A DNA stretch of 64,000 bases. Source: Acidobacteriota bacterium. Its GTDB lineage: Bacteria; Acidobacteriota; Terriglobia; Acidiferrales; UBA7541. Numbering within the stretch: the stretch's first letter is position 1; every line of letters begins with the position of its first letter. The translations under genes were made by a program, and so were the position numbers. Positions 1 through 64,000 of this stretch are shown here, one piece after another. Under the pieces are notes generated by a model. It was given only the letters and a program-made list of their open reading frames with translations. It had not been told where the DNA came from and made no database searches. The stretch covers positions 1 to 64,000 of the forward strand of contig JAJYLB010000013.1 of assembly GCA_021788095.1 (NCBI GenBank), read 5' to 3'.

Positions 1-1
1 T

Positions 2-157
2 ATCGTCCTGCCCACCACCGACGCACGCGAGATTCGCCTCCGCCGGGTGACCACGCCCAGCGCCGAGCAAAAAGCGTTACTGGGCGAGCTCCACCTTGCC
101 GTGCCCGACCGGCTCAACTTCGATCAGAAATGTAGTGTAGACTCGGCGACAGCCTGA
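2..157 (+). pseudogene. C-terminal remnant of an IS4/IS1634-like transposase
   Basis: The window opens inside a reading frame of 51 codons that ends in TGA. Its sequence, with RRVTTPSAEQKALL followed by VPDRL, resembles the extreme C-terminus of IS4/IS1634-type transposases; this is recognition by eye. The rest of the gene lies outside the window, so I cannot tell whether it is intact or broken upstream. The inverted repeat about 55 bases downstream fits an insertion-sequence end. Confidence 0.5.
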
Positions 158-212
158 ACTGATTCCACGGCACTTACCTACGCCTCAGCCCTTCCCGTGA
201 CGAAGTTGGGCT

Positions 213-345
213 AGAAGCTGTTACATAACCCGCTGCCAACGGACTTCAGGGGCTAAAGCCCTCTTTTTTGGCCGGCTTTACGGCACGGCTGATCCCGAAG
301 CTTCGGGACGTACCCTACAACCAGGTGGGTTATGTAACACCTTCT
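213..345. repeat. 19-bp imperfect inverted repeat flanking about 95 bp
   Basis: Positions 213–231 and 327–345 form an inverted repeat with 18 of 19 positions matching; the core is GTTACATAACCC against GGGTTATGTAAC. The right arm runs into the stop codon (344–346) of the leftward gene. Lying just behind a transposase tail, the arms could be two insertion-sequence ends or a small non-autonomous element. The enclosed DNA contains a copy of the dispersed stem-loop repeat. Confidence 0.6.
244..318. repeat. dispersed double stem-loop repeat, divergent copy 1
   Basis: This is a divergent relative of the repeats at 5401–5469 and 6640–6708. The first stem-loop (GGGCTAAAGCCC) and the joining segment TTACGGCACGGCTGA are recognisable. 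The second hairpin is replaced by a perfect 16-bp palindrome at 293–308 (TCCCGAAGCTTCGGGA). A similar palindrome occurs at 10514–10529. Confidence 0.55.
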
Positions 346-2008
346 ATGGAACGCGGCCGAGCCCGGATTTTTCCCAGCCAGCAAGCCCATCCTGATACAC
401 CTTGATTTGGCTCGAGGGATACCCGTGTTGCAGGAGGATTCTTGCCGCAGCCCGGCTGGCGGCGCAGACGTCGCCGGACGTTTTCCCACTTTCGTAGAGA
501 ACGATGACGCGGCCTTTGGGAAGCGTGCCCCAGAATTGCGCCATCTCGGCCGCGGGGATATTCAACGCCCCGGGAATTTTCGCCTGCGCGTAGTCTCGCG
601 GAGACCGCACATCCACAAACAGGGGCTTGGTACCACCGGCGAGCAGTTGCCGCAGCTCCGCGGTATCGATCAGCGTGGGTTGTTGTTCGGCGGCCTCCGC
701 TTCGCTGCACCCGATCCCGGAACCCGCGATAGGGGCTTGCCCGAAGACGGTAGCCGGTCCGGATGAACCGAGGGCCGGCAGGTTGGGTTGGGGGGCCAGC
801 GCCGCGGGTGCTGCGCTCCGGGGAGCCGTCGCAGGGTGGGCTGAACGCCTGGCGCGAGCCGGCGAAGACGCGGGAGGAAGTGCTGGGGAGGCAGGCGGCA
901 GGGAAGCGGAAGTCGACTCGACGGGGTGAGCGCCAAGCGCCTGGTCGATCCGCCGCGAAAAATCTTCCACATCCCAGCCGCCCACGAACGCCTGATTCCC
1001 AATGAAAAAGGTGGGCGTTGCATTCACCCCCAGCGCCTTGCCATCCTCGACGTCCTGGCGAACCCTTCCGGCCACTGCCCCGCTGTCCATACACTGGCCG
1101 AATTTGGCCTGATCCAAGCCGATGTCCGCGGCGTCGCGCAGCAGTCCCTTGTCGCTCAAGTCGGTTTGCCGGGAATAAATCTCGTCAACCGCCTGCCAGA
1201 ACTTTCCCTGCTCGGCGGCGCATTCGGATGCTTCCGCCGCACGCCAAGCGTAGGGGTGGATGCGGGTAAGGGGGAATTGCCGGAAGACGAAACGGACCTT
1301 GTTCCCATACCTCGAGCGAATCTCGCGCATGACTTTTTCTTCCGACCCGCAGACCGGGCACTCGAAATCCCCGAACTCGACCACGGTCAGGGACGCATCG
1401 GCATCGCCCGTCGCATGGCTGTCTGGCCTCACCAATCGCGCGGCCAGCGTAACCGCCGGGGGCTTCGGCGCGGGAGGCAATTCCACGTGCCTGGCAAGCT
1501 CGTAGAAGGCCGGAATGCCGATGACCAATGCCGCTACGCCCATGGCGAGGAAGTTGCGCGCCAGAGCCAGCCGCGCGGAAGCGTCCCCTTCCGGTTCCGG
1601 GCGCCACACGTCGTACCAAGCCAAACCGCAGAGGGCCGTCATGACCAGACCGGAGGTCACACACCAGGCGCAATAGGCGTGAATCACGAACCCCTGCAGG
1701 TAATCGAGATAGGCGGAAACCAGGAATCCTAACGCCGTCCCACCCGCCAAGGCGTAGCGTACCCAGCGGGCGTAGCCGGAGGAAACCAGCGGCGTAGCGA
1801 CAATCAGAAGAACGATCAGCACGTATCCGGCGACGCCGAAGACGGGCATCGGCACGCCGCCTGGGTATGCATAAGCGCTGGCCCGAACGGCGTCGCAGCC
1901 GCCTCCAAGGCAGACCATCGGGCGGGAGGGTGAGAGGTAGCTCCAAAGGAGATAAAGGGCGGCAAACAACCCCACCAAGGAGAGAGCCAGGGAGATGGAC
2001 TTCCGCAT
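344..2008 (-). CDS. VKOR–DsbA–rhodanese three-domain fusion
   Basis: This 554-residue protein should sit in the inner membrane and make disulfides in the periplasm. The N-terminal half (about 1–170) is a vitamin-K-epoxide-reductase domain with a shuttle cysteine pair C33/C38 and the active pair C113-A-W-C116, within several hydrophobic helices. A membrane segment near 152–168 leads to a DsbA/thioredoxin-like domain (about 200–360) with the ECPVC motif at C217/C220 and a cis-Pro region (NATPTFF). A Pro/Ala/Ser-rich linker joins it to a rhodanese domain (about 440–554). VKOR–DsbA fusions are known and couple dithiol oxidation to quinone reduction. The rhodanese tail is less usual, and its loop (VLYESGKTSGD) has no cysteine where the catalytic one is expected; the only nearby cysteine is a few residues later in DVCAASR. 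The fold assignment is firm, but the role of the tail is unknown. Confidence 0.88.
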   Translation of the reverse strand: MRKSISLALSLVGLFAALYLLWSYLSPSRPMVCLGGGCDAVRASAYAYPGGVPMPVFGVAGYVLIVLLIVATPLVSSGYARWVRYALAGGTALGFLVSAYLDYLQGFVIHAYCAWCVTSGLVMTALCGLAWYDVWRPEPEGDASARLALARNFLAMGVAALVIGIPAFYELARHVELPPAPKPPAVTLAARLVRPDSHATGDADASLTVVEFGDFECPVCGSEEKVMREIRSRYGNKVRFVFRQFPLTRIHPYAWRAAEASECAAEQGKFWQAVDEIYSRQTDLSDKGLLRDAADIGLDQAKFGQCMDSGAVAGRVRQDVEDGKALGVNATPTFFIGNQAFVGGWDVEDFSRRIDQALGAHPVESTSASLPPASPALPPASSPARARRSAHPATAPRSAAPAALAPQPNLPALGSSGPATVFGQAPIAGSGIGCSEAEAAEQQPTLIDTAELRQLLAGGTKPLFVDVRSPRDYAQAKIPGALNIPAAEMAQFWGTLPKGRVIVLYESGKTSGDVCAASRAAARILLQHGYPSSQIKVYQDGLAGWEKSGLGRVP

Positions 2009-2175
2009 CAGGGCATCTGCCTTCCCGGTTCCTTAAAGCATCCGACCGGACTTCCAGTCAAGAGATCAGCGGACGAAAATAGCTTCTTCCCAACGCCGAG
2101 CGCATCCCGTTAACGCCATATCTTAATCGTATTGCCAAAGGAAGGAAAACCGCCGCTCGCTTGGGATAACGCGGG

Positions 2176-3039
2176 CTACAGGCTGTCGTCCTGGCCGCGC
2201 TCGAACAAGCGATTGGCTTCCGCGTAGGTCATCACGGAGCGGGTAAAAGAGGAATAGGTTCCCTGGTCGGCGAGTTCCCGGGCGATCGCGCGCACCAGCG
2301 TCATCGTCGCGCGCATCGGTCCCGACCCCACGCTCACCCGCCGCACTCCCATCCGTTCCAGCTCTCCAACGGGCGGCGCCGCCGCATTGGCCAGAATATT
2401 GATCGGCCCCGTGACCTCCTTCACCAGCCGCTCGATGACCGCCGCTTCCGTCACGCCGGGAATGAACAGGCAATCGGCGCCAGCCTCGCGATAGGCGTTG
2501 GCGCGGCGCACGGTGTGGCCGAATCTTTCGGCCGGCTCGCCGATTGCCCCGAGATAGACATCGGTGCGGGCGTTGATGACGATCGGCACGCCGGCCCGCT
2601 CGGCGGCTTCCCGCGCCGCGCGGATTCGCGCCACCTGCAGCGCGACGTCGAACAACTCCCGCTCCCCCAGCGAGTCTTCCAGGTTCATGCCCACCGCGCC
2701 CGCTCCGAGCACGGCCCTCACCGTCTCGGCCGCCGATTCCGGTGTGGTTCCATAGCCGGCTTCCACGTCGGCCGTCACGGGCACGCGCACCGCGCGAGTG
2801 ACCGCCGCAATCGCCGCGGCCATCTCCTCGGGAGGGATGTTCTCGCCGTCCGCATAGCCCCGCATGTGGGCCATTCCCGCACTGGTGGTGGCCAGGGCGG
2901 GGTAACCTGCTTCCTCGACGATGCGCGCGCTGGCGGCATCCCATACATTGCACAGCACCAGGATTCGCGGCCCCGCGTGCAGCGCCCGCAGGCGTTCCGC
3001 TTTTTTTCTCAAGTCGCTCGCGTTCATTGCGCTTTCCAC
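2176..3039 (-). CDS. isocitrate lyase/PEP mutase family protein
   Basis: A 287-residue TIM-barrel enzyme of the ICL/PEP-mutase superfamily. It has the metal-site strand TADVEAGYG and the NLEDSL motif typical of the PEP-mutase and oxaloacetate-hydrolase branch. The KKCGH-type cysteine loop of true isocitrate and methylisocitrate lyases is absent, so C–C lyase action on isocitrate is unlikely. Family members cleave or rearrange C–C or C–P bonds of small 2-oxo or hydroxy acids; the substrate here cannot be read from sequence. The start used gives MESAMNAS; a second ATG four codons on is equally possible. It stands alone, divergent from the serine hydrolase at 3173, with 133 bases between them. 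Confidence 0.82.
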   Translation of the reverse strand: MESAMNASDLRKKAERLRALHAGPRILVLCNVWDAASARIVEEAGYPALATTSAGMAHMRGYADGENIPPEEMAAAIAAVTRAVRVPVTADVEAGYGTTPESAAETVRAVLGAGAVGMNLEDSLGERELFDVALQVARIRAAREAAERAGVPIVINARTDVYLGAIGEPAERFGHTVRRANAYREAGADCLFIPGVTEAAVIERLVKEVTGPINILANAAAPPVGELERMGVRRVSVGSGPMRATMTLVRAIARELADQGTYSSFTRSVMTYAEANRLFERGQDDSL

Positions 3040-3172
3040 TCCTCTGCCGCACCCAAGCCTGGCAGGCGGGGCGGCGGGTCAACGGCCGATTCGGACCAGC
3101 CTTTCCAATTCCATTGCCATTTCACCATAGCGGCTGCGGAGCAGTTTCGCTACAATCGCGGCGGCTGGTACG

Positions 3173-5092
3173 ATGACGAAGCAAGCGCACCGGTATCCCT
3201 GGATCTTCGCCACATTGTGCGCGATATTGGCCGCGGCGCTCGTTGCCGGCCGCGCCACCCCGCCGCCCCGGCAACAGCCTGCCTCCCCCGTTCCCGCTTC
3301 CCTTCCCGAACTTCAACAGGAGATCCAGGCGATCTTGACGCGCAATCACGTGCCGGGCGCCGGAATCGCGCTCGTCGCCAAGGATCACATCATTTGGGAG
3401 GGCGGGGTGGGAGAAGCCCGCTTGGCTACCCACACTCCGGTGACGGCGGACACGATGTTTCGCCTCGGCTCGATCACGAAGAGCTTCGTGGCTCTGGCGC
3501 TGCTGCAGCTTCAGGAACAGGGCAAGATCGACTTAAATTCGAAACTGGCGGCCGTTGCCCCCATGCTCCCGTTTCGCAATCCTTGGGAGGCGACCGATCC
3601 CGTCACGGTGGCTGAAGTGCTCGAGCATACCGCCGGCTTCGACGACATGTCGCCCAGCGAGGTTTACAACCTCAGCGGACCGGAGAAGATGGATCCGTTC
3701 GACGCCAGCCAGCGCTTTTCCCAGGCACTCGTCTCCCGCTGGCCGCCGGGGACGCGCATGGCCTATTCCAATCCCGATTACGGCGTGGCCGGCTATCTGA
3801 TTTGGAAGGCCAGCGGCCTGCAGTTCGATCAGTACATCGAGCAGAACCTTCTCCAGCCGCTCGGAATGAACGTAAGCGGATTCACGCTGACCGACAAGAT
3901 GTACGCGCAACTGGCGCAAGGCTACGACGGCGTGCCGCCCCACCCCGTTCCCTACCTGCACATCTACCTCGGTCCTGCCGGCGACCTAAAATCCTCGCCG
4001 GCGGAACTGGCAGCGCTCGTCCAGATGTTTCTGAACGACGGCAAAGCCGGCGACCAGCAAATCGTCAGCGCCGCGTCCATCGAGCGAATGGAATACCCGG
4101 AAACCACGCTCGCCGCGCGCGCCGGCTTGAAAGAGGGCTACGGCTTCGCCAACGCCGCCAATTTCAGCGGTCCCGTGGTCGGGCACGGGCACGACGGCGG
4201 CATCGCCGGCTTCCTCTCCAGCTATGAATACATGGCCCATCAGGGAGTCGGCTTCGTCGCGATGATCAACAGCGATTCCGGCGACGCGGCGCTCGAGGCG
4301 ATCGATCACCTCCTGGCGCGTTACCTGCTCGCCGGGCAGTCGCTACCCGCGCCGCCCACGGCCACGATTCCGCCCGACCAACTCGCGAAATTCACAGGGT
4401 ATTACGAGAAAGAGAATCCGCGGAACCAGATGACCACCTTCCTCGACGTTCTCCTCGACGGCGCGCACGTCTCGCTTTCGCGCGGCCAGCTTTATCTCAA
4501 GTCGGGTTGGCTCGGCCGCGCCCAGCCGCTGGTGCCGACCGGCGGGAACCAGTTCCGGCTCGTGGACCAGGCCGCGCCCAGCACGATCTTCTTTCGCGGC
4601 CCTGACGGCCGGGAGGTCCTGGCGACGGCGGCGGGCGAAGAATTCTTTGGCGAGCGGCGCGGCGAGCTGTGGCCGTTCCTGCGATTCGTTCTGGTGCATC
4701 TGGCGCTGTTCCTGATCGCCACTTCGTTCGTTTTTGCGCTTTGGTGGATGCCGCTCAAACTCCTCGGGAGAAGGAAAGGAACGCCGGGCATCGCGCTGCG
4801 GCTGATGCCTATACTCGCCGGCCTCAGCCTGGTGGGCGCCTATTTGATTCTGGCGTACACACCCATTTGGGTGCTGGGCGTATACACGATGGCGTCGGTT
4901 GGCGTCTGGCTGCTCACCTGGCTTTTCGCGGCGTTTTCGGTGCTGGGGCTTGTCCTGGCATGGCGCGCGCGGTGGCAGGGGGTGCATCGGGGCGTGTTCT
5001 GGCATTCGCTCGTCGTCATCCTCGCCTGCTGCGGGCTAACGATCTACATGGCCTATTGGCACCTTCTCGGCATCCAGCTCTGGAAGCCGTAG
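3173..5092 (+). CDS. beta-lactamase-fold serine hydrolase with C-terminal membrane domain
   Basis: A 639-residue protein of the class C beta-lactamase/DD-peptidase-like (Pfam Beta-lactamase) family. An N-terminal hydrophobic segment (about 9–26) acts as signal or anchor. The active-site set is visible: S100-I-T-K103, Y198-S-N200 and a HGHDGG motif from H338. A middle region (about 385–500) resembles the extra domain of long family members. The last 130 residues hold about four hydrophobic helices, so the catalytic domain is probably tethered to the outer face of the inner membrane. Such proteins are usually esterases or D-amino-acid peptidases rather than resistance enzymes; no substrate can be assigned. 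It is a single gene between leftward neighbours. Confidence 0.85.
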   Translation: MTKQAHRYPWIFATLCAILAAALVAGRATPPPRQQPASPVPASLPELQQEIQAILTRNHVPGAGIALVAKDHIIWEGGVGEARLATHTPVTADTMFRLGSITKSFVALALLQLQEQGKIDLNSKLAAVAPMLPFRNPWEATDPVTVAEVLEHTAGFDDMSPSEVYNLSGPEKMDPFDASQRFSQALVSRWPPGTRMAYSNPDYGVAGYLIWKASGLQFDQYIEQNLLQPLGMNVSGFTLTDKMYAQLAQGYDGVPPHPVPYLHIYLGPAGDLKSSPAELAALVQMFLNDGKAGDQQIVSAASIERMEYPETTLAARAGLKEGYGFANAANFSGPVVGHGHDGGIAGFLSSYEYMAHQGVGFVAMINSDSGDAALEAIDHLLARYLLAGQSLPAPPTATIPPDQLAKFTGYYEKENPRNQMTTFLDVLLDGAHVSLSRGQLYLKSGWLGRAQPLVPTGGNQFRLVDQAAPSTIFFRGPDGREVLATAAGEEFFGERRGELWPFLRFVLVHLALFLIATSFVFALWWMPLKLLGRRKGTPGIALRLMPILAGLSLVGAYLILAYTPIWVLGVYTMASVGVWLLTWLFAAFSVLGLVLAWRARWQGVHRGVFWHSLVVILACCGLTIYMAYWHLLGIQLWKP

Positions 5093-5159
5093 AAAAGCAG
5101 TGGCTAGCGGCAAGTGGCTAGTGACGAGGCGTAGGGGCACGCTGTCCGCCCGCGGCAGG

Positions 5160-5345
5160 CTATTCGGCGGCGTAGGCTTGGCGGCAGGCTTCGTGTTCCC
5201 GGCAGGTTTGAGGGCAATTGGTGTAGTCGATGGCGATGTAGTTGTGGCAGGCGGAACAGACGATTCCGTACATCGTCTCGACGTAATCGCCGTGGCCGGT
5301 CTGCTCGCTGTGTTTGCGGCGCGCTTCCTCGCGCGAAACGTGCAT
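5160..5345 (-). CDS. small Cys-rich protein, 61 residues
   Basis: A short gene I do not recognise. It is supported by a near-perfect Shine-Dalgarno sequence (AAGGAGG) nine bases before the ATG. A TTG two codons earlier lies too close to that site, so the ATG is preferred. The product has five cysteines at 30, 33, 44, 48 and 54, arranged as a CxxC (CSAC) and a CPQTC knuckle, with a charged N-terminus and no signal peptide. The layout suggests a metal-binding knuckle or a redox protein in the cytoplasm. It lies between the membrane hydrolase and a stem-loop repeat and has no obvious operon partner. Confidence 0.6.
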   Translation of the reverse strand: MHVSREEARRKHSEQTGHGDYVETMYGIVCSACHNYIAIDYTNCPQTCREHEACRQAYAAE

Positions 5346-5400
5346 CGGCAATTTCCTCCTTGCGCCGGGATCGAGAGCTTCCGGGAGAACGGACGAAACC

Positions 5401-5469
5401 GGCCCTCAGCGGCTAAAGCCGCGTTGACGCCGAGGCGGTTACGGCACGGCTGAAGCCGTGCCCTTACAC
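5401..5469. repeat. dispersed double stem-loop repeat, copy 2
   Basis: The element holds two adjacent stem-loops, GCGGCTAAAGCCGC and CACGGCTGAAGCCGTG, joined by about 20 bases and preceded by GGCCCTCA. A second near-identical copy lies at 6640–6708. The repeat sits between the Cys-rich gene and the DUF2461 gene, outside coding sequence. Intergenic stem-loop repeats of this kind are frequent in acidobacterial genomes; this is recollection and was not searched. Confidence 0.75.
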
Positions 5470-5494
5470 AAAGACCGAGTCCTCGCTCGGACTT

Positions 5495-6205
5495 TCAAGG
5501 CTTCCAAGCTTGAAAGGCGGCGAAGCGATAGAGCGGAAACAGCTCGCGGAAGGTCCGCTCGATCTCCGAAACGAATGAAGGCCGGCAAGCCGCCGCCGGC
5601 GCCAGCTTCCGCCGCACAACCCACCCTTTCAGCTTCTTCCATTCCGCAGGCTCGAGCGGCCAGCCGGCATGCTTGGTCCACTCCCCGCGCTCGGTGGCAT
5701 ACCAATAGCTTTCGTAGCGGCGGGCGAGCCGGCGCCGGTGGCGTTCGAGCCAGGCGCGATGCTCGGCCGCGCGCGGTACCAGCCGAGCGGCGGCGGGCGA
5801 CCGGCGGCCGTTGTGATACATGCGGAAACCGGTGGTGACCGTCTCGGCGGCGACGCCCACGTAGAGTTCGGCGGTCTCTTCGGCTTCGCCCGGAGCGCTG
5901 GCCGCGAATTTCAGGTACATCTGCGCGCGGTAAGGCGACTTGTCGCGAGCGAACCGTATATCGCGATTGATGCGCGAGAAGTTGCGGCCGGTGCGGCCGC
6001 TCACGTCGAAGCGCGGATCGAGCCGGAGCGCGGCGGGCGTCAAGCGATCAAGCAGCTCGCGCATCGGCTCGACCACGACCGCCCGGTAGCGGTCACGGTG
6101 CTGGTCCATCCACGCCTTGCGGTTGTTGCGCCCGAGTTCGCGGAAAAAGCGGAACGTTTCGGGCGCGAACACGGCGTTGGCTTGGGATTTCCGATGTCCG
6201 TTCAT
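5495..6205 (-). CDS. DUF2461 family protein
   Basis: A protein of 236 residues from the ATG that begins MNGHRKS. The open frame continues upstream, but the family normally begins close to the conserved FAPETFRFFRELGRNN segment, so this start is chosen. The hallmark run SRINRDIRFARDKSPY is present, followed by the second half with YVGVAAETVTTGFRMY. DUF2461 (TIGR02453) proteins are widespread, cytoplasmic and of unknown function. Nothing nearby suggests a partner; the gene is flanked by a stem-loop repeat and the divergent FmdB gene. Confidence 0.85.
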   Translation of the reverse strand: MNGHRKSQANAVFAPETFRFFRELGRNNRKAWMDQHRDRYRAVVVEPMRELLDRLTPAALRLDPRFDVSGRTGRNFSRINRDIRFARDKSPYRAQMYLKFAASAPGEAEETAELYVGVAAETVTTGFRMYHNGRRSPAAARLVPRAAEHRAWLERHRRRLARRYESYWYATERGEWTKHAGWPLEPAEWKKLKGWVVRRKLAPAAACRPSFVSEIERTFRELFPLYRFAAFQAWKP

Positions 6206-6391
6206 CGCGACAGCTTCGCGCCGTTCCTCAAGTTCCCAGCGCGCGCGAAAGCACACCCATGATATCCGCCGAAGACGGCGAGGCAAAATGAGTCGAGAGT
6301 CGAGAGTTCAGAGTTGAGAGTCCCCAGGTGGGGCGAAGATCCGTGCAGGGGGTGCGGTTTTTCGATAAGATTTGGGAAGAGGTTTTGAGAG

Positions 6392-6613
6392 ATGCCTATC
6401 TACGAATACGTTTGCGAGGAATGCAAGACGCGCTACGAGCGGCTCGTGCTCGGACAGAACGGCGACGCCTCTTGCCCGAAATGCGGCAGCCGCAAGGGCT
6501 CGCTGCAATTCTCCGTTTTCGCCGCGCCGCACGGGGAAGACTCGTCGGCGGATTCCTCGGCCGGGGCTGCACCCTCCTGCGGCTGCAACTCCTTCGGCTG
6601 CGGCTGCCACTAG
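6392..6613 (+). CDS. FmdB-type zinc ribbon protein
   Basis: A 73-residue protein starting MPIYEYVCEEC, the signature of the FmdB/CxxC_CxxC_SSSS regulatory zinc ribbon family. Four cysteines form the ribbon: C8, C11, C28 and C31. A low-complexity Ser/Ala stretch follows, and then a Cys/Gly-rich tail (CGCNSFGCGCH) that may add a second metal site. FmdB was first noted as a putative regulator of formamidase genes, but most relatives are uncharacterised. A purine-rich stretch (GAAGAGG) lies about 10 bases before the ATG. No enzyme is co-transcribed with it here. Confidence 0.85.
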   Translation: MPIYEYVCEECKTRYERLVLGQNGDASCPKCGSRKGSLQFSVFAAPHGEDSSADSSAGAAPSCGCNSFGCGCH

Positions 6614-6639
6614 GAAAGCGCGACACAAAGTAGTTGAAG

Positions 6640-6708
6640 GGCCCTCAGCGGCTGAAGCCGCGTTACCGTCGCGCGGCTTACGGCACGACTGAAGTCGTGC
6701 CCTTACGC
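6640..6708. repeat. dispersed double stem-loop repeat, copy 3
   Basis: Same element as 5401–5469. Both stem-loops are kept, but the second is CACGACTGAAGTCGTG where the other copy has CACGGCTGAAGCCGTG. The pair of changes (G to A and C to T) preserves base pairing. It lies in the convergent gap between the FmdB gene and the radical SAM gene. Confidence 0.75.
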
Positions 6709-6732
6709 AGGGCAGCCCTCCGCGGCACCTGC

Positions 6733-6770
6733 CTATAAAGAAAACGCCCCGGCTTGGGGCCGGGGCGTTT
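6733..6770 (-). terminator. rho-independent terminator of the radical SAM gene
   Basis: A perfect 12-bp stem (6742–6753 with 6759–6770, core ACGCCCCGGC) and a 5-base loop lie 25 bases past the radical SAM stop codon. On the minus strand the stem is followed by a T-rich run (TTTTCTTTA). This is the clearest intrinsic terminator in the window. Confidence 0.85.
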
Positions 6771-6794
6771 CGTCCAGCGGGCAAAAGAGACTGT

Positions 6795-8939
6795 TTAGCG
6801 GGCGCCGACGGGCGTTTCGTTGGCGGCATCGGCGTGCTGGCCGTTGCCGTTGCCATTCGCGTGGCCGTTCCCGTTTTCCGGCGCCGCCGGAGCGATTCCC
6901 GCGCCGATCGTGACGAGCTGCTCGGCGGGCTTCTTCAGCACCATCTCCTCGTAGATCTGCCGCACCTTGGCCGCCTCTTCCATCGCCTGGCGGCGCCGCG
7001 CGCGGTCTTCGTCGGCCGCGTAGAGCGGGATCTCCTCGGAGTACTTCGGCCGGACGCGAGCCGCATCGGCGGGATCGACATGGAGCGAATGCTCGTAGCG
7101 ATCGAGGTTCACCGACTTGCCCTTGGCGTAGATCTCGTGCTTGCCGTGCGTCTTGTACCACTCGGCGACGGTCGCGTTCTTGTACATGTTTTCGATGATC
7201 TTGCGCCAGCCGATGCCCGTGTTATAGGCGCAGAAGGAGATCTCGCCGAGCTGCGTGGCGTAGGGGATGATGCACATTTCGGTCCGCCGGAAATCGTAGT
7301 TGAACAGATCCTGGAACCACATACCGGCGACGAACAGGAAGTTCCACGGGTCGGACTGGCGGCGCTTCATCGCGTCTTGGTAGGTGCGATTCGGGTTGGT
7401 TCGGCCGTACTTTTTGTCCGAGTCCTTCGATACGGACCACGTCTTGTCGAACTTCATCCAGATGTCGCGCAGGCTCAGGCTGGGCGGGGCCTGGAACGGC
7501 CGGTAGTGCTTGAGGAGGGCGAGCACCATCATGGCGGACGAGAATTTCTTTCCGCGCGCGGCGTCGGTGATCTTCTTCATATCCTCGATGAGCCCGGGGA
7601 CATTGAGGAACTTGGGCACCGGCGCCCATTCCTTCGTCGTCTTGTTGATCATGACGGCCGTGCCCACGCCGCAATTGGGGTGGCAGCCGCAGCTCAGGTG
7701 GCCCCACTGCGCCTCGGGCCCGGCCACCATGTCGGCGAAATCGGCGAACGGGCTGATGAGGGAGATGGGGAACCAGTCGCGGGTCGGCTCGATCTGGCCC
7801 ACCTGCTTGCTCACGTCGATCGCCATGTGGGAGAGCGTGTAGCGCTGGTGCATGCGCCGCTCGGGCGTGATGTCCTCGTCGCGGCCGGTGAAGCTGACCG
7901 GCTGGAAGCTGACGAAGGCGATCTTGTCGGGATTCTCCATCGCGAACTTCACGATGGGGCCGACCTGGTCGTTGTTCACGTTGTTGACGATGGTGGTGAC
8001 CAGCACGATTTCGATGCCGGCCTCGTGGAGGTTCTCGATGGCGCGGAGCTTGACGTCGAAGAGGTTGCCCACGTGGCGATGGCTATTGGCGTCGTTGCCG
8101 ATGCCGTCGAACTGGAGGTAGACGTAGCGGAGCCCGGCCTCGAACGCCTGCCTCGAATACTCCTTGCTCTTGGCGAATTCGATGCCGTTGGTCGCCGCCT
8201 GAACCGAGTTGTAACCCACCTTGCGCGCGTAGCGGACCGCATCGAGGAAGCGCGGGTGCATCGTCGGCTCGCCGCCGGAGAACTGCACCGACATCTGCCG
8301 CCGCGGCTTCACCTGGATGGCGTTGTCGAGGAGCTCCTGGATCTCTTCCCAGCTCAACTCGTGCACGTAGCCCACTTGGTTCGCGTCCATGAAGCAGGGA
8401 TCGCACATCATGTTGCAGCGGTTCGTGAGGTCGACGGTGAGGACCGAGCCGCGGCCGTAGCGCACCGTGCTCGAGCCGTGGTGGTGCACGCTCTCGTCGT
8501 TATGCGCGGGAATGTCGCGGCCGGGGAAATTCGCTTCGATCCAGGTCAGGAAACGGGAATCCTTGGCCATCAGGTCTTCGTACCGGCCGTGGATGGGGCA
8601 CTCCTTCACCATCCACACTTGGCCATCGCGCTCGATGATCTGCGCCTTGATCTCTCCCACCTTCTCGTGAACGAGGTCCTGCCAGTCCTTTCCCCCGTTC
8701 AGAATCGCGGAACGCGCCTCCTTCACGCAATCGGGGCACAGCGAGTCGGTCGAGCGGGGCCAGCCGAGCGTCGGCTTGGATTTCTCCCAGGATTTCAGCA
8801 TCGGCCGGTCGGACCATTTCGGCGTGAACGAGGGATTCGGGCTGCGCTTGTTGAAGTACTGGATGGCATCGAAGGCCACGCCGGCAGTCCGGCAAAGGGC
8901 CGCATCGAAGCACTTCAACAGTCGTTGATTGACAGCCAT
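6795..8939 (-). CDS. radical SAM enzyme of the COG1964/tetraether-lipid-synthase (Tes/Mss) type
   Basis: A 714-residue cytosolic or membrane-associated enzyme. The start is the ATG preceded by AGGGGG, rather than an in-frame codon 17 positions upstream. Order of parts: a Cys/His site (C68-P-D-C71 and C114-P-I-H117) resembling the rubredoxin-like knot of MJ0619-type proteins; the radical SAM core with C175-x3-C179-x2-C182, followed by FMDANQVGYVHE; the SAM-binding GGEP at 222–225; then C417-G-C419-H-P-N-C423 and the isolated C556 and C570, probable ligands of auxiliary Fe–S clusters; and finally an Asn/Gly-rich tail after about 688. Archaeal Tes joins lipid tails to make membrane-spanning tetraethers, and bacterial Mss relatives are linked to membrane-spanning diabolic-type acids. 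The family call is strong; the lipid function is inference. It is monocistronic, with its own terminator. Confidence 0.8.
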   Translation of the reverse strand: MAVNQRLLKCFDAALCRTAGVAFDAIQYFNKRSPNPSFTPKWSDRPMLKSWEKSKPTLGWPRSTDSLCPDCVKEARSAILNGGKDWQDLVHEKVGEIKAQIIERDGQVWMVKECPIHGRYEDLMAKDSRFLTWIEANFPGRDIPAHNDESVHHHGSSTVRYGRGSVLTVDLTNRCNMMCDPCFMDANQVGYVHELSWEEIQELLDNAIQVKPRRQMSVQFSGGEPTMHPRFLDAVRYARKVGYNSVQAATNGIEFAKSKEYSRQAFEAGLRYVYLQFDGIGNDANSHRHVGNLFDVKLRAIENLHEAGIEIVLVTTIVNNVNNDQVGPIVKFAMENPDKIAFVSFQPVSFTGRDEDITPERRMHQRYTLSHMAIDVSKQVGQIEPTRDWFPISLISPFADFADMVAGPEAQWGHLSCGCHPNCGVGTAVMINKTTKEWAPVPKFLNVPGLIEDMKKITDAARGKKFSSAMMVLALLKHYRPFQAPPSLSLRDIWMKFDKTWSVSKDSDKKYGRTNPNRTYQDAMKRRQSDPWNFLFVAGMWFQDLFNYDFRRTEMCIIPYATQLGEISFCAYNTGIGWRKIIENMYKNATVAEWYKTHGKHEIYAKGKSVNLDRYEHSLHVDPADAARVRPKYSEEIPLYAADEDRARRRQAMEEAAKVRQIYEEMVLKKPAEQLVTIGAGIAPAAPENGNGHANGNGNGQHADAANETPVGAR

Positions 8940-9005
8940 GCACCACCCCCTATTGGGTTTTCTAAGATTGCGCCTGGGGCCTTCGATCATTGCCCGCTTG
9001 CTCCC

Positions 9006-9029
9006 CGCAGGCCCTTTGATGTGCCTGCG
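9006..9029 (-). other. leader hairpin upstream of the radical SAM gene
   Basis: The 295 bases between the radical SAM start and the next gene contain a 7-bp perfect hairpin (CGCAGGC paired with GCCTGCG, 10-base loop), about 70 bases before the start codon on the minus strand. No convincing promoter and no known riboswitch motif was recognised in the stretch, so this may be a structured 5' leader or chance pairing in GC-rich DNA. Confidence 0.3.
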
Positions 9030-9234
9030 AACCCAGGCTGGAACGAAGACGAGTCTCGCTCCGGCAGCGCCAAAGTGTCCAGAGGGTTACGCCCAAGGGT
9101 CTAAAACCGGGGTTCAACGGTCGTCTGGAGACACCGAGCGGGGAAGCCCGAAGTTGGCCTAACCCATGAAGGGCAAAGCATTTGGAGCGAAAAAGGAGGC
9201 TGCGAGGGGTGCGCGGGACGCTGCCCGGCAGGCC

Positions 9235-10374
9235 TCAATCGGTTTCGTCCATCAATTCCGGGCGAAGCAGCGCCGCGGCGAAGTGGCCCAAGGCCACGGC
9301 GTCGCTCTCTTCATGCTCGATCCAGCGCACGGCGCAATGCTGCCGCATGTAGCGGCTGGCTTGGGAATCGCTGATCCCCAGATAGCTCGCCAGGCGCGCC
9401 CGCACCGAGCCCTGCCGCCCGCGCCGGCCGGAAACGAACTGATCCATTCCCGAGCGCATATTTCTGCACGCTTCCAAGTAGTACATCGTCGTGAGATCCG
9501 AATCGGACACGAGGTAGACGCCCGGACTCGCGGGCACTTCGTGCAACTCTTCGAGGGGATAGGGGTGGGAGGCGAGCAGTTGCCGCAGCTTGCCTTCGAG
9601 CGCCTTGATCTCAGAAGCCAGCGCCGGCTCTCCACGGCGGTAGATATGAATGGCGGGCAGGGTCTCTCGCTGGCCGTGGCGCGCGGCTGCCGGGCGCGGC
9701 TCATCTTCATGCGCTCGCGCCGCAGGCGCTGGAGCTGCCGGGCGCGCCGCAGGCGCTGGAGCTGCCGGTCGTGCCGCGGCGTGTGGGGGCGGCTCGGCAG
9801 GTGGGGCGCTTCGAGGCCGCGCTGCCTCTTCCGTTCCTTCCTTGCGGCCAGGACTCCGGCGTCTGCCGCGGCCGCCGCGGCGCCGGCGGCGGCGCCCGGA
9901 AGGCGCCTCCGCGGGAGCGGGAGTTTCAGCGGCCGCCGCGGAGACCGCCTCGACGGCGGGAACGCTCCTTGCTTCTTGCGGCTCGTCCGGCTCGGTTTCC
10001 GGAATTGCTTCTGGCTCGGCATCCGGTTCCGACTGCCACGGAGCCGGCTCGGCAGGGCCAGCCTCGGCAGAAGCCTCTTGAGCCGCATGCCGGCCCGGTC
10101 GCTCTTCCGGCACGGGCGCGGGGAGCGGAGCGCCATGTCGCCCGAGCGCTTCCTCCGCCTTCTGCTTCCATTCCGAGCGGCGGAAACGTTCCCAGGCGCG
10201 CCGATACCAATCGACGGCGCGCTCGATCCGCCCGGCGGCCTCCTCGAGCTGGGCTAGCTCAAAGGCGACCATGCCATCGCGCGTCTTATCGAAAAGCTGT
10301 TCGAGCCGCGAAGTCGCGTCGGAGCCGGCTTTCGCCCGGCGGATCCGCGCCCGAATTTGTCTCCAGTCTGCCAT
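9235..10374 (-). CDS. hypothetical protein with degenerate GIY-YIG-like C-terminus
   Basis: A 379-residue protein in three parts. Residues 1–80 form charged helices reminiscent of a TPR pair (ELAQLEEAAGRIERAVDWYRRAW). About 85–255 is low-complexity Pro/Ala/Arg/Glu sequence with the tandem unit RPAAPAPAA. From about 275 comes a compact domain with SPGVYLV, then YYLEACRNMRSGM, and near the end ALGHFAAALLRPELMD. The spacing resembles a GIY-YIG nuclease, with GVY and YYLE replacing GIY and YIG. The usual catalytic Glu appears to be Gly and the terminal Asn is missing, so it is probably not an active nuclease. Its role is unknown and it lies divergent from queG. Confidence 0.6.
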   Translation of the reverse strand: MADWRQIRARIRRAKAGSDATSRLEQLFDKTRDGMVAFELAQLEEAAGRIERAVDWYRRAWERFRRSEWKQKAEEALGRHGAPLPAPVPEERPGRHAAQEASAEAGPAEPAPWQSEPDAEPEAIPETEPDEPQEARSVPAVEAVSAAAAETPAPAEAPSGRRRRRRGGRGRRRSPGRKEGTEEAARPRSAPPAEPPPHAAARPAAPAPAARPAAPAPAARAHEDEPRPAAARHGQRETLPAIHIYRRGEPALASEIKALEGKLRQLLASHPYPLEELHEVPASPGVYLVSDSDLTTMYYLEACRNMRSGMDQFVSGRRGRQGSVRARLASYLGISDSQASRYMRQHCAVRWIEHEESDAVALGHFAAALLRPELMDETD

Positions 10375-10460
10375 GAGCGGATTCTAACCTAAGCGGGCGC
10401 TTTCTTCCTATGATTCCGAGGCTTGGAGCCAAGGAGGGGGCGGCTTGGTGGGGGATGGGG

Positions 10461-10529
10461 CAGGTGGCAGGTGGCAGGTGGCAGCTAAGAGAAGCGCGCG
10501 GGCAGGTCCCGAATCCCGAAGGTTCGGGA
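10461..10529. repeat. 7-bp tandem repeat and adjacent palindrome
   Basis: Three exact copies of CAGGTGG at 10461–10481 are followed by a palindrome at 10514–10529 (TCCCGAA, GG, TTCGGGA). The palindrome resembles the one at 293–308. Both lie in the gap just upstream of queG. Confidence 0.55.
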
Positions 10530-10552
10530 GCCCACGCCACGCGCGGCGTAGA

Positions 10553-11770
10553 ATGGCTTCGATGGCTCCGGTGGGCGAGCGGGAACGCACGGAATGGATT
10601 ACGGCCAAGGCTCGTGAAGCGGGGATCGACCTGTGCGGCGTAGCGCCGGCGAGCCGCTTCCCCGAACTCGACCGCATGACGGAATGGCTCGAGCGCGGCC
10701 ACGCGGGCGAGATGCGCTACCTGCACGACCCGCGGCGGCGCTCGCTCGACCGCGCCCTGGAAGGCGCCAAGAGCGTGATCGTCTGCGGCGCCAGTTACCG
10801 CACCGGTGAGCCGCTCTCCACTCAGATCCTTTCCGAAGGCGATCGGGAACGGCCGCGCGGCTGGATCTCCCGCTACGGCTGGGGCGACGACTACCACGAC
10901 GTGCTCTTGCCGCGTTTGCGGCTGCTGCTCGATGCCATGCGGGCGGAGCTTGGGGACCTCGACTCGCGGGCCTACGTGGACACCGGGCCCATCGTCGAGA
11001 GGGTCGCCGCCAAATATGCGGGGTTGGGCTGGCTCGCGAAGAACACCTGCCTGATCAACCAGAAATGGGGTTCGTTTCTCTTCCTCGGCGTCATCGTCAC
11101 CACACTCGCCTTCGAGCCAACGCTCGGACCCGACGCCGCTCCCCCGCCCGATCTCTGCGGCTCCTGCCGCCGGTGCATCGACGCCTGCCCCACCGGAGCG
11201 TTCGTCGAGCCGTACGTCATGGATGCGCGGCGCTGCATCGCCTATTTCACGATCGAGTTGCGCGGGCCGATACCCGAGGAGTTCCGTCCGGCGATGGGGA
11301 AGATGGTCTTCGGCTGCGACATCTGCCAAGACGTTTGCCCGTGGAACCAGAAAGCCGCGCGAGCCGGCTCGGCAACGCTCGGCCGGATTCCCGAATTCCT
11401 GCCCCGCGTCGTTCCCCCGCCCGCCGATCCCCGGGGCCCGGCGCCGGCAGGGGCGACGACCGCTCGGGCCACCGCCTCCGCCCACGGGCCGTCCGGCGCG
11501 CATTCGTTTTTCGCGCCCGAACTCGAGTGGCTGGCGTCGCTCGACGAAGGGGAGTACCGGCGCGTCTTCCGTGGCAGCCCGGTGAAGCGCGCCAAGTATC
11601 GCGGCCTCGTTCGCAACGCGTGCGTCGCGTTGGGCAACGCCGGCGGCGAGCTGGGGCCCGAGGCGCGCGCGCGGATCGAAAAGCTACTCGAACGCCTCGC
11701 CGCCTCTCCCGACGATCTGATTGCCGGGCACGCGCGCTGGGCGCTCGCTCGGCTTCAGGCGGTAAGCTAG
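10553..11770 (+). CDS. queG: epoxyqueuosine reductase QueG
   Basis: A cobalamin-dependent iron–sulfur enzyme that reduces epoxyqueuosine to queuosine in tRNA, the last step of Q synthesis. It has 405 residues from the first ATG. The conserved YVDTGPIVER segment holds the proposed catalytic Asp. Two 4Fe-4S motifs follow (CGSCRRCIDACP and CDICQDVCPWN), and the C-terminal HEAT-like part binds tRNA in known structures. There is no Shine-Dalgarno sequence. A TAGAAT hexamer at 10549–10554 overlaps this ATG and lies 7 bases before a second in-frame ATG at 10562, so a leaderless start at 10562 is quite possible. tgt, which inserts the Q precursor, is at 58481. Confidence 0.93.
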   Translation: MASMAPVGERERTEWITAKAREAGIDLCGVAPASRFPELDRMTEWLERGHAGEMRYLHDPRRRSLDRALEGAKSVIVCGASYRTGEPLSTQILSEGDRERPRGWISRYGWGDDYHDVLLPRLRLLLDAMRAELGDLDSRAYVDTGPIVERVAAKYAGLGWLAKNTCLINQKWGSFLFLGVIVTTLAFEPTLGPDAAPPPDLCGSCRRCIDACPTGAFVEPYVMDARRCIAYFTIELRGPIPEEFRPAMGKMVFGCDICQDVCPWNQKAARAGSATLGRIPEFLPRVVPPPADPRGPAPAGATTARATASAHGPSGAHSFFAPELEWLASLDEGEYRRVFRGSPVKRAKYRGLVRNACVALGNAGGELGPEARARIEKLLERLAASPDDLIAGHARWALARLQAVS

Positions 11771-11805
11771 TGGGGAAACAACCACCGAAGGGAAAGGACT
11801 GTCCG

Positions 11806-12342
11806 ATGCCAACCGAGCCGGGAGTTTACGCCGTCATGGAAACGACGATGGGTACCATCGTGTGCCGCTTGTTCGAAAAGGAAGCGCCAAAGACCGTACA
11901 GAATTTCGTGGAGCTGGCCGAGGGCCGGCGCAACTGGCAGGACAGCGTCAGCGGAAAGAAAGGGCCGGGGCCGCTCTACCACGGAACCATCTTCCATCGC
12001 GTGATTCCCGATTTCATGATCCAAGGGGGCGATCCCAGCGGCACGGGCATGGGCGGCCCGGGCTACCAATTCGAAGACGAGACGAAGGGCTCGGCGCGGC
12101 AGTTCGACAAAGCCGGCAAGCTCGCCATGGCCAATGCCGGCCCCAACACGAACGGCTCGCAATTTTTCATTACGGTGGCGCCGACGCCCTGGCTCACCGG
12201 CAAACACACGATCTTCGGCGAGGTGGTGGAAGGGCAGAGCGTCGCTGACCATATCTCTCAAACGCCGCGCGACCGGCAGGACCGTCCGAAGACTCCCGTG
12301 GCGATCCAGACGATTCGTATCGAACGGATTGGCGGGAAGTAA
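11806..12342 (+). CDS. cyclophilin-type peptidyl-prolyl isomerase
   Basis: A 178-residue cyclophilin that catalyses cis–trans isomerisation of prolyl bonds. The core motifs are all present: FHRVIPDFMIQGGDPSGTG, the ANAGPNTNGSQFFI stretch and TPWLTGKHTIFGEV. There is no signal peptide, so it is a cytoplasmic form. The ATG is preceded at 8 bases by AAAGGA. It follows queG by 35 bases on the same strand and may share its transcript. There is a small insert (RRNWQDSVSGKKGPGP) between the first strands and the FHRV motif, as in several bacterial cyclophilins. Confidence 0.93.
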   Translation: MPTEPGVYAVMETTMGTIVCRLFEKEAPKTVQNFVELAEGRRNWQDSVSGKKGPGPLYHGTIFHRVIPDFMIQGGDPSGTGMGGPGYQFEDETKGSARQFDKAGKLAMANAGPNTNGSQFFITVAPTPWLTGKHTIFGEVVEGQSVADHISQTPRDRQDRPKTPVAIQTIRIERIGGK

Positions 12343-12406
12343 GCGGCAGTTCCGGTTACGACGCTCGGCGGGGCCGCCACGACGCGGGGCATCGAGGCGT
12401 GCGGCG

Positions 12407-13237
12407 CTACCGCCGCCGGCGACGCCGGGATTTGCGGCGAGCCCGCGGCGAGCTGTTTTCCTGCCGGGCCGTGCCGAGGCGCTGGCGCGGCCGCGGCCTG
12501 CGTGCGGGGGCGCGAGTGCGCGAACGCCGCGCCGGACGACGCGACCGTCGCTTGGCTGGCCGCGAGGGCTTGCGCCGTGGCGACGATCGCCTGGGACGAG
12601 CGCGCGAGGCGCTGGCGCGGAGGCCGCGGAAGGCGGCGCGCACGGCCTCGTCCGCGCAGGATTCAAGTTCCGCCTGGTAACGCGCTGCCGCTTCGCGGGC
12701 CTGGACGAGCATCGAGGGGTCAACGAGGAAGGCGCAGCGGTCGACGAACGCGCCGGCGGCTGGCGCGGAGTCAGCGGACGCCGGCATGCCGCGAGACCCG
12801 CCAAGGCGGGCAGGCGCCCGCGGCTCCAGCGCGCCGGCTTCGCGGCTGGCCAGGCGCAGATACATCGCCAGGTCCTTGCGAAACGATTCGCGTTCCTCGC
12901 CATCCCAGGCGAGCGAGCCTCCGAGAAACGTGAGATAGGCTTCGCGGAAACGCGCTGCGACTTCGCTCTGGCCCAAGCTGGAAAAGCGCGAGCCGACGAG
13001 CGGGGGCAGGGTGTGCTCGATGCGCGCGGCAACGAGCAGGAGCGATTCCCGCTCGATCGCACCGAGGAATTCGGCTTTGCGCTCGGCTTCGCCTGCCAGG
13101 CCCGGCCGGCGATAGTCGGAGCAGTAGGCGTGGACGAAGCGTGCGGCGCGCTGCTCCTCGAACACAAGCCCCACCACCGCGCGGGCTACCAATCGCGCGC
13201 GAGCGGCCAGGGCGTGGGCTTCGTCGGCGGCCAGCAC
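12407..13237 (-). CDS. hypothetical protein with very Arg-rich C-terminal tail
   Basis: A 276-residue protein I do not recognise. Residues 1–200 are mostly helical and well mixed (for example REAYLTFLGGSLAWDGEERE). From about 205 to the end the sequence becomes Arg/Pro/Ser/Ala-rich and finishes in RRRRRR, much like the disordered nucleic-acid-binding tails of histone-H1-like bacterial proteins. The proposed start is GTG. No Shine-Dalgarno is visible, but TATAAA (13246–13251) lies 8 bases upstream, the spacing expected of a leaderless mRNA. It sits downstream of lon in the same direction with its own apparent promoter. The opposite strand is also open for long stretches, so the call depends on the plausible first 200 residues. 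Confidence 0.55.
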   Translation of the reverse strand: MLAADEAHALAARARLVARAVVGLVFEEQRAARFVHAYCSDYRRPGLAGEAERKAEFLGAIERESLLLVAARIEHTLPPLVGSRFSSLGQSEVAARFREAYLTFLGGSLAWDGEERESFRKDLAMYLRLASREAGALEPRAPARLGGSRGMPASADSAPAAGAFVDRCAFLVDPSMLVQAREAAARYQAELESCADEAVRAAFRGLRASASRARPRRSSPRRKPSRPAKRRSRRPARRSRTRAPARRPRPRQRLGTARQENSSPRARRKSRRRRRR

Positions 13238-13320
13238 AACCCGGATTTATACCAGAGTGCCGGGTCAAATGGCACGAGCCATTCGAAAATGCCCAGGAGC
13301 GGATGCCTGCGCCACCTCCG

Positions 13321-15738
13321 CTACTGGAGCGAGGGCTGCGCGGGTTGCGGGCGCCCGCTGGGCGGAATGGCGGGAGAGCGCTTGACGAACGGCTCGAATT
13401 TGCCGAGCGCCAAAGCGAGCACCTCGTCGATCGTATGGACGAAGTGCAGCTGGAGGTTGCCGAGCATCTCCGGTTTCAGGTCCTCCTTGGCGTTCGGCTC
13501 GTTTTCGGCCGGAAGGATCACTTCCTGAATGCCGGCGCGTTTCGCCCCGAGCACCTTCTCCTTGATGCCGCCGATGGGAAGCACCAGGCCGCTCAGGGTG
13601 ATTTCGCCGGTCATGGCCACTCCCGCCCGCATGGGGCGGTCGGCGAGCAGGCTGACGAGGGCGGTGATCATGGCCACGCCGGCCGACGGCCCGTCCTTGG
13701 GGATAGCGCCGGCGGGCACGTGGATGTGGATATCGTGCTTGCGGAAGAAATCGGGATCGATGCCGTACCGCTCGCCGTTGGCCCGGACCCAGGAGAGCGC
13801 GGTCCGCATCGATTCCTGCATCACCTCGCCGAGGTGGCCGGTCATCGTGAGCTGCCGGCCGCCCCGCATCGCCGTCGCTTCGATAAAGATGACGTCGCCT
13901 CCGGCCGGCGTCCAGGCAAGGCCGACGGAGACGCCGGGCTTGCCGACGCGGTCGGCGACTTCGCGCTCGACGCGGAAGCGCTGCACGCCCAGTTTTTCGC
14001 GCACGACTTCGGGCGTGATGACGAGCTTATCGGTGGCGCCTTCGGCGAGCCGGCGCGTCTGTTTACGGATGAGGGTGGCGATTTCGCGCTCGAGGTTGCG
14101 CACGCCCGCCTCGCGCGTGTAGCTATGGATGATCTCGCGCAGGGCTTCCTCGGTGAACTCGAAATGCTCGTCCATGGTGAGGCCATGATCGGTGGCCTGC
14201 TTGGGGAGCAGGTGCCGCCGGGCGATGTGGATCTTCTCTTCCTCGGTGTAGCCGGGCAGCTCGATGATCTCCATCCGGTCGCGCAGCGGCTCGGGAATCG
14301 GATCGAGCCAGTTGGCGGTGCAGATGAACAGCACGCGGGACAGGTCGAACGGAACGTCGAGATAGTGGTCGCGGAAACCCACGTTCTGCTCGGGGTCGAG
14401 CACTTCCATGAGCGCGGCGGAGGGATCGCCCCGGAAATCGTGGCCGAGCTTATCCACTTCGTCGAGCATGAGGACCGGGTCCTTGGTCTCGGCGCGCCGG
14501 ATGCCTTGAATGATCTGGCCGGGCAAGGCGCCGATGTAGGTGCGGCGGTGGCCGCGGATTTCGGCTTCGTCGTGCATGCCGCCGAGCGAAATGCGGGCGA
14601 ATTTGCGGCCGAGCGCGCGGGCGATCGAGCGGCCGAGCGAGGTCTTGCCGACGCCCGGCGGGCCGAGGAAGCAGAGGATCGGGCCCTTGGCCCCGGGCTG
14701 GAGCTTGCGGACGGCGAGGTAGTCGAGCACGCGCTCCTTGACCTTTTCGAGGTCGTAGTGGTCTTCGTCGAGGATCTCGTGCGCCTTGGCGATATCGATC
14801 TCGGTGGCGCCGGAGGTCTTGTTCCACGGCAGCGAAGACATCCACTCGAGGTAGGTGCGGGAGACCATATACTCGGCCGAAGCTGGCGTCATCTTCTGGA
14901 GCCGCTTCAGTTCCCGGTCGCATTCTTTGCGCGCTTCGGCAGGCATCTGGGCCTCTTCGATTTTCTTGCGCAGCTCTTCGACTTCCGCCACCGTGTCGTC
15001 GGTTTCGCCGAGTTCCTTATGGATGGCCTTGAGCTGCTCCCGCAGCAGGTATTCCCGCTGACTCTGGCCGACCTGCTCTTCCACCTGCTCCTGAATCTTC
15101 GTGCGCAGCTCGAGCACCTCGCGCTCGCGCGTGAGTTCCCGAACGAGGGTTTGCAGGCGCTGGTAGACGTCGAAGGTCTCCAGCAGTTCCTGGCGAGTCT
15201 CGGTGGCGAGGGAAGGCATATTGCCGGCGATGAAGTCGCTCAGCCGGCCGGGATCGGCCATGGCCGCGGCGGTGTTCGCCAGGTCGTCGGAGAGCTGGGG
15301 GGAGCGGGCCACGACGTCGCGGAACAGATCCAGGACGCTGAGCTTGAGCGCCTCGCGTTCGGCCACCGGGCCGGTGAAGACGTCGGCCACCGGCTCGGTG
15401 CGGCCGCGCAGGAACGGGCGCATACCCACCAGTTCGTTGAGCCGGAACCTCTCGATCCCCTCGAGGAAGGCGACCATATTGCCATTCGGCAAGCGAACGA
15501 GTTTGTGCACCTTGGCGAGGGTGCCGACCGAGTGCAAGTCGGAGGGTCCCGGGTCCTCGACGCGGGGATCGAGCTGGGCAATCACGCCCATCACCTTATC
15601 TTCGCCTTCGAGTGAATTGACCAAAGCGAGCGAGGACTCTCGGCCAATCGTCAGGGGCAGGGCGATGCCGGGGAACAGCACCGTATCGCGAACGGGGAGA
15701 ATCGGAAGTTCTTGCACAAGCCCGACGGGTTTAGCCAT
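13321..15738 (-). CDS. lon: ATP-dependent Lon protease
   Basis: An 805-residue Lon (LonA type) serine protease that degrades misfolded and regulatory proteins in the cytoplasm. The order is the N-terminal substrate-binding domain (about 1–210), a coiled-coil region, the AAA+ module with Walker A GPPGVGKTSLG and Walker B LMLDEVDK, and the protease domain. The catalytic Ser is in PKDGPSAGVAM and the catalytic Lys lies in the GGIKEKVLGAKRAG segment. The ATG has AAGGGAG 10 bases upstream. A good promoter overlapped by a palindrome lies about 100 bases upstream, so regulation at that site is likely. Length matches the family. Confidence 0.97.
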   Translation of the reverse strand: MAKPVGLVQELPILPVRDTVLFPGIALPLTIGRESSLALVNSLEGEDKVMGVIAQLDPRVEDPGPSDLHSVGTLAKVHKLVRLPNGNMVAFLEGIERFRLNELVGMRPFLRGRTEPVADVFTGPVAEREALKLSVLDLFRDVVARSPQLSDDLANTAAAMADPGRLSDFIAGNMPSLATETRQELLETFDVYQRLQTLVRELTREREVLELRTKIQEQVEEQVGQSQREYLLREQLKAIHKELGETDDTVAEVEELRKKIEEAQMPAEARKECDRELKRLQKMTPASAEYMVSRTYLEWMSSLPWNKTSGATEIDIAKAHEILDEDHYDLEKVKERVLDYLAVRKLQPGAKGPILCFLGPPGVGKTSLGRSIARALGRKFARISLGGMHDEAEIRGHRRTYIGALPGQIIQGIRRAETKDPVLMLDEVDKLGHDFRGDPSAALMEVLDPEQNVGFRDHYLDVPFDLSRVLFICTANWLDPIPEPLRDRMEIIELPGYTEEEKIHIARRHLLPKQATDHGLTMDEHFEFTEEALREIIHSYTREAGVRNLEREIATLIRKQTRRLAEGATDKLVITPEVVREKLGVQRFRVEREVADRVGKPGVSVGLAWTPAGGDVIFIEATAMRGGRQLTMTGHLGEVMQESMRTALSWVRANGERYGIDPDFFRKHDIHIHVPAGAIPKDGPSAGVAMITALVSLLADRPMRAGVAMTGEITLSGLVLPIGGIKEKVLGAKRAGIQEVILPAENEPNAKEDLKPEMLGNLQLHFVHTIDEVLALALGKFEPFVKRSPAIPPSGRPQPAQPSLQ

Positions 15739-15842
15739 GACTCAGAGGCTCCCTTGGGTCGCGAGCAAAACGCAGACCCAGACGGTTGGATGCTCGAAAC
15801 TCGGGGAAGGTTCCATGCCAGTCAAAGTTTTTATCAGTCCTG

Positions 15843-15874
15843 TTTAGTATAATCGACTAAACTTCATTTCGCAA
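15843..15874 (-). promoter_or_regulatory. lon promoter with overlapping operator-like palindrome
   Basis: On the minus strand, TTGCGA (15869–15874) and TATACT (15846–15851) are separated by exactly 17 bases, a good sigma-70 promoter about 100 bases before the lon ATG. A 19-bp palindrome, TTTAGT-N7-ACTAAA (15843–15861), covers the -10 box and the end of the spacer, where a repressor would block polymerase. It is not a CIRCE element. The regulator is unknown. Confidence 0.7.
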
Positions 15875-15918
15875 CACCATCCCAGCGGCTTGGAACTCAT
15901 GTTAACGTTCTTATTTTC

Positions 15919-16071
15919 TTACACATACTGCTTCTCAGAGGTTGGGCTACCGCCGGTAACTTTCGCTTCCCGCCGCAGGATAGCCTCCGCAAGGCGTTTC
16001 ACCCCCTCACTCGCAACGCAGCTGCCGCTATCACTAACCCCAAGCCACCGAATATACAAGGTTTTCCCAAA
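15919..16071 (-). other. 50-codon open stretch in frame after the cca stop codon
   Basis: The 333-base gap between cca and lon is more A/T-rich than its surroundings. Directly after the TGA of cca, the same frame stays open for 50 codons (beginning FGKTLYIRWLGVSDSGS) before TAA. Codon use is richer in A/T-ending codons than in the neighbours. It could be the end of an ancestral, longer protein, a fragment of another gene, or chance. No start codon with a ribosome site is convincing; a TTG at the fifth codon is the only candidate. Confidence 0.3.
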
Positions 16072-17457
16072 TCACTTGGTATCCTTCGCGGCACTTCCCT
16101 TGGCCAGACTGCTTGCCAGAGCCAGGGCCTCTTCCCGGGAACTCACTTGACCTTCGAGTTGGGCTTCCTCAACGCCGCGCAAGATCGCTCCGAAGGCCGG
16201 CCCTGGGCGCAAGCCAAGGGCGATGAGATCGTCGCCGGTGACGAGGCGCGGCGGGCGTATCTCTTGAGCTGGCGTTTCCGCGAGGAAGCGCACCAGGAAC
16301 TCGTAGGTATCGAGTTTGCCGTGACTCGCCTGGCAATCGAGCCGATGCAGTTCGAGATGCTCCGCGAAGCCGGGCAGGCGAACGAACCGCTTGAGAGTTG
16401 CCGGGCGCATCCGCGGGACGTCGATGAAGCGCAGATGCTGGCGTACCAGCGCAACGATCTGGCCGGTGGCGGCGAGGGAGAAGCGCAGGCGGCGGCAGAT
16501 GGCCTCGGCCATCACAGCGCCGATTTCGGCGTGGTTGTCGAAGCGGATGCGGCCGCCGGGCGCTGTCGGAGGAGTGAAGGTAGGCGGCTTACCGATGTCG
16601 TGCAGGAGAACGCCCCACCCGAGCGTGGCGGAGGCGTCCGCAGGAAGATTTTCGAGCATGAGTCGCGTATGAATCCACACGTCGCCTTCGGGGTGGAATT
16701 CGGGGGGTTGGGGAACGCCTTCGAGGCGCGCGACTTCCGGCAAGGCCGGGGCGAGCAAGCCGGCGGAGTGGAGCAGCTCGAATCCACGCCGCGACGCTCC
16801 TTCGGTAAGCAAGCGACTGAGTTCGTCGCGCAGGCGTTCGGGCGAGACCTGGACGATTTCGGCGGCGTGCCGGCCGATCGCGGCGAAGGTGGCGGGTTCG
16901 ATTTCGAAGCCGAAGCGAGCCGCGAAGCGGACGGCGCGGATCAAGCGGAGTTTGTCCTCGGCGAAACGCCGATCGGGCTCGCCGATAGCGCGAACGCGCC
17001 GGGCGTCGAGATCGGCGCGGCCGCCCACGAGGTCAATCACTGCGCCGCTGCGCGGATCGAGCAGCAGGCCGTTGATGGTGAAATCGCGGCGGCGCACGTC
17101 GTCGGCGGCCGAGCGGGAATAGACCACGGCGTCGGGGTGGCGGCCGTCGGCATAGCCAAGGTCGGAGCGGAAGGTGGCGACTTCGACCTGCGCGGAGCCT
17201 TCGACCACGATGACCACGCCGAATTTCGCGCCAACGGTCAGGCTGCCGGGGAAGAGCGCCTCGACGCGGTCGGGCGTAGCGTCCGTGGAGACGTCGTAAT
17301 CGGCGGGCTCGCGGCCGAGCACGATATCGCGCACGCAGCCGCCGACGAGATACGCCTGGTGGCCTGCGGCGGCGAGCACGCGGCAGATTTTCTCGGCGAG
17401 TTCGCGGGGAGTCACGCGGAGATTATGGACGCGGAGCCGTGCCGAAGCCAATCCCAT
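16072..17457 (-). CDS. cca: CCA-adding/poly(A) polymerase family nucleotidyltransferase with HD domain
   Basis: A 461-residue class II nucleotidyltransferase that probably adds or repairs the 3' CCA of tRNAs. The head domain has LVGGCVRD and the metal-binding pair in ADYDVSTDA, then RRRDFTINGLLLDP and the RAVRFAARFGFEIE neck. The second half carries an HD phosphohydrolase domain (LLHDIGKPP) and ends in a short helical tail. Without tests one cannot separate CCA-adding from A-adding or poly(A) activity. Its ATG directly follows the TGA of the M20 gene, so translation is probably coupled. A GTG 14 codons in is a possible alternative start. Confidence 0.88.
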   Translation of the reverse strand: MGLASARLRVHNLRVTPRELAEKICRVLAAAGHQAYLVGGCVRDIVLGREPADYDVSTDATPDRVEALFPGSLTVGAKFGVVIVVEGSAQVEVATFRSDLGYADGRHPDAVVYSRSAADDVRRRDFTINGLLLDPRSGAVIDLVGGRADLDARRVRAIGEPDRRFAEDKLRLIRAVRFAARFGFEIEPATFAAIGRHAAEIVQVSPERLRDELSRLLTEGASRRGFELLHSAGLLAPALPEVARLEGVPQPPEFHPEGDVWIHTRLMLENLPADASATLGWGVLLHDIGKPPTFTPPTAPGGRIRFDNHAEIGAVMAEAICRRLRFSLAATGQIVALVRQHLRFIDVPRMRPATLKRFVRLPGFAEHLELHRLDCQASHGKLDTYEFLVRFLAETPAQEIRPPRLVTGDDLIALGLRPGPAFGAILRGVEEAQLEGQVSSREEALALASSLAKGSAAKDTK

Positions 17458-18621
17458 TCACGCGCGGGCGAGCAGGCGTTGACGCAGGGAGGGATCCGAA
17501 GCCAAGTCGATCGCGGTCCACGCCATGGCCAGGGCGCCGTCCACCAGCGCCTTATCGGCGTGCGGGGTGACGCAGTGGGCGGTGAATTCGGGTTGGTGAT
17601 TGACGGCAGGCAGCGAGTGAATGCCGACCATGGGATGAATCGAGGGCAAGGCCAGGGAGACGTTGCCCATATCCGTCGAGCCGGTGGGCCGCGTTTCCCA
17701 CTCGCCGAGATCGGGGAACGGGCGGCCTAAGGCCTCCGAGTTGCGGCGGTAGAGTGCCGCGACCGCAGCGTCGTGACGCATCTCCGCGTAGGGCTTATCG
17801 CCGCCGACGAATTCCACCTTGGCGCCGGTGGCCAGCGCGCCCGCCTCGAAGCAGCGATAGACCTTGGGCCGCAGCTCGCGAAGCTGATCGAGCGTTTCCG
17901 AGCGGATGATGTACCGAGCGGAGGTATGAGCGGGAACGACGTTGGGCGCCGCGCCACCGGCGGTGACGATGCCATGGATGCGGTCGGTAGAGCGAATATG
18001 CTGGCGCAGCAATCCGAGGGAGGTTTGCGCGATGGTGAGGGCGTCGCCGGCGTTGACTCCCAACTCGGGAAACGCCGAAGCGTGAGATTCTTTTCCCGTA
18101 TAGCGAACGTCGAACATCGACGCGGCAATGATTCTTGCGGCGAGCATGTCGAACGGGGCCGGATGGACCATCATCGCCGCGTGGATTCCGTCGAAGCCGC
18201 CTCGCTCGAGCAGCAGGATCTTTCCGCTGGCATTACCCACCTCCTCGGCGGGCGTGCCGATGACGCTGATGGTCAGGCCCAGATCGTCCGCCGCTCTTGC
18301 CGCGGCCAGGGCGGCGCCCACGGCGGAGGCCGCGATGATGTTGTGCCCGCAGGCGTGGCCGATGCCGGGCAGGCAATCGTATTCCGCGCAGATGCCGACG
18401 TGCAGCGGTCCCGAGCCGGCGCGAGCGCGGAACGCCGTGGGCAGGCCGCAGGAGCCGCGTTCGACGGCGAAGCCGGCGTCGGCCAGCGCTTCGCAAAGCC
18501 ACAGAGCGGCCTTCTCTTCCTCGAAGCCCAGTTCGGGGTGGGCGTGGATGCGGTGACTAAGTTCGATGAGGCCGCCCGTCGCGGTCTCCAAGCGTTCACG
18601 CGCGGCTGCTTTCGCGTCCAT
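17458..18621 (-). CDS. M20-family amidohydrolase (M20D type)
   Basis: A 387-residue zinc amidohydrolase related to aminoacylases and p-aminobenzoyl-glutamate hydrolase. The metal-site motifs HACGHN and TPAEEVGN are present, as is the dimerisation-domain stretch GKESHASAFPELGVNAGDA. There is no signal peptide, so it acts in the cytoplasm on an N-acyl or peptide-like amide that cannot be named. The start is the ATG beginning MDAKAAARE, with AGGGGG about 12 bases upstream; the frame is open for another 86 codons upstream, but those overlap the phosphatase gene and are not protein-like. It abuts cca. Confidence 0.88.
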   Translation of the reverse strand: MDAKAAARERLETATGGLIELSHRIHAHPELGFEEEKAALWLCEALADAGFAVERGSCGLPTAFRARAGSGPLHVGICAEYDCLPGIGHACGHNIIAASAVGAALAAARAADDLGLTISVIGTPAEEVGNASGKILLLERGGFDGIHAAMMVHPAPFDMLAARIIAASMFDVRYTGKESHASAFPELGVNAGDALTIAQTSLGLLRQHIRSTDRIHGIVTAGGAAPNVVPAHTSARYIIRSETLDQLRELRPKVYRCFEAGALATGAKVEFVGGDKPYAEMRHDAAVAALYRRNSEALGRPFPDLGEWETRPTGSTDMGNVSLALPSIHPMVGIHSLPAVNHQPEFTAHCVTPHADKALVDGALAMAWTAIDLASDPSLRQRLLARA

Positions 18622-18688
18622 GAATCGGTGCGCCCCCTTGCGGCCAAAGGGTAACACGAAGGAAGCGCGGCGAGGAGGGGCCCGGCGG

Positions 18689-19831
18689 TCAATCGCGGCG
18701 AAGGACGAGGCAGGTGATATCGTCGTGCTGGCGGGCGAGGCCGACGTAGCGATCGACATCGAAGAAGATGGCTTCGAGCAGGTTTTGCGCGCCGGCGCCG
18801 CGCAAACGGGCGAGGACGTCGCGGAACCGCTGCTCGCCGTATTCCTCCCCGCGTTCGTTGACCGCCTCGATCGCGCCATCGCTGAAGACGACCAACGCGT
18901 CTCCCGGATCCATGCCGACGCTTTGCCCCGCGAAGGCCGTGTCGGTCGAGATGCCCAGAGGCAGGCTGGTGGCTTCGAGCCGCTCGCAAGCTCCCGAGAC
19001 GCGCAACAGGAACGGAGCGTTGTGGCCGGCGTTGACGTATTCGAGCGCGCCCGTCGACGGGTTCAACTCGGCGAGGAACGCCGTGGTGAAGCGGAGCCCG
19101 TCGAGGCTGTGGGCGCTGGTGTAGCGATTCAATCCGACCGCTAGATCGACGAGCGTGCCGGGCAAGGCCGCGAGCGCTTCGAGGCTGGCCTGGAAAGTGG
19201 CCATGAGCAAGGCGGCGGGAACGCTCTTCCCCGCGACGTCGGCAACCACCACGAGCAGACGGCGAGGCTCGGCCGGACGCGGGAAAGCGTCGTAGTAATC
19301 GCCGCCAACGGTGTTCGCGGCCCGCGTGCGGAAGGCGAGCTGCCAGCCCGGGACTTGGGGGGGCTGCTCGGGCAGCAGGCGGGTCTGGATGTCGCGGGCG
19401 ATCTCGAGATCGCGTTTCATCGTGACGCGGTCGGCGAGTTCCAAAGCGAGCAGGACGAAGAGCAGCAGAACACCCAACAAGCCGGGATAGATATCCACCG
19501 CGACTTTGTTCGCGACGACCACATGCGGCCAAGCCAGGAGAAGCAGCGCCAGGAGCAAGAGCACGCGCCGCGCCGGCGAAAGCTTCATCAGGAGCACCTG
19601 GAAGAGGGCCCAAGCGGCGCGGAAAGGCCGTTTCCAGCCGCGGGTCGCGCTCACCTTCTCCCAATCGACTTCGCGGGAGTAGAGGTCGTAACTCGAGCGC
19701 GCTTCGGAAACGAACTGGCGCCAGAGCTGGGTCAATTCGGCGCCTTCGGTGACGCCGTGCCAGAAGCCGCGCACGGCTTCGCCGAATTTATGGCCGCGAC
19801 GCGGCGGCGGGGTAGCGGTAGGGGTCGCCAT
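18689..19831 (-). CDS. membrane-anchored SpoIIE/RsbU-type serine phosphatase
   Basis: A 380-residue PP2C-like phosphatase. Two hydrophobic segments (about 88–101 and 114–131) anchor it in the inner membrane. The cytoplasmic domain starts with the DLEIARDIQTRLLPEQ helix seen in RsbU-like proteins. Metal-binding motifs are GGDYYD (176–181), DVAGKS (198–203) and HDDIT near the end. Such enzymes dephosphorylate anti-anti-sigma factors in partner-switching systems, but no partner kinase or STAS gene lies nearby. There is no Shine-Dalgarno sequence; a consensus TATAAT lies 7 bases before the ATG. Confidence 0.88.
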   Translation of the reverse strand: MATPTATPPPRRGHKFGEAVRGFWHGVTEGAELTQLWRQFVSEARSSYDLYSREVDWEKVSATRGWKRPFRAAWALFQVLLMKLSPARRVLLLLALLLLAWPHVVVANKVAVDIYPGLLGVLLLFVLLALELADRVTMKRDLEIARDIQTRLLPEQPPQVPGWQLAFRTRAANTVGGDYYDAFPRPAEPRRLLVVVADVAGKSVPAALLMATFQASLEALAALPGTLVDLAVGLNRYTSAHSLDGLRFTTAFLAELNPSTGALEYVNAGHNAPFLLRVSGACERLEATSLPLGISTDTAFAGQSVGMDPGDALVVFSDGAIEAVNERGEEYGEQRFRDVLARLRGAGAQNLLEAIFFDVDRYVGLARQHDDITCLVLRRD

Positions 19832-19838
19832 TCGTTCG

Positions 19839-19844
19839 ATTATA
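19839..19844 (-). promoter_or_regulatory. -10 box for a leaderless transcript of the phosphatase gene
   Basis: A perfect TATAAT on the minus strand ends 7 bases before the ATG at 19831, which puts the expected transcription start at or next to the start codon. No ribosome-binding site is present and no clear -35 box is seen. Confidence 0.6.
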
Positions 19845-19869
19845 TCCGCAGGGGCGGACCGGCACGCGA

Positions 19870-21090
19870 TTAGCCTTCATGGTCGGAGAGCGAGCCGCCC
19901 AGCCGGATCTTGCCGAAGCCGTAGCGGTCGCGGAGGCGGTCGGCGGCGCGTGCCAGGCTCTCGCGTTTTTCGTCGCGAGCGGGATCGAGCAGATCGGGTT
20001 GGGGCGGGGCGTGGGTGAATCCGCCGAGAGCGACACCAACCAGGCGCAGGGGTTTCCGGGTCCAGTGGGCGTCGAAGAGCGCGCGCAGCTCCGCCAGGAG
20101 GACGTCATCGAGGCTGGAAGGCTCGCGAAGGGTCTTGGCGCGCGTCACGGTTTGGAAGCCGGCGTAGCGGAGCGTGAGCGTGACGGTGCGGGCGCGGAGG
20201 CCGGCGTCGCGCAACCGCTTGCCGGCTTTCTGGCAGAGCCAGCTCAAAGTCGAGCCGAGCCGCTCGCGATCGGAGGTATCGGCGGCGAAAGTGCGATTGT
20301 GGGAGATCGATTTCGGCTCGGCGTCCACCACGAATTCGTAGGCATCCTGGCCGCGGGCCTTCCGATACAGCGCTTCGCCCCAGCGACCGAAGCGGCGCTC
20401 GAGCTGCTCGGCGGAGAGGGCGGCGAGCTGGCCCACGGTTCGGATGCCCAGCGAGGCGAGCGCGGCTTCGGTCACCTTGCCGATGCCGGGGATGCGGCGC
20501 ACGCCCAGCGGAGCGAGAAAGGATTCTTCCGCTCCCGCGGGAATCCAAAGGAGGCCGTGGGGCTTGGCCTGGTCGGAAGCGACCTTGGCGGCCAGCCGGG
20601 TGGAAGCGAGGCCGAGCGAGCCCGGCAGGCCGGTTTCGCGAACGATGGCGTGGTGGAGCTTTTGCGCGGCGGCGAGTGGCGGGCCGTGGAGCCGCTCGGT
20701 GCCGGCGAGGTCGAGGTAGGCTTCGTCGATCGAGGCCATTTCGACCACGGGGGAAAATCGCTCGAGGATGGCGGCGATGCGGTCGCTGTATTCCACGTAC
20801 AGATCATGGCGAACGGGAAGGAAGACGGCGGCGGGGCAGAGCCGCGCGGCCGTGCGCAGAGGCATCGCGGAGCCGATCCCGAATTTGCGCGCTTCGTAGC
20901 TGGCGGCCGAAACCACCCCGCGATCTTCCGGCCAGCCGCCGACGATCACCGGCTTGCCGCGCAGCTCCGGCCGCTCGAGCAGTTCCACGGAAACGAAGAA
21001 GGCGTCCATATCCACGTGGAGGATGGACGCGGCCGAGGGGGCGGGCGCCGGGAGAGAGGAAGCGCTGCGGAACTGAGCGAGTTTCGGCAT
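19870..21090 (-). CDS. dinB: DNA polymerase IV (Y family)
   Basis: A 406-residue translesion polymerase. Catalytic carboxylates are in HVDMDAFF (D27 and D29) and SIDEAYLD (D122, E123). They are followed by the helix-hairpin-helix thumb (IPGIGKVTEAALASLGI) and the little-finger domain. The C-terminus lacks an evident QL(S/D)LF beta-clamp motif. About 20 extra residues precede the usual start. An extended -10-like TGTGATAAT lies about 22 bases before the ATG; no LexA box was recognised, so SOS control is not evident. Confidence 0.95.
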   Translation of the reverse strand: MPKLAQFRSASSLPAPAPSAASILHVDMDAFFVSVELLERPELRGKPVIVGGWPEDRGVVSAASYEARKFGIGSAMPLRTAARLCPAAVFLPVRHDLYVEYSDRIAAILERFSPVVEMASIDEAYLDLAGTERLHGPPLAAAQKLHHAIVRETGLPGSLGLASTRLAAKVASDQAKPHGLLWIPAGAEESFLAPLGVRRIPGIGKVTEAALASLGIRTVGQLAALSAEQLERRFGRWGEALYRKARGQDAYEFVVDAEPKSISHNRTFAADTSDRERLGSTLSWLCQKAGKRLRDAGLRARTVTLTLRYAGFQTVTRAKTLREPSSLDDVLLAELRALFDAHWTRKPLRLVGVALGGFTHAPPQPDLLDPARDEKRESLARAADRLRDRYGFGKIRLGGSLSDHEG

Positions 21091-21129
21091 GACGCGGCGG
21101 ACACCGAGGCCATTATCACACCTTTGCCG

Positions 21130-21984
21130 TCAGCGGCGAGAGGCGGCGAAGACGCGCGGGATACCGGCGAGATCGTTGGTGATTTCGATTTCGCGCCAGA
21201 GGGCCGGGTCGGCGAGAGCCCGCACGCGCACGCTCGCGCCGTAGCCCAACTCCAAAACGAGCAAGCCGCCGGGAACCAGCCGCTCGGCGGCCTGGGCAAT
21301 CAGGGCGGGATAGATTTCGACGCCTTCCTCGCCGGCGAACAATGCCGCGTGCGGTTCGTGCTCGCCGACCTCGCGCGGAAGCGACGCCGCTTCCTTCGAC
21401 CCCAGGTAGGGCGGATTGCTCACGATCAAATCGAGCGAGCGCGCCCGGAACGCCGCCAGCAGATTCGATTCGACGAAAGCGATGCGCGCGGCGAGGCTGT
21501 GGCGGGCGGCGTTGCGGCGGGCGACGGCGAGCGCACGCGGCGAGATGTCGGAAGCGAAAACGCGCGCCCGCGCGAGTTCCGAAGCAAGGGCAACGGCCAG
21601 GCAGCCGGAACCCGTGCCGACGTCGGCGATTCCCAGCGGCGCCTGCGAGCGCTCCTGCCCCAACCGCGCGAGGGCTACCTCCACGACGTGCTCGGTTTCC
21701 GGCCGCGGAATCAGGACGTCGGGAGTGACTTCCAGATCCAGCCCCCAGAATTCCTGCCGGCCGGTGAGGTATTGGGTCGGCATGCCGGCGGCGCGCCGCG
21801 AAATCAGCTCGTGGAAACGGCTGGCGGAGGCCGCATCGAGCGAATCGGCGGCATGGGCGTAGAGCCAGGCGCGATCGACTTCGAGGACGTGGAGCAGGAG
21901 CAATTCGGCCGCCAGCACGGGCGAAGGCACCTGCGCGCCGCGCAACTCGCCGGCACCTTGCTTCAAAGCTTCGCGAAGAGTCAT
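21130..21984 (-). CDS. prmC: release factor glutamine methyltransferase PrmC
   Basis: A 284-residue methyltransferase that methylates the Gln of the GGQ motif in peptide-chain release factors 1 and 2. The N-terminal helical domain is followed by the SAM-binding motif DVGTGSGCLAVAL (121–133) and the catalytic NPPY (190–193), both hallmarks of the family. TPDVLIPRPETEHVVE is also typical. prfA, which often sits next to prmC, is not in the window. It follows the M50 protease gene with 85 bases between them. Confidence 0.94.
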   Translation of the reverse strand: MTLREALKQGAGELRGAQVPSPVLAAELLLLHVLEVDRAWLYAHAADSLDAASASRFHELISRRAAGMPTQYLTGRQEFWGLDLEVTPDVLIPRPETEHVVEVALARLGQERSQAPLGIADVGTGSGCLAVALASELARARVFASDISPRALAVARRNAARHSLAARIAFVESNLLAAFRARSLDLIVSNPPYLGSKEAASLPREVGEHEPHAALFAGEEGVEIYPALIAQAAERLVPGGLLVLELGYGASVRVRALADPALWREIEITNDLAGIPRVFAASRR

Positions 21985-22069
21985 GGCCGGAGCATCACGG
22001 AGAAACGCGCCGCGAGCAGTTCCGATTGCGGAATCACCGGGGAAGTATAGAACAGCGCTGGGGCTGGGG

Positions 22070-22996
22070 TTATCGGGCGGTGACGGTGGTGACGGGCGCG
22101 GGCGCTACCCATTCCGCGAAGGGGTAGAAACGGCCGCAGTCGGCGCATTGCGTGGTGGCGTCCTGGTGACCGCAGTGGGGGCAAACGGCGCCGGTGAGGA
22201 ACGTGTCGAATCGCTGCTGGCAGCTTTCGCACTTCCAGTAAGCTCCGGCGAGCGGCGTGGACTTACAAGAGGGGCAAGCGAATCCTTCCCGACGCGGCAG
22301 TTTCGCCAGGCGCGCGAGCGCACGCGCGTGCTGGAGCCCTCCCCAGCAACTATAGAGGACGAACGCGGCGATGATCCCAATCCAGAGCGAGTGGACCAAG
22401 ACCGCATAAACCACCAGCGCCGACATGCCGATGAAGCCGACTACCGTCGTCACCATCAGACTCCGCGCGCGGCCCAAACCGTACCAGAGCAGGGAGCGCA
22501 GAATCTGGCCGCCATCGAGCGGATAGATGGGCAGCAGATTGAAAATCAGCAGAAGGGCGTTTATCCCCAGAACCATATCCATAAAGATGTGGAGGTTGGG
22601 CGCGGTGCGAGACCAGTCGTACCAGGCGCCGAGGAGACCGATGGGGAAGAGGGCCACAAAGAGGGCCACATTGACCAGCGGGCCCGCCGCGATGCTCCAC
22701 AGCGTGGCGCCGGGCCTTTGCGGGGGGCTAACGAACGCCACGCCGCCCAGCGGCCAGAGCACGATCCGGTTGGCCGTTCCGCCCACTTGGCGGCAGGCGA
22801 AGGCATGGCCGAATTCGTGCAGGGTGATGATCCCAAACAGAGCGAGAACCTCGAGAACATTCCAGATGGGGGAGGAATATCGGCCCATGGGGCGTTCGAA
22901 TTCGTAAATCACCACCAGGAACCAGGTCCAATGCAGATAGACTTCGATCCCCGAGATCGCGAACAGGCGCATGGAGCCTTTGCGTAGGCTAAACAC
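22070..22996 (-). CDS. M50 (site-2-type) membrane metalloprotease with zinc-ribbon tail
   Basis: A 308-residue intramembrane protease. The zinc site HEFGH (60–64) and the third ligand in NLLPIYPLDGGQ (D161) lie in hydrophobic helices, as in the bacterial FtsH-independent SREBP-type group. There are about six membrane segments. After about 235 a cytoplasmic tail carries four CxxC knuckles (CPSC, CESC, CPHC, CADC), probably two zinc ribbons, which may recruit the substrate. The substrate is unknown. The start is GTG at 22996, with TATAAA 9 bases upstream and no Shine-Dalgarno; an internal ATG at codon 9 (MRLFAISG) is also possible. Confidence 0.88.
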   Translation of the reverse strand: MFSLRKGSMRLFAISGIEVYLHWTWFLVVIYEFERPMGRYSSPIWNVLEVLALFGIITLHEFGHAFACRQVGGTANRIVLWPLGGVAFVSPPQRPGATLWSIAAGPLVNVALFVALFPIGLLGAWYDWSRTAPNLHIFMDMVLGINALLLIFNLLPIYPLDGGQILRSLLWYGLGRARSLMVTTVVGFIGMSALVVYAVLVHSLWIGIIAAFVLYSCWGGLQHARALARLAKLPRREGFACPSCKSTPLAGAYWKCESCQQRFDTFLTGAVCPHCGHQDATTQCADCGRFYPFAEWVAPAPVTTVTAR

Positions 22997-23090
22997 GGTT
23001 GAGACTTTATACCATGCCGGCCTGGGACCGGGCCGCGCGGCGGAGGATTCCGTGCCGTATGCATCAGGCGGGTTATCCTCCGGTCCGGCT

Positions 23091-24807
23091 TCACCAAGTA
23101 ACGATCACGAGGGAAACGCCCTGGCGTGGCTCTGGGAAGCTCAGGGCGGCTACGCCGGCTTTGGCCGAGAGCCAGCGCGGGGAATCGGCGAGCCCGAGCC
23201 GGCCGGCGGCCTTGAGCCGGGCATATTCGGCGGGCGTGGGATCGCGCGGGGAGCCCATCTCGCGCCAAGCCGTGTAGGAATTGCTGTGGTCCCGATCCAC
23301 TTGGAAGCGCTCGACGAGGATCCGGCGCGCGTTCGGCGGCAGGCCTTGGATTTCGAAATCGATCGCGGCCGACGAAGCGGGAGCCGAGCTGTCGTCGTAG
23401 TTCCAGACGAGCACGGCGATTCGGCGCGATCCGCGCGTGGCGATGGCGTCGACGTCGGGAGAAGCTCGCGCACTCGACTCCAGAATCTCGTCGAGATTCA
23501 ACGCGCCGGTGCTTCGGGCCGCAACGCGCTCGCGCCCCAGCAATCCGTACATGCGGAACAAATCGAGCAGCGGGAGGGCGACGCCATCGGTGGAGAAGGC
23601 GCGCTGACCCGCGAAGAGCGGCTGGCCGGGAAACGTGAATGCCCAGGTCACCGCGCCCTGCAAGCGAATGGAATAACGGCCGGCGAGCGCCAAGGTGTTT
23701 TCGAGCAAGTCCGCCTCGTAACTCGCGTATTGGGAAGTGAGCCGGTAACCCTCTTCGGGATGGGAAGCGGCATCGCAAGCCGCGCAGCCTTCCGGATCCG
23801 ATTCGCTCAGCACGACCGGCAGCCGGCGCAAGGATGGGAAGCCGGCAACGATCTGGAATTCGCGATCGATGTCGCGGAGCTGCTTGCCAAGATTCATCTC
23901 GACCTGGCCATCGGCGAACCGCGTAATGCCCTTGGCGTGAAACGAGATGAAATCGAGCGGAGCGCCAGTCCTTCCAGTAACGTAGTTTTTCCCGCTGACG
24001 CAGTGCCGCAGGAAGCCTTCGAGGAAGCGGGCGGCGGCGGGGCTTGACGGACCGGTCGTGGCAGGCCCGCCCACCCGGGCGCCGGGCAGCGCCCGGCGAA
24101 CGGCATCGGCGGTGTAATCGTAGAGCTTCTCGTATTGCTCCGGCGTGCCGTGCCAATAGCTGATGTCCGGCTCGTTCCAGACTTCCCATTCCCACGCGCG
24201 CACCCGGGCGACGCCATACCGCCGGACCATATGCCGAACCCAGCGATACACCAAGTCTGCCCAGGCCTTGTAGCTTCTGGGCGGATAGGACCAGCCGGTG
24301 AAGAGCGGCCCGTGCGGCCAGTGGTGCTGGTACGGCTCGGGACGGGTGGAAAGCGCCTTGGGCATGAACCCGATTTCGACGTAGGGAGCGATGCCGGCGG
24401 CGCGATAGGCGTCGAAGATCTTGTCGAGGATGGCCCAGTTGTAGACGGGGTGGCCGGAAGCATCGAGGGTGTAGGCATCCGTCGAGCCCCACTTCAGGGC
24501 CGGTGCACCGTTGCCGCTGGTCAGCAGATTGTGCGTGCGGTCGTGAACGGGAACGGGGGAGAGATAAGCGAGTTGACGAAGCAGCTCGCGCCCTTCCTCG
24601 CTGTAGGTGTAGTTCGACTCGTCATGGCCCACCCAAGCCCAAACCGGCGGGAAGGGGCCTTCGGCCGCGGAGGCGTTGACGACGATGCGGACTTTCTGCC
24701 GGGCGGGCAGCCCGCCGCGGCGGGCGGACGCCAGCAAGAGAAGGGGAAAGGCCAGCGCCAAGATCCAAGCGAAGCCGCGCGCTCGTCGAACGCGCATGGC
24801 AGTGGCG

Positions 24808-24815
<8 letters not shown>
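23091..24815 (-). CDS. GH39-like glycoside hydrolase
   Basis: A 574-residue exported or membrane-anchored TIM-barrel hydrolase with an N-terminal hydrophobic segment (about 14–30). The clan GH-A acid/base motif is WNEP (E215), and a plausible nucleophile is E338 in VVLSESDPEG. The closest type I recognise is family 39 (beta-xylosidase or alpha-iduronidase), but the specificity is open. A C-terminal beta domain follows (about 440–574). Its start overlaps the stop of mqnE by 8 bases, so it may be translationally coupled to the menaquinone genes; a second ATG at codon 7 would avoid the overlap. Confidence 0.78.
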
Positions 24816-25970
<1,155 letters not shown>

Positions 25971-25974
<4 letters not shown>

Positions 25975-26861
25975 GGGCGGCTGAAGACGACCGCCGCGCT
26001 CCAGAAAAGGAGGAATAAAACGCTAATATAGCCGTTCATCGTGAAGAATGCAGCATTGATCTTGCTCAGGTCGTTGGGGCGGACCAAGCGGTGTTCCCAG
26101 GCAAGCAGCGCGGCCACCACCGCGATTCCCACCCACGCCGGCCAGGGCAGATGGAAGCTCCCGGCAAGCCAAGCCAACAAGAGGATCATGCCGGCGTGCA
26201 TGAGCCGGGCCACGGCGAGCGCGCGGGGGATTCCCAGGCGGCGCGGAATCGAGTGCAAGCCCGCTTCGCGGTCGAACTCGACGTCCTGGCAGGCGTAGAG
26301 CACGTCGAAGCCGCCAACCCACAGCGTGACCGCGGCGCACAAAATCCACATCCGGGAATCGATCGAGCCGCGAATGGCAATCCAAGCGGCAACGGGCGAC
26401 AAGCCGTCGCAGAAGCCGAGCACGAAATGGGACCACAGGGTGAAGCGCTTGGTATAGGAGTAGAGGAGGAGGATCGCGAGGGCCAGCGGCGAAAGCCGAA
26501 AGGCCAGGGGATTGAGTTCCCAGGCCGCGAAGACCAGCACGCCGGAAGCGAGCAGCGTGAAGACCCAGGCGAAGCCAAGCGACAACTCGCCGGTGACGAG
26601 GGCCCGGCCGCGGGTGCGGGGATTCAGGCGGTCGTAGCGGAGATCGGCGATGCGGTTCATCGTCATGGCCGCCGACCGCGCACCCACCATCGCCACGACG
26701 ATCCACGCGAGTTGCCAGGCGATGCGGCCGGCGGAGGGCCAGCCGCCGGAGGGGCCTTCCGTGCGGGCGGCGAGCAAGGCGGCGACCAGCGCGTACGGCA
26801 AGGCGAAGACCGAGTGCTCGAATTTGATCATTTCGAGCACGGTGCGAAGTCGGCGGAACAC
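25971..26861 (-). CDS. mqnP: UbiA-family prenyltransferase (MqnP-like)
   Basis: A 296-residue polytopic membrane protein that transfers a polyprenyl chain to an aromatic acid. The two Asp-rich motifs are MNRIADLRYD (first) and QDVEFDREAGLHSIP (second), with about eight hydrophobic helices. Next to mqnE and ubiX it most likely prenylates 1,4-dihydroxy-6-naphthoate or a derivative in menaquinone synthesis, the role assigned to MqnP. It overlaps mqnE by four bases (ATGA type). Confidence 0.87.
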
Positions 26862-26898
26862 GGCGGCTACGACTTTCGCGCCGCGGGCGGCGCGCTCG

Positions 26899-27513
26899 TC
26901 ATTTCTCCTTCTTCGCCGCGCCCTGCCAGCGATAGGCCTGGGGTTGCGGCAAGCCGAGCTGCTCGAGCACGCGGCAAACGTACTGCGTCACGAGGTCGTC
27001 GATCGTTTCCGGAGCGAAATAGAAGGCGGGCACGGCGGGCATAACGACGGCGCCGGCAGCATCGGCGCGAAGCATGTTTTCGAGGTGAATGCGGCTGAGG
27101 GGCGTTTCCCGCACGCAGAGAACCAGCCGGCGGCGCTCCTTCAGCGCGACGTCGGCGGCGCGCGCGATGAGGTCGTCGCTCATGCCGGTGGCGATGGCGG
27201 CCAGCGCGCCGGTGGTGCAAGGGACGACGATCATGCCGTCCAGCGGATAGCTGCCCGAAGCGATGGCGGCGCCAATATCCTTGTTAGGGAGTAGATCGAT
27301 CTTCTTCGCCCCGGGCACGAGCTGCTGGGGCAGGCGTTTCAAATCCGCGGCGACAATTCCCAGCTCCATCGCCAGCAGGCGCTGGCCCGCTTCGCTGATC
27401 ACCAGATGCACGCGGCCGACGCGCTCATCCGCTTCAAGCAGCTCGAGCGCCTTGCGCGCGTAGACAGCTCCGCTCGCTCCCGTCACGCCGACGACGATGG
27501 TCTTCCCTGCCAT
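26899..27513 (-). CDS. ubiX: flavin prenyltransferase UbiX
   Basis: A 204-residue flavoprotein that attaches a dimethylallyl group to FMN, making the prenylated flavin used by UbiD-type decarboxylases. The FMN-binding start VVGVTGASGAVYARK and the late CTTGALAAIATGMSDDLI stretch are family signatures. With mqnP and mqnE it supports the late futalosine pathway, where a UbiD-like decarboxylase is needed; that decarboxylase is not in the window. First gene of the three-gene operon. Confidence 0.93.
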   Translation of the reverse strand: MAGKTIVVGVTGASGAVYARKALELLEADERVGRVHLVISEAGQRLLAMELGIVAADLKRLPQQLVPGAKKIDLLPNKDIGAAIASGSYPLDGMIVVPCTTGALAAIATGMSDDLIARAADVALKERRRLVLCVRETPLSRIHLENMLRADAAGAVVMPAVPAFYFAPETIDDLVTQYVCRVLEQLGLPQPQAYRWQGAAKKEK

Positions 27514-27564
27514 AGCGGCAAGTGATAGCCGCCGCCGCGCGGGAAGTCAAGCCGCTGGGGGGAA

Positions 27565-27837
27565 TCAATAATGGTACCGTGCCTGGAGGAAATCGATTCG
27601 GAGCGCGCTCACACGGTAGACCAGCCGGTGCTCCTGCGTGATCCGTCTCGACCAGCAGCCCGCCAGGACGAACTTGAGCGGTTCCGGCTTGCCCACGCCC
27701 GCGAATGGCTCCCGGCACGCCGCTTCCACAAGCTCCAGGATCCTGAGCGCGATCCTGCGGTCCGTTCTCACCCAGTGGCTGAGGTCGTCGCGAAATTCCG
27801 GATGGAAAACCGCCTCGCGTTCAGCGGGGCGCGCCAA
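27565..27837 (-). CDS. yoeB: YoeB-family mRNA interferase toxin
   Basis: A 90-residue RelE-superfamily toxin of the YoeB/Txe group. It cleaves mRNA in the ribosomal A site. The signature run WSRRITQEHRLVYRV and the C-terminal RYHY (His89–Tyr90, the catalytic end in Escherichia coli YoeB) are intact, so the toxin should be active. It overlaps the end of the antitoxin gene by 17 bases, the usual coupled arrangement. No transposon or prophage surrounds it. Confidence 0.93.
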   Translation of the reverse strand: MARPAEREAVFHPEFRDDLSHWVRTDRRIALRILELVEAACREPFAGVGKPEPLKFVLAGCWSRRITQEHRLVYRVSALRIDFLQARYHY

Positions 27838-28108
27838 GCCCCATCTCCCGTCGAAGCTTGTCGACCGATTCCGGCCTCTTCTTGCCGCGTGTGGCCCGCG
27901 CGAGCGCCGCCAGCAGCCGCTTGGCGTTCGCGGGCGAGCGCAGCAAATGCGCCGTTTCCATGAGGCTGCTCAGCTCGTCGGCGGGGACCAGGGCCACGGC
28001 CTTGGCGCCACGGCGGCGCACGATCACCACCTCCCGATCGTCGACGACCCGATCGAGGACCGCAGCCAACTGCTCCCGCAGTGCGGTGTAGGTCGTCTCG
28101 AGTGCCAT
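27821..28108 (-). CDS. yefM: YefM/Phd-family antitoxin
   Basis: A 95-residue antitoxin starting MALETTYTALREQ. The frame is open 25 codons further up, but GGAGG lies 6 bases before this ATG. The N-terminal half is the Phd/YefM DNA-binding fold (LREQLAAVLDRVVDDREVVIVRRRG), and the basic C-terminus (RGKKRPESVDKLRR) is where toxin is bound in the family. It should repress its own promoter through the TGTACA repeats just upstream. The C-terminus reads into the toxin gene. Confidence 0.9.
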   Translation of the reverse strand: MALETTYTALREQLAAVLDRVVDDREVVIVRRRGAKAVALVPADELSSLMETAHLLRSPANAKRLLAALARATRGKKRPESVDKLRREMGLGAPR

Positions 28109-28128
28109 GGCTCCCTCCGTTTTGTAGC

Positions 28129-28147
28129 GTACAGCCTTCCTGTACAG
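28129..28147 (-). promoter_or_regulatory. YefM operator with TGTACA core repeats
   Basis: Twenty bases before the antitoxin ATG, GTACAG-N5-CTGTAC forms a perfect inverted repeat (28129–28145), and its right arm extends to the palindrome CTGTACAG (28140–28147). The known YefM–YoeB operator is built from palindromes with a TGTACA core, so this matches the expected autoregulatory site. No clear -10/-35 pair was identified beside it. Confidence 0.7.
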
Positions 28148-28213
28148 GTGGTCAAGGGCGACTTCACGCCGGCATGGGGCCAAGGACGCGCCGAAGGCGG
28201 ACGGACGACCGCG

Positions 28214-29077
28214 TCACATTTTTCGGGCGACGAGGAGGGCGTAGACGAAGTTGCCGGAGGCGAAGGCGGCTTTCATGGCGCGGAAGGCGTGGAGGAAATC
28301 GAAGAATTCCGGGCCGAGCCGCGCCGCCAGCAGCCAGAACTCCTTCTTGCGGATGATCTCGAGGCAAAGGTCCCACGTCTTGGCGCAGCGCTCGTTGAGG
28401 GTTTCGCGGCGGACGATTGCCAAGCCGTTCGCCTCGAGCAGCGCGGCGTAATCGCCGACCGTATCGAGCGAGACGAGCATGCCCTTCTCGATGGGGCGAA
28501 GGAATTTACGGTAGGCGGCGGAATCGAGGCCGTCCTTCTTGAACCAATCGATGAGGGCGAACGTTCCCCGCGGCGGCAGCAGGCGCGCGGCGGAGGCGAA
28601 GAACTGCCGCTTGCGCTCGTAGTGCGAAATCGATTCGACCGACCAAACGACGTCGAAGGAAGCGGGAGGAAAGGTCATCGCCTGCGCATCCATCAGCAGG
28701 AATTTCGCGCGGGCGCGCTCGGCCGCGGCCGCCGCCCCGGCCATTTCAACTTGGACGGGGGAGATCGTGATGCCGGTGGCGGCGACGCCGTAGCGGCGAG
28801 CGAGGTAGAGGGAAGAAGCGCCGAAGCCGCAACCGACGTCGAGCAGTTTCTTCCCGGGCTGTAGCCGCGCGGCGCGGGCGAGGTGGTCGATCAGTTGGAT
28901 TTGGGCCTGCTCCTTGGTTTCATCGCCGCGAATCCAGTAGCCGTGGTGGATGTGCTCACCCCAAAGAGCGCGGTAGTAGGGGCTGATCAGGTCGTAGTGC
29001 TTGCGGATCTTGGCCTGGTCGTTGAAGGCGCGTGGCCCGCCTCGGAGGGCGCGGCGGGAACGAGAGAGAGAGCCCAT
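28214..29077 (-). CDS. SAM-dependent methyltransferase (tocopherol/cyclopropane-type fold)
   Basis: A 287-residue class I methyltransferase. Motif I is LLDVGCGFGASSLYLA, and the preceding WGEHIHHGYWIRG stretch is characteristic of the gamma-tocopherol and small-molecule methyltransferase group. The C-terminal part (FWLLAARLGPEFFDFLHAFRAMKAAFASGNF) is typical of that group's lid. The substrate is unknown and may be a quinone, polyketide or lipid. TATCCT lies 9 bases before the ATG with no Shine-Dalgarno. It is divergent from larB. Confidence 0.83.
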   Translation of the reverse strand: MGSLSRSRRALRGGPRAFNDQAKIRKHYDLISPYYRALWGEHIHHGYWIRGDETKEQAQIQLIDHLARAARLQPGKKLLDVGCGFGASSLYLARRYGVAATGITISPVQVEMAGAAAAAERARAKFLLMDAQAMTFPPASFDVVWSVESISHYERKRQFFASAARLLPPRGTFALIDWFKKDGLDSAAYRKFLRPIEKGMLVSLDTVGDYAALLEANGLAIVRRETLNERCAKTWDLCLEIIRKKEFWLLAARLGPEFFDFLHAFRAMKAAFASGNFVYALLVARKM

Positions 29078-29142
29078 GGGCGGTCGAGGATACTGCGGGC
29101 GAGCGACAGAAACAATGGCCGCGCGGTAGAATCGGCTGCGAA

Positions 29143-29895
29143 ATGACGGAACAAGACCTCAGGAAACTGCTCGACGAGGTGCGCGGCGGCCGCACGGGAA
29201 TCGCCCGGGCGCTCGAACGGCTGAAGAAGCTGCCTTTCGAGGATCTCGGCTTCGCCAAGATCGATCATCACCGCTCCTTGCGGCAAGGCTTCCCCGAAGT
29301 GGTTTACGCGCGCGGGAAAACGCCCGAGCAGGTGGCCAAGATCGTGGGCAGCATGCTGCGCAACGGCGGCTCCCACAATATCCTGGTAACTCGAGCCGAT
29401 CGCGCCATCGCGCGGCGGGTGCGGCGGCTGTCGCGTTCGGCCCGCTTCCATCCGCTCTCCGGCGCGATTCTGATTCGGCGCGATCGCCAAAGGCGGGGCC
29501 AGGGGCTGATCCTGGTGGTATCCGCGGGCACGAGCGACATCCCGGTGGCCGAGGAGGCGGCGGTGACGGCCGAAGCGCTGGGGAACTCGGTCGAAACGAT
29601 CTACGACGTGGGTGTGGCGGGGCTGCACCGCCTGCTCGAGCATCGCCAAAAACTCGCTCGGGCGCGCGTGGTGATCTGCGTGGCGGGGATGGAAGGGGCG
29701 CTGGCGAGCGTTGTCGGCGGGCTGATCAGCGCGCCGGTGATTGCCGTGCCGACCAGCACCGGCTACGGCGCGAGTTTGGGCGGGGTGGCGGCGCTGCTGG
29801 CGATGCTGAACAGTTGCTCCGCCAACGTCTCCGTGGTGAATATTGACAACGGCTTCGGCGCCGGCTGCGTGGCCAGCGCCATCAACCGGCTGTAG
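29143..29895 (+). CDS. larB: nickel-pincer cofactor carboxylase LarB
   Basis: A 250-residue AIR-carboxylase-related protein. LarB carboxylates nicotinic acid adenine dinucleotide, the first step toward the nickel-pincer nucleotide of lactate racemase-type enzymes. Diagnostic stretches are SAGTSDIPVAEEAA, VICVAGMEGALASVVGGL and STGYGASLGGVAALLAMLNSC. The start ATG beginning MTEQDLRKLL is preceded by TAGAAT at 10 bases and no Shine-Dalgarno. larC and larE are not adjacent, so the rest of the pathway must lie elsewhere. It converges on selA. Confidence 0.92.
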   Translation: MTEQDLRKLLDEVRGGRTGIARALERLKKLPFEDLGFAKIDHHRSLRQGFPEVVYARGKTPEQVAKIVGSMLRNGGSHNILVTRADRAIARRVRRLSRSARFHPLSGAILIRRDRQRRGQGLILVVSAGTSDIPVAEEAAVTAEALGNSVETIYDVGVAGLHRLLEHRQKLARARVVICVAGMEGALASVVGGLISAPVIAVPTSTGYGASLGGVAALLAMLNSCSANVSVVNIDNGFGAGCVASAINRL

Positions 29896-30027
29896 CAGGG
29901 CCTTCCCTCCCAAGAACCCAAGATCCGCGCCGGTGCACAGCCCGGAACCAGTGCGTATCCCTCGCGGGAAAGGGATGGGGGCCGTTGATGCGCTGAAGCG
30001 GAGCGGGTTGGAGGCCGGAGTGCAAAA

Positions 30028-30113
30028 GCGGATTCTTCACTCGGTGGCGCGCCCGTCCGCCGCGGGGGACGCGGGAAATAAAACGGCGCGCCACTCCGTT
30101 CAGAATGACATTT
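30028..30113. repeat. composite intergenic repeat with nested 10-bp inverted repeat
   Basis: In the 253-base gap between larB and selA, the outer parts read as GATTCTTCACTC and CCGTTCAGAATGACA, halves of a common intergenic repeat. They are separated by about 50 bases bounded by GTGGCGCGCC (30044–30053) and its exact reverse complement (30085–30094). The design looks like one repeat inserted in another. The rest of the gap shows nothing recognisable. Confidence 0.45.
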
Positions 30114-30148
30114 TATGATTTGGTCGCGACGGTCTGGAGAAATGCCGG

Positions 30149-31576
30149 CTAGGCCAGCGCGGCCAGAAGCGCGGCGGCAAGCGCTTGTTCCTGCTCGGGG
30201 AGCACGGTGCGCAGGTCGAGCACCAGCCGATCCTCCGCGATGCGCGCGACGACAGGGACGCCGCCAGGGGGCCGGCGCAGCCGCTCCTCGAGCGCCGCGG
30301 CGGAATGCCGGGTGGCGCGCACGGCCACGAGCCATCCGGGCAGCGACTGACCGGGCGTCGACCCGCCACCCACAACGGAGTTTCCCTCGACGATCTCGAT
30401 TTGGGCGGCCGGAGAGGCGGAAGCCAGGAGCGCGGCGAAGGCTGCCGCGCGGCGGCGAATCTCGCCGGCGGGCGCGCGAATCATCCGGAGGATGGGAACA
30501 TCGTCGGCGGCGTCGCGCAGGTAGGCGCGCAGGGTGGCTTCGAGCGCCGCGATAGTCAGCTTATCGACGCGCAACGCGCGGAAGAGCGGGTTGCGGCGCA
30601 CGCGGGCGACGAACTCCTTCTTGCCTGCGATGATGCCGGCTTGCGGCCCGCCGAGCAGCTTATCCCCGCTGAAACTGACCAGCGGCACTCCCGCGGCGAG
30701 GCTCGAGCGCGCCACGGGCTCGCCGACTCCCGCCCCGGCGAGATCGAGCAGGCAACCCGAGCCGAGATCTTCGTAAACCGGCAAGCCGCTCCTGGCGCCA
30801 AGCGCCACCAACTCTTCGAGCGACGGCCGATCGGTAAATCCGACGACGCGGAAATTCGACGGATGAACGCGCAGGAGCAGGCGCGTCTCCGCGCCGATGG
30901 CGCGCTCGTAATCGACCAGGCGCGTGCGGTTCGTCGTGCCCACCTCCCGCAGCCGCGCCCCGCTCGCCGCCATGATTTCAGGAATGCGGAATCCATCGCC
31001 GATCTCGATCAACTCGCCGCGGGAGACGATGACTTCCCCGTCGCGCGCCAGCTCGTGCAGCACCAGGAGAACCGCGGCGGCGTTGTTGTTGACGACGATG
31101 GCGGCTTCGGCGCCCAGGAGGTGCGCGAGCAGGCGAGCGGTGTGCGCGTCGCGCTTGCCGCGGGCGCCGGCCTCGAGATCGTATTCCAGATTCGAGTAGC
31201 CGGCGGCGGCTTCGCGGACCCGATCCAAGGCCTCGGCCGAGAGGGGCGCGCGGCCCAAATTCGTGTGCAGAACGACGCCCGTGGCGTTGATAACCGGGCG
31301 CAGAGACGGCCGGAGCCAATCCTCGACTTCGAGGATGATGCGGCGCTCGAGTTCGCCGGCAATGTCCGCGTGCCCGGAAAGCTCGCCGGGCGCGGCGGTG
31401 GTGCCGGCCAACTCGGCGCGCAGAGCGGCCAGAACGCGCCGGGTAGCGTCGAGCACGAGCGGCCGTCCGGCGCGGCCCGTCAGGTCCGCCAGCAGCGGGC
31501 GAGCCAGCAACTGATCGACGGAAGGAATCTTCTCCCGAAGGTCCCGAACGCCGCGGGAAGCGGAATCGGTAGCCAT
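30149..31576 (-). CDS. selA: L-seryl-tRNA(Sec) selenium transferase
   Basis: A 475-residue PLP enzyme that converts seryl-tRNA(Sec) to selenocysteyl-tRNA(Sec). The PLP lysine lies in SFSGDKLLGGPQAG, and the N-terminal RDLREKIPSVDQLL and the NATGVVLHTNLGRAPLS stretch are family signatures. Length matches bacterial SelA. selB, selD and selC are not in the window, and no selenoprotein gene with an in-frame TGA was recognised. TATGCT lies 14 bases before the ATG. It converges with larB. Confidence 0.95.
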   Translation of the reverse strand: MATDSASRGVRDLREKIPSVDQLLARPLLADLTGRAGRPLVLDATRRVLAALRAELAGTTAAPGELSGHADIAGELERRIILEVEDWLRPSLRPVINATGVVLHTNLGRAPLSAEALDRVREAAAGYSNLEYDLEAGARGKRDAHTARLLAHLLGAEAAIVVNNNAAAVLLVLHELARDGEVIVSRGELIEIGDGFRIPEIMAASGARLREVGTTNRTRLVDYERAIGAETRLLLRVHPSNFRVVGFTDRPSLEELVALGARSGLPVYEDLGSGCLLDLAGAGVGEPVARSSLAAGVPLVSFSGDKLLGGPQAGIIAGKKEFVARVRRNPLFRALRVDKLTIAALEATLRAYLRDAADDVPILRMIRAPAGEIRRRAAAFAALLASASPAAQIEIVEGNSVVGGGSTPGQSLPGWLVAVRATRHSAAALEERLRRPPGGVPVVARIAEDRLVLDLRTVLPEQEQALAAALLAALA

Positions 31577-31761
31577 CGCGGTGCTATTTCAGCATAGCGG
31601 TCGCCTCAAGGCAATGCGAACGCGGGCGGCCACGAGGGCCGCCCCTACCACCTAAGCTGTTTCACGCGCGGCTTGCGACGGCCGGCCGCGCAGCTTTCGC
31701 CCGGGGTCGCCGGCGCATACAATGACTAGCTTTTCTTTTTTCGCAGGAACGGGAGGAGACC

Positions 31762-33324
31762 TTGGCGGTAGAAAGAGCGCTGATCAGCGTGTACGACAAA
31801 ACCGGAGTGGCGGAATTCGCGAAGCGGCTCGCCGCGCTGGGTATCGAGATCCTCTCGACGGGCGGAACGGCGCGGCTGCTGCGCGATGCCGGAGTGCGAG
31901 TGCGCGACGTGGCCGAGCTGACCGGATGGCCGGAGATGCTGGGCGGCCGGGTGAAGACCCTGCATCCGAAGGTACACGGGGGAATCCTCTACCGGCGCGA
32001 CAACGCGGACGACCGCGAGCAGGCCACCCGCCACGCCATCGCCGGAATCGATCTCGTGGTGGTGAACCTGTACCCATTCGAGGCGGTCGCCGCGAGGCCC
32101 GGCGTGGGGCCGGAGGAACTCGTCGAAAACATCGATATCGGCGGTCCGACGATGGTGCGGTCGGCAGCGAAGAATTTCGCGTTCGTGGGCGTGGTGACCG
32201 ATCCCGTCGATTACGACCGCGTGGCGGAGGAGCTGGAGCGCGGGAGCGAGCTGAGCCTGGAGACGCGGCTGGAACTGGCGCGCAAGGCCTTTGCCACGAC
32301 CGCGCGTTACGACGGCGCGATCGCCACCGAACTCGAGCGCCTGGCGCCAGCCGGCGGCGGGCTCGCCCTCGTCGCGGGGGCGGCGCTGCCCGCGCGGCTT
32401 CATCTCGCGCTCGAACGGCATCAAGGACTCCGCTACGGCGAGAATCCGCATCAGGACGCGGCGCTCTACGTTCCCGGAGGCCGGCCTCCGGCCGGGCTTG
32501 CGGGCGCGCGGCAACTGCAGGGGAAGGAGCTTTCCTACAACAACCTGGTGGACCTCGAAGCGGCGTGGTCGCTCGCCGAGGAGTTCACGCGGCCTGCGGC
32601 CATCCTCATCAAGCATTCGAATCCGGCGGGGGCCGCCGAGCACGAGCGGCAAGCCGAGGCGTATCGCCTGGCGCTCGCCTGCGATCCGGTGTCGGCGTTT
32701 GGCAGCGTGATCGCCTTCAACCGGGCGCTCGAGGGTGAAACCGCGGCGGAAGTGGCGAAGCTCTTCGTCGAGTGCATCGTGGCGCCGGGTTATTCGGCGG
32801 AGGCGCGGCAGGCGCTGGGCGGAAAGAAGAATCTCCGGCTCGTCGAGCTGACGGCGCCCGCGCCTCCGGCGCTCGAGCTCAAGGCCATTTCGGGCGGCTG
32901 GCTGGCGCAGCAGCCGGATCGCGCGCCGGCACAGGAAAGCGCGTGGAAAGTGGTGACGGCGCGGAAACCGAGCGAAGAAGAGATGGCGGCGCTGCGTTTC
33001 GCGTGGAAGGTGGTGAAGCACGTGAAGTCGAATGCCATCGTCTTCGTCCGCGCGGGACAGACGGTGGGTGTGGGCGCGGGTCAGATGAGCCGCGTGGATT
33101 CGGTGAAGATCGCGGCGATGAAGGCGCAGTTGCCGCTCGCGGGGACAGTCGTCGGCTCCGACGCCTTCTTCCCCTTTCCCGACGGCGTCGAGGAAGCCGC
33201 CAAGGCCGGCGCGACGGCGGTGATCCAGCCGGGAGGCTCGGTCCGGGACCAGGAAGTGATCGAAACCGCCAACCGGCTGGGCCTGGCGATGATCGCCACC
33301 GGCCGCCGCCATTTCTGGCACTAG
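31762..33324 (+). CDS. purH: bifunctional AICAR transformylase/IMP cyclohydrolase
   Basis: A 520-residue enzyme for the last two steps of purine synthesis: formylation of AICAR and ring closure to IMP. The N-terminal MGS-like cyclohydrolase domain (about 1–200) begins ALISVYDKTGVAEFAK. The transformylase part carries the KHSNPAG motif and ends in the conserved IATGRRHFWH. The start codon is TTG, justified by GGGAGGAG ending four bases before it and by alignment to the family start. A TACAAT box at 31718–31723 is a possible -10. The gene is complete and canonical. Confidence 0.96.
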   Translation: MAVERALISVYDKTGVAEFAKRLAALGIEILSTGGTARLLRDAGVRVRDVAELTGWPEMLGGRVKTLHPKVHGGILYRRDNADDREQATRHAIAGIDLVVVNLYPFEAVAARPGVGPEELVENIDIGGPTMVRSAAKNFAFVGVVTDPVDYDRVAEELERGSELSLETRLELARKAFATTARYDGAIATELERLAPAGGGLALVAGAALPARLHLALERHQGLRYGENPHQDAALYVPGGRPPAGLAGARQLQGKELSYNNLVDLEAAWSLAEEFTRPAAILIKHSNPAGAAEHERQAEAYRLALACDPVSAFGSVIAFNRALEGETAAEVAKLFVECIVAPGYSAEARQALGGKKNLRLVELTAPAPPALELKAISGGWLAQQPDRAPAQESAWKVVTARKPSEEEMAALRFAWKVVKHVKSNAIVFVRAGQTVGVGAGQMSRVDSVKIAAMKAQLPLAGTVVGSDAFFPFPDGVEEAAKAGATAVIQPGGSVRDQEVIETANRLGLAMIATGRRHFWH

Positions 33325-33331
33325 GGAAACT

Positions 33332-33360
33332 TTGACGGTCCCGCGGCGTCCAACGATAAT
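33332..33360 (+). promoter_or_regulatory. sigma-70 promoter of the TPR gene
   Basis: TTGACG (33332–33337) and GATAAT (33355–33360) are exactly 17 bases apart, each one mismatch from consensus. They sit between purH and the TPR gene, so the transcription start falls about 18 bases before the GTG start codon. This separates the TPR gene and its downstream neighbours from purH. Confidence 0.75.
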
Positions 33361-33384
33361 GGTCCGAGGAAGGGGAGCACTTTT

Positions 33385-35439
33385 GTGAGGCCCATCGCCG
33401 TTTCCGCGCTGTGGATACTTTTCCCTCTGGCAGCCGTCGCCGGTCAGCAAGCCTCGGTCTCTCCGACGCCGAAGCCGGTGGAGCAGAAGGCCGGCGCTTA
33501 CGCCAATTTCATTCTCGGGCACATCAATTACCTCGAGTTCAGCGATACGGGAATCCAGCAGTACGCGAATCAGGCCATTGCCTACTACAAGGCGGCGGAA
33601 GCGCTCGATCCCGACGCGGTGGCGATACCACTGAACCTCGCGCAGATCTACGCGGCCGCGCAGCGGTGGGACGACGCGGTGCAGACGGCGCAGGCGATCC
33701 TCAAGACCCACCCGGAGAATCTGGCCGCGCACCAACTCCTGGCCAAGATCTACGTGCGCGAGGTCGACGCGACGAGCACCGACGCCAACCAGCAGCATGC
33801 GGCGGGACTGGCCGCCGAGCAGTACGAAGCGATCCTCAAGCTCAATCCCACGAGCACGGCGGCCGCGCTCCAGTTGGCGCCGCTTTACCGCCTGGAGAAG
33901 CAGCCGGAGAAAGCCGCCAAGGTGCTCGAGCAGATTCTGAGCCGCGATGCCACCAACGAGCCGGCGCTGGCCGAATACACACAACTGCTGATGGAGGAAG
34001 GCCACACCGATCAAGCCATCGCCCGCCTATCCTCCGCGGCCGCCGCCGACCGCAGCGGCCGTCTGTACGAATTACTGGGCGACGCGTACACGCAGCTGCA
34101 CAAGACCGACCAAGCCGTCGAGGCCTATCGGCAAGCCGCCCAGCTTCAGCCCGATATCCCCGATAGCTGGCAGCGGTTGGCGCGGACGCTTTTCGACGAA
34201 AACAAATTCAGCGCGGCTGCCGAGGCCTACCGGCACCTCACCGAGATCGATCCCACCGAAGCCAGAAATTTCGTGCGGCTGGCGGAAATCGATTACCAGC
34301 TGAAGCACTTCGACCAGGCCGAATCCGAAGTCAAGCAGGCGAAGAGCCTCGACCCGGACGATTTGGAAGTGCTTTACAGCGAGGCGCTGATTGCCGGCGC
34401 CCAAGGCCGCTACGGCGATGCCGTCGCCTCGATTTCGAAGGCGATCGCCAATCTGAAGCAGGGCTCCCCCGCCGCGCCGGCGAATCCGCACGTTTACGGC
34501 GACCTGTACGAGGAACTCGGCGAGCTGTATCGGCAGCAGGGCAACTACCCTGCCGCGCTCGACGCGTTCCACCACATGATGGCGCTCGGCCCGGACCAGG
34601 ACGAGAGCGGCCGGTTCGAGCTGATCGAGACCTACCGCGAGAGCCGCCAGATCGGTCAAGCGATCCAGGCCGCGCAGCAGGCCTTGACCGCCTATCCCCG
34701 GAGCGCGCAGTTCAAGATCACCTATGCGAACCTGCTCGCCGAAAATCGGCAGACCGACCAGGCCGTGAAGATGCTTCAAGGCTTGCTAACGGGCGGCGAC
34801 GCCGACCGCGAGATCTACCTCGCCTTGGCCCAGGTGCAGGAGGAAGGGCGGCGGTACGCCGACGCCCAGAAGAACGCGCGCATCGCCGAAGGGATGTCGC
34901 GCAAGCCCGAAGACAAGGTCACGGCGTGGTATCTACTCGGCGCGATCTACCAGCAGGAGAAAAAGTACAGCGACGCCGAGCCGCTCTTCGTCAAGGCGCT
35001 CGGGGTGGACCCGAACGACGACGAAGTGCTGAACGACTACGGATACATGCTCACCGAGCAGGGAGTGCGTCTCCCAGAGGCGGCGAAGATGCTCGAACAC
35101 GCCGTGGCTCTGAAACCGGACAATGGGGCCTATCTGGACAGCCTAGGGTGGACCTACTACAAACAGAACCGGTTCAACGACGCGCGCGACTATCTCCTCA
35201 AGGCCCTGGTTCACCGCCCGAACGACCCGACGATCCTCGGCCATCTGGCGGAGGTTTACGACCGCCTGGGCCAGACCCCTCTCGCCATCACCACGTGGGA
35301 GCGGTCGCTCACCGAATGGCGGCGCGCGCTGCCCGCCGATTACGACCCGAGCCGGGTGCGCGACGTGCAACGGAAACTGGACCGCGCGAAGAGCGAGGCC
35401 GCGCGCGGCGATCACACGGCCGGCATCGAGCCGCACTGA
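33385..35439 (+). CDS. exported tetratricopeptide-repeat protein
   Basis: A 684-residue protein made almost wholly of TPR units after a signal peptide (about 1–20, cleavage near AVAGQQ). At least twelve helix pairs can be read, for example AAEAYRHLTEIDPTEARNF and AIAYYKAAEALDPDAVAIP. The last units (YLDSLGWTYYKQNRFNDARDYLLKAL) resemble those of outer-membrane-associated TPR scaffolds. It is probably periplasmic and binds other proteins; no enzyme domain is seen. The start is GTG with GAGGAAGGGGAG upstream. A good promoter precedes it. ispE follows after 151 bases. Confidence 0.85.
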   Translation: MRPIAVSALWILFPLAAVAGQQASVSPTPKPVEQKAGAYANFILGHINYLEFSDTGIQQYANQAIAYYKAAEALDPDAVAIPLNLAQIYAAAQRWDDAVQTAQAILKTHPENLAAHQLLAKIYVREVDATSTDANQQHAAGLAAEQYEAILKLNPTSTAAALQLAPLYRLEKQPEKAAKVLEQILSRDATNEPALAEYTQLLMEEGHTDQAIARLSSAAAADRSGRLYELLGDAYTQLHKTDQAVEAYRQAAQLQPDIPDSWQRLARTLFDENKFSAAAEAYRHLTEIDPTEARNFVRLAEIDYQLKHFDQAESEVKQAKSLDPDDLEVLYSEALIAGAQGRYGDAVASISKAIANLKQGSPAAPANPHVYGDLYEELGELYRQQGNYPAALDAFHHMMALGPDQDESGRFELIETYRESRQIGQAIQAAQQALTAYPRSAQFKITYANLLAENRQTDQAVKMLQGLLTGGDADREIYLALAQVQEEGRRYADAQKNARIAEGMSRKPEDKVTAWYLLGAIYQQEKKYSDAEPLFVKALGVDPNDDEVLNDYGYMLTEQGVRLPEAAKMLEHAVALKPDNGAYLDSLGWTYYKQNRFNDARDYLLKALVHRPNDPTILGHLAEVYDRLGQTPLAITTWERSLTEWRRALPADYDPSRVRDVQRKLDRAKSEAARGDHTAGIEPH

Positions 35440-35576
35440 GCCCCGATCCTGAAATTACTGGCGCGCGGGCGACCACCGGCAAGGCCTTCCGAACCACGAC
35501 GGCACGTGCGATAATCCCAGGCTCGCCGGATGTCGAAGGGTTGGGTGAGACGCGCCCCCAACTTCGGGATCGGGGC
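35440..35576. repeat. 10-bp inverted repeat bounding the TPR–ispE gap
   Basis: GCCCCGATCC at 35440–35449, immediately after the TPR stop codon, pairs perfectly with GGATCGGGGC at 35567–35576, just before ispE. The flanks extend the match imperfectly to about 18 bases. It may mark a small inserted element or a long-range transcript stem. Confidence 0.45.
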
Positions 35577-35590
35577 TGAGCGCCTGGACG

Positions 35591-36478
35591 TTGCGCTTGC
35601 GTCTTAACGCCTACGCCAAGATCAACTTGCAATTGCGCGTCTTGGGCGCGCGCTCGGACGGCTACCACGAGCTGCGCACCGTTTTCCAGGCCATTTCCCT
35701 TCACGATACGCTCGAACTCGAGCGCGTCTGGCGGCGCGGAATCGATTTGGCGATCGTGGGCGCGCCGCTGGACCCGGGACCGTCGAATCTGGTTTGGCGG
35801 GCCCTGGATGCGGTAACGCGAGAGCTGAGACTCGGAGGCGGCTGGCGCTGCCGGCTTCGGAAGCGCATCCCCATGGCCGCGGGGCTGGGCGGGGGATCGA
35901 GCGACGCCGCCGCAGCGCTCGTGGGAGCCGAACGCTTGGCGGGCCGGCGCCTCGAGCCGGAGCGGCGCGTCGAGATTGCCGCCGCGCTGGGCGCCGACGT
36001 GCCGTTTTTCCTGGTGGGGGGTCGCGCGCTCGGCGCGGGCCGAGGCGACGAAATCACCCCCCTCGACGACGGCCCGCCACGCTGGGTGGTGATCGTCTTC
36101 CCTTGCGGGATCGCCATCCCCACACGCGACGCCTACGCATGGCTTCGCCAGCGGTTGACAACCGCGGCCGGCGCCCCTAAACTCTGGATTTCCTGCCCCC
36201 CAAGCTGGACGTCCGGGGACGCGAAGCTTCGAAACGACTTCGAGGCGGCGGTCTTTCTCCGCCATTCGCGGCTCCGGCGCATCAAGCGCCGCTTGCTTCT
36301 GGCGGGGGCTGCGGGAGCCGCGCTGGCAGGCAGCGGTTCGGCGGTGTTTGGCATGTTCCGCCACCCAGCGCAGGCGCGCCGAGCCGCTCGGCAGTTCCTG
36401 GACGACCAGGTTTTCATCGCTCGCACGCTGACGCGGGGCGAATTTCGCCGTGTGCCGCGAGGGCCGGAGCGAGGTTGA
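35591..36478 (+). CDS. ispE: 4-diphosphocytidyl-2-C-methyl-D-erythritol kinase
   Basis: A 295-residue GHMP kinase of the MEP isoprenoid pathway. It phosphorylates CDP-methylerythritol. The substrate Lys is in AYAKINLQL, the GHMP ATP loop is PMAAGLGGGSSDAAA (94–108), and the catalytic Asp is in LGADVPFFLVGG. GSGSAVFGMF closes the fold. The start codon is TTG with no strong ribosome site; a second TTG two codons on is equally possible. prs starts 10 bases after it, the usual ispE–prs pairing. Confidence 0.93.
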   Translation: MRLRLNAYAKINLQLRVLGARSDGYHELRTVFQAISLHDTLELERVWRRGIDLAIVGAPLDPGPSNLVWRALDAVTRELRLGGGWRCRLRKRIPMAAGLGGGSSDAAAALVGAERLAGRRLEPERRVEIAAALGADVPFFLVGGRALGAGRGDEITPLDDGPPRWVVIVFPCGIAIPTRDAYAWLRQRLTTAAGAPKLWISCPPSWTSGDAKLRNDFEAAVFLRHSRLRRIKRRLLLAGAAGAALAGSGSAVFGMFRHPAQARRAARQFLDDQVFIARTLTRGEFRRVPRGPERG

Positions 36479-36488
36479 GGGATCACGC

Positions 36489-37433
36489 TTGGCCAATGAC
36501 GAATTGAAGATCTTCAGCGGGCGCGCCAATCCCGCGCTGACCGAATCGATCTGCCGGTATCTGGGCACGAAGCCGGGGCAAGCCGAACTCAGCTCGTTTT
36601 CCGACGGCGAATGCTACATCCAGATCCTCGAGAACGTGCGGGGCACGGACGTTTTCGTCGTGCAGCCGTGTTCGCAGCCCGTGGATTTCCATTTGATGGA
36701 ACTGCTGCTGATGATCGACGCGTTCAAGCGCGCCTCCGCGCGCCGGATCACCGCCGTGGTCCCGTACTACGGCTATGCGCGCCAGGACCGCAAGGACAAG
36801 CCGCGCGTGCCCATCTCCGCCAAGCTGGTTGCCGACCTGCTCGAGACGGCGGGAGCGAGCCGCGCCCTGACGCTGGATCTGCACGCGCCACAAATCCAGG
36901 GATATTTCAATATCCCCGTCGACCACCTCTTCGCCTCGCCCGTCCTCATCGAGCACTTCCGGAACAAGCATCTGCCCAACCTCACCGTCGTTTCCCCCGA
37001 CGCCGGCGGCGTCGAGCGAGCGCGCGGGTTCGCGAAGAAGATGGACGCGCCGTTGGCCATCGTGGACAAGCGGCGCGTGGCGATGGACCAAACCGAGGTC
37101 ATGCACCTGATCGGCGAGGTGGAGGGCCGCGCTGCCCTGATCGTCGACGACATCGTGGATACGGCGGGCACGCTCGTCAAGACGGCCGAGGCGTTGAAGG
37201 GGCAGGGGGCTGAGCGGGTCTACGCGGCGTGCACGCACGCCGTGCTCTCGGGCGGCGCCGTCGAACGCGTGTGCCATTCCCCGCTCGAGGAACTGGTGGT
37301 GACGGACTCGATTCCGCCGCGGCCGGAGACGTGCCGGAGCGGGAAGATCCGGGTCCTGAGCGTCGCCGAACTGCTGGCGCGCGGGATCCGATCGATTCAC
37401 GAGGAGGCGTCGATCAGCGCGCTGTTCCTCTAA
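36489..37433 (+). CDS. prs: ribose-phosphate pyrophosphokinase
   Basis: A 314-residue PRPP synthetase feeding nucleotide, histidine and tryptophan synthesis. The catalytic flexible loop YYGYARQDRKDKPR, the DLHAPQIQGYFNIP stretch and the PRPP-binding loop LIVDDIVDTAGTL are all present. The start is TTG (LANDELK), with GAGG eight bases upstream; the frame is open 13 codons further, but those overlap ispE. Length matches the class I enzyme. rplY follows after 23 bases, so the two are probably co-transcribed. Confidence 0.95.
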   Translation: MANDELKIFSGRANPALTESICRYLGTKPGQAELSSFSDGECYIQILENVRGTDVFVVQPCSQPVDFHLMELLLMIDAFKRASARRITAVVPYYGYARQDRKDKPRVPISAKLVADLLETAGASRALTLDLHAPQIQGYFNIPVDHLFASPVLIEHFRNKHLPNLTVVSPDAGGVERARGFAKKMDAPLAIVDKRRVAMDQTEVMHLIGEVEGRAALIVDDIVDTAGTLVKTAEALKGQGAERVYAACTHAVLSGGAVERVCHSPLEELVVTDSIPPRPETCRSGKIRVLSVAELLARGIRSIHEEASISALFL

Positions 37434-37456
37434 GGAAAGGATGAGGGTAAAGTCCC

Positions 37457-38140
37457 ATGGAGATTGAAGCGCAGCGCCGCGAGGAACGCGGCAAAAACGC
37501 CGTCCGGCGCCTGCGGAAAGCGGGCCGCGTGCCGGCGGTGCTCTACGGCGCGCCGGGGGAGGCGGTGGCCCTGGCGGTCGACGCGCATCAAGCGCAGCAG
37601 ATCCTGCGCTCGGCCGGACACAATGTGATTTACAAGGTCAAGGTGGGAGGGAGCGAAGCCGCGCCGGCGATGCTGAAGGACTGGCAAGTGGATCCCGTCC
37701 GCGGCGACCTGCTCCACCTGGATTTGCAGCGCGTGGCGATGGACGCCGTGGTGCGCGTGCGCGTGCACGTACACACCGTAGGCGAGCCCCAGGGCGTGAA
37801 GGTGCAAGGTGGGATCTTCGAGCGCGTGACGCGCGACGTGGAAGTGGAGTGCCTGCCGGCGGATATCCCCGGAGAGATCACCATGGACGTCAGCGAGCTG
37901 ACCATCGGCAAACAGCTTCGCGCCGGCGATCTGCCGCTCGACCCCGCCAAGGTCCGCTTGCTCACCGATCCTCGGCGCGTCATTGCCCACGTCGTCGCGC
38001 CCGCCAAGGAAGAAGTGGCCGCGCCCGAAGCGGCTGCCGCGACCGTCGTCGAAGCGGCGGCGCCGGCCGAGCCCGAACTGATCAAGAAGGTTCGGAAGGA
38101 AGCCGAGGAAGGCGAAGAGGTCGAGGGAAAGGGCGAGTAG
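37457..38140 (+). CDS. rplY: 50S ribosomal protein L25/general stress protein Ctc
   Basis: A 227-residue, two-domain L25 (CTC form) that binds 5S rRNA. The N-terminal L25 domain (about 1–90) starts with the typical RREERGKNAVRRLRKAGRVPAVLYG. The TL5-like beta domain follows (about 95–185), ending near VIAHVVAP. A long Ala/Glu-rich acidic tail after 190 is probably disordered. It sits between prs and pth, a very common bacterial order. The ATG has a purine-rich GGATGAGGG about 12 bases upstream. Confidence 0.95.
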   Translation: MEIEAQRREERGKNAVRRLRKAGRVPAVLYGAPGEAVALAVDAHQAQQILRSAGHNVIYKVKVGGSEAAPAMLKDWQVDPVRGDLLHLDLQRVAMDAVVRVRVHVHTVGEPQGVKVQGGIFERVTRDVEVECLPADIPGEITMDVSELTIGKQLRAGDLPLDPAKVRLLTDPRRVIAHVVAPAKEEVAAPEAAAATVVEAAAPAEPELIKKVRKEAEEGEEVEGKGE

Positions 38141-38254
38141 GCCGCCCTCCCTCCTCGTGGCCCCCGGCCCCTGCGCACGCCCGGCAAAGCCGGGGGAAAA
38201 GGGGCGGGAGAGATTCCGGGTGGAGATGGGTGTTCGAGGGAAACGGTTTCGCCG

Positions 38255-38881
38255 ATGCGACTGATCGTGGGGCTGGGGAATCCCGGCCCCGAATACGCGT
38301 GGACGCCGCATAACCTCGGCTTTCTGACGATCGACCGGTTGGCGGAGAAGCTGGGAATCCGGGTGCGGCGGCCGGAAGGGCGATCGCTGGTGGGGTTGGG
38401 CGCGATGGGAGGAACGGAAGTGGCGCTAGCGAAGCCGCAAACGTTCATGAACGCGAGCGGCGAGGCGGTGCGCGACCTCGTGGCCCGGTTTGCCGCCGAT
38501 CCGGAGGAGATGATCGTCATCACCGACGACGCGGCTTTGCCGTGGGGGGCGCTGCGGATTCGCGCGCGGGGCTCCGCGGGGGGTCACAACGGGTTGAAGT
38601 CGGTGATCGGCGCCTTGGGCGGAGACGCGTTCGTTCGCGTGCGCCTGGGCGTTGGCCCAGCCGAGCGGCCGGCGGATCTGGCCGAATACGTTTTGCGGTC
38701 CATGGGCAGCGCGGAACGCGGATGCGCGGCCGAGGAGATCGAACGAGCCGTGCAAGCAATCGAGATGATCCTCGCCAAGGGGACGGAGGCGGCGATGAAC
38801 CGCTTCAACCGGCAGGCGCCGGAGCCACCCGAGGCGGAAGATCGAAACGACCCGGGGCCACCCAGCTCCGGCAGGAATTGA
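38255..38881 (+). CDS. pth: peptidyl-tRNA hydrolase
   Basis: A 208-residue enzyme that releases peptides from stalled peptidyl-tRNA. The family start VGLGNPGPEYAWTPHN contains the catalytic His (H19). QTFMNASGEAV and GSAGGHNGLKSV are the second and third signature motifs. The last 20 residues are an Pro/Glu-rich extension of no known role. rpsF starts seven bases later, so translation is probably coupled to the ribosomal protein genes. Upstream 114 bases contain no recognised signal. Confidence 0.95.
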   Translation: MRLIVGLGNPGPEYAWTPHNLGFLTIDRLAEKLGIRVRRPEGRSLVGLGAMGGTEVALAKPQTFMNASGEAVRDLVARFAADPEEMIVITDDAALPWGALRIRARGSAGGHNGLKSVIGALGGDAFVRVRLGVGPAERPADLAEYVLRSMGSAERGCAAEEIERAVQAIEMILAKGTEAAMNRFNRQAPEPPEAEDRNDPGPPSSGRN

Positions 38882-38888
38882 GGAGACG

Positions 38889-39284
38889 ATGGCCGAAGAG
38901 CGTTTCTACGAACTGATTTTCATTTGCCAGCCCGATACGCCGGAGCCCGAGATCGACAAGGTGATCGCGACGCTCCAGCAGAGCATCGAGGAGCAGCAAG
39001 GCCGGCTCGAGAAGCTGGAGAAGTGGGGTGCGCGGAAGCTGGCGTACCGTATCGGGAAGAACCGGGAAGGGTTCTACGTGTTCCTGGCTTTTCGCAGCCG
39101 GCAAAGCGACCTGATCAAGGAACTCGAGCGCCGGCTGAAGGTGTCCGAACCCGTTCTGAAATACCTGACCGTGCGCATTGACGAGGAACTGAAGCGGCAG
39201 AGCAAGCTCGCCGCCCGCCGCGAGCGGCGTTTGGCTCGCCGGCCCCGTAAGCCCGCAGGAGAATCGGCTACGGCCGCCGGCTAG
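38889..39284 (+). CDS. rpsF: 30S ribosomal protein S6
   Basis: A 131-residue S6 that binds 16S rRNA together with S18. The family start YELIFICQPDTPE and the GKNREGFYVFLAF segment are clear. A basic tail (ARRERRLARRPRKP) extends past the usual end. The ATG follows GAGGAG by three bases. First of the rpsF–rpsR–rplI run; the ssb gene, which in many bacteria sits between rpsF and rpsR, is absent. Confidence 0.95.
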   Translation: MAEERFYELIFICQPDTPEPEIDKVIATLQQSIEEQQGRLEKLEKWGARKLAYRIGKNREGFYVFLAFRSRQSDLIKELERRLKVSEPVLKYLTVRIDEELKRQSKLAARRERRLARRPRKPAGESATAAG

Positions 39285-39317
39285 GGCCGCGCGCACCCTT
39301 TTCTTAAGGAGACCAAC

Positions 39318-39623
39318 ATGGCAGCCGATACCCCCCCACCTTCCGCCGCGCCGCATTCCCGCGGCCCCGCGCCGCGCGGCGATAGGCCGCGCAAGCCGCG
39401 CCGGCAGTACGTCCGCAAGCGGAAGGTGTGCCAATTTTGCGTGGACAAAGTCGACTACATCGACTACAAGAACGCGGACCTGCTCCGATCGTTTATCCTC
39501 GACCGAGGCAAGATCATCCCCCGCCGGATTACGGGCACTTGCTCCCGGCACCAACGCTGGCTGAAGACGGCGATCGCGCGCGCGCGCAACATCGCCCTGC
39601 TCCCCTTTGCCGCCGGGAGCTAG
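39318..39623 (+). CDS. rpsR: 30S ribosomal protein S18
   Basis: A 101-residue S18. The conserved core is [21 protein letters not shown], followed by [32 protein letters not shown]. Cysteines in the core (two near the start and one in GTCS) fit the zinc-type S18. The first 30 residues are a Pro/Arg-rich extension. AAGGAGA lies six bases before the ATG. Confidence 0.95.
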
Positions 39624-39642
39624 GACGCGGGAGAAAGACGCG

Positions 39643-40137
39643 ATGAAAATCATCTTGCAGGAAAACATCGAAAAACTGGGCGCACGCGGGCAAGTGGTCG
39701 AAGTCGCCGATGGGTACGCGAGGAACTACCTGCTCCCGCGAAAGTTCGCCCTGCCCGCCACGCCGGGCAACCTCAAGCAGCTCGACCGCATTCGCGCCCG
39801 CTTGGCGAAGATCGAAGCGCAGGAACACGCCACGGCGCAGGACCTCGGCGCGCAGCTCGCCTCCACCTTCGTCACGATGGTCCGCAAGGCCGGGCAAAAC
39901 GATCAGCTCTTCGGCTCGGTTACCGCGGCCGATATCGCCGATGCCCTCGCCGCGCAAGGCCTGGTGGTGGACAAGCGGAAGGTGGCGCTGGCCGAGCCGA
40001 TCAAGCAGATCGGCGAGTACGACGTGACGGTCAAGCTCCACCATGCCGTCTCCGTCGCCGTGAAGGTGCGGGTGTCGCGCGAAGGCGAGCCTGCCGCGCC
40101 CGAACCGCAGGCCGCCCCTCCCGCTCCCGCCGAATAG
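39643..40137 (+). CDS. rplI: 50S ribosomal protein L9
   Basis: A 164-residue L9. The N-terminal rRNA-binding lobe reads MKIILQENIEKLGARGQVVEVADGYARNYL in effect, followed by the long connecting helix and the C-terminal lobe (GSVTAADIADALAAQG). It ends in a short Pro/Ala tail. The ATG at 39643 is preferred over an in-frame codon 12 positions earlier because it matches the universal family start. GGGAGAAAG lies just upstream. dnaB follows after 275 bases. Confidence 0.95.
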   Translation: MKIILQENIEKLGARGQVVEVADGYARNYLLPRKFALPATPGNLKQLDRIRARLAKIEAQEHATAQDLGAQLASTFVTMVRKAGQNDQLFGSVTAADIADALAAQGLVVDKRKVALAEPIKQIGEYDVTVKLHHAVSVAVKVRVSREGEPAAPEPQAAPPAPAE

Positions 40138-40166
40138 TGCGGCCTCGAGGCTTCTCGCGCGGGCGG

Positions 40167-40267
40167 TTTTCCACGGGGCTTCGGGTTTTCCACACGCGCC
40201 GCGATTTCCTTTCCCCGCATTTCCCGCGCCTTTCCGCGGCCCGCGCGAACGCGACCGGAAATCCACA
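40167..40267. promoter_or_regulatory. cluster of DnaA-box-like sequences upstream of dnaB
   Basis: Three nonamers close to the DnaA-box consensus TTATCCACA occur in the rplI–dnaB gap: TTTTCCACG (40167–40175), TTTTCCACA (40186–40194) and AAATCCACA (40259–40267). They could let DnaA influence dnaB expression. No dnaA, dnaN or AT-rich unwinding region is present, so it is not proposed as the origin. Confidence 0.35.
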
Positions 40268-40412
40268 GCCTCGTCACCGATTCCTGTCGATTTCCGGTTG
40301 ACTTCCCGCACCCCCCGGCCAAAATGCTCCCTTTGCTTCCGCGGACAACCGGTGTGAAGAAAGGGGTTGCCCGGGGAGACCATTTAGGCGAAACTAAGGC
40401 GAAAATAAAACC

Positions 40413-41789
40413 ATGCCCGCTCCCGTCGAACTTGAACGGCCCTTGCCCCAAAATCCCGACGCCGAACGCAGCGTTTTGGGGGCGATCCTGCTCGACAATC
40501 ACGCTCTCAATGCCGCCATCGAGCTGCTCCGGCCCGAGGATTTCTTCCTCGATCAACACCGCCGCCTGTACCACCGCATGATCGCGCTGGGCGAGCGCCA
40601 ACGGGCCATCGACCTGGTGACCCTGGCCGAGGAGCTGGAACGCTCGGGCGAGCTGGAGGCGGCGGGCGGCGCGGCGTATCTTGCTTTGCTCGTCGATGGT
40701 GTCCCGCGGGTCTCGCACGTCGAGCACTACGCCCAAATCGTCAAAGAGAAGGCCACGCTCCGCAACTTGATTCACACCGCGGACGTGATTCAGCAGGAAG
40801 CGCTCGACGCCGAGCGCGACGCCGATGAAATCCTCGACCGGGCGGAAACGCTCGTCTTCCAGCTCGCCGAGGACCGCCTCCGCGCCGGCCTGGTCGGCGT
40901 GAAGGAGGTGGTTCGGGAAAGCATTCCGCGGCTGGAGCGGATGCTCAACGAAGGGCGTCAAATCACGGGCCTGGCCACGGGCTACCGCCAGCTCGATCAG
41001 CTCACCTCAGGCTTGCAGGCTTCGGAGTTGGTTATCTTGGCGGCACGACCGTCGATGGGGAAAACGGCCCTGGCGCTCAATATCGCCGAGCATGTCGCCG
41101 TGGCCCAAAGGCAGCCGGTGGCCATCTTCAGCCTCGAGATGTCGAAGGAATCGCTGCTGATGCGGTTCCTGGCTTCCTTCGCCCGGCTGGATATGCACCG
41201 TTTCCGCACCGGCCGGCTCACCAGCGAGGAATCGCGGAAAATGATGGAGGCGCTCAATCAGTTGTCCGAGGCCCCTCTGTCCATCGACGATTCGGGTTCG
41301 GCTACGGTGATGGAGATCGGAGCGAAAGCGCGGCGAATGAAGAAGGACAAGGGACTGGCGATTGTAATCGTCGACTATTTGCAGCTGGTTTCCGCGCGAG
41401 GGCGTTTCGGCAATCGTAATGAGGAAGTGTCCTCGATCTCCCGTTCCCTCAAGGCGCTCGCTAAGGACCTCCAGGTGCCCGTGCTCGTCTTGAGCCAGCT
41501 GACCCGCGCACCCGAGCGGGAAGACCGCGACCCGCAGCTCGCGGATCTGCGCGAATCGGGCGCCATCGAGCAGGATGCGGACGTTGTCCTGTTCATCAAC
41601 CGACCCAACTTCTACAAAGCGGAGCTGCCCGAGGAAGATCGCCGCAAGGCCAAGCTGATGGTCCGCAAGCAGCGGAACGGCCCAACGGGGGATCTCCAAT
41701 ACGTCTTCTTCGAGCGATTCACCCGCTTCGAGGAGGTCTCCGCGGATTCCTACCAAGGCCGTGAAGCGCCACCCGAAGCAGAGTCTTAG
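40413..41789 (+). CDS. dnaB: replicative DNA helicase DnaB
   Basis: A 458-residue hexameric helicase. The N-terminal collar domain (about 1–150) begins with LPQNPDAERSVLGAILLDN. The RecA-like motor has Walker A ARPSMGKTALALN and Walker B IVIVDYLQLV, and EMSKESLLMRFLASFA and LSQLTRAPE are further signatures. No intein interrupts it. Expected in the cytoplasm with DnaG, which is also encoded here (49567). The start ATG is followed by the canonical family N-terminus; no strong Shine-Dalgarno is seen. Confidence 0.96.
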   Translation: MPAPVELERPLPQNPDAERSVLGAILLDNHALNAAIELLRPEDFFLDQHRRLYHRMIALGERQRAIDLVTLAEELERSGELEAAGGAAYLALLVDGVPRVSHVEHYAQIVKEKATLRNLIHTADVIQQEALDAERDADEILDRAETLVFQLAEDRLRAGLVGVKEVVRESIPRLERMLNEGRQITGLATGYRQLDQLTSGLQASELVILAARPSMGKTALALNIAEHVAVAQRQPVAIFSLEMSKESLLMRFLASFARLDMHRFRTGRLTSEESRKMMEALNQLSEAPLSIDDSGSATVMEIGAKARRMKKDKGLAIVIVDYLQLVSARGRFGNRNEEVSSISRSLKALAKDLQVPVLVLSQLTRAPEREDRDPQLADLRESGAIEQDADVVLFINRPNFYKAELPEEDRRKAKLMVRKQRNGPTGDLQYVFFERFTRFEEVSADSYQGREAPPEAES

Positions 41790-41909
41790 CCGCCAGGCGT
41801 GTTATACTGGCAACTGCTTTTTCTTGCTTCTTTGGCGTATAGGGGACGGCGATCATCCCCGTTCTTTATTCTTTAAGGATGCAGGCCCTATTTCCGGCCT
41901 CATAACCAC

Positions 41910-43157
41910 GTGGCGGATACACCCAAGAGCCCGGGCCTCCCGGTTTCCGGGCCACGCAGGAGAACCGAGCCTCACGAGGCAAAGGTAAAGCGCGCAGCCC
42001 CCTCCCGCAACGGCGAGCCCACGGGCCTCCTCGAATCCTGGGACCTGCTGCTTCTGCGGTTGTTCTTCACCGTGCTCTGCGTTGTGATCGGCTGGCATTT
42101 CCACCCGTTTGGGCTAAGCCGCACCGCAGGGGCGGTGTTCGGCCTCATCTTCGCCGTGTCCATCATTCTTTGCGAGCTGCGGGTGCGCCGGCTGAGTCTC
42201 CGGCGGTTGATCGGAGCGGGGGTTGGTTCGATTCTCGGGGTGCTGGGCGCCCTGCTCATCCACCTGGTGGTGAATATGACCACGATCCCGCCCGAGACGA
42301 AGTCGTTCGTGGGCATCGCCCTGGTCGTGGTACTCGGCTACGTGGGCCTGGTGGTGGGCGCGAACAAGGGCGCCATGCTCAACCTGCAGGCCTTCGGAGG
42401 CGTATTCGGCAGCGAGCGCTCCGCCGGCCACCACCCCGCCAAGATTCTGGATACCAGCGTCATCATCGATGGAAGAATCGCCGACGTGTGCGAGGCGTTT
42501 TTCCTGGAAGGACCGCTCGTCCTGCCTCGATTCGTGCTGCGCGAGCTGCAGCTGGTGGCCGACTCCTCCGATTCGCTCAAGCGTCAGCGCGGGCGCCGCG
42601 GCCTGGAAGTCCTCGAGCGGCTCCGGCAGCTCTCCGGCATGGAAGTGGAAATCGCCGAAGAGGATTTTCCGGAAGTGCCGGAGGTAGATCTGAAGCTGGT
42701 CGAGCTGGCGCGCCGGCGCGACGCCAAGATCATCACCAACGATTTCAACCTGAACAAAGTGGCTCAACTCCACAACATCGAAGTTCTCAACGTCAATCAG
42801 CTCGCCAACGCCCTCAAGCCCGTCGTTCTTCCGGGGGAGACGATGCGCGTCTTCATCTTGCGGGAGGGCAAGGAGCAGGGCCAAGGCGTCGGCTATCTCG
42901 ACGACGGGACGATGGTGGTGGTCGATGGCGCGCGGCGCATGATCAACAAGACCATCGACATGACCGTCACCTCGGTCCATCAAACCAGCGCGGGCAAGAT
43001 GATCTTCGGCCGGTTCGACGACCGGGCCGAAGCCGCCGCCCGCCCGCCCGCCAAGGAACAGCCGAACCTTCCCGCGGATCGCAGCGAGGCTCCGGTGGCT
43101 GACCGCGACCGCGAACTTCGACCGCGCCCCATCTTTCCGGAAACTTTCCGCCGCTAA
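41910..43157 (+). CDS. membrane PIN–TRAM domain protein (YacL-like)
   Basis: A 415-residue protein with about four hydrophobic helices (roughly 45–150), a PIN nuclease-fold domain starting ILDTSVIIDGRIADVCE, and a TRAM domain near 310–380 (PGETMRVFILREGKEQGQGVGYLDDGTMVVV). The PIN acidic residues appear intact, so RNA cleavage is possible; the TRAM domain would bind RNA. This is the YacL/PilT-N-type architecture of unknown function. The N-terminal 40 residues and C-terminal 45 are charged and disordered. The start is GTG. An extended -10 (TGTTATACT, 41800–41808) lies about 100 bases upstream in the gap after dnaB. Confidence 0.87.
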   Translation: MADTPKSPGLPVSGPRRRTEPHEAKVKRAAPSRNGEPTGLLESWDLLLLRLFFTVLCVVIGWHFHPFGLSRTAGAVFGLIFAVSIILCELRVRRLSLRRLIGAGVGSILGVLGALLIHLVVNMTTIPPETKSFVGIALVVVLGYVGLVVGANKGAMLNLQAFGGVFGSERSAGHHPAKILDTSVIIDGRIADVCEAFFLEGPLVLPRFVLRELQLVADSSDSLKRQRGRRGLEVLERLRQLSGMEVEIAEEDFPEVPEVDLKLVELARRRDAKIITNDFNLNKVAQLHNIEVLNVNQLANALKPVVLPGETMRVFILREGKEQGQGVGYLDDGTMVVVDGARRMINKTIDMTVTSVHQTSAGKMIFGRFDDRAEAAARPPAKEQPNLPADRSEAPVADRDRELRPRPIFPETFRR

Positions 43158-43171
43158 CCCGGCCTTCGGGG

Positions 43172-43810
43172 CTAGGCGGTAAGGATACGGGGAGATTCGG
43201 TCGCCGGGCGGGGAGCCGGAAGTTCGGACCGCAGGAAATCCAGGAAGGCATGGGATCGCGGGCGAACCGTATCGGTTTCCTGCGCGCCCAGGCGCAGCAG
43301 GAAGACCAGCACCTCGAGGATCTCGCCATCCTTGACGGCGGCGAAACCGGCGTGCTCGGCTTGCGCCTTCTTGTATTCGGCAAGGGACCCGGCCAATCGA
43401 GAGTAGAGGTCGCGGGCGAGCGCGCCGGCCGGAGCGGCTTCGTAGTAGATACCCGCCTGCAAGGTCCGGTAGGTTTCCGCCAGGGCGGCGATGGCCTGGA
43501 GAGCATCGGCGTCGGTCGAGCGCGGCTCGCGCGCCGCGTCGAGAAGGGTTCGGCCGAGCAGAACGACCAGATCCTGCTGCCGTTCGATCCGATCGAGGGA
43601 AACGCGCATTTCGGGATAAGGAAGGCGCTCGGGAGGAAGAGGCTGGCGATGTTCCCGCTCGTAGCGCCGTGCGGCCACCAGATGCGGGCAATCGAAAGGG
43701 CAATCGATCGTGACTTCACGATAGGTGCCGCAGCATACCGCGCAAATCGTTTGGCCCTCGGCGGGGCAGAATCGTTTCGCCTTACGCTGGCGGCAAAGCG
43801 GGCAAGTCAA
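43172..43810 (-). CDS. hypothetical protein with N-terminal Cys-rich zinc motif
   Basis: A 212-residue protein of unknown function. The first 44 residues carry eight cysteines (3, 6, 15, 23, 26, 27, 37, 41) and a His at 43 in CPFDCPHL, which suggests one or two zinc sites. The rest is helical and acidic or neutral, with no recognised domain. The start codon is TTG, supported by GAGGAG five bases upstream and by the cysteine motif beginning at residue 3. It converges with the PIN–TRAM gene, with 14 bases between stops. Confidence 0.7.
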   Translation of the reverse strand: MTCPLCRQRKAKRFCPAEGQTICAVCCGTYREVTIDCPFDCPHLVAARRYEREHRQPLPPERLPYPEMRVSLDRIERQQDLVVLLGRTLLDAAREPRSTDADALQAIAALAETYRTLQAGIYYEAAPAGALARDLYSRLAGSLAEYKKAQAEHAGFAAVKDGEILEVLVFLLRLGAQETDTVRPRSHAFLDFLRSELPAPRPATESPRILTA

Positions 43811-43873
43811 TAGGGCTCCTCGGGATTCGCCTTATGATGGCACAACCCTGAGGGAAGATGGAAAGAGGTAAGA

Positions 43874-43907
43874 GAAGGCGCGGACGCTCTCGCGCCGGCG
43901 CGCCTTC
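43874..43907 (-). terminator. hairpin downstream of the SYLF gene, possible terminator
   Basis: A 9-bp perfect stem (GAAGGCGCG, 43874–43882, with CGCGCCTTC, 43899–43907) encloses a 16-base loop. On the minus strand it is followed by a pyrimidine-rich stretch (TCTTACCTCTTTCC) and lies about 30 bases past the SYLF stop codon. The loop is long and the T run is interrupted, so the call is tentative. Confidence 0.4.
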
Positions 43908-43939
43908 CCCAAGACTTCGTTTTCCGCAGCCCGACGCCC

Positions 43940-44629
43940 TTAGGACTTGAGTCGGGGCGAGTGCTGATTGAGCACGCGAATCAGCGTGGCCGCGCTGCCC
44001 GGCATGGTAGCTTCCCCCGCGAGGATCTGGTCCGGAGTGCGGCCCTTGCCGTAAAGCTGCTGGTTGGCATCGCCATCCGGCCCCAAATAATCGCCGGCAA
44101 GCGAGATGCCTCCAAACAAGCCTCGCGACCGCGAGTAGCTGAGAATCTCCGAACGCATGTAGGCGTCGGTCGAAGCCTGGGCGTTGCGGCCCACGGGCCC
44201 CGCGGCCGCCGAGGCGTCGGCCCCCAACTTGACTTTGTTGCTCAGGAGGGAGTGGGCGCCGCGGTTGTTCATGACGAGCAGCAGGTAATCGGTGGCTTGG
44301 CCCCCGATCTGGAGACCGAAGCTACCGCCTCCCAGCATCATCATGACGGGAGGACCCCACGGTCCGTCGAAGTTCTTGCCCCCGCGGCAGGTCATCTCGC
44401 CGCGGCCGTAGCTGCCTCCGAAGACGAAGGCGGCCTTGACCACCGAAGGCAGAACGATCACGCACCGCGCTTTGTCGAGCAAACTCTGCGGCACGTCTTC
44501 CGGGATATTCAGGATTTCCGTTAGCACCACAGCGCTATTTTCGAGCCGCTTTTGGACAGCGGTATCCTTGGCCATCGCGGGGACAGCCAGGATCGCGGCC
44601 AAGATCACAATCCATGCCTGTTTCATCAT
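43940..44629 (-). CDS. exported YSC84/SYLF-domain protein
   Basis: A 229-residue protein with a signal peptide (about 1–21, ending AMA) and a SYLF (YSC84) domain. Recognisable parts are LLDKARCVIVLPSVVKAAFVFGGSYGRG, the SFGLQIGGQATDYLLLVMN stretch and GRNAQASTDA. Eukaryotic relatives bind phosphoinositides; the bacterial exported forms are common in Acidobacteriota and Proteobacteria and have no settled role. The ATG follows GGGAG by five bases; a second ATG is adjacent. It is divergent from dacB. Confidence 0.88.
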   Translation of the reverse strand: MMKQAWIVILAAILAVPAMAKDTAVQKRLENSAVVLTEILNIPEDVPQSLLDKARCVIVLPSVVKAAFVFGGSYGRGEMTCRGGKNFDGPWGPPVMMMLGGGSFGLQIGGQATDYLLLVMNNRGAHSLLSNKVKLGADASAAAGPVGRNAQASTDAYMRSEILSYSRSRGLFGGISLAGDYLGPDGDANQQLYGKGRTPDQILAGEATMPGSAATLIRVLNQHSPRLKS

Positions 44630-44752
44630 GTGTTCTCCCAGAGGCGGGGAACAAGGCAGACGTTCCCGCCGAAGCGATTGACGACCTTACTCTAGTGAGA
44701 TGGTACTTTCCCCCCGGGGGCTGCCTGGGCGCCGAGCGCCCTCGCTGTGAAT

Positions 44753-44758
44753 TATAAT
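44753..44758 (+). promoter_or_regulatory. -10 box of dacB
   Basis: A perfect TATAAT lies 13 bases before the dacB ATG, leaving a leader of only about 7 bases and no room for a good ribosome-binding site. No clear -35 sequence is found at the expected distance. A weaker TTGACG at 44678 is too far away to pair with it. Confidence 0.5.
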
Positions 44759-44771
44759 CGCCCACGAGCCC

Positions 44772-46367
44772 ATGCCATCGAGAAATTCGAAGGACGTTTG
44801 GATCCGGCCTCTCCTCATCCTGTGCTGCGCGGGTGCCTGGTGCCTGCTGGCGCTGCCTTCGCGCGCCGCGGGGCCGGGATTGGCCCCGGCCCCGCAGAGC
44901 CCACGGGCGGCGGGGCTCCAGGCGAGGCTCGCGAAGATCCTTGCGGGTCCCGAAGCCCGCCGCGCGGACTGGGGCATCCTGGTCGCCGACGAAACGAGCG
45001 GCGAAACGTTGTACGAGCTTCACGCCAACCGGTTTTTCACTCCCGCATCGAACGCCAAGCTTTTCACCGTCGCGCTCGCCCTGGCCGATCTCGGCCCCGG
45101 CTTCCGCTGGCGAACCACGCTGGAGACCAGCGGCCGGCTCGATCCTGAGGGAACCCTCGAAGGCAATCTGGTGCTGGTAGGCCGCGGGGATCCCAATTTA
45201 TCGAACCGCGTATTCCCCTTCGGCGGCCACGTGCAGGTGGATGGGCCTCCGGACAAGGTGATTGCCGATCTCGTCGATCAACTAGCGGCTCGGGGAGTGA
45301 AACGGATCGCCGGCGACGTGGTGGCCGACGACACCTACTTCACCTACGACCGCTATCCACCGGGTTGGAGTATCAGCGATCTGGCAACCACGGACGGCGC
45401 CCCGGTCAGCGCCCTCGTCCTGGATGACAACAACCTGAAAATCGACGTCACGCCGGGCATCGGCATCGGCGCTCCCGCTTCGCTCGAAGCGCTCCCTTGG
45501 GGCGGGTACTACCAACTGCGCGACCACGTACTGACGGTGCGCCGCGGCCTCGATGCCCAACTCAGCGTGAGCCGCCAGCTCGATTCCCTCGACGTGGCGG
45601 TGACGGGCCAATTGGCGGTGGGGAGTCCAGCCCAGCAACTTTACTTGCCCATCGAACAGCCATCGCGCTACATCGCGGGATTGCTGCGTTATTTACTTTC
45701 CCAACGCGGGATCACGGTCGACGGAGGGATTCGCACCGAGCACTTGTTGCCCGACCAGACGCCGCCTCGACCCGCGGTCCGCCAAGTGCTGGCCCAACAC
45801 GAGTCGCCGACCCTGGCGGAAGCGGTGCGCTATCTGATGAAGGTGAGTCAGAACTTGCACGCGGAGTGCCTGCTGCGCACGGTGGCGCACGAGCGAACGG
45901 GAGCGGGATCGCTCGAAAACGGCCTGGCCGTGGAGCGCGAGTTCCTCGCGCAGCTCGGCCTCGCCGACGAGGTGACGCTCTCCGACGGCTCGGGCCTTTC
46001 CCGGTACGATCTGGCGACGCCGCAGGCGGTGGTGAGCTTGCTGCGTTACGCGGCGCGGCAAAGCTGGTCGTCCGTCTTCCTGGACGCTCTGCCGGTGGCC
46101 GGCCGCGACGGCACGCTCGAGGACCGCATGCGGGGCACGCCGGCCGCGGGGCGCGTCTTCGCCAAAACGGGAACCCTCCTTCACGACAATGCCCTCTCGG
46201 GCTACGCCACCACGCTGGGCGGCCGGCGCGTCGTCTTCTCGATCTTCGCGAACAATACGCCGCCTCGCGCCAAGTTCGATCCGCTCCTCGACCGCGTTGC
46301 CGAAGCGATTGTCGAGGGCTCGGGCCGGGGGCCGAAGGGCGCGCCCACCACGGGGCGCCGGAGATAA
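44772..46367 (+). CDS. dacB: D-alanyl-D-alanine carboxypeptidase/endopeptidase (PBP4 family)
   Basis: A 531-residue S13-family penicillin-binding protein that trims or opens peptidoglycan cross-links in the periplasm. A signal peptide covers about 1–33. The active-site triad of motifs is S93-N-A-K96 in TPASNAKLFTVA, SQN in MKVSQNLHAECLL, and KTG in VFAKTGTLLHDNALSGY. The large domain II insert lies between the first two motifs, as expected for PBP4. The ATG sits soon after a consensus -10 box. The LOG gene follows after 24 bases and may share the transcript. Confidence 0.93.
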   Translation: MPSRNSKDVWIRPLLILCCAGAWCLLALPSRAAGPGLAPAPQSPRAAGLQARLAKILAGPEARRADWGILVADETSGETLYELHANRFFTPASNAKLFTVALALADLGPGFRWRTTLETSGRLDPEGTLEGNLVLVGRGDPNLSNRVFPFGGHVQVDGPPDKVIADLVDQLAARGVKRIAGDVVADDTYFTYDRYPPGWSISDLATTDGAPVSALVLDDNNLKIDVTPGIGIGAPASLEALPWGGYYQLRDHVLTVRRGLDAQLSVSRQLDSLDVAVTGQLAVGSPAQQLYLPIEQPSRYIAGLLRYLLSQRGITVDGGIRTEHLLPDQTPPRPAVRQVLAQHESPTLAEAVRYLMKVSQNLHAECLLRTVAHERTGAGSLENGLAVEREFLAQLGLADEVTLSDGSGLSRYDLATPQAVVSLLRYAARQSWSSVFLDALPVAGRDGTLEDRMRGTPAAGRVFAKTGTLLHDNALSGYATTLGGRRVVFSIFANNTPPRAKFDPLLDRVAEAIVEGSGRGPKGAPTTGRRR

Positions 46368-46391
46368 GGCCGGAGCGAGGCCGCGCGATCC

Positions 46392-47000
46392 ATGCACACG
46401 ACCCGAAGGGAGGCCACCTCAGCCGGAAATCCCGTCGTCACCGTTTTCGGCAGCTCGCGCGCGCGCCCGGGTTCCCCCGAATACGACGAGGCTTGGCAAC
46501 TGGGCCGCGCCCTGGCCGCGCGCGGACTGGCGGTCTGTTCCGGGGGCTATGGGGGCGTGATGGAAGCCGTCTCGCGCGGGGCGGGCGAGGGCGGCAGCGA
46601 AGCGATTGGCGTGACCGCGAGCGCGTTTCGCGGGCACGCGAATCGCTGGGTCACGCGCGAACACCGCGTGGGAAGTTGGCAGGAGCGCCTTTTCGAGTTG
46701 GTGCGCCGTGGCGACGGCTACGCGGTCTGCCCCGGAGGCACGGGAACGCTGGTGGAGTTGGCCGTCGTCTGGGAGATGCTCAACAAGGGTTTGATGCGCG
46801 ACAAGCCTTTCGCCGTGCTCGGCCCCTTCTGGCTGCCGGTGATCGAGCGGGTGAGCGAAACGGAAACGGGCCGAAGCACCGAGGGCAGAACCCGCGGCGA
46901 CCGCTTGCTGTACCGCGCGAGTTCTCCGCTCGATGCCGCGCGATTCTTCGCCGAGCGGCTCGGAGCGGGCCTGGCCGGACCGCTTCCGGATCGCGGCTGA
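46392..47000 (+). CDS. LOG family protein (Rossmann-fold nucleotide hydrolase)
   Basis: A 202-residue member of the LOG/TIGR00725 group. The fold start VTVFGSSRARPGSPEY, the CSGGYGGVMEAVSRGA loop and the catalytic PGGTGTLVELAVVWE motif are intact. Some relatives release cytokinin bases from nucleoside monophosphates; others cleave different purine nucleotides, so only a phosphoribohydrolase-like activity is suggested. mutS2 starts 10 bases after its stop, so the two are probably translated from one message. Confidence 0.87.
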   Translation: MHTTRREATSAGNPVVTVFGSSRARPGSPEYDEAWQLGRALAARGLAVCSGGYGGVMEAVSRGAGEGGSEAIGVTASAFRGHANRWVTREHRVGSWQERLFELVRRGDGYAVCPGGTGTLVELAVVWEMLNKGLMRDKPFAVLGPFWLPVIERVSETETGRSTEGRTRGDRLLYRASSPLDAARFFAERLGAGLAGPLPDRG

Positions 47001-47010
47001 GGGAAGAGCG

Positions 47011-49458
47011 ATGGCCCGACCGGCGGAAGCGCTCCTTGAATTCGACAATCTGCAGGAACTCCTGCTCGGGTTTTCCACCTGCGCTCCCGGCCAGCGCGCG
47101 CTCCAAGCCCTGCGCTTCTCGAGCGATCGCGAAGCGCTCGAAGCCGGTTTCGCGACGCTGGGAGAAGCGATCGAATCGCTCGCCGGCGGCACCGAAGCGG
47201 GTTTTGGCGGCTTGGCCGACCCCGCGCCTTGGATCGAGCAGCTCGAGCGTCCCGGGGTGACACTCGAACCGAAACTCCTCCTCGACGCCGCCGCGCTCGC
47301 GGAAATCGCTTACGGTGCGCGCCAGACCTGCTTCGCCGCGCGGGACCGCCGGCCGCGCCTCGCTCGGAGCGCCGCCGCGCTCGCCGATCTGAGGCCCGCG
47401 GCGACAGCCATCCGGCGAGCCATTCTGCCGAGCGGCGAGATATCCGACGACGCCTCTCCCCAACTCAAGCGGATTCGGGAGCGCCACCGGCGGCTGCGGG
47501 AGCGCACCCTGGAACTCCTGCGCGGGACGATGCGGCGGCTGGGCGAGACGGCCGGAGAACAGGGCTACGTCACGGTGCGGAACAACCGCTACGTGATTCC
47601 CGTGCGCGCCGCCGACCGCGGCGCCGCTCCCGGAGTCGTTCATGGCGCCAGTTCCACCGGCCAAACGCTGTTCGTCGAGCCGCTCGAAGCCGTCGAGCAG
47701 AATAACGAATTGGTGCGGCTCGCCGACGCCGAAGCGGCCGAAATCGCGCGGATCCTCGAGGAACTCACCGAGCGGCTTCGTAACCAACTGCCGCTCGTCG
47801 CACAAACCGTCGCGGCGCTGGGCGAATTGGATTCGGTTTTCGCCCGCGCGCGCTTTGCGCGCCGGTTCGATTGCGTCCTGCCCCGGTTTTCGGACGGCTC
47901 GCGCCTGCACCTGGAAGCCGCCCGCCACCCGGTGCTCGAGCAGGCGCTCGGCGCGCGCGGCCGGTCGATGGTTCCGATCTCTCTCGAGCTGGGCGGCGCC
48001 GAAACGGTGATGGTGATCAGCGGACCGAACGCCGGCGGAAAGACGGTGGTGCTGAAGACGGTCGGGCTGGCGGCGCTTTGCGCGCAAACGGCCATTCCGG
48101 TAGCGGCGACTGCGGCCGAGTTACCGCTCGCCGACCGCGTGCTGGCCGACATCGGCGACGAGCAGTCGATCACCGCAGACCTCTCCACGTTCTCGGCCCA
48201 CGTCTTGAATCTCGCCGCCATGCTCGCCACCGCCAGCGACCGCTCCCTCGTGCTCATCGACGAAATCGGAACGGGAACGGCGCCCGAAGAGGGCTCGGCC
48301 CTGGCCATCGCGCTGCTCGAGGAATTTCGTGCCCGGCGCGCCCTGACGCTGGCCACCACGCACCACGACCGGTTGAAATCCTACGCTTTGGCCCATCCCG
48401 GCATGATCAACGCCGCCGTCGAGTTCGATACCGCCACCCTGGAACCGACTTACCGCCTGCTCGTGGGCCTGCCGGGAATCTCAAGCGGTATCGAGATCGC
48501 GCGACGGCTGGGGCTGCCGGCCGCCGTGGTGGCGCGCGCCCGGAGCGAGATGGCCCCGGAGGCGCTCGAAGCGGGCGCCTTGATCGACAACCTTCACCGC
48601 CTCGAGGAAGAGTTGCACCGGCGCCTCGGCGACGCCGCAGCCCAGCGACTGCGGCTCGAGGAAGAGCGCACGCGCCTGCGCACGGAATGGGTGGAGCGGC
48701 AACGGAAGCGAGTGGAGGAACTCGAACGGCAGTTTCGGGAGGCGCTGGCAAGGGTCGAAAAGGAAGTCGGGCGGCTCACCGCGGACGTCGAGGACCGCAA
48801 ACTGCGCGCGGCCCTCGAAAAGCAGGCGGCCAAGCGCCTGGGCGCCATTCGCTCCCAAGCGCGCGACGAGGCCGATGCGGTGGTGCTCCAGCATCGGGGC
48901 GAAATCCAGCAGGATCTCGGCGTCGCCGGCGAGGCTCCGGCCGCTCCCATCGACCCCGAACGGCTCGCCCCCGGAATGAAAGTGCGGGTGCGCGGACTGG
49001 CGCAGCCGGTGGTGGTGCGCCAGCGGCGGGACCGCAGCGTGGAGGTGCAAGCGGGTCCGCTGCGAATGAACGTTGGCGTCGAAGATGTCTTGGGAATCGC
49101 CGAGGAGCGGGGCTCGCCCGGCCCTCATCCCGTTTCGATGGTTCGGGATTCGGGACGAGAGGGCTCGGCTGGGTCGGCGCCGGCGGTTCGGGGGCCCATG
49201 CCGGAGGAAGCAGGCGACGAAATCCAGGTGATCGGCTGCCGGGTGGAGGAAGCGGTGCGGCTGGTCGACCGCTTTCTCGATCGAGCGGCGCTGGCAGGCA
49301 AGCCGAGAATCCGCATCGTGCACGGTTACGGCACGGGAGCGCTGCGGCGTGGCTTGGCCGAATTCCTGCGCGAGCATCCGCACGTCGAAGCAATCTCAGC
49401 CGAAACGCCCGAGCGGGGAGGCGAAGCGGTCACGGTGGTAACATTGCGGAGCGACTGA
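47011..49458 (+). CDS. mutS2: endonuclease MutS2
   Basis: An 815-residue protein with the MutS core and ATPase but without the mismatch-recognition domain. Walker A is GPNAGGKTVVLKT (from G338), followed by the LIDEIGTGTAPEEGSALA ABC-type Walker B. A long coiled coil (about 510–640) leads to a C-terminal Smr domain with the HGYGTGALRRGL motif. MutS2 proteins cleave branched DNA or rescue collided ribosomes; which role applies cannot be seen. The start ATG follows GAGGGAAGAG; an earlier in-frame start would lie inside the LOG gene. Confidence 0.94.
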   Translation: MARPAEALLEFDNLQELLLGFSTCAPGQRALQALRFSSDREALEAGFATLGEAIESLAGGTEAGFGGLADPAPWIEQLERPGVTLEPKLLLDAAALAEIAYGARQTCFAARDRRPRLARSAAALADLRPAATAIRRAILPSGEISDDASPQLKRIRERHRRLRERTLELLRGTMRRLGETAGEQGYVTVRNNRYVIPVRAADRGAAPGVVHGASSTGQTLFVEPLEAVEQNNELVRLADAEAAEIARILEELTERLRNQLPLVAQTVAALGELDSVFARARFARRFDCVLPRFSDGSRLHLEAARHPVLEQALGARGRSMVPISLELGGAETVMVISGPNAGGKTVVLKTVGLAALCAQTAIPVAATAAELPLADRVLADIGDEQSITADLSTFSAHVLNLAAMLATASDRSLVLIDEIGTGTAPEEGSALAIALLEEFRARRALTLATTHHDRLKSYALAHPGMINAAVEFDTATLEPTYRLLVGLPGISSGIEIARRLGLPAAVVARARSEMAPEALEAGALIDNLHRLEEELHRRLGDAAAQRLRLEEERTRLRTEWVERQRKRVEELERQFREALARVEKEVGRLTADVEDRKLRAALEKQAAKRLGAIRSQARDEADAVVLQHRGEIQQDLGVAGEAPAAPIDPERLAPGMKVRVRGLAQPVVVRQRRDRSVEVQAGPLRMNVGVEDVLGIAEERGSPGPHPVSMVRDSGREGSAGSAPAVRGPMPEEAGDEIQVIGCRVEEAVRLVDRFLDRAALAGKPRIRIVHGYGTGALRRGLAEFLREHPHVEAISAETPERGGEAVTVVTLRSD

Positions 49459-49515
49459 GGATCGAGACTCGAAAAGCGAGATTTGAAAATCGGCAAACCC
49501 GGCGGCTTCGCGGGC

Positions 49516-49568
49516 CTCGAGTTTCGAGTTTCAGTTTTCGAGTTTCGAATTCCGGTTTTCCCGTCCGT
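49516..49568. repeat. TTCGA-rich repeat upstream of dnaG
   Basis: A run of TTCGAGTTT-type units ends in GGTTTTCCCGTCCGT. It is clearly related to the stretch at 53427–53480 (TTTTCGATTTTCGAAT and then GCTTTTCCCGTC). The two copies flank the dnaG–rpoD block. This copy ends at the proposed GTG start of dnaG and can be read in the same frame. Confidence 0.6.
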
Positions 49569-51384
49569 GGCTGAGCCTGGATCGATTGCCGAGCGCGTCA
49601 AGCAGCAGGCGGACATCGTCCGCGTGATCGGCGAATACGTTCGGCTGAAGAAGAGCGGGCAGAACTTCGTCGGGCTGTGCCCTTTCCATCAGGAGAAGAC
49701 GCCTTCGTTCGCGGTGCATCCAGCCAAGCAGATCTATCACTGCTTTGGCTGCGGCGCGGGAGGGGACGTGTTCCGCTTCGTGATGGAGATGGACAAAATC
49801 TCTTTTCCCGAAGCCGTCCGCGCGGTGGCCGAGAAGTGCGGGATTCCGCTTCCCGCCTGGCGCGGGCACGGCGGCCCGCAGGCGGCGCAGGCCACCGAGC
49901 AGCGGCGCGTGCTGGTCGAAATGCAGAAGGAGGCCGCGGCCTTCTTCCAGCGCCAGCTCGAGACGGCCGAAGGCCGCGCGGCGCGCGGGTATCTCGAGGA
50001 CCGCGGACTCGCCCCCGCCACGATCGCTCGTTTCGGGCTGGGCTGGGCGCCCTCGGGCGGGGAGTTGCTGGCGCGGCATCTGCGTTCGAGATTCCCGGCC
50101 GCCTTGCTCGACGCCTCCGGCTTGGTCTCGCGGGACCGCGGCGGGCACGCCTTCGACCGGTTCCGGCGGCGGGTGATGTTTCCCATCGCCACCGACGCGG
50201 GGCAGGTGGTGGCGTTTGGCGGGCGCGCGCTCGGCGACGAGATGCCGAAATACCTGAATTCGCCCGAGACGCGCATCTACACGAAGAGTCGCGTGCTGTA
50301 CAACCTGGACCGGGCGCGGGAAGCGATCCGGCGCGAAGGGTTCGCCGTTCTGGTGGAAGGCTATATGGACGCGATCGCGCTGGCGGAAGCGGGCGTCGAG
50401 AACGTGGTGGCCAGTTGCGGAACGAGCCTCGGCGACGCGCAAGCGCGTCTGCTGGCGCGCTTCGCGCGGCGCGTGGTGGTGAATTACGACGTGGACGCCG
50501 CGGGCCAAGCGGCCACGGACCGCTCGCTCGCCCTGCTGCTCGGCGCGGAATTCCAGGTGCACGTGCTGCTGCTGCCCTCGGCGGGCGACGCCAAGACCGA
50601 TCCCGACCAGTTCGTGCGGGAGCGCGGGGCCGCGGCGTATCGGGAACTGCTCGCGGGCGCGCCGCTCTACCTGGATTATCTGGTCGGGCGAGCGCGACGG
50701 CTGGATACGGGCGCGGTGGAAGGCAAGCTGCGCGCCGTGAATTTCCTGCTGCCTTACCTGGGGCTGCTGCCGAGCCCGCTCGCGCGCTCGGAATGGGCGA
50801 GCCGCGTCGCCGCCGAGCTTCGCGTGGATCAGACGGTGCTCCGGCAGTCGCTCGCGCAAGCGGCGGCGGAGCGGCGCCCGGAACTGAAGCCGGCGCCGGA
50901 GCTGCTCGCCCGCATCGGGCTCGCCGTGGCGGCCACGCCCGCCGAACGCCGCCTGTTGAAGATGCTCCTGGATGCCGATGCCCTGCGCGCGCGCCTGGCG
51001 GAGGAGATCCGCCGCGGCGATCTGCACCAAGGCCTCGAAACGGAAAAACTGTTCGCGGCTCTCGTCGACGCCGCCGCCGGCCCCGTGGGGCGAGGGAGCG
51101 CGGAAACGCTCGCCGCGCTCGGCGAGCGGCTCGAGGAGCGGGACCGCCGCCTCCTCTTCGAGCTGGCCTTCGAGAGCGCGGCCGAAGCCAGTTGGGAAGA
51201 AGCGGAGAGCTGCCTGGAAGTTCTCGCGCGCAGGAAGCTGGAAAGCGAGTTGCGATCGGTGCAAGCCGAGATCGAAACCTTGAAGGCGGGACGGGGAGAA
51301 GCGGGCGAACGCAAAGCGCAATTGCTGCGCCTGCTCGAGCGAAAGCAGTCTCTGCAGAAGTCGCTTCGCGGGCATGAGGAGTGA
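49567..51384 (+). CDS. dnaG: DNA primase
   Basis: A 605-residue primase from the GTG at 49567. The zinc-binding domain has C38, H41, C59 and C62 in LCPFHQEKTPSF and YHCFGCGAGGD. The TOPRIM catalytic core follows, with LVEGYMDAIALAEAG and VVNYDVDAAGQAA, and a helical C-terminal DnaB-binding region. The start is uncertain: the frame is open 28 codons further up, but those codons are supplied by the TTCGA-rich repeat and do not resemble the family. Neither start has a good ribosome site. rpoD lies 277 bases downstream, the classical dnaG–rpoD order. Confidence 0.95.
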   Translation: MAEPGSIAERVKQQADIVRVIGEYVRLKKSGQNFVGLCPFHQEKTPSFAVHPAKQIYHCFGCGAGGDVFRFVMEMDKISFPEAVRAVAEKCGIPLPAWRGHGGPQAAQATEQRRVLVEMQKEAAAFFQRQLETAEGRAARGYLEDRGLAPATIARFGLGWAPSGGELLARHLRSRFPAALLDASGLVSRDRGGHAFDRFRRRVMFPIATDAGQVVAFGGRALGDEMPKYLNSPETRIYTKSRVLYNLDRAREAIRREGFAVLVEGYMDAIALAEAGVENVVASCGTSLGDAQARLLARFARRVVVNYDVDAAGQAATDRSLALLLGAEFQVHVLLLPSAGDAKTDPDQFVRERGAAAYRELLAGAPLYLDYLVGRARRLDTGAVEGKLRAVNFLLPYLGLLPSPLARSEWASRVAAELRVDQTVLRQSLAQAAAERRPELKPAPELLARIGLAVAATPAERRLLKMLLDADALRARLAEEIRRGDLHQGLETEKLFAALVDAAAGPVGRGSAETLAALGERLEERDRRLLFELAFESAAEASWEEAESCLEVLARRKLESELRSVQAEIETLKAGRGEAGERKAQLLRLLERKQSLQKSLRGHEE

Positions 51385-51423
51385 GGGGCGGCGGCGGGGG
51401 TGGTGTCTTACGGTACAGAGCGG

Positions 51424-51452
51424 TTGACGGTTTTTGACGAAATGTGTGTAAT
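51424..51452 (+). promoter_or_regulatory. sigma-70 promoter upstream of rpoD
   Basis: TTGACG (51424–51429) and TGTAAT (51447–51452) are 17 bases apart, each one mismatch from consensus. They lie in the dnaG–rpoD gap, about 210 bases before the rpoD start, so rpoD can be expressed apart from dnaG with a long leader. The rest of the gap shows nothing recognised. Confidence 0.65.
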
Positions 51453-51661
51453 CTGGTTGGATTGACGGCTGGCGAATCTAGCCTGGGGCGGAGGGGCAGC
51501 GGCCACCGGCTTCTTCGTCGAAGCAAATCTGGGTCGAGATGGAGCGCTCGCCCGTGATCCCATCCGTGGTTCGCGATACTTCGACCTCCTTTCTTCGTGG
51601 CTCTGCATCTCGCCGTTCCGCGCGGGGCATGGGGCGCCGCAGCTAGAGTGGGAGACGAGCC

Positions 51662-53380
51662 TTGGCCATCGAGGAAAAATACGACCAGGTCCGGCAACTC
51701 ATCACGATGGGCAAGGAGCGCGGTTACCTCCTCTACGACGAGGTCAACGACATCCTGCCCGCCGAAGTCCACTCCTCCGACGAAATCGACGACTTGCTCT
51801 CCACCTTCGAGCGCCACGGCATCGACGTCTTCGAGGACGCGCCGGGCAAGGTCACGCGCGGAATGGACGGCGCGGGAGCGCTCGAACCGGCCGACGGCGA
51901 AACGAAAGAAGACGACCTTTTCGGCGAAGACCTGGATCTGAGCCCGGGCGCGCTCGAGAAAACGAACGACCCGGTGCGGATGTACTTGCGGGAAATGGGC
52001 ACGGTACCCCTGCTCACGCGGGAAGGGGAAGTGGCCATCGCCAAGAGGATCGAGCGCGGGCAGATGCAGGTGCTGAAGGTGATTTCGCGGTCGCCGCTGG
52101 TTTGGAAGGAGCTGCTGGGGATCGGCGAGGACCTGCGGGAAGGCCGGCGATCCATCAAGGAGATCGTCCAGTTTGACGACGAGGAGCTGACCGACGAGAA
52201 GGTGGAAGAGAAGACCCGGAAGACGCTGCGCACGATCGATCACGTCGCCAAGCTCTACCTGGAGGTGCTGAAGCTCTCGCAGAAATTCGAGCATGCATCC
52301 CGCCTGCGCCGGCTGTCCACGCTACGCGGGATATGGCGGATGGCGCGGCGGCGCGTGGAACTCTCCCGCCTGATTCGCTCGATCGAATTCAACGCGCAGC
52401 AGAAGAAATGGCTGATCGACCGGCTGCGCCAGACGGTCGAGCGGCTCCAGGCGCTCGAGCGGGAAGCCGGGAAACTCGAACGGCGGGCCGAGGCCGCGAA
52501 GGGCGAGAACGCCAGCGAAGCGCGGAAGGAGCTGCGCACGCGGCGCATCGCCCTGAAAGAGATCGAGATCGAGAGCGAAGTGAGCCTCGGGGAACTGAAG
52601 CGGAACCTGCAGTTGATCCAGCGGGGCGAGGCCGAGGCCGAGCAGGCGAAGAAAGAACTGATCGAGGCGAACCTGCGCCTGGTGGTCTCGATCGCGAAGA
52701 AGTACACCAACCGCGGCCTGCAGTTCCTCGACCTCATCCAGGAAGGCAACATCGGCTTGATGAAGGCCGTCGACAAGTTCGAATGGCGGCGCGGCTACAA
52801 GTTCTCCACCTACGCCACCTGGTGGATCCGGCAGGCGATCACGCGCGCCATCGCCGATCAGGCGCGCACCATCCGCATCCCCGTCCACATGATCGAGACG
52901 ATCAACAAGCTCGTGCGCACGCAGCGTCAACTGGTGCAGGAGTTGGGGCGGGAACCGACCTCGGAAGAGATCGCCAAGCAAATGGAGATCCCCGTAGCGA
53001 AGGTGCGGAAGATCATGAAGATCGCCCAGGAACCGATCTCGCTCGAGACGCCCATCGGCGAGGAAGAGGATTCGCACCTGGGAGACTTCATCGAGGACAA
53101 GGCCGTGGTCTCGCCCTCCGACGCCGTGGTGAACCTGAGCCTGAAGGAACAGACCTCCACCGTGCTGAAGACGCTCACGCCCCGCGAGGAGAAAGTGATC
53201 AAGATGCGGTTCGGACTCGAGGACGGCAGCGAGCACACGCTCGAGGAGGTCGGCCAGTCGTTCGCGGTAACCCGGGAACGCATCCGGCAAATCGAGGCGA
53301 AGGCGCTGCGCAAGCTCCGGCATCCCTCGCGCTCGCGGAAACTTCGCGCCTTTCTCGAAGGCCCCGCCCACGATTACTGA
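51662..53380 (+). CDS. rpoD: RNA polymerase primary sigma factor RpoD
   Basis: A 572-residue housekeeping sigma factor. Region 1.1 (about 1–75) includes [13 protein letters not shown]. Region 1.2 has [23 protein letters not shown] non-conserved region (about 150–320) precedes region 2 with [18 protein letters not shown] and the -10-binding residues. Region 3 has [13 protein letters not shown], and region 4 ends with [19 protein letters not shown]. The start codon is TTG with GGGAGACGAG just upstream. It matches the promoters seen across the window. Confidence 0.97.
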
Positions 53381-53426
53381 CGGGCTCTCCTCATTCCCAC
53401 CGCCGCTCTCGCCCCGAAGCCGCTCC

Positions 53427-53480
53427 CGATTTTCGGATTTCGCTTTTCGATTTTCGAATATCGCTTTTCCCGTCGGTCCG
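53427..53480. repeat. TTCGA-rich repeat downstream of rpoD
   Basis: Related to 49516–49568. The shared part runs from TTTTCGA through TTTCGAAT to TTTTCCCGTC. It lies in the convergent gap between rpoD and the DUF2231 gene and ends two bases before the DUF2231 stop codon. Confidence 0.6.
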
Positions 53481-53481
53481 T

Positions 53482-53949
53482 CTATTTGGGTCCCGGGGCC
53501 GTCTTCCCGGCCACGCCGAGCCCATAGCGGAAGACCATCTCCGCGCCGCGGTCGGCCCCGAGCGTCACCAGGACACCCAGGATCAGCAGGCCCACCAAGA
53601 CCACCACTTTCAAACCGTGCGTAAGCCGCCGGCCGGCGAGGAGCGCGAAGACGGAGAGGCCTAGAGCCAGGAAATAGCTCGCGAGCATGAGCTGCTCGTG
53701 GGCTTCCAACACGGGGCCCGCGCTTACGGGCACGAGCTTGCCCGCGCTCAAGCCGGTGTAGACGGCCAGCGTCCCCCCCAGCGTGCCCAGCCAGAGCAGC
53801 CAAACCGCCGTGCGATGCGCCGGGTCGCTCCGGCGGGCGACCGCGAAGATCTCGTAGAGCAAAGCGGTAAGCCAGAGCACAATCGGGAAATGGACGAAGG
53901 CGGGATGATGACTCATCGCCGAGGCCCAGCCCGGAAGAAGGCTTTGCAT
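53482..53949 (-). CDS. DUF2231 membrane protein
   Basis: A 155-residue protein with four hydrophobic helices. The first helix carries the family signature HHPAFVHFPIVLW, and EAHEQLMLASYFLAL lies in the third; the conserved histidines could bind haem, as suggested for some relatives. DUF2231 proteins are common near cytochrome genes, but none is near here, so the role is open. The ATG follows AGGAG at eight bases. Confidence 0.85.
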   Translation of the reverse strand: MQSLLPGWASAMSHHPAFVHFPIVLWLTALLYEIFAVARRSDPAHRTAVWLLWLGTLGGTLAVYTGLSAGKLVPVSAGPVLEAHEQLMLASYFLALGLSVFALLAGRRLTHGLKVVVLVGLLILGVLVTLGADRGAEMVFRYGLGVAGKTAPGPK

Positions 53950-54050
53950 CCTGTCGCTCCTCGGACCCGGAACAAAGGTCAGAGCACATTATTTCCCGAC
54001 CGGCAACCGAAAGCGAGATGGATTCCCTCGCCCGCCCCTTCGCCTCTATC

Positions 54051-55031
54051 ATGGCTCTGGTGAATTTCTTGCTCGATGTGCGCGGACTTAGCGTGGAGTT
54101 GGCCACGGCTACGGGCCGCGTGCGCCCGGTGGACGAAGCCTGCTTTCGCGTGGGCGCGGGCGAGGCGGTGGGGCTGGTCGGAGAATCGGGCTCGGGCAAA
54201 ACGATGCTGGGGCTGGGACTGGTGGGGCTGGTGCCTCCCGGAGCGCGCCGCGGCGGGGAGGCGTGGCTTGCGGGCCGCGATGGCGCGCCGCCGGTCAATC
54301 TCGTAGCGGAGGGCGAACGCGGACTCGAAGCCATCCGGGGCCGCGAGATAGGGATGGTGTTTCAAGAGCCGATGACGGCCCTCAACCCGGTGATGCGCGT
54401 CGGGGCCCAGGTGCGCGAGGCCCTGTGCATCCACGAGCCGGGGCTGGGCGCCGCAGAACTCGGGCGGCGCACGCTCGCCGCGCTCGAGCGCGCAGCCGTT
54501 TCCGATCCGCCGGCGCGGGAGCGCCAATACCCTCACGAGCTTTCCGGCGGACTGCGCCAGCGCGCGATGATCGCCATGGCGCTGGCGGCGGGTCCGCGTC
54601 TTCTGGTGGCGGATGAGCCCACGACGGCGCTCGACGTCACGGTCCAGAAGCAGATTCTGGAGCTGCTCGGCCGGCTTCGGCAGGAGTCGCATCTGGCGCT
54701 GCTTTTCATCAGCCACGACTTGCCCGTGGTAACCCAACTCGCCGAGCAGTTGCTGGTGATGTACGCGGGGAGGATTGTGGAGCAGGGGCCCGCGCGGGAA
54801 GTGCTCGAGCGGCCGGCGCACCCCTATACCGCAGCCTTGCTCGAAGCGGTACCGCGAAAGGGCGCGACGCCGGCGGTGCTCGCGGGGAACGTGCCCCGAT
54901 TGGACGCGCTGCCGCCCGGTTGCGCCTTCGCGCCGCGATGCCGCTACCGCCGCCCGGAGTGTTCGCTGGCGCGGCCGGAGCCGCGGCGAGTTGGTCCCGA
55001 GCATTACGCCCGCTGTATTCTGGTGCCGTGA
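54051..55031 (+). CDS. dppD: dipeptide/oligopeptide ABC transporter ATPase, DppD type
   Basis: A 326-residue ATPase of the peptide-import family. Walker A is GESGSGKT, the Q-loop [10 protein letters not shown], the signature LSGGLRQR and Walker [13 protein letters not shown]. The C-terminal OppC-type tail has [14 protein letters not shown], the cysteine motif that binds a 4Fe-4S cluster in some homologues. Start options: ATG at 54051 (used), an ATG 11 codons earlier, or GTG at 54060, which has TATCAT exactly 7 bases upstream. The partner ATPase follows, but no permease or binding-protein gene lies in this block. Confidence 0.9.
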
Positions 55032-55053
55032 GCGACGCGGCTCATCGCCGGCA

Positions 55054-55914
55054 ATGGTTCCCGGCGGTCTCCGGCGCCTGACGGCGGCGCGCACTCACCG
55101 AACTGTGGCGAATCCCTCTCCACTCGTTGGCGTTACGCGACTCGCGAAGGCGTTTTCCCTTCCCGAAGGGAAGCGCATCCGGGCGGTGGACGGCGTCGAT
55201 TTCGACGTGGCGGCCGGAGAAACACTCGCCGTGGTTGGGGAATCCGGATGCGGGAAGACCACGCTGGCCCGGCTGCTCGTGCGCCTGATCGAGCCGGACG
55301 AAGGGGAAATCACTTTCCTCGGCCGCCCGTGGCTGCGCGCCCGCGGGCGCGAGCTGCGGCGAGAGCGACGCGAAATGCAGATGATCTTTCAGGACCCCTA
55401 CAGCTCGCTCGACCCCAGGCAGAGGCTGGGTTCGGCAATCGAAGAGCCCTTGGCCATCCACGAGCCCGCCCTCGCGCGAGCGGCCCGGCGCGCGCGCGTC
55501 GAAGAGGTCCTCGCCGCGGTCGGCCTGGAACGAGAGGTTCTGGGCCGCTTTCCGCACGAATTTTCGGGAGGCCAGCGCCAGCGCGCGGCGATCGCCCGGG
55601 CGCTGGTGTTACAACCCAAGCTGGTGATCGCGGACGAGCCCGTTTCGGCGCTCGATCCTTCGGTGGGCGGGCAGATTCTGGACCTGTTGGCGCGCCTGCA
55701 GCGCCAATATGGGCTCACCTACCTGCTCATCTCCCACAGCCTGCCGGTGGTGGCGCAACTGGCCACGCGGATTGCCGTCATGAGGGAAGGCCGCTTCGTC
55801 GAAATCGGCGCCGCCCCCGACGTCCTCCAGCGCCCCCGCCATCCTTACACCAAGTCGCTCCTCGACGCCGTGCCAGAATTGCCGGTCATCCCCGGCCGCT
55901 TCACAGCCGGATGA
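55054..55914 (+). CDS. dppF: dipeptide/oligopeptide ABC transporter ATPase, DppF type
   Basis: A 286-residue ATPase, partner of dppD. It has Walker A GESGCGKTTLARLL, FQDPYSSLDPRQRLG, the signature FSGGQRQR and Walker B LVIADEPVSALDPS. The tail ends in RHPYTKSLLDAVPELP, typical of DppF. The start is not settled: ATG at 55054 (used) or GTG at 55105, where family similarity begins shortly after; neither has a clear ribosome site. It uses the same direction as dppD, 22 bases behind it. Confidence 0.88.
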   Translation: MVPGGLRRLTAARTHRTVANPSPLVGVTRLAKAFSLPEGKRIRAVDGVDFDVAAGETLAVVGESGCGKTTLARLLVRLIEPDEGEITFLGRPWLRARGRELRRERREMQMIFQDPYSSLDPRQRLGSAIEEPLAIHEPALARAARRARVEEVLAAVGLEREVLGRFPHEFSGGQRQRAAIARALVLQPKLVIADEPVSALDPSVGGQILDLLARLQRQYGLTYLLISHSLPVVAQLATRIAVMREGRFVEIGAAPDVLQRPRHPYTKSLLDAVPELPVIPGRFTAG

Positions 55915-55963
55915 AGACGTCGCCACCCGCGGTAGCCCGTGGCGCCTCCCCGGCGTTCACCCT

Positions 55964-58330
55964 TCATTGCGCCGGCTCGGGGCCGCGCGGCAGATGATCC
56001 TCGAAATACCAGAGGATATTCTTGTAGACATCGAGACTCGTGCCAGGGCCTTCCGATAGGCCGTGCGTGCGGCCCGGATAGACCCGCATGTCGAACCGCT
56101 TGCCCAATTCGATCAGGCGATTCACCAGAAGCTCGAAGCCTTGGAAGTGGACGTTGTCGTCGCCGCTGCCGTGCATGATCAGCAAGCGGCCGCGGAGTCC
56201 GCTGGCGAAATTGATGGGCGAGCCCTCCTCGTAGCCCTTGGCATTATCCTGGGGCAGGCCCATGAAGCGTTCCTGGTAGATCGAATCGTAGAGGCGCTGG
56301 TCGGGAACCGAAGCGACGGAGACGCCCACGTCGTACACATCCGGATAACGGAACATCAGATTCAGGGTTTCCGATCCCCCGCCGCTCCATCCCCATACCC
56401 CGATTCGCTGCGGATCGACGTAGGGGCGGGCGCGTTCGAGCGATTGGAGCGCCGCGGCCTGCTCGGCCGAGGAAAGCACGCCCACCGTGCGATAGACCGC
56501 GCGGCGCCAGGCGCGGCCGCGGGGAGCGGGCGTGCCTTCGTTGTCGATGCTGGCCACCAGGTAGCCGTCGCTGGCCAGCACGCGATTGAACGTCGGGCCG
56601 AAGCGATCCTCGGTGGTTTGCCCGGCCGGCTCGGAATAGACGTAGACGATCAGCGGATACTTCTTCGACGGATCGAAATGGGGCGGCTTCATCAGCCACG
56701 CATCCACCTGGACCCCGCCGCCAGCGTCCAAACGGAGAAACTCGGTAGGAGCGCCGGTGAGCGGCCGGATGCGATCGGCGAGCGCAGAGTTTTCGACGAG
56801 CGTCCGAACCGTCCGATGGCTGGACAGCGCAACCAGATCGACCGAAGGAGGCGTATCGAAATCCGAGAACGTATGGATGGCCCATTGGCAGTTGGGAGCG
56901 ATGTCGTAGGAATGCGTGCCGGGCTGGTTGGGTGAAACCTGGACGGGAGCGCCGGAGCCATCCAGGGCCGCGCGAAACAGGTAGCGCTGGGTGGCGTTGT
57001 TGGGCGAAGCCGTGAAGTAAACCTCGCGGTCGCCCGGGCACACGGTGATGGGAGGGAGAACGTCGAAGGCGCCCGGGGTAACGAGCGCCGCCGTGCCGGT
57101 AGCGGGATCGACGCGGTAGAGGTGGCGCCAGCCGTCGCGCTCGCTCAGGAAGAGGAACGCGGCGTCGCGATCGATCCAGTCGATCCGGTTGTTGTAATCC
57201 ACCCAGGCGCTGTCGCTGTCCTCGAACACCGAATGCACCGCGCCGCTCGTCGCGTCGGCGAGCAACACCTGGTTCGTATTCTGCAGGCGATTGAGATGCT
57301 GCAAAACCAGTTCGTTCGCCTCCACCCAGCTCATCCGGGCGATGTAATGCTCTCGCGGGTCGCCCGGCACCTTCATCCAGACCGTCGGGCCGCCCTCCGC
57401 GCCGACGACGCCCACGCGCACGGCGGAGTTGGGCGTGCCGGCCTCGGGATAGGGATAGGTAAACGTCTGCGGATAGATGCCGTATTGGGGATAGGGAAAG
57501 CCGGTGACGACGCGGAAGCGCGGCAGACCGAGATCGTAGATCAGCGAGTACTGGCCGACCCCGGCGGTGTTGAACTGCCAGAACGCGATGCGGCGGCTGT
57601 CGGGACTCCAGCGATAGCCGTTGCGGATGTCCAACTCCTCTTCGCTCACCCAGTCGGAGGTGCCGTTGATGACCGTGGGGGAGCCGTCGTGCGTGAGCTG
57701 GGTGATGGCTCCCGTCGCCGGATTTTCCACGTAGAGGTTGTTGTCGCGAACGTAGGCCACCTTCGAGCCGTCGGGAGAGAATTCGGCGAACATCAAGGAC
57801 GAAGGCGGCGCGTCGCCGCCGAGCTTCTGCAGCGCGCCCGAATCCAGATCGCAGATCCAGAAGTCGCCACGCGTGTTTTGCCGCCACACGCGCTGCGAAT
57901 TCGTGTAGATCAAAACGCGCCGGGCGTTGGACGAAAGGGAGAAGCCCTCGATGCGAAGCGGCGCGGCGGCGCCGGGTGGAACGAGCTTCGCGCCGGAGAG
58001 AAGAATTTCGCGGCGGCCGGTGGCCGTATCGAAACGCGCGATGTCGAGCGCCCCTGGGGAGTCCGGCGAGGGTTCGAGGGCGAGGTAGGCGTCGCCCCCG
58101 TCGATCCAAGTGGCGGGGCGGAAGAATTTCGGCCGAAACTCCGGGGCGGTCATCGTCCGGACGAGAAGGGCTTCCGCGCTGTCCTGCTGCGGCGCGGCCG
58201 GCGGCGAGGAGCGCGGCTGGGCCCGGGATACGTCCAACAGCATGCAGGCCGCGGCGGCAACCACCGCGAGTCCCGGCAGGAAAAAGCGGCGGTAGAGCCG
58301 TGGGAGGGCGCTCGAAAACTTCCGGTTCAT
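55964..58330 (-). CDS. DPP-IV-like serine peptidase (S9B)
   Basis: A 788-residue prolyl-oligopeptidase-family peptidase that would remove dipeptides from the N-termini of peptides. A signal or anchor helix lies near 17–33. An eight-bladed propeller follows, containing SDWVSEEELDIRNGYRWSPD, whose paired Glu residues hold the substrate amino group in DPP-IV. The C-terminal hydrolase domain has the nucleophile S649 in GWSGGG (GWSYGG in the classical enzymes), the Asp in GSGDDNVHF and the His in GRTHGLSE. The start ATG follows GGAG at seven bases; an upstream in-frame codon is less likely. It may work with the dipeptide-transporter ATPases next door. Confidence 0.9.
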   Translation of the reverse strand: MNRKFSSALPRLYRRFFLPGLAVVAAAACMLLDVSRAQPRSSPPAAPQQDSAEALLVRTMTAPEFRPKFFRPATWIDGGDAYLALEPSPDSPGALDIARFDTATGRREILLSGAKLVPPGAAAPLRIEGFSLSSNARRVLIYTNSQRVWRQNTRGDFWICDLDSGALQKLGGDAPPSSLMFAEFSPDGSKVAYVRDNNLYVENPATGAITQLTHDGSPTVINGTSDWVSEEELDIRNGYRWSPDSRRIAFWQFNTAGVGQYSLIYDLGLPRFRVVTGFPYPQYGIYPQTFTYPYPEAGTPNSAVRVGVVGAEGGPTVWMKVPGDPREHYIARMSWVEANELVLQHLNRLQNTNQVLLADATSGAVHSVFEDSDSAWVDYNNRIDWIDRDAAFLFLSERDGWRHLYRVDPATGTAALVTPGAFDVLPPITVCPGDREVYFTASPNNATQRYLFRAALDGSGAPVQVSPNQPGTHSYDIAPNCQWAIHTFSDFDTPPSVDLVALSSHRTVRTLVENSALADRIRPLTGAPTEFLRLDAGGGVQVDAWLMKPPHFDPSKKYPLIVYVYSEPAGQTTEDRFGPTFNRVLASDGYLVASIDNEGTPAPRGRAWRRAVYRTVGVLSSAEQAAALQSLERARPYVDPQRIGVWGWSGGGSETLNLMFRYPDVYDVGVSVASVPDQRLYDSIYQERFMGLPQDNAKGYEEGSPINFASGLRGRLLIMHGSGDDNVHFQGFELLVNRLIELGKRFDMRVYPGRTHGLSEGPGTSLDVYKNILWYFEDHLPRGPEPAQ

Positions 58331-58480
58331 GAGGATTCTCCGCACTGAAAACGTTCGCTTCCGGGGCAACACTATCAGATTTCTCCGGGCCGGGGGCCGG
58401 CAATTTCATCCCCCCGCCGCGCGGGAAAGACGACTCGCAGGGGCGCAGACCCGGAAGGGTCTTGTTAGACTGAGTGGGCG

Positions 58481-59608
58481 ATGGGATTCCGATTCGAGGT
58501 GCTCAAGACCGATCCGAGCGGCGCGCGCCTCGGGCGTCTGGAGACGCCGCACGGGGCGATCGAAACTCCCGCATTCATGCCGGTGGGCACGGCGGCAAGC
58601 GTGAAGGGCTTGACGCAGGAAACGATGGAGGATTTGGGCGTGCGCCTGCTTCTGGCCAACACCTACCATCTGTTTCTCCGCCCGGGCCACGAACGCGTGA
58701 AGCGGCTGGGCGGGCTGCATCGCTTCATGGCATGGCCGGGTGCGATCCTGACCGATTCTGGCGGTTTCCAGGTGTTCAGCATGGCGGGGCTGCGGGAAGT
58801 CTCCGACGAAGGGGTTCGTTTCCGCTCGTATCTCGATGGGTCGGAGCACTTCTTCACGCCCGAACGCGCTGTCGAAGTGCAGGCCGCGCTCGGGTCCGAC
58901 GTGGCCATGGTGCTCGACGAATGCGTCGAGTATCCGGCCAGCCGCGAGCGGGCGCGGCATGCCGCCCGGCGAACGCGGGACTGGGCCGAGCGCTCGAAAA
59001 AAGCGTTTGCCGAGATCGGCCAAGCCGAGCGGCAGGCGCAGTTCGCTATCGTGCAGGGCGGGATGTACGGCGATCTGCGCCGGGAATCCGCCGACGAGCT
59101 GGTGGCGATGGATTTCCCCGGCTTCGCGATCGGCGGTCTCGCGGTAGGCGAGCCGCACGGACTCACGCTCGAGATGGCGGCGGAGGCGGCGGCGCGGCTG
59201 CCGGCGGACCGGCCGCGTTACCTGATGGGTGTGGGCAAGCCCGAGGATCTAGCCGATTACGTGGCCGCGGGCGTCGACCTCATGGACTGCGTGCTGCCGA
59301 CGCGCAACGCGCGCAACGGCTGCCTCTTCACGCGGCAGGGCCGGCTCTCGATCCGCAATGCCGCCTACGCCGAAGACGACGCGCCCATCGACAGCCGGTG
59401 CCGGTGCCCGGTCTGCGCGCGCTATTCCAGGGCCTACCTTCGGCATCTCTTCCTGGCGGGGGAAATTCTCGCTTCGGTCTTGAACACATCGCATAACGTA
59501 TACTTTTACCTTGACAGGATGAAGGAAATCCGCAACGCTATCAGTTCTGGGACCCTGGCGGCATTCCGTTCTGACCTTCAGGCGCGCCTTGGAGCGGGCC
59601 AACCCTAA
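58481..59608 (+). CDS. tgt: queuine/preQ1 tRNA-guanine transglycosylase
   Basis: A 375-residue enzyme that exchanges G34 of GUN-anticodon tRNAs for preQ1. The catalytic Asp region ILTDSGGFQVFSM and the second Asp region VDLMDCVLPTRNARNG are present. The zinc site is formed by CRCPVC and the downstream His. The ATG is preceded by TAGACT at nine bases with no Shine-Dalgarno. It heads the tgt–yajC–secD–secF order found in many bacteria, and complements queG at 10553. Confidence 0.96.
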   Translation: MGFRFEVLKTDPSGARLGRLETPHGAIETPAFMPVGTAASVKGLTQETMEDLGVRLLLANTYHLFLRPGHERVKRLGGLHRFMAWPGAILTDSGGFQVFSMAGLREVSDEGVRFRSYLDGSEHFFTPERAVEVQAALGSDVAMVLDECVEYPASRERARHAARRTRDWAERSKKAFAEIGQAERQAQFAIVQGGMYGDLRRESADELVAMDFPGFAIGGLAVGEPHGLTLEMAAEAAARLPADRPRYLMGVGKPEDLADYVAAGVDLMDCVLPTRNARNGCLFTRQGRLSIRNAAYAEDDAPIDSRCRCPVCARYSRAYLRHLFLAGEILASVLNTSHNVYFYLDRMKEIRNAISSGTLAAFRSDLQARLGAGQP

Positions 59609-59697
59609 AGTCGCGGTGAGGTACGGGAAGCTCGGAGCCGCTTGTATGCGAAGGTTGTCGAATTGAGCCGCGACGCAAGACATTCCCGTCTTCTGGA

Positions 59698-60036
59698 ATG
59701 GGTGGGCCGGAGGGCATGTTTCCCCAGTCGTATGTAGGTCTGGCAGCGCAAGCGCCCGCGAGCGGCGGATTGGTAGCGCTCCTTCCGCTGGTGCTCGTGC
59801 TGGTCATCTTTTACCTCCTCCTGATCCTGCCCGCCCAGCGGCGGCAGAAAAAGATTGCCTCCATGCACCAATCGCTCAAAAGCGGCGATAAAATAGTAAC
59901 GAACGGCGGGATTTACGGCGTCGTGGTGGGAGTGGAGGGCGACACCATCCAGTTGCGAGTCGCCGACCAGGTGAAGCTACGCGTGGCGCGGAACGCGGTG
60001 GCCGGGCTCCAGCCGGAAAGCGGCAAGGAGAGCTGA
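59698..60036 (+). CDS. yajC: preprotein translocase auxiliary subunit YajC
   Basis: A 112-residue single-pass inner-membrane protein that joins the SecDF complex. The membrane helix (about 24–44) ends in the family motif LPAQRRQKK, and then LKSGDKIVTNGGIYG precedes the soluble tail. The ATG used has no strong ribosome site; a second ATG at codon 7 is possible. secD follows after 29 bases. Confidence 0.93.
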   Translation: MGGPEGMFPQSYVGLAAQAPASGGLVALLPLVLVLVIFYLLLILPAQRRQKKIASMHQSLKSGDKIVTNGGIYGVVVGVEGDTIQLRVADQVKLRVARNAVAGLQPESGKES

Positions 60037-60065
60037 GGGCGGGCGGCGGCGCGGCTAGACCGAAG

Positions 60066-61685
60066 ATGAATCAAAACCTCAGATGGAAGGCGCTCTTCAT
60101 CTTCGCGGTGATTCTCGTCTGCCTGTGGGGCCTGTTCGCGCGCCCGTCGTTTCCCACTTCCTGGCAGCAGGTGAAGCAGAATTTCCAGCATGGCATCAAG
60201 CTCGGCTTGGACCTCAAAGGCGGATCGGAGCTGGTGCTGCAAGTACACCGGCAGGACGCCATCCGCTACCAATGCGATCGCGTGCTCGATTCGCTGACCC
60301 GCGAACTGAACGCGAAAGGTATCAAGACCGGCGAGATCAAGCAGCAAGGCGATACCCAGATTCTGGTGACGAGCGTCGCCCTGGACCAGACCGCCGCCTT
60401 CCGGAGCCTCGTCCAGACCGACTACCCGGATTGGGACCTCTCGCTTGCCGGCGGCCAAGCCAACGGCTACCTGCTCGCCCTGAAGCCCGCCGCCGTCGCC
60501 GCCCTCGATAGCCAGACGATGCAAACGGAGATCGACACCCTCAACCAGCGCATCAACGGGCTCGGTTTGAGTGAGACCAAGGTCGCCCCGTACGGCAGCC
60601 AAGGCAACGAAATCATGATCGAGCTGCCCGGCGTGGGAGATCCCGCCGAAGCCGAGAGCGTGATCAATACCCAGGGCACTCTCGAACTTCACAAGGTGAT
60701 CGACGGACCGTATCCTTCCGAAGCCGAAGCCCTCGCCGCCCACGGCGGCATCATGCCGCAGGGCACCACGATCGTGCCGGGCGCCGCCGACGAGACGAGC
60801 CAGCAGGCGGGGGCAACCGTCTATTACGTGCTCACGCAGAACCCGGTGGTGACCGGGGCCGACCTCAAGGGCGCCAGCGCCGAAATGAATCCGGAGATGC
60901 CGGGACAATGGCAGGTCCAATTCGATCTGGACCGAGCCGGCGCGGATGCTTTCGGGCCTTTCACGGCGGCCAATATCGGCCAGCGGCTGGCCATCGTCCT
61001 GGATGGGAAGGTGAAGTCGGCGCCCGTGATCCAAGGCCACATCACCGATACCGGCCAGATCACCGGCAGTTTCACCCAGGAGCAAGCCAACGCTCTCGCC
61101 ATCGTGCTGAAGGCGGGCCGGCTGCCTGCCAGCGTCAGCTACGAGTCCAAGAGCACGGTGGGGCCGTCGCTCGGCGCCGACTCGATTCGCGAGGGCGTGC
61201 TCGCCTCGATCATCAGCCTGCTGGCCGTGATGATCTTCCTCCTGTTCTATTACCGGCTTTCGGGCGTGAACGCGGTGCTGGCCCTGTTTTTGAATCTCGT
61301 GATTCTGCTGGCCGCGCTCGCCTATTTCAGCTTCGTGCTCACGCTGCCCGGCATCGCTGGCGTGATCTTGACGATCGGCATGGGCGTGGATTCCAACGTG
61401 CTCGTTTTCGAGCGGATTCGGGAGGAATTACGCGCGGGCAAGGCGAACGCCTCGGCCGTGGACCTGGGGTTCGAGAAGGCTTTCTTGACGATCATCGATA
61501 CGCACGTCACCACGGTGGTTTCGGCGATCTTTCTTTCGATGTTCGGCAGCGGGCCGGTGCGCGGCTTCGCGATCACCCTGATCATCGGCTTGGTGGCGAA
61601 CCTGTTTACGTCGATCTACGTCTCGCGAACGATTTTCGAATGGCACCTGGGTCGGATGACGCGCCAGGCGGAGTTGAGTATTTAG
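60066..61685 (+). CDS. secD: protein-export membrane protein SecD
   Basis: A 539-residue subunit that uses the proton gradient to complete protein export. An N-terminal helix is followed by a large periplasmic part with GLDLKGGSELVLQV and the conserved RVNGLGLSE-type stretch (QRINGLGLSETKV), and then five more helices in the last 170 residues, with GMGVDSNVLVFERIREE. Length is usual for the family. A 253-base gap with a repeat separates it from secF. Confidence 0.95.
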   Translation: MNQNLRWKALFIFAVILVCLWGLFARPSFPTSWQQVKQNFQHGIKLGLDLKGGSELVLQVHRQDAIRYQCDRVLDSLTRELNAKGIKTGEIKQQGDTQILVTSVALDQTAAFRSLVQTDYPDWDLSLAGGQANGYLLALKPAAVAALDSQTMQTEIDTLNQRINGLGLSETKVAPYGSQGNEIMIELPGVGDPAEAESVINTQGTLELHKVIDGPYPSEAEALAAHGGIMPQGTTIVPGAADETSQQAGATVYYVLTQNPVVTGADLKGASAEMNPEMPGQWQVQFDLDRAGADAFGPFTAANIGQRLAIVLDGKVKSAPVIQGHITDTGQITGSFTQEQANALAIVLKAGRLPASVSYESKSTVGPSLGADSIREGVLASIISLLAVMIFLLFYYRLSGVNAVLALFLNLVILLAALAYFSFVLTLPGIAGVILTIGMGVDSNVLVFERIREELRAGKANASAVDLGFEKAFLTIIDTHVTTVVSAIFLSMFGSGPVRGFAITLIIGLVANLFTSIYVSRTIFEWHLGRMTRQAELSI

Positions 61686-61770
61686 GAGAAGACGGAAAGA
61701 AACGAGACGAATTCCCTTCGGGGCGCGTCTCAGGAGAGTTGGCAGGATGTCACAAGAGGCGCTTTTTCCG

Positions 61771-61915
61771 ACGGTCATCCCGAGGCTGCCGCCGTTCGAC
61801 AGGCTCACGGCCCTGACCGGAGTCGAAGGGCGGCGGCCGAAGGATCCCGGCCCCGTTTCCGGGGAATTGACGGAATGCCTCGCTTCGCTCAGCATCATAT
61901 CTGGGCCTATTGCGG
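61771..61915. repeat. composite intergenic repeat between secD and secF
   Basis: The segment begins GTCATCCCGAGG and contains an imperfect inverted pair, GCCGCCGTTCGAC (61788–61800) against GTCGAAGGGCGGCGGC (61822–61837), and then a short CCCCG/CGGGG hairpin and a GCTTCGCTCAGCATCAT stretch. It looks like nested intergenic repeats of the kind seen at 30028–30113. It accounts for most of the unusually long gap within the secDF pair. Confidence 0.45.
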
Positions 61916-61938
61916 CGTCCTCGTAGCAAGCGGCGGCG

Positions 61939-63255
61939 ATGGAATTCTTCAAGAGCCCGAACTTTCGCTGGATGGCCAAGACGAAGTATTTCGTCAGCCT
62001 CTCGGTGATCCTGTTGCTGGTCGGCTTTGTTTCCTGGCTGCGCCAGGGCGGGCTGCTCTATGGAATCGACTTCAAGGGCGGGACCCTGGTCACCGTCCGC
62101 TTCGCCGGCACGCCCCCGTCCGCGAAAGTGCGCGCGGCGCTGGCGCAGGAAGGGCTCGGCGCCCCATCCATCCAGCCCATCAGCGATCCTGCCGATCCCG
62201 CCTCGAAAAACGACCTGCAGATCGGGCTCAAGGAAACAGGCGGGACGAGCCAGCAACTCGATGCCGGCCGCGACGCGATCAAGCTGGCGCTCGCCAAGAT
62301 CTTCCCCGCCCCCGCCGGCAAGCAGGATTTCAACGCCGCCATTGCCGGCGAGCTTGCCGATTACCTCACCCAGCAGGACCCGCTGCACCTCGGCTTATCC
62401 GCGGGAGCGCCCTACAAGCAACTGGCCGCCTCCCTGATCCACTACCGCGACGTGGATCGCGGCGGGTTGGTGACTTCGCTCGCCGACCTGGCCAAAGCCC
62501 CCGACGCGACGCCGGCGGTTGTGGCGAGCCTCGAGAAGTCCTACTATGCCGGCCCGTACGTCATCCGCAGCACCGACATCGAGGGCCCGGCGGAGGGCGC
62601 CTACTTGCGCCACCAGGCCGTTCTCGCCACACTCTACGCCCTGGCAGGCATGCTGATCTACGTGGCGTTTCGGTTCTCGGGCGGCGGCCTGCTGCACCTG
62701 ACCGCGGAGGCAGGCGACTTTTTCCTCTGGCGCTGGATCGATTTCGCCATCTTCGGTCTTGCGGCGGTGATCGCCGTGTTTCACGACGTCTTGATCACGC
62801 TCGGGCTTTTCTGTCTGTTCCACTTCGAGATCTCGCTCACGGTGATCGCCGCTTTGCTCACTCTGGTGGGCTATTCGATGAACGATACGATCGTGATCTT
62901 CGATCGCGTCCGGGAAAACCTGCGGCTCATGCGACGCGAGCCGTTTCCGGAGATCGTCGACCGATCCATCAACCAGACGCTCTCGCGGACGATCCTGACG
63001 AGCGGGTTGACGTTCCTGGCGGTACTGGTGCTGTTCCTGTTGGGGGGCGAGGGCTTGCGCTCTTTCGCCTTTGCCATGGTCGTGGGAGTTGTGGTAGGAA
63101 CCTATTCCAGCTTCGGGATTGCGGCTCCGATTGTCGTGGCTTGGAACCACTTTCGGACCCGCAAGGCACCCGCGGGCGCATCGCCCGGTTCCGGTGGACG
63201 GTCGTCAAGAGAGAAAACGGCGGACCGACGCATGGCGGCAGCCGGAAGGAGGTAG
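61939..63255 (+). CDS. secF: protein-export membrane protein SecF with enlarged periplasmic domain
   Basis: A 438-residue SecF, about 100 residues longer than usual. The first helix (about 17–33), the YGIDFKGGTLVTVRF strand and the C-terminal helices with HDVLITLGLFCLF, YSMNDTIVIFDRVREN and TSGLTFLAVLVLFLLGGEGLRSFAFAM are canonical. Extra sequence lies between about 95 and 195 in the periplasmic domain, and a smaller insert (SGGGLLHLTAEAGDFF) follows the second helix. The last 35 residues are basic and disordered. The TonB gene starts three bases after its stop. Confidence 0.93.
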   Translation: MEFFKSPNFRWMAKTKYFVSLSVILLLVGFVSWLRQGGLLYGIDFKGGTLVTVRFAGTPPSAKVRAALAQEGLGAPSIQPISDPADPASKNDLQIGLKETGGTSQQLDAGRDAIKLALAKIFPAPAGKQDFNAAIAGELADYLTQQDPLHLGLSAGAPYKQLAASLIHYRDVDRGGLVTSLADLAKAPDATPAVVASLEKSYYAGPYVIRSTDIEGPAEGAYLRHQAVLATLYALAGMLIYVAFRFSGGGLLHLTAEAGDFFLWRWIDFAIFGLAAVIAVFHDVLITLGLFCLFHFEISLTVIAALLTLVGYSMNDTIVIFDRVRENLRLMRREPFPEIVDRSINQTLSRTILTSGLTFLAVLVLFLLGGEGLRSFAFAMVVGVVVGTYSSFGIAAPIVVAWNHFRTRKAPAGASPGSGGRSSREKTADRRMAAAGRR

Positions 63256-63258
63256 GGC

Positions 63259-63999
63259 GTGTTTGACGATTTGGTGGTTTCCGGCGCGCATCGTCAGAAG
63301 ACGCATACGCGCTGGACGATCCTCGTTTCGCTGATTGGCCAATTGTGCATCCTGACGGTGTTGATCTTGATTCCTCTGATCTACACCCAGGCGCTGCCCA
63401 CGTCGATGTTGACGACGATGCTCACCGCACCTCCGCCACCACCGCCGGCGCCGCCTCCACCGCCCAAAGCCGTGGCGGTGGTCAAGCCGCCGCCCAGTTT
63501 CATCCAGCACAACCAGCTGATAGCGCCCAAAGTCATCCCCAAGAACGTCACCATCGTCAAGGAGAAGGCGGCGCCGCCCAGCATGGACGGCATGACCGGC
63601 GGCGTGGTGGGCGGCGCGACGGGCGGCTCGGCCGGCGGCGTGATGGGCGGCATCATCGGGTCGACCGGACCCGCGGCCCCTCCGCCACCGCCCAAGAAGA
63701 CCCCGGAGATCATCCACGTGGGTGGAGACGCGGAAGCGGCGCGGTGCATCCGCAAGGTGACGCCGATTTACCCCGAGATCGCGCAGGAGGCCCGGATTCA
63801 GGGCACGGTGGTCTTTCACGCGATCATCGGCAAAGACGGCACGGTGCAGCAGTTGACCTACATTTCCGGCCCGCCTCTGCTGGTCCAGGCGGCGAAGGAA
63901 GCCATCGAGCAGTGGAGGTACCAGCCCGAACTCCTCAATGGCGTGCCGGTCGAGGTGGACACGGTGATTTCCGCCGTCTTCACGTTGGGCGGGCAGTAA
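63259..63999 (+). CDS. tonB: TonB-family energy transducer
   Basis: A 246-residue inner-membrane protein that passes proton-motive energy to outer-membrane receptors. A helix near 20–42 is followed by a Pro-rich stretch with poly-Pro runs (about 57–75 and 140–150), a Gly-rich linker, and a TonB C-terminal domain (about 160–246) with VTPIYPEIAQEARIQGTVV and EAIEQWRYQP. The start is GTG with AAGGAGGT five bases upstream, directly after secF, so it is coupled to it. The gene ends one base before the window edge; exbB and exbD may follow. Confidence 0.93.
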   Translation: MFDDLVVSGAHRQKTHTRWTILVSLIGQLCILTVLILIPLIYTQALPTSMLTTMLTAPPPPPPAPPPPPKAVAVVKPPPSFIQHNQLIAPKVIPKNVTIVKEKAAPPSMDGMTGGVVGGATGGSAGGVMGGIIGSTGPAAPPPPPKKTPEIIHVGGDAEAARCIRKVTPIYPEIAQEARIQGTVVFHAIIGKDGTVQQLTYISGPPLLVQAAKEAIEQWRYQPELLNGVPVEVDTVISAVFTLGGQ

Positions 64000-64000
64000 G

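Follow-up and report, generated by a model that had tools for sequence, protein, structure and literature searches.

Iso-diabolic acid and brGDGTs underlie widely used soil palaeothermometers, and it therefore matters which enzymes make them in the Acidobacteriota. Acidobacterial homologs of the tetraether synthase Tes have already been proposed to make membrane-spanning lipids (PMC8941075, PMC10087280). A radical SAM protein of this family, here called TesA, is encoded in the window, that is, the whole 64,000-nucleotide stretch of DNA analysed in this work, and an earlier note on this DNA had taken it for a relative of the enzymes that couple lipid tails. The locus thus raises the question whether TesA is such a coupling enzyme and, if so, which lipid it would make in its host. 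This host is a soil acidobacterium of gp2 (subdivision 2) / 'Candidatus Acidiferrales' and, judging by named isolates of that class among its relatives, probably a member of the class Terriglobia. The contig that holds the window also carries a 16S rRNA gene of the MAG (G000:C60:78382-79928), and binning is thus not the sole possible basis for assigning the window.

The tesA gene and its family

The open reading frame is intact, and the coordinates and motifs were found as the earlier note gave them for 6795-8939(-). Homologs share the start at 8939.

6795..8939, minus strand: tesA, encoding a Tes-family radical SAM protein of 714 aa (open reading frame and model matches)
about 8945..8951, minus strand: Shine-Dalgarno-like AGGGGG before the ATG at 8939 (read from the sequence)

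Pfam detects two domains, radical SAM and, at the N-terminus, a zinc ribbon that is named after the old pterin-methylase annotation of MJ0619. Of the NCBIfam models, the one for tetraether synthase (Tes) scores highest by far, at 330 bits (E = 2e-98), and the runner-up is TrsS (223.8 bits); families other than these two reach at most 84 bits. TesA stays under the Tes equivalog cut-off of 450 bits (NF045702), with 330 bits as a protein and 327.6 bits in the genome search, which we ascribe to its membership of a separate bacterial branch. It is not TrsS by the 490-bit cut-off of NF045646 either, the TrsS match being the weaker of the two. Among solved structures, the sole full-length match is the tetraether synthase of M. 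jannaschii (MJ0619/GDGT-MAS; 7TOL/7TOM), with E = 4.9e-62 over residues 96-598 for 7TOL and E = 5.1e-80 in a profile search. As far as sequence goes, the similarity to Tes is far beyond chance.

The window's genome (4.24 Mb, 93.5% complete) holds a single tesA copy, and no second Tes-type protein was found in it. A search of viral contigs for further TesA relatives gave none. AlphaFold2, run on TesA with an alignment of only two sequences, yielded a mean pLDDT of 36.5. Separately, TrsS-like radical SAM proteins occur in Occallatibacter and a gp2 relative (L235:4357-5853(-) and L237:4594-6066(+)), for which TrsS is the best model, below its cut-off.

Metal sites and conserved residues

In MJ0619, a rubredoxin-type Fe is bound by C9, C12, C33 and H36, an N-terminal [4Fe-4S] by C73, C77, C80 and a His, and the enzyme further contains a radical SAM cluster and, C-terminally, another [4Fe-4S], which has Met439 as a labile ligand (PMC9433317). 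These sites were placed on about 95 homologs, 85 of which are TesA or TesB (TesA/B).

8589..8738, minus strand: rubredoxin-like site C68-x2-C71 ... C114-x2-H117, equivalent to MJ0619 C9/C12/C33/H36 (alignment; PMC9433317)
8454..8492, minus strand: position of the lost N-terminal [4Fe-4S] ligands (MJ0619 C73/C77/C80), here SVHHHGSSTVRYG (alignment)
8394..8417, minus strand: radical SAM CX3CX2C, C175/C179/C182 (motif and alignment)
7671..7691, minus strand: C417-G-C419-H-P-N-C423, in which C423 corresponds to MJ0619 Cys338 and C417 and C419 are added (alignment)
7320..7322, minus strand: M540, equivalent of the labile ligand Met439 (alignment; PMC9433317)
7272..7274, minus strand: C556 (MJ0619 C455), putative C-terminal-cluster cysteine (ligand role by conservation)
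7230..7232, minus strand: C570 (MJ0619 C470), putative C-terminal-cluster cysteine (ligand role by conservation)
6798..7142, minus strand: C-terminal extension absent from MJ0619, a charged helix region (...YEEMVLKK) followed by an Asn/Gly-rich tail (alignment)
6798-6887, minus strand: the variable Asn/Gly-rich tail within this extension (sequence)

The individual motifs that had been noticed earlier are all there: the N-terminal Cys/His knot is C68xxC71...C114xxH117 and corresponds in the alignment to the MJ0619 rubredoxin site, the radical SAM core C175/C179/C182 is followed by FMDANQVGYVHE, and the CxCHPNC site is accompanied by the further cysteines C556 and C570. The radical SAM cluster, the rubredoxin-type site, C423/C556/C570 and M540 are kept in 85/85 TesA/B, and C68, C71, C114 and H117 are present in every homolog covering the region. 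The SAM-pocket residues F183, G222, Y274, D278, Q346, S349, T351 and R353 are likewise invariant in TesA/B. C423, C556 and C570, the counterparts of MJ0619 C338, C455 and C470, are the probable ligands of the C-terminal cluster.

The proposed likeness to the MJ0619 layout thus holds for three of its four metal sites, but the cysteines of the N-terminal auxiliary cluster are lost and a CxC pair is gained. The equivalents of C73, C77 and C80 are all three absent from each of the 85 TesA/B examined. Both added cysteines, C417 and C419, are invariant (85/85), and C417 is unique to TesA/B within the set of about 95 homologs. These lost and gained cysteines are, on the alignments, the clearest difference between TesA and known Tes enzymes. 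The chemistry may differ as well, because the N-terminal [4Fe-4S] is missing and the ligand set by the catalytic cluster is altered.

Rarer gp2 paralogs of TesA, L228:2140-4002(+) and L229:3991-5883(+), are 41-42% identical to TesA and have lost C-terminal-cluster cysteines too (C338R, C455S) while retaining the radical SAM site; they either carry out a different reaction or are degenerate copies.

The earlier note had also singled out the Asn/Gly-rich tail, which is real and absent from MJ0619 but variable and mostly limited to the gp2 family. A role for it was dropped on account of its varying length and largely gp2-only occurrence. Gly-Asp nevertheless forms the last two residues of 36/85 TesA proteins, despite the variable tail before it. 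An N-terminal membrane-anchor helix was likewise rejected, as the hydrophobic moment is merely moderate (0.34-0.47) and not outstanding.

Two acidobacterial Tes lineages

In a maximum-likelihood tree of 62 proteins, with MJ0619 as the one archaeal sequence and no Mss, TesA, TesB and L228/L229 form one clade (support 100/100) that is separate from the canonical bacterial Tes, here TesC, and from MJ0619, whose branch is long and whose precise position is uncertain. TesC and TesA are 34-36% identical and align over 489 columns in a profile-profile comparison (probability 100, E = 9e-92). On the NCBIfam Tes model, TesC scores 586.8 bits, above the cut-off, versus 330 for TesA. Judged by these comparisons, TesC, and not TesA, is the closest bacterial counterpart of archaeal Tes.

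The TesC set comprises L219, L223, L226, L232-L234 and 39 Bryobacteraceae, the family to which Solibacter usitatus, as we take it from taxonomy, belongs. Among 121 Bryobacteraceae genomes, the 39 with tesC all encode a DUF2229 (Ger/PlsA) protein (39/39), versus 30/82 of those without tesC (p = 6e-13), whereas tesA, present in about 103/121, is not associated with DUF2229 (p = 0.20); these counts ignore relatedness and MAG incompleteness. The DUF2229 proteins examined consist of two BcrAD_BadFG-type activation stretches and DUF2229, the architecture described for validated glycerol ester reductases, Ger (PMC13274423). TesC, which tracks Ger/PlsA, is therefore the stronger candidate for true tetraethers, and TesA, which is independent of it, for ester-linked iso-diabolic acid. 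A match to the DUF2229 (Ger/PlsA-type) protein was found in 27/61 relatives and none in the window's genome, where a gene may have been missed given the 93.5% completeness. TesC was not detected in this genome either.

Genomic neighbourhood

6746..6760, minus strand: terminator-like GC hairpin with a T-run 3' of tesA (not above the background count)
6392..6613, plus strand: small FmdB/Zn_ribbon_8 protein, convergent to tesA (domain match)
9235..10374, minus strand: gene of no assigned family, upstream of tesA and co-directional with it (locus comparison)

The gene had been described as standing alone with its own terminator. The hairpin is present and no operon partners were found in the window, where the neighbours are DUF2461, the zinc ribbon, the unassigned gene and QueG. 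However, hairpins of this kind are at background level in the region (3 found versus 2.8 expected), and gp2 relatives have conserved neighbours: 14 gp2 loci have the FmdB-type zinc ribbon downstream of tesA, 13 of them in the same direction as tesA, and in 17 the 9235..10374 gene lies upstream. The epoxyqueuosine reductase gene queG, in the window at 10445-11770(+), recurs throughout the class as a divergent neighbour of tesA, with about 20 Bryobacterales/gp13 loci among the cases.

Other families show different arrangements. Family f3 has a radical SAM/SPASM gene immediately after tesA (L218, L220 and L221, with a fragment in L222), located at 6987-8633(-) in L218. Its product resembles Gms, the GMGT synthase, a name given by the described architecture of a helical N-terminus, radical SAM and SPASM (PMC11186832) and not by sequence comparison; it scores well under every curated haem-family cut-off. 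A Gms-like gene also lies beside tesC in f2 and f10 (L219, L223, L226), and tesA adjoins tesC in f2 and two Bryobacteraceae (L219, L267, L268). Eight of nine relatives with a Gms-like gene encode a DUF2229 protein (Fisher p = 0.008, kinship ignored). No Gms-like protein was found in the window's genome.

Distribution and iso-diabolic acid

A survey of 46 strains from seven subdivisions (SDs) reported iso-diabolic acid in SDs 1, 3, 4 and 6 only (PMC13274423), and Chloracidobacterium makes it as well (PMC12816986). Nearly all of the 61 relatives carry tesA, whole or as a fragment at a contig edge; G026, G027, G028 and G051 gave weak generic radical SAM matches or none. Among named acidobacteria, picked by a 16S-signature scan, tesA was found in every Terriglobia isolate tested (Edaphobacter, Granulicella, Terriglobus, Occallatibacter, Acidipila and others), in all SD1, SD3, gp2, gp13 and gp22 genomes tested, Bryobacterales included, and in one gp6 genome. 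It is also present in the two-chromosome genomes of family f42, probably of Chloracidobacterium type. The gene is absent from Geothrix fermentans, G. terrae, G. paludis, four other Holophagae and one Thermoanaerobaculia MAG. The subdivisions negative for iso-diabolic acid are reportedly SDs 8, 10 and 23, and for gp2 we know of no lipid data. At class level, this distribution is as the lipid surveys would predict, the exception being one Vicinamibacteria MAG that lacks tesA though SD6 is known for iso-diabolic acid. The phyletic pattern fits the iso-diabolic acid producers well, but it reflects few independent evolutionary gains or losses, and the lipid data are resolved to class level.

Proposed function

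We consider that TesA is probably a bacterial Tes-family radical SAM enzyme that couples carbon to carbon and makes ester-linked iso-diabolic acid in this organism. The lipid-coupling role proposed earlier gains from family membership by sequence, profile and ligands, from the phyletic fit and, in some relatives, from adjacent genes for other likely lipid-tail radical SAM enzymes, but its premise of a plain MJ0619 layout did not stand, and TesA is not the closest counterpart of archaeal Tes. If TesA works like its homolog GDGT-MAS, SAM would be cleaved at the radical SAM cluster (C175/179/182), and the 5'-deoxyadenosyl radical would abstract H from a phospholipid in the enzyme, at the terminal methyl of one of its iso-branched acyl tails. 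The resulting carbon radical could be parked on the C-terminal [4Fe-4S] (C423/C556/C570, with labile M540), at one of the sulfides, where a second tail, activated likewise, would attack the parked carbon to give a tail-to-tail Csp3-Csp3 bond. Two iso-C15:0 chains so joined would be iso-diabolic acid. The product is most likely ester-linked, as no Ger/PlsA-type ester reductase was found, and a tetraether is less likely in a genome with no detected Ger/PlsA-type, TesC or Gms-like protein.

TesA might instead modify tails in another way (an intra-lipid cross-link, ring closure or a mid-chain methyl linkage), with Mss or another enzyme making iso-diabolic acid. The altered metal-site set would suit this, the bacterial enzyme with experimental support is Mss, which has been reported in 11/97 Black Sea acidobacterial MAGs (PMC11868695), and, as the Gms-like neighbour shows, several radical SAM enzymes that modify lipid tails may be encoded together. 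We nevertheless think it unlikely, because TesA is near-universal wherever iso-diabolic acid is common and because TesA/B keep, without exception, the labile Met, the SAM-pocket residues and the catalytic cluster of a coupling enzyme. A role of TesA as the synthase of brGDGT tetraethers in Acidobacteriota, acting on diethers like archaeal Tes, appears quite improbable, although it is in line with what has been proposed for Solibacter usitatus, which produces brGDGTs in abundance and has two Tes homologs (PMC10087280), and although some genomes have tesA next to tesC or next to a Gms-like gene. Here the co-occurrence data weigh against it: tesC tracks the Ger/PlsA-type proteins and tesA is independent of them, many genomes, the window's included, have tesA without them, and few cultured acidobacteria are known for brGDGTs, yet tesA is near-universal.

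A non-lipid substrate, through pterin methylation or through a peptide or protein as for TrsS-like enzymes, could account for the name of the Pfam zinc ribbon and for TrsS as second-best model. We give it very little credence, since the crystal structure of MJ0619 shows a lipid tunnel with a bound phospholipid (PMC9433317) and the C-terminal-cluster cysteines kept in TesA are missing from TrsS-like proteins. A pterin-methylase identity in particular was rejected, the pterin annotation of MJ0619 having been judged wrong from that structure (PMC9433317).

We tentatively propose, at somewhat less than an even chance, that Acidobacteriota have two tail-coupling enzymes: a remodelled TesA, with the N-terminal cluster lost and five cysteines at the C-terminal one, making ester-linked iso-diabolic acid, and a canonical TesC that with Ger/PlsA makes brGDGT tetraethers. 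This names two separate candidates, with one predicted lipid for each, and adds uncultured gp2 acidobacteria to the organisms predicted to make iso-diabolic acid. The altered metal-site set and the TesA/TesC split appear to be new, being absent from the open-licence literature examined.

Comparison with known systems

Gms belongs to another family than TesA and has another reaction. Mss resembles TesA by description, in its proposed tail-to-tail coupling of acyl chains and not by sequences set side by side; its models are said to have the Tes catalytic architecture (PMC13274423), and unlike TesA it is reported mostly for anaerobes. TesC is a paralog in the same phylum, sometimes encoded adjacent to TesA, but it differs in retaining the metal sites of MJ0619, in scoring above the NCBIfam cut-off and in its co-occurrence with Ger/PlsA-type proteins. 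Archaeal Tes/GDGT-MAS (MJ0619; PDB 7TOL/7TOM) shares with TesA the rubredoxin-like site, the radical SAM cluster, the C-terminal-cluster cysteines, the labile Met and the SAM pocket. TesA differs from it by the loss of the N-terminal [4Fe-4S], the CxC added beside the Cys338 equivalent, extensions of about 60 aa (N-terminal) and 110 aa (C-terminal), and a presumably bacterial substrate. If TesA is active, this natural Tes variant would show that the N-terminal auxiliary cluster is dispensable.
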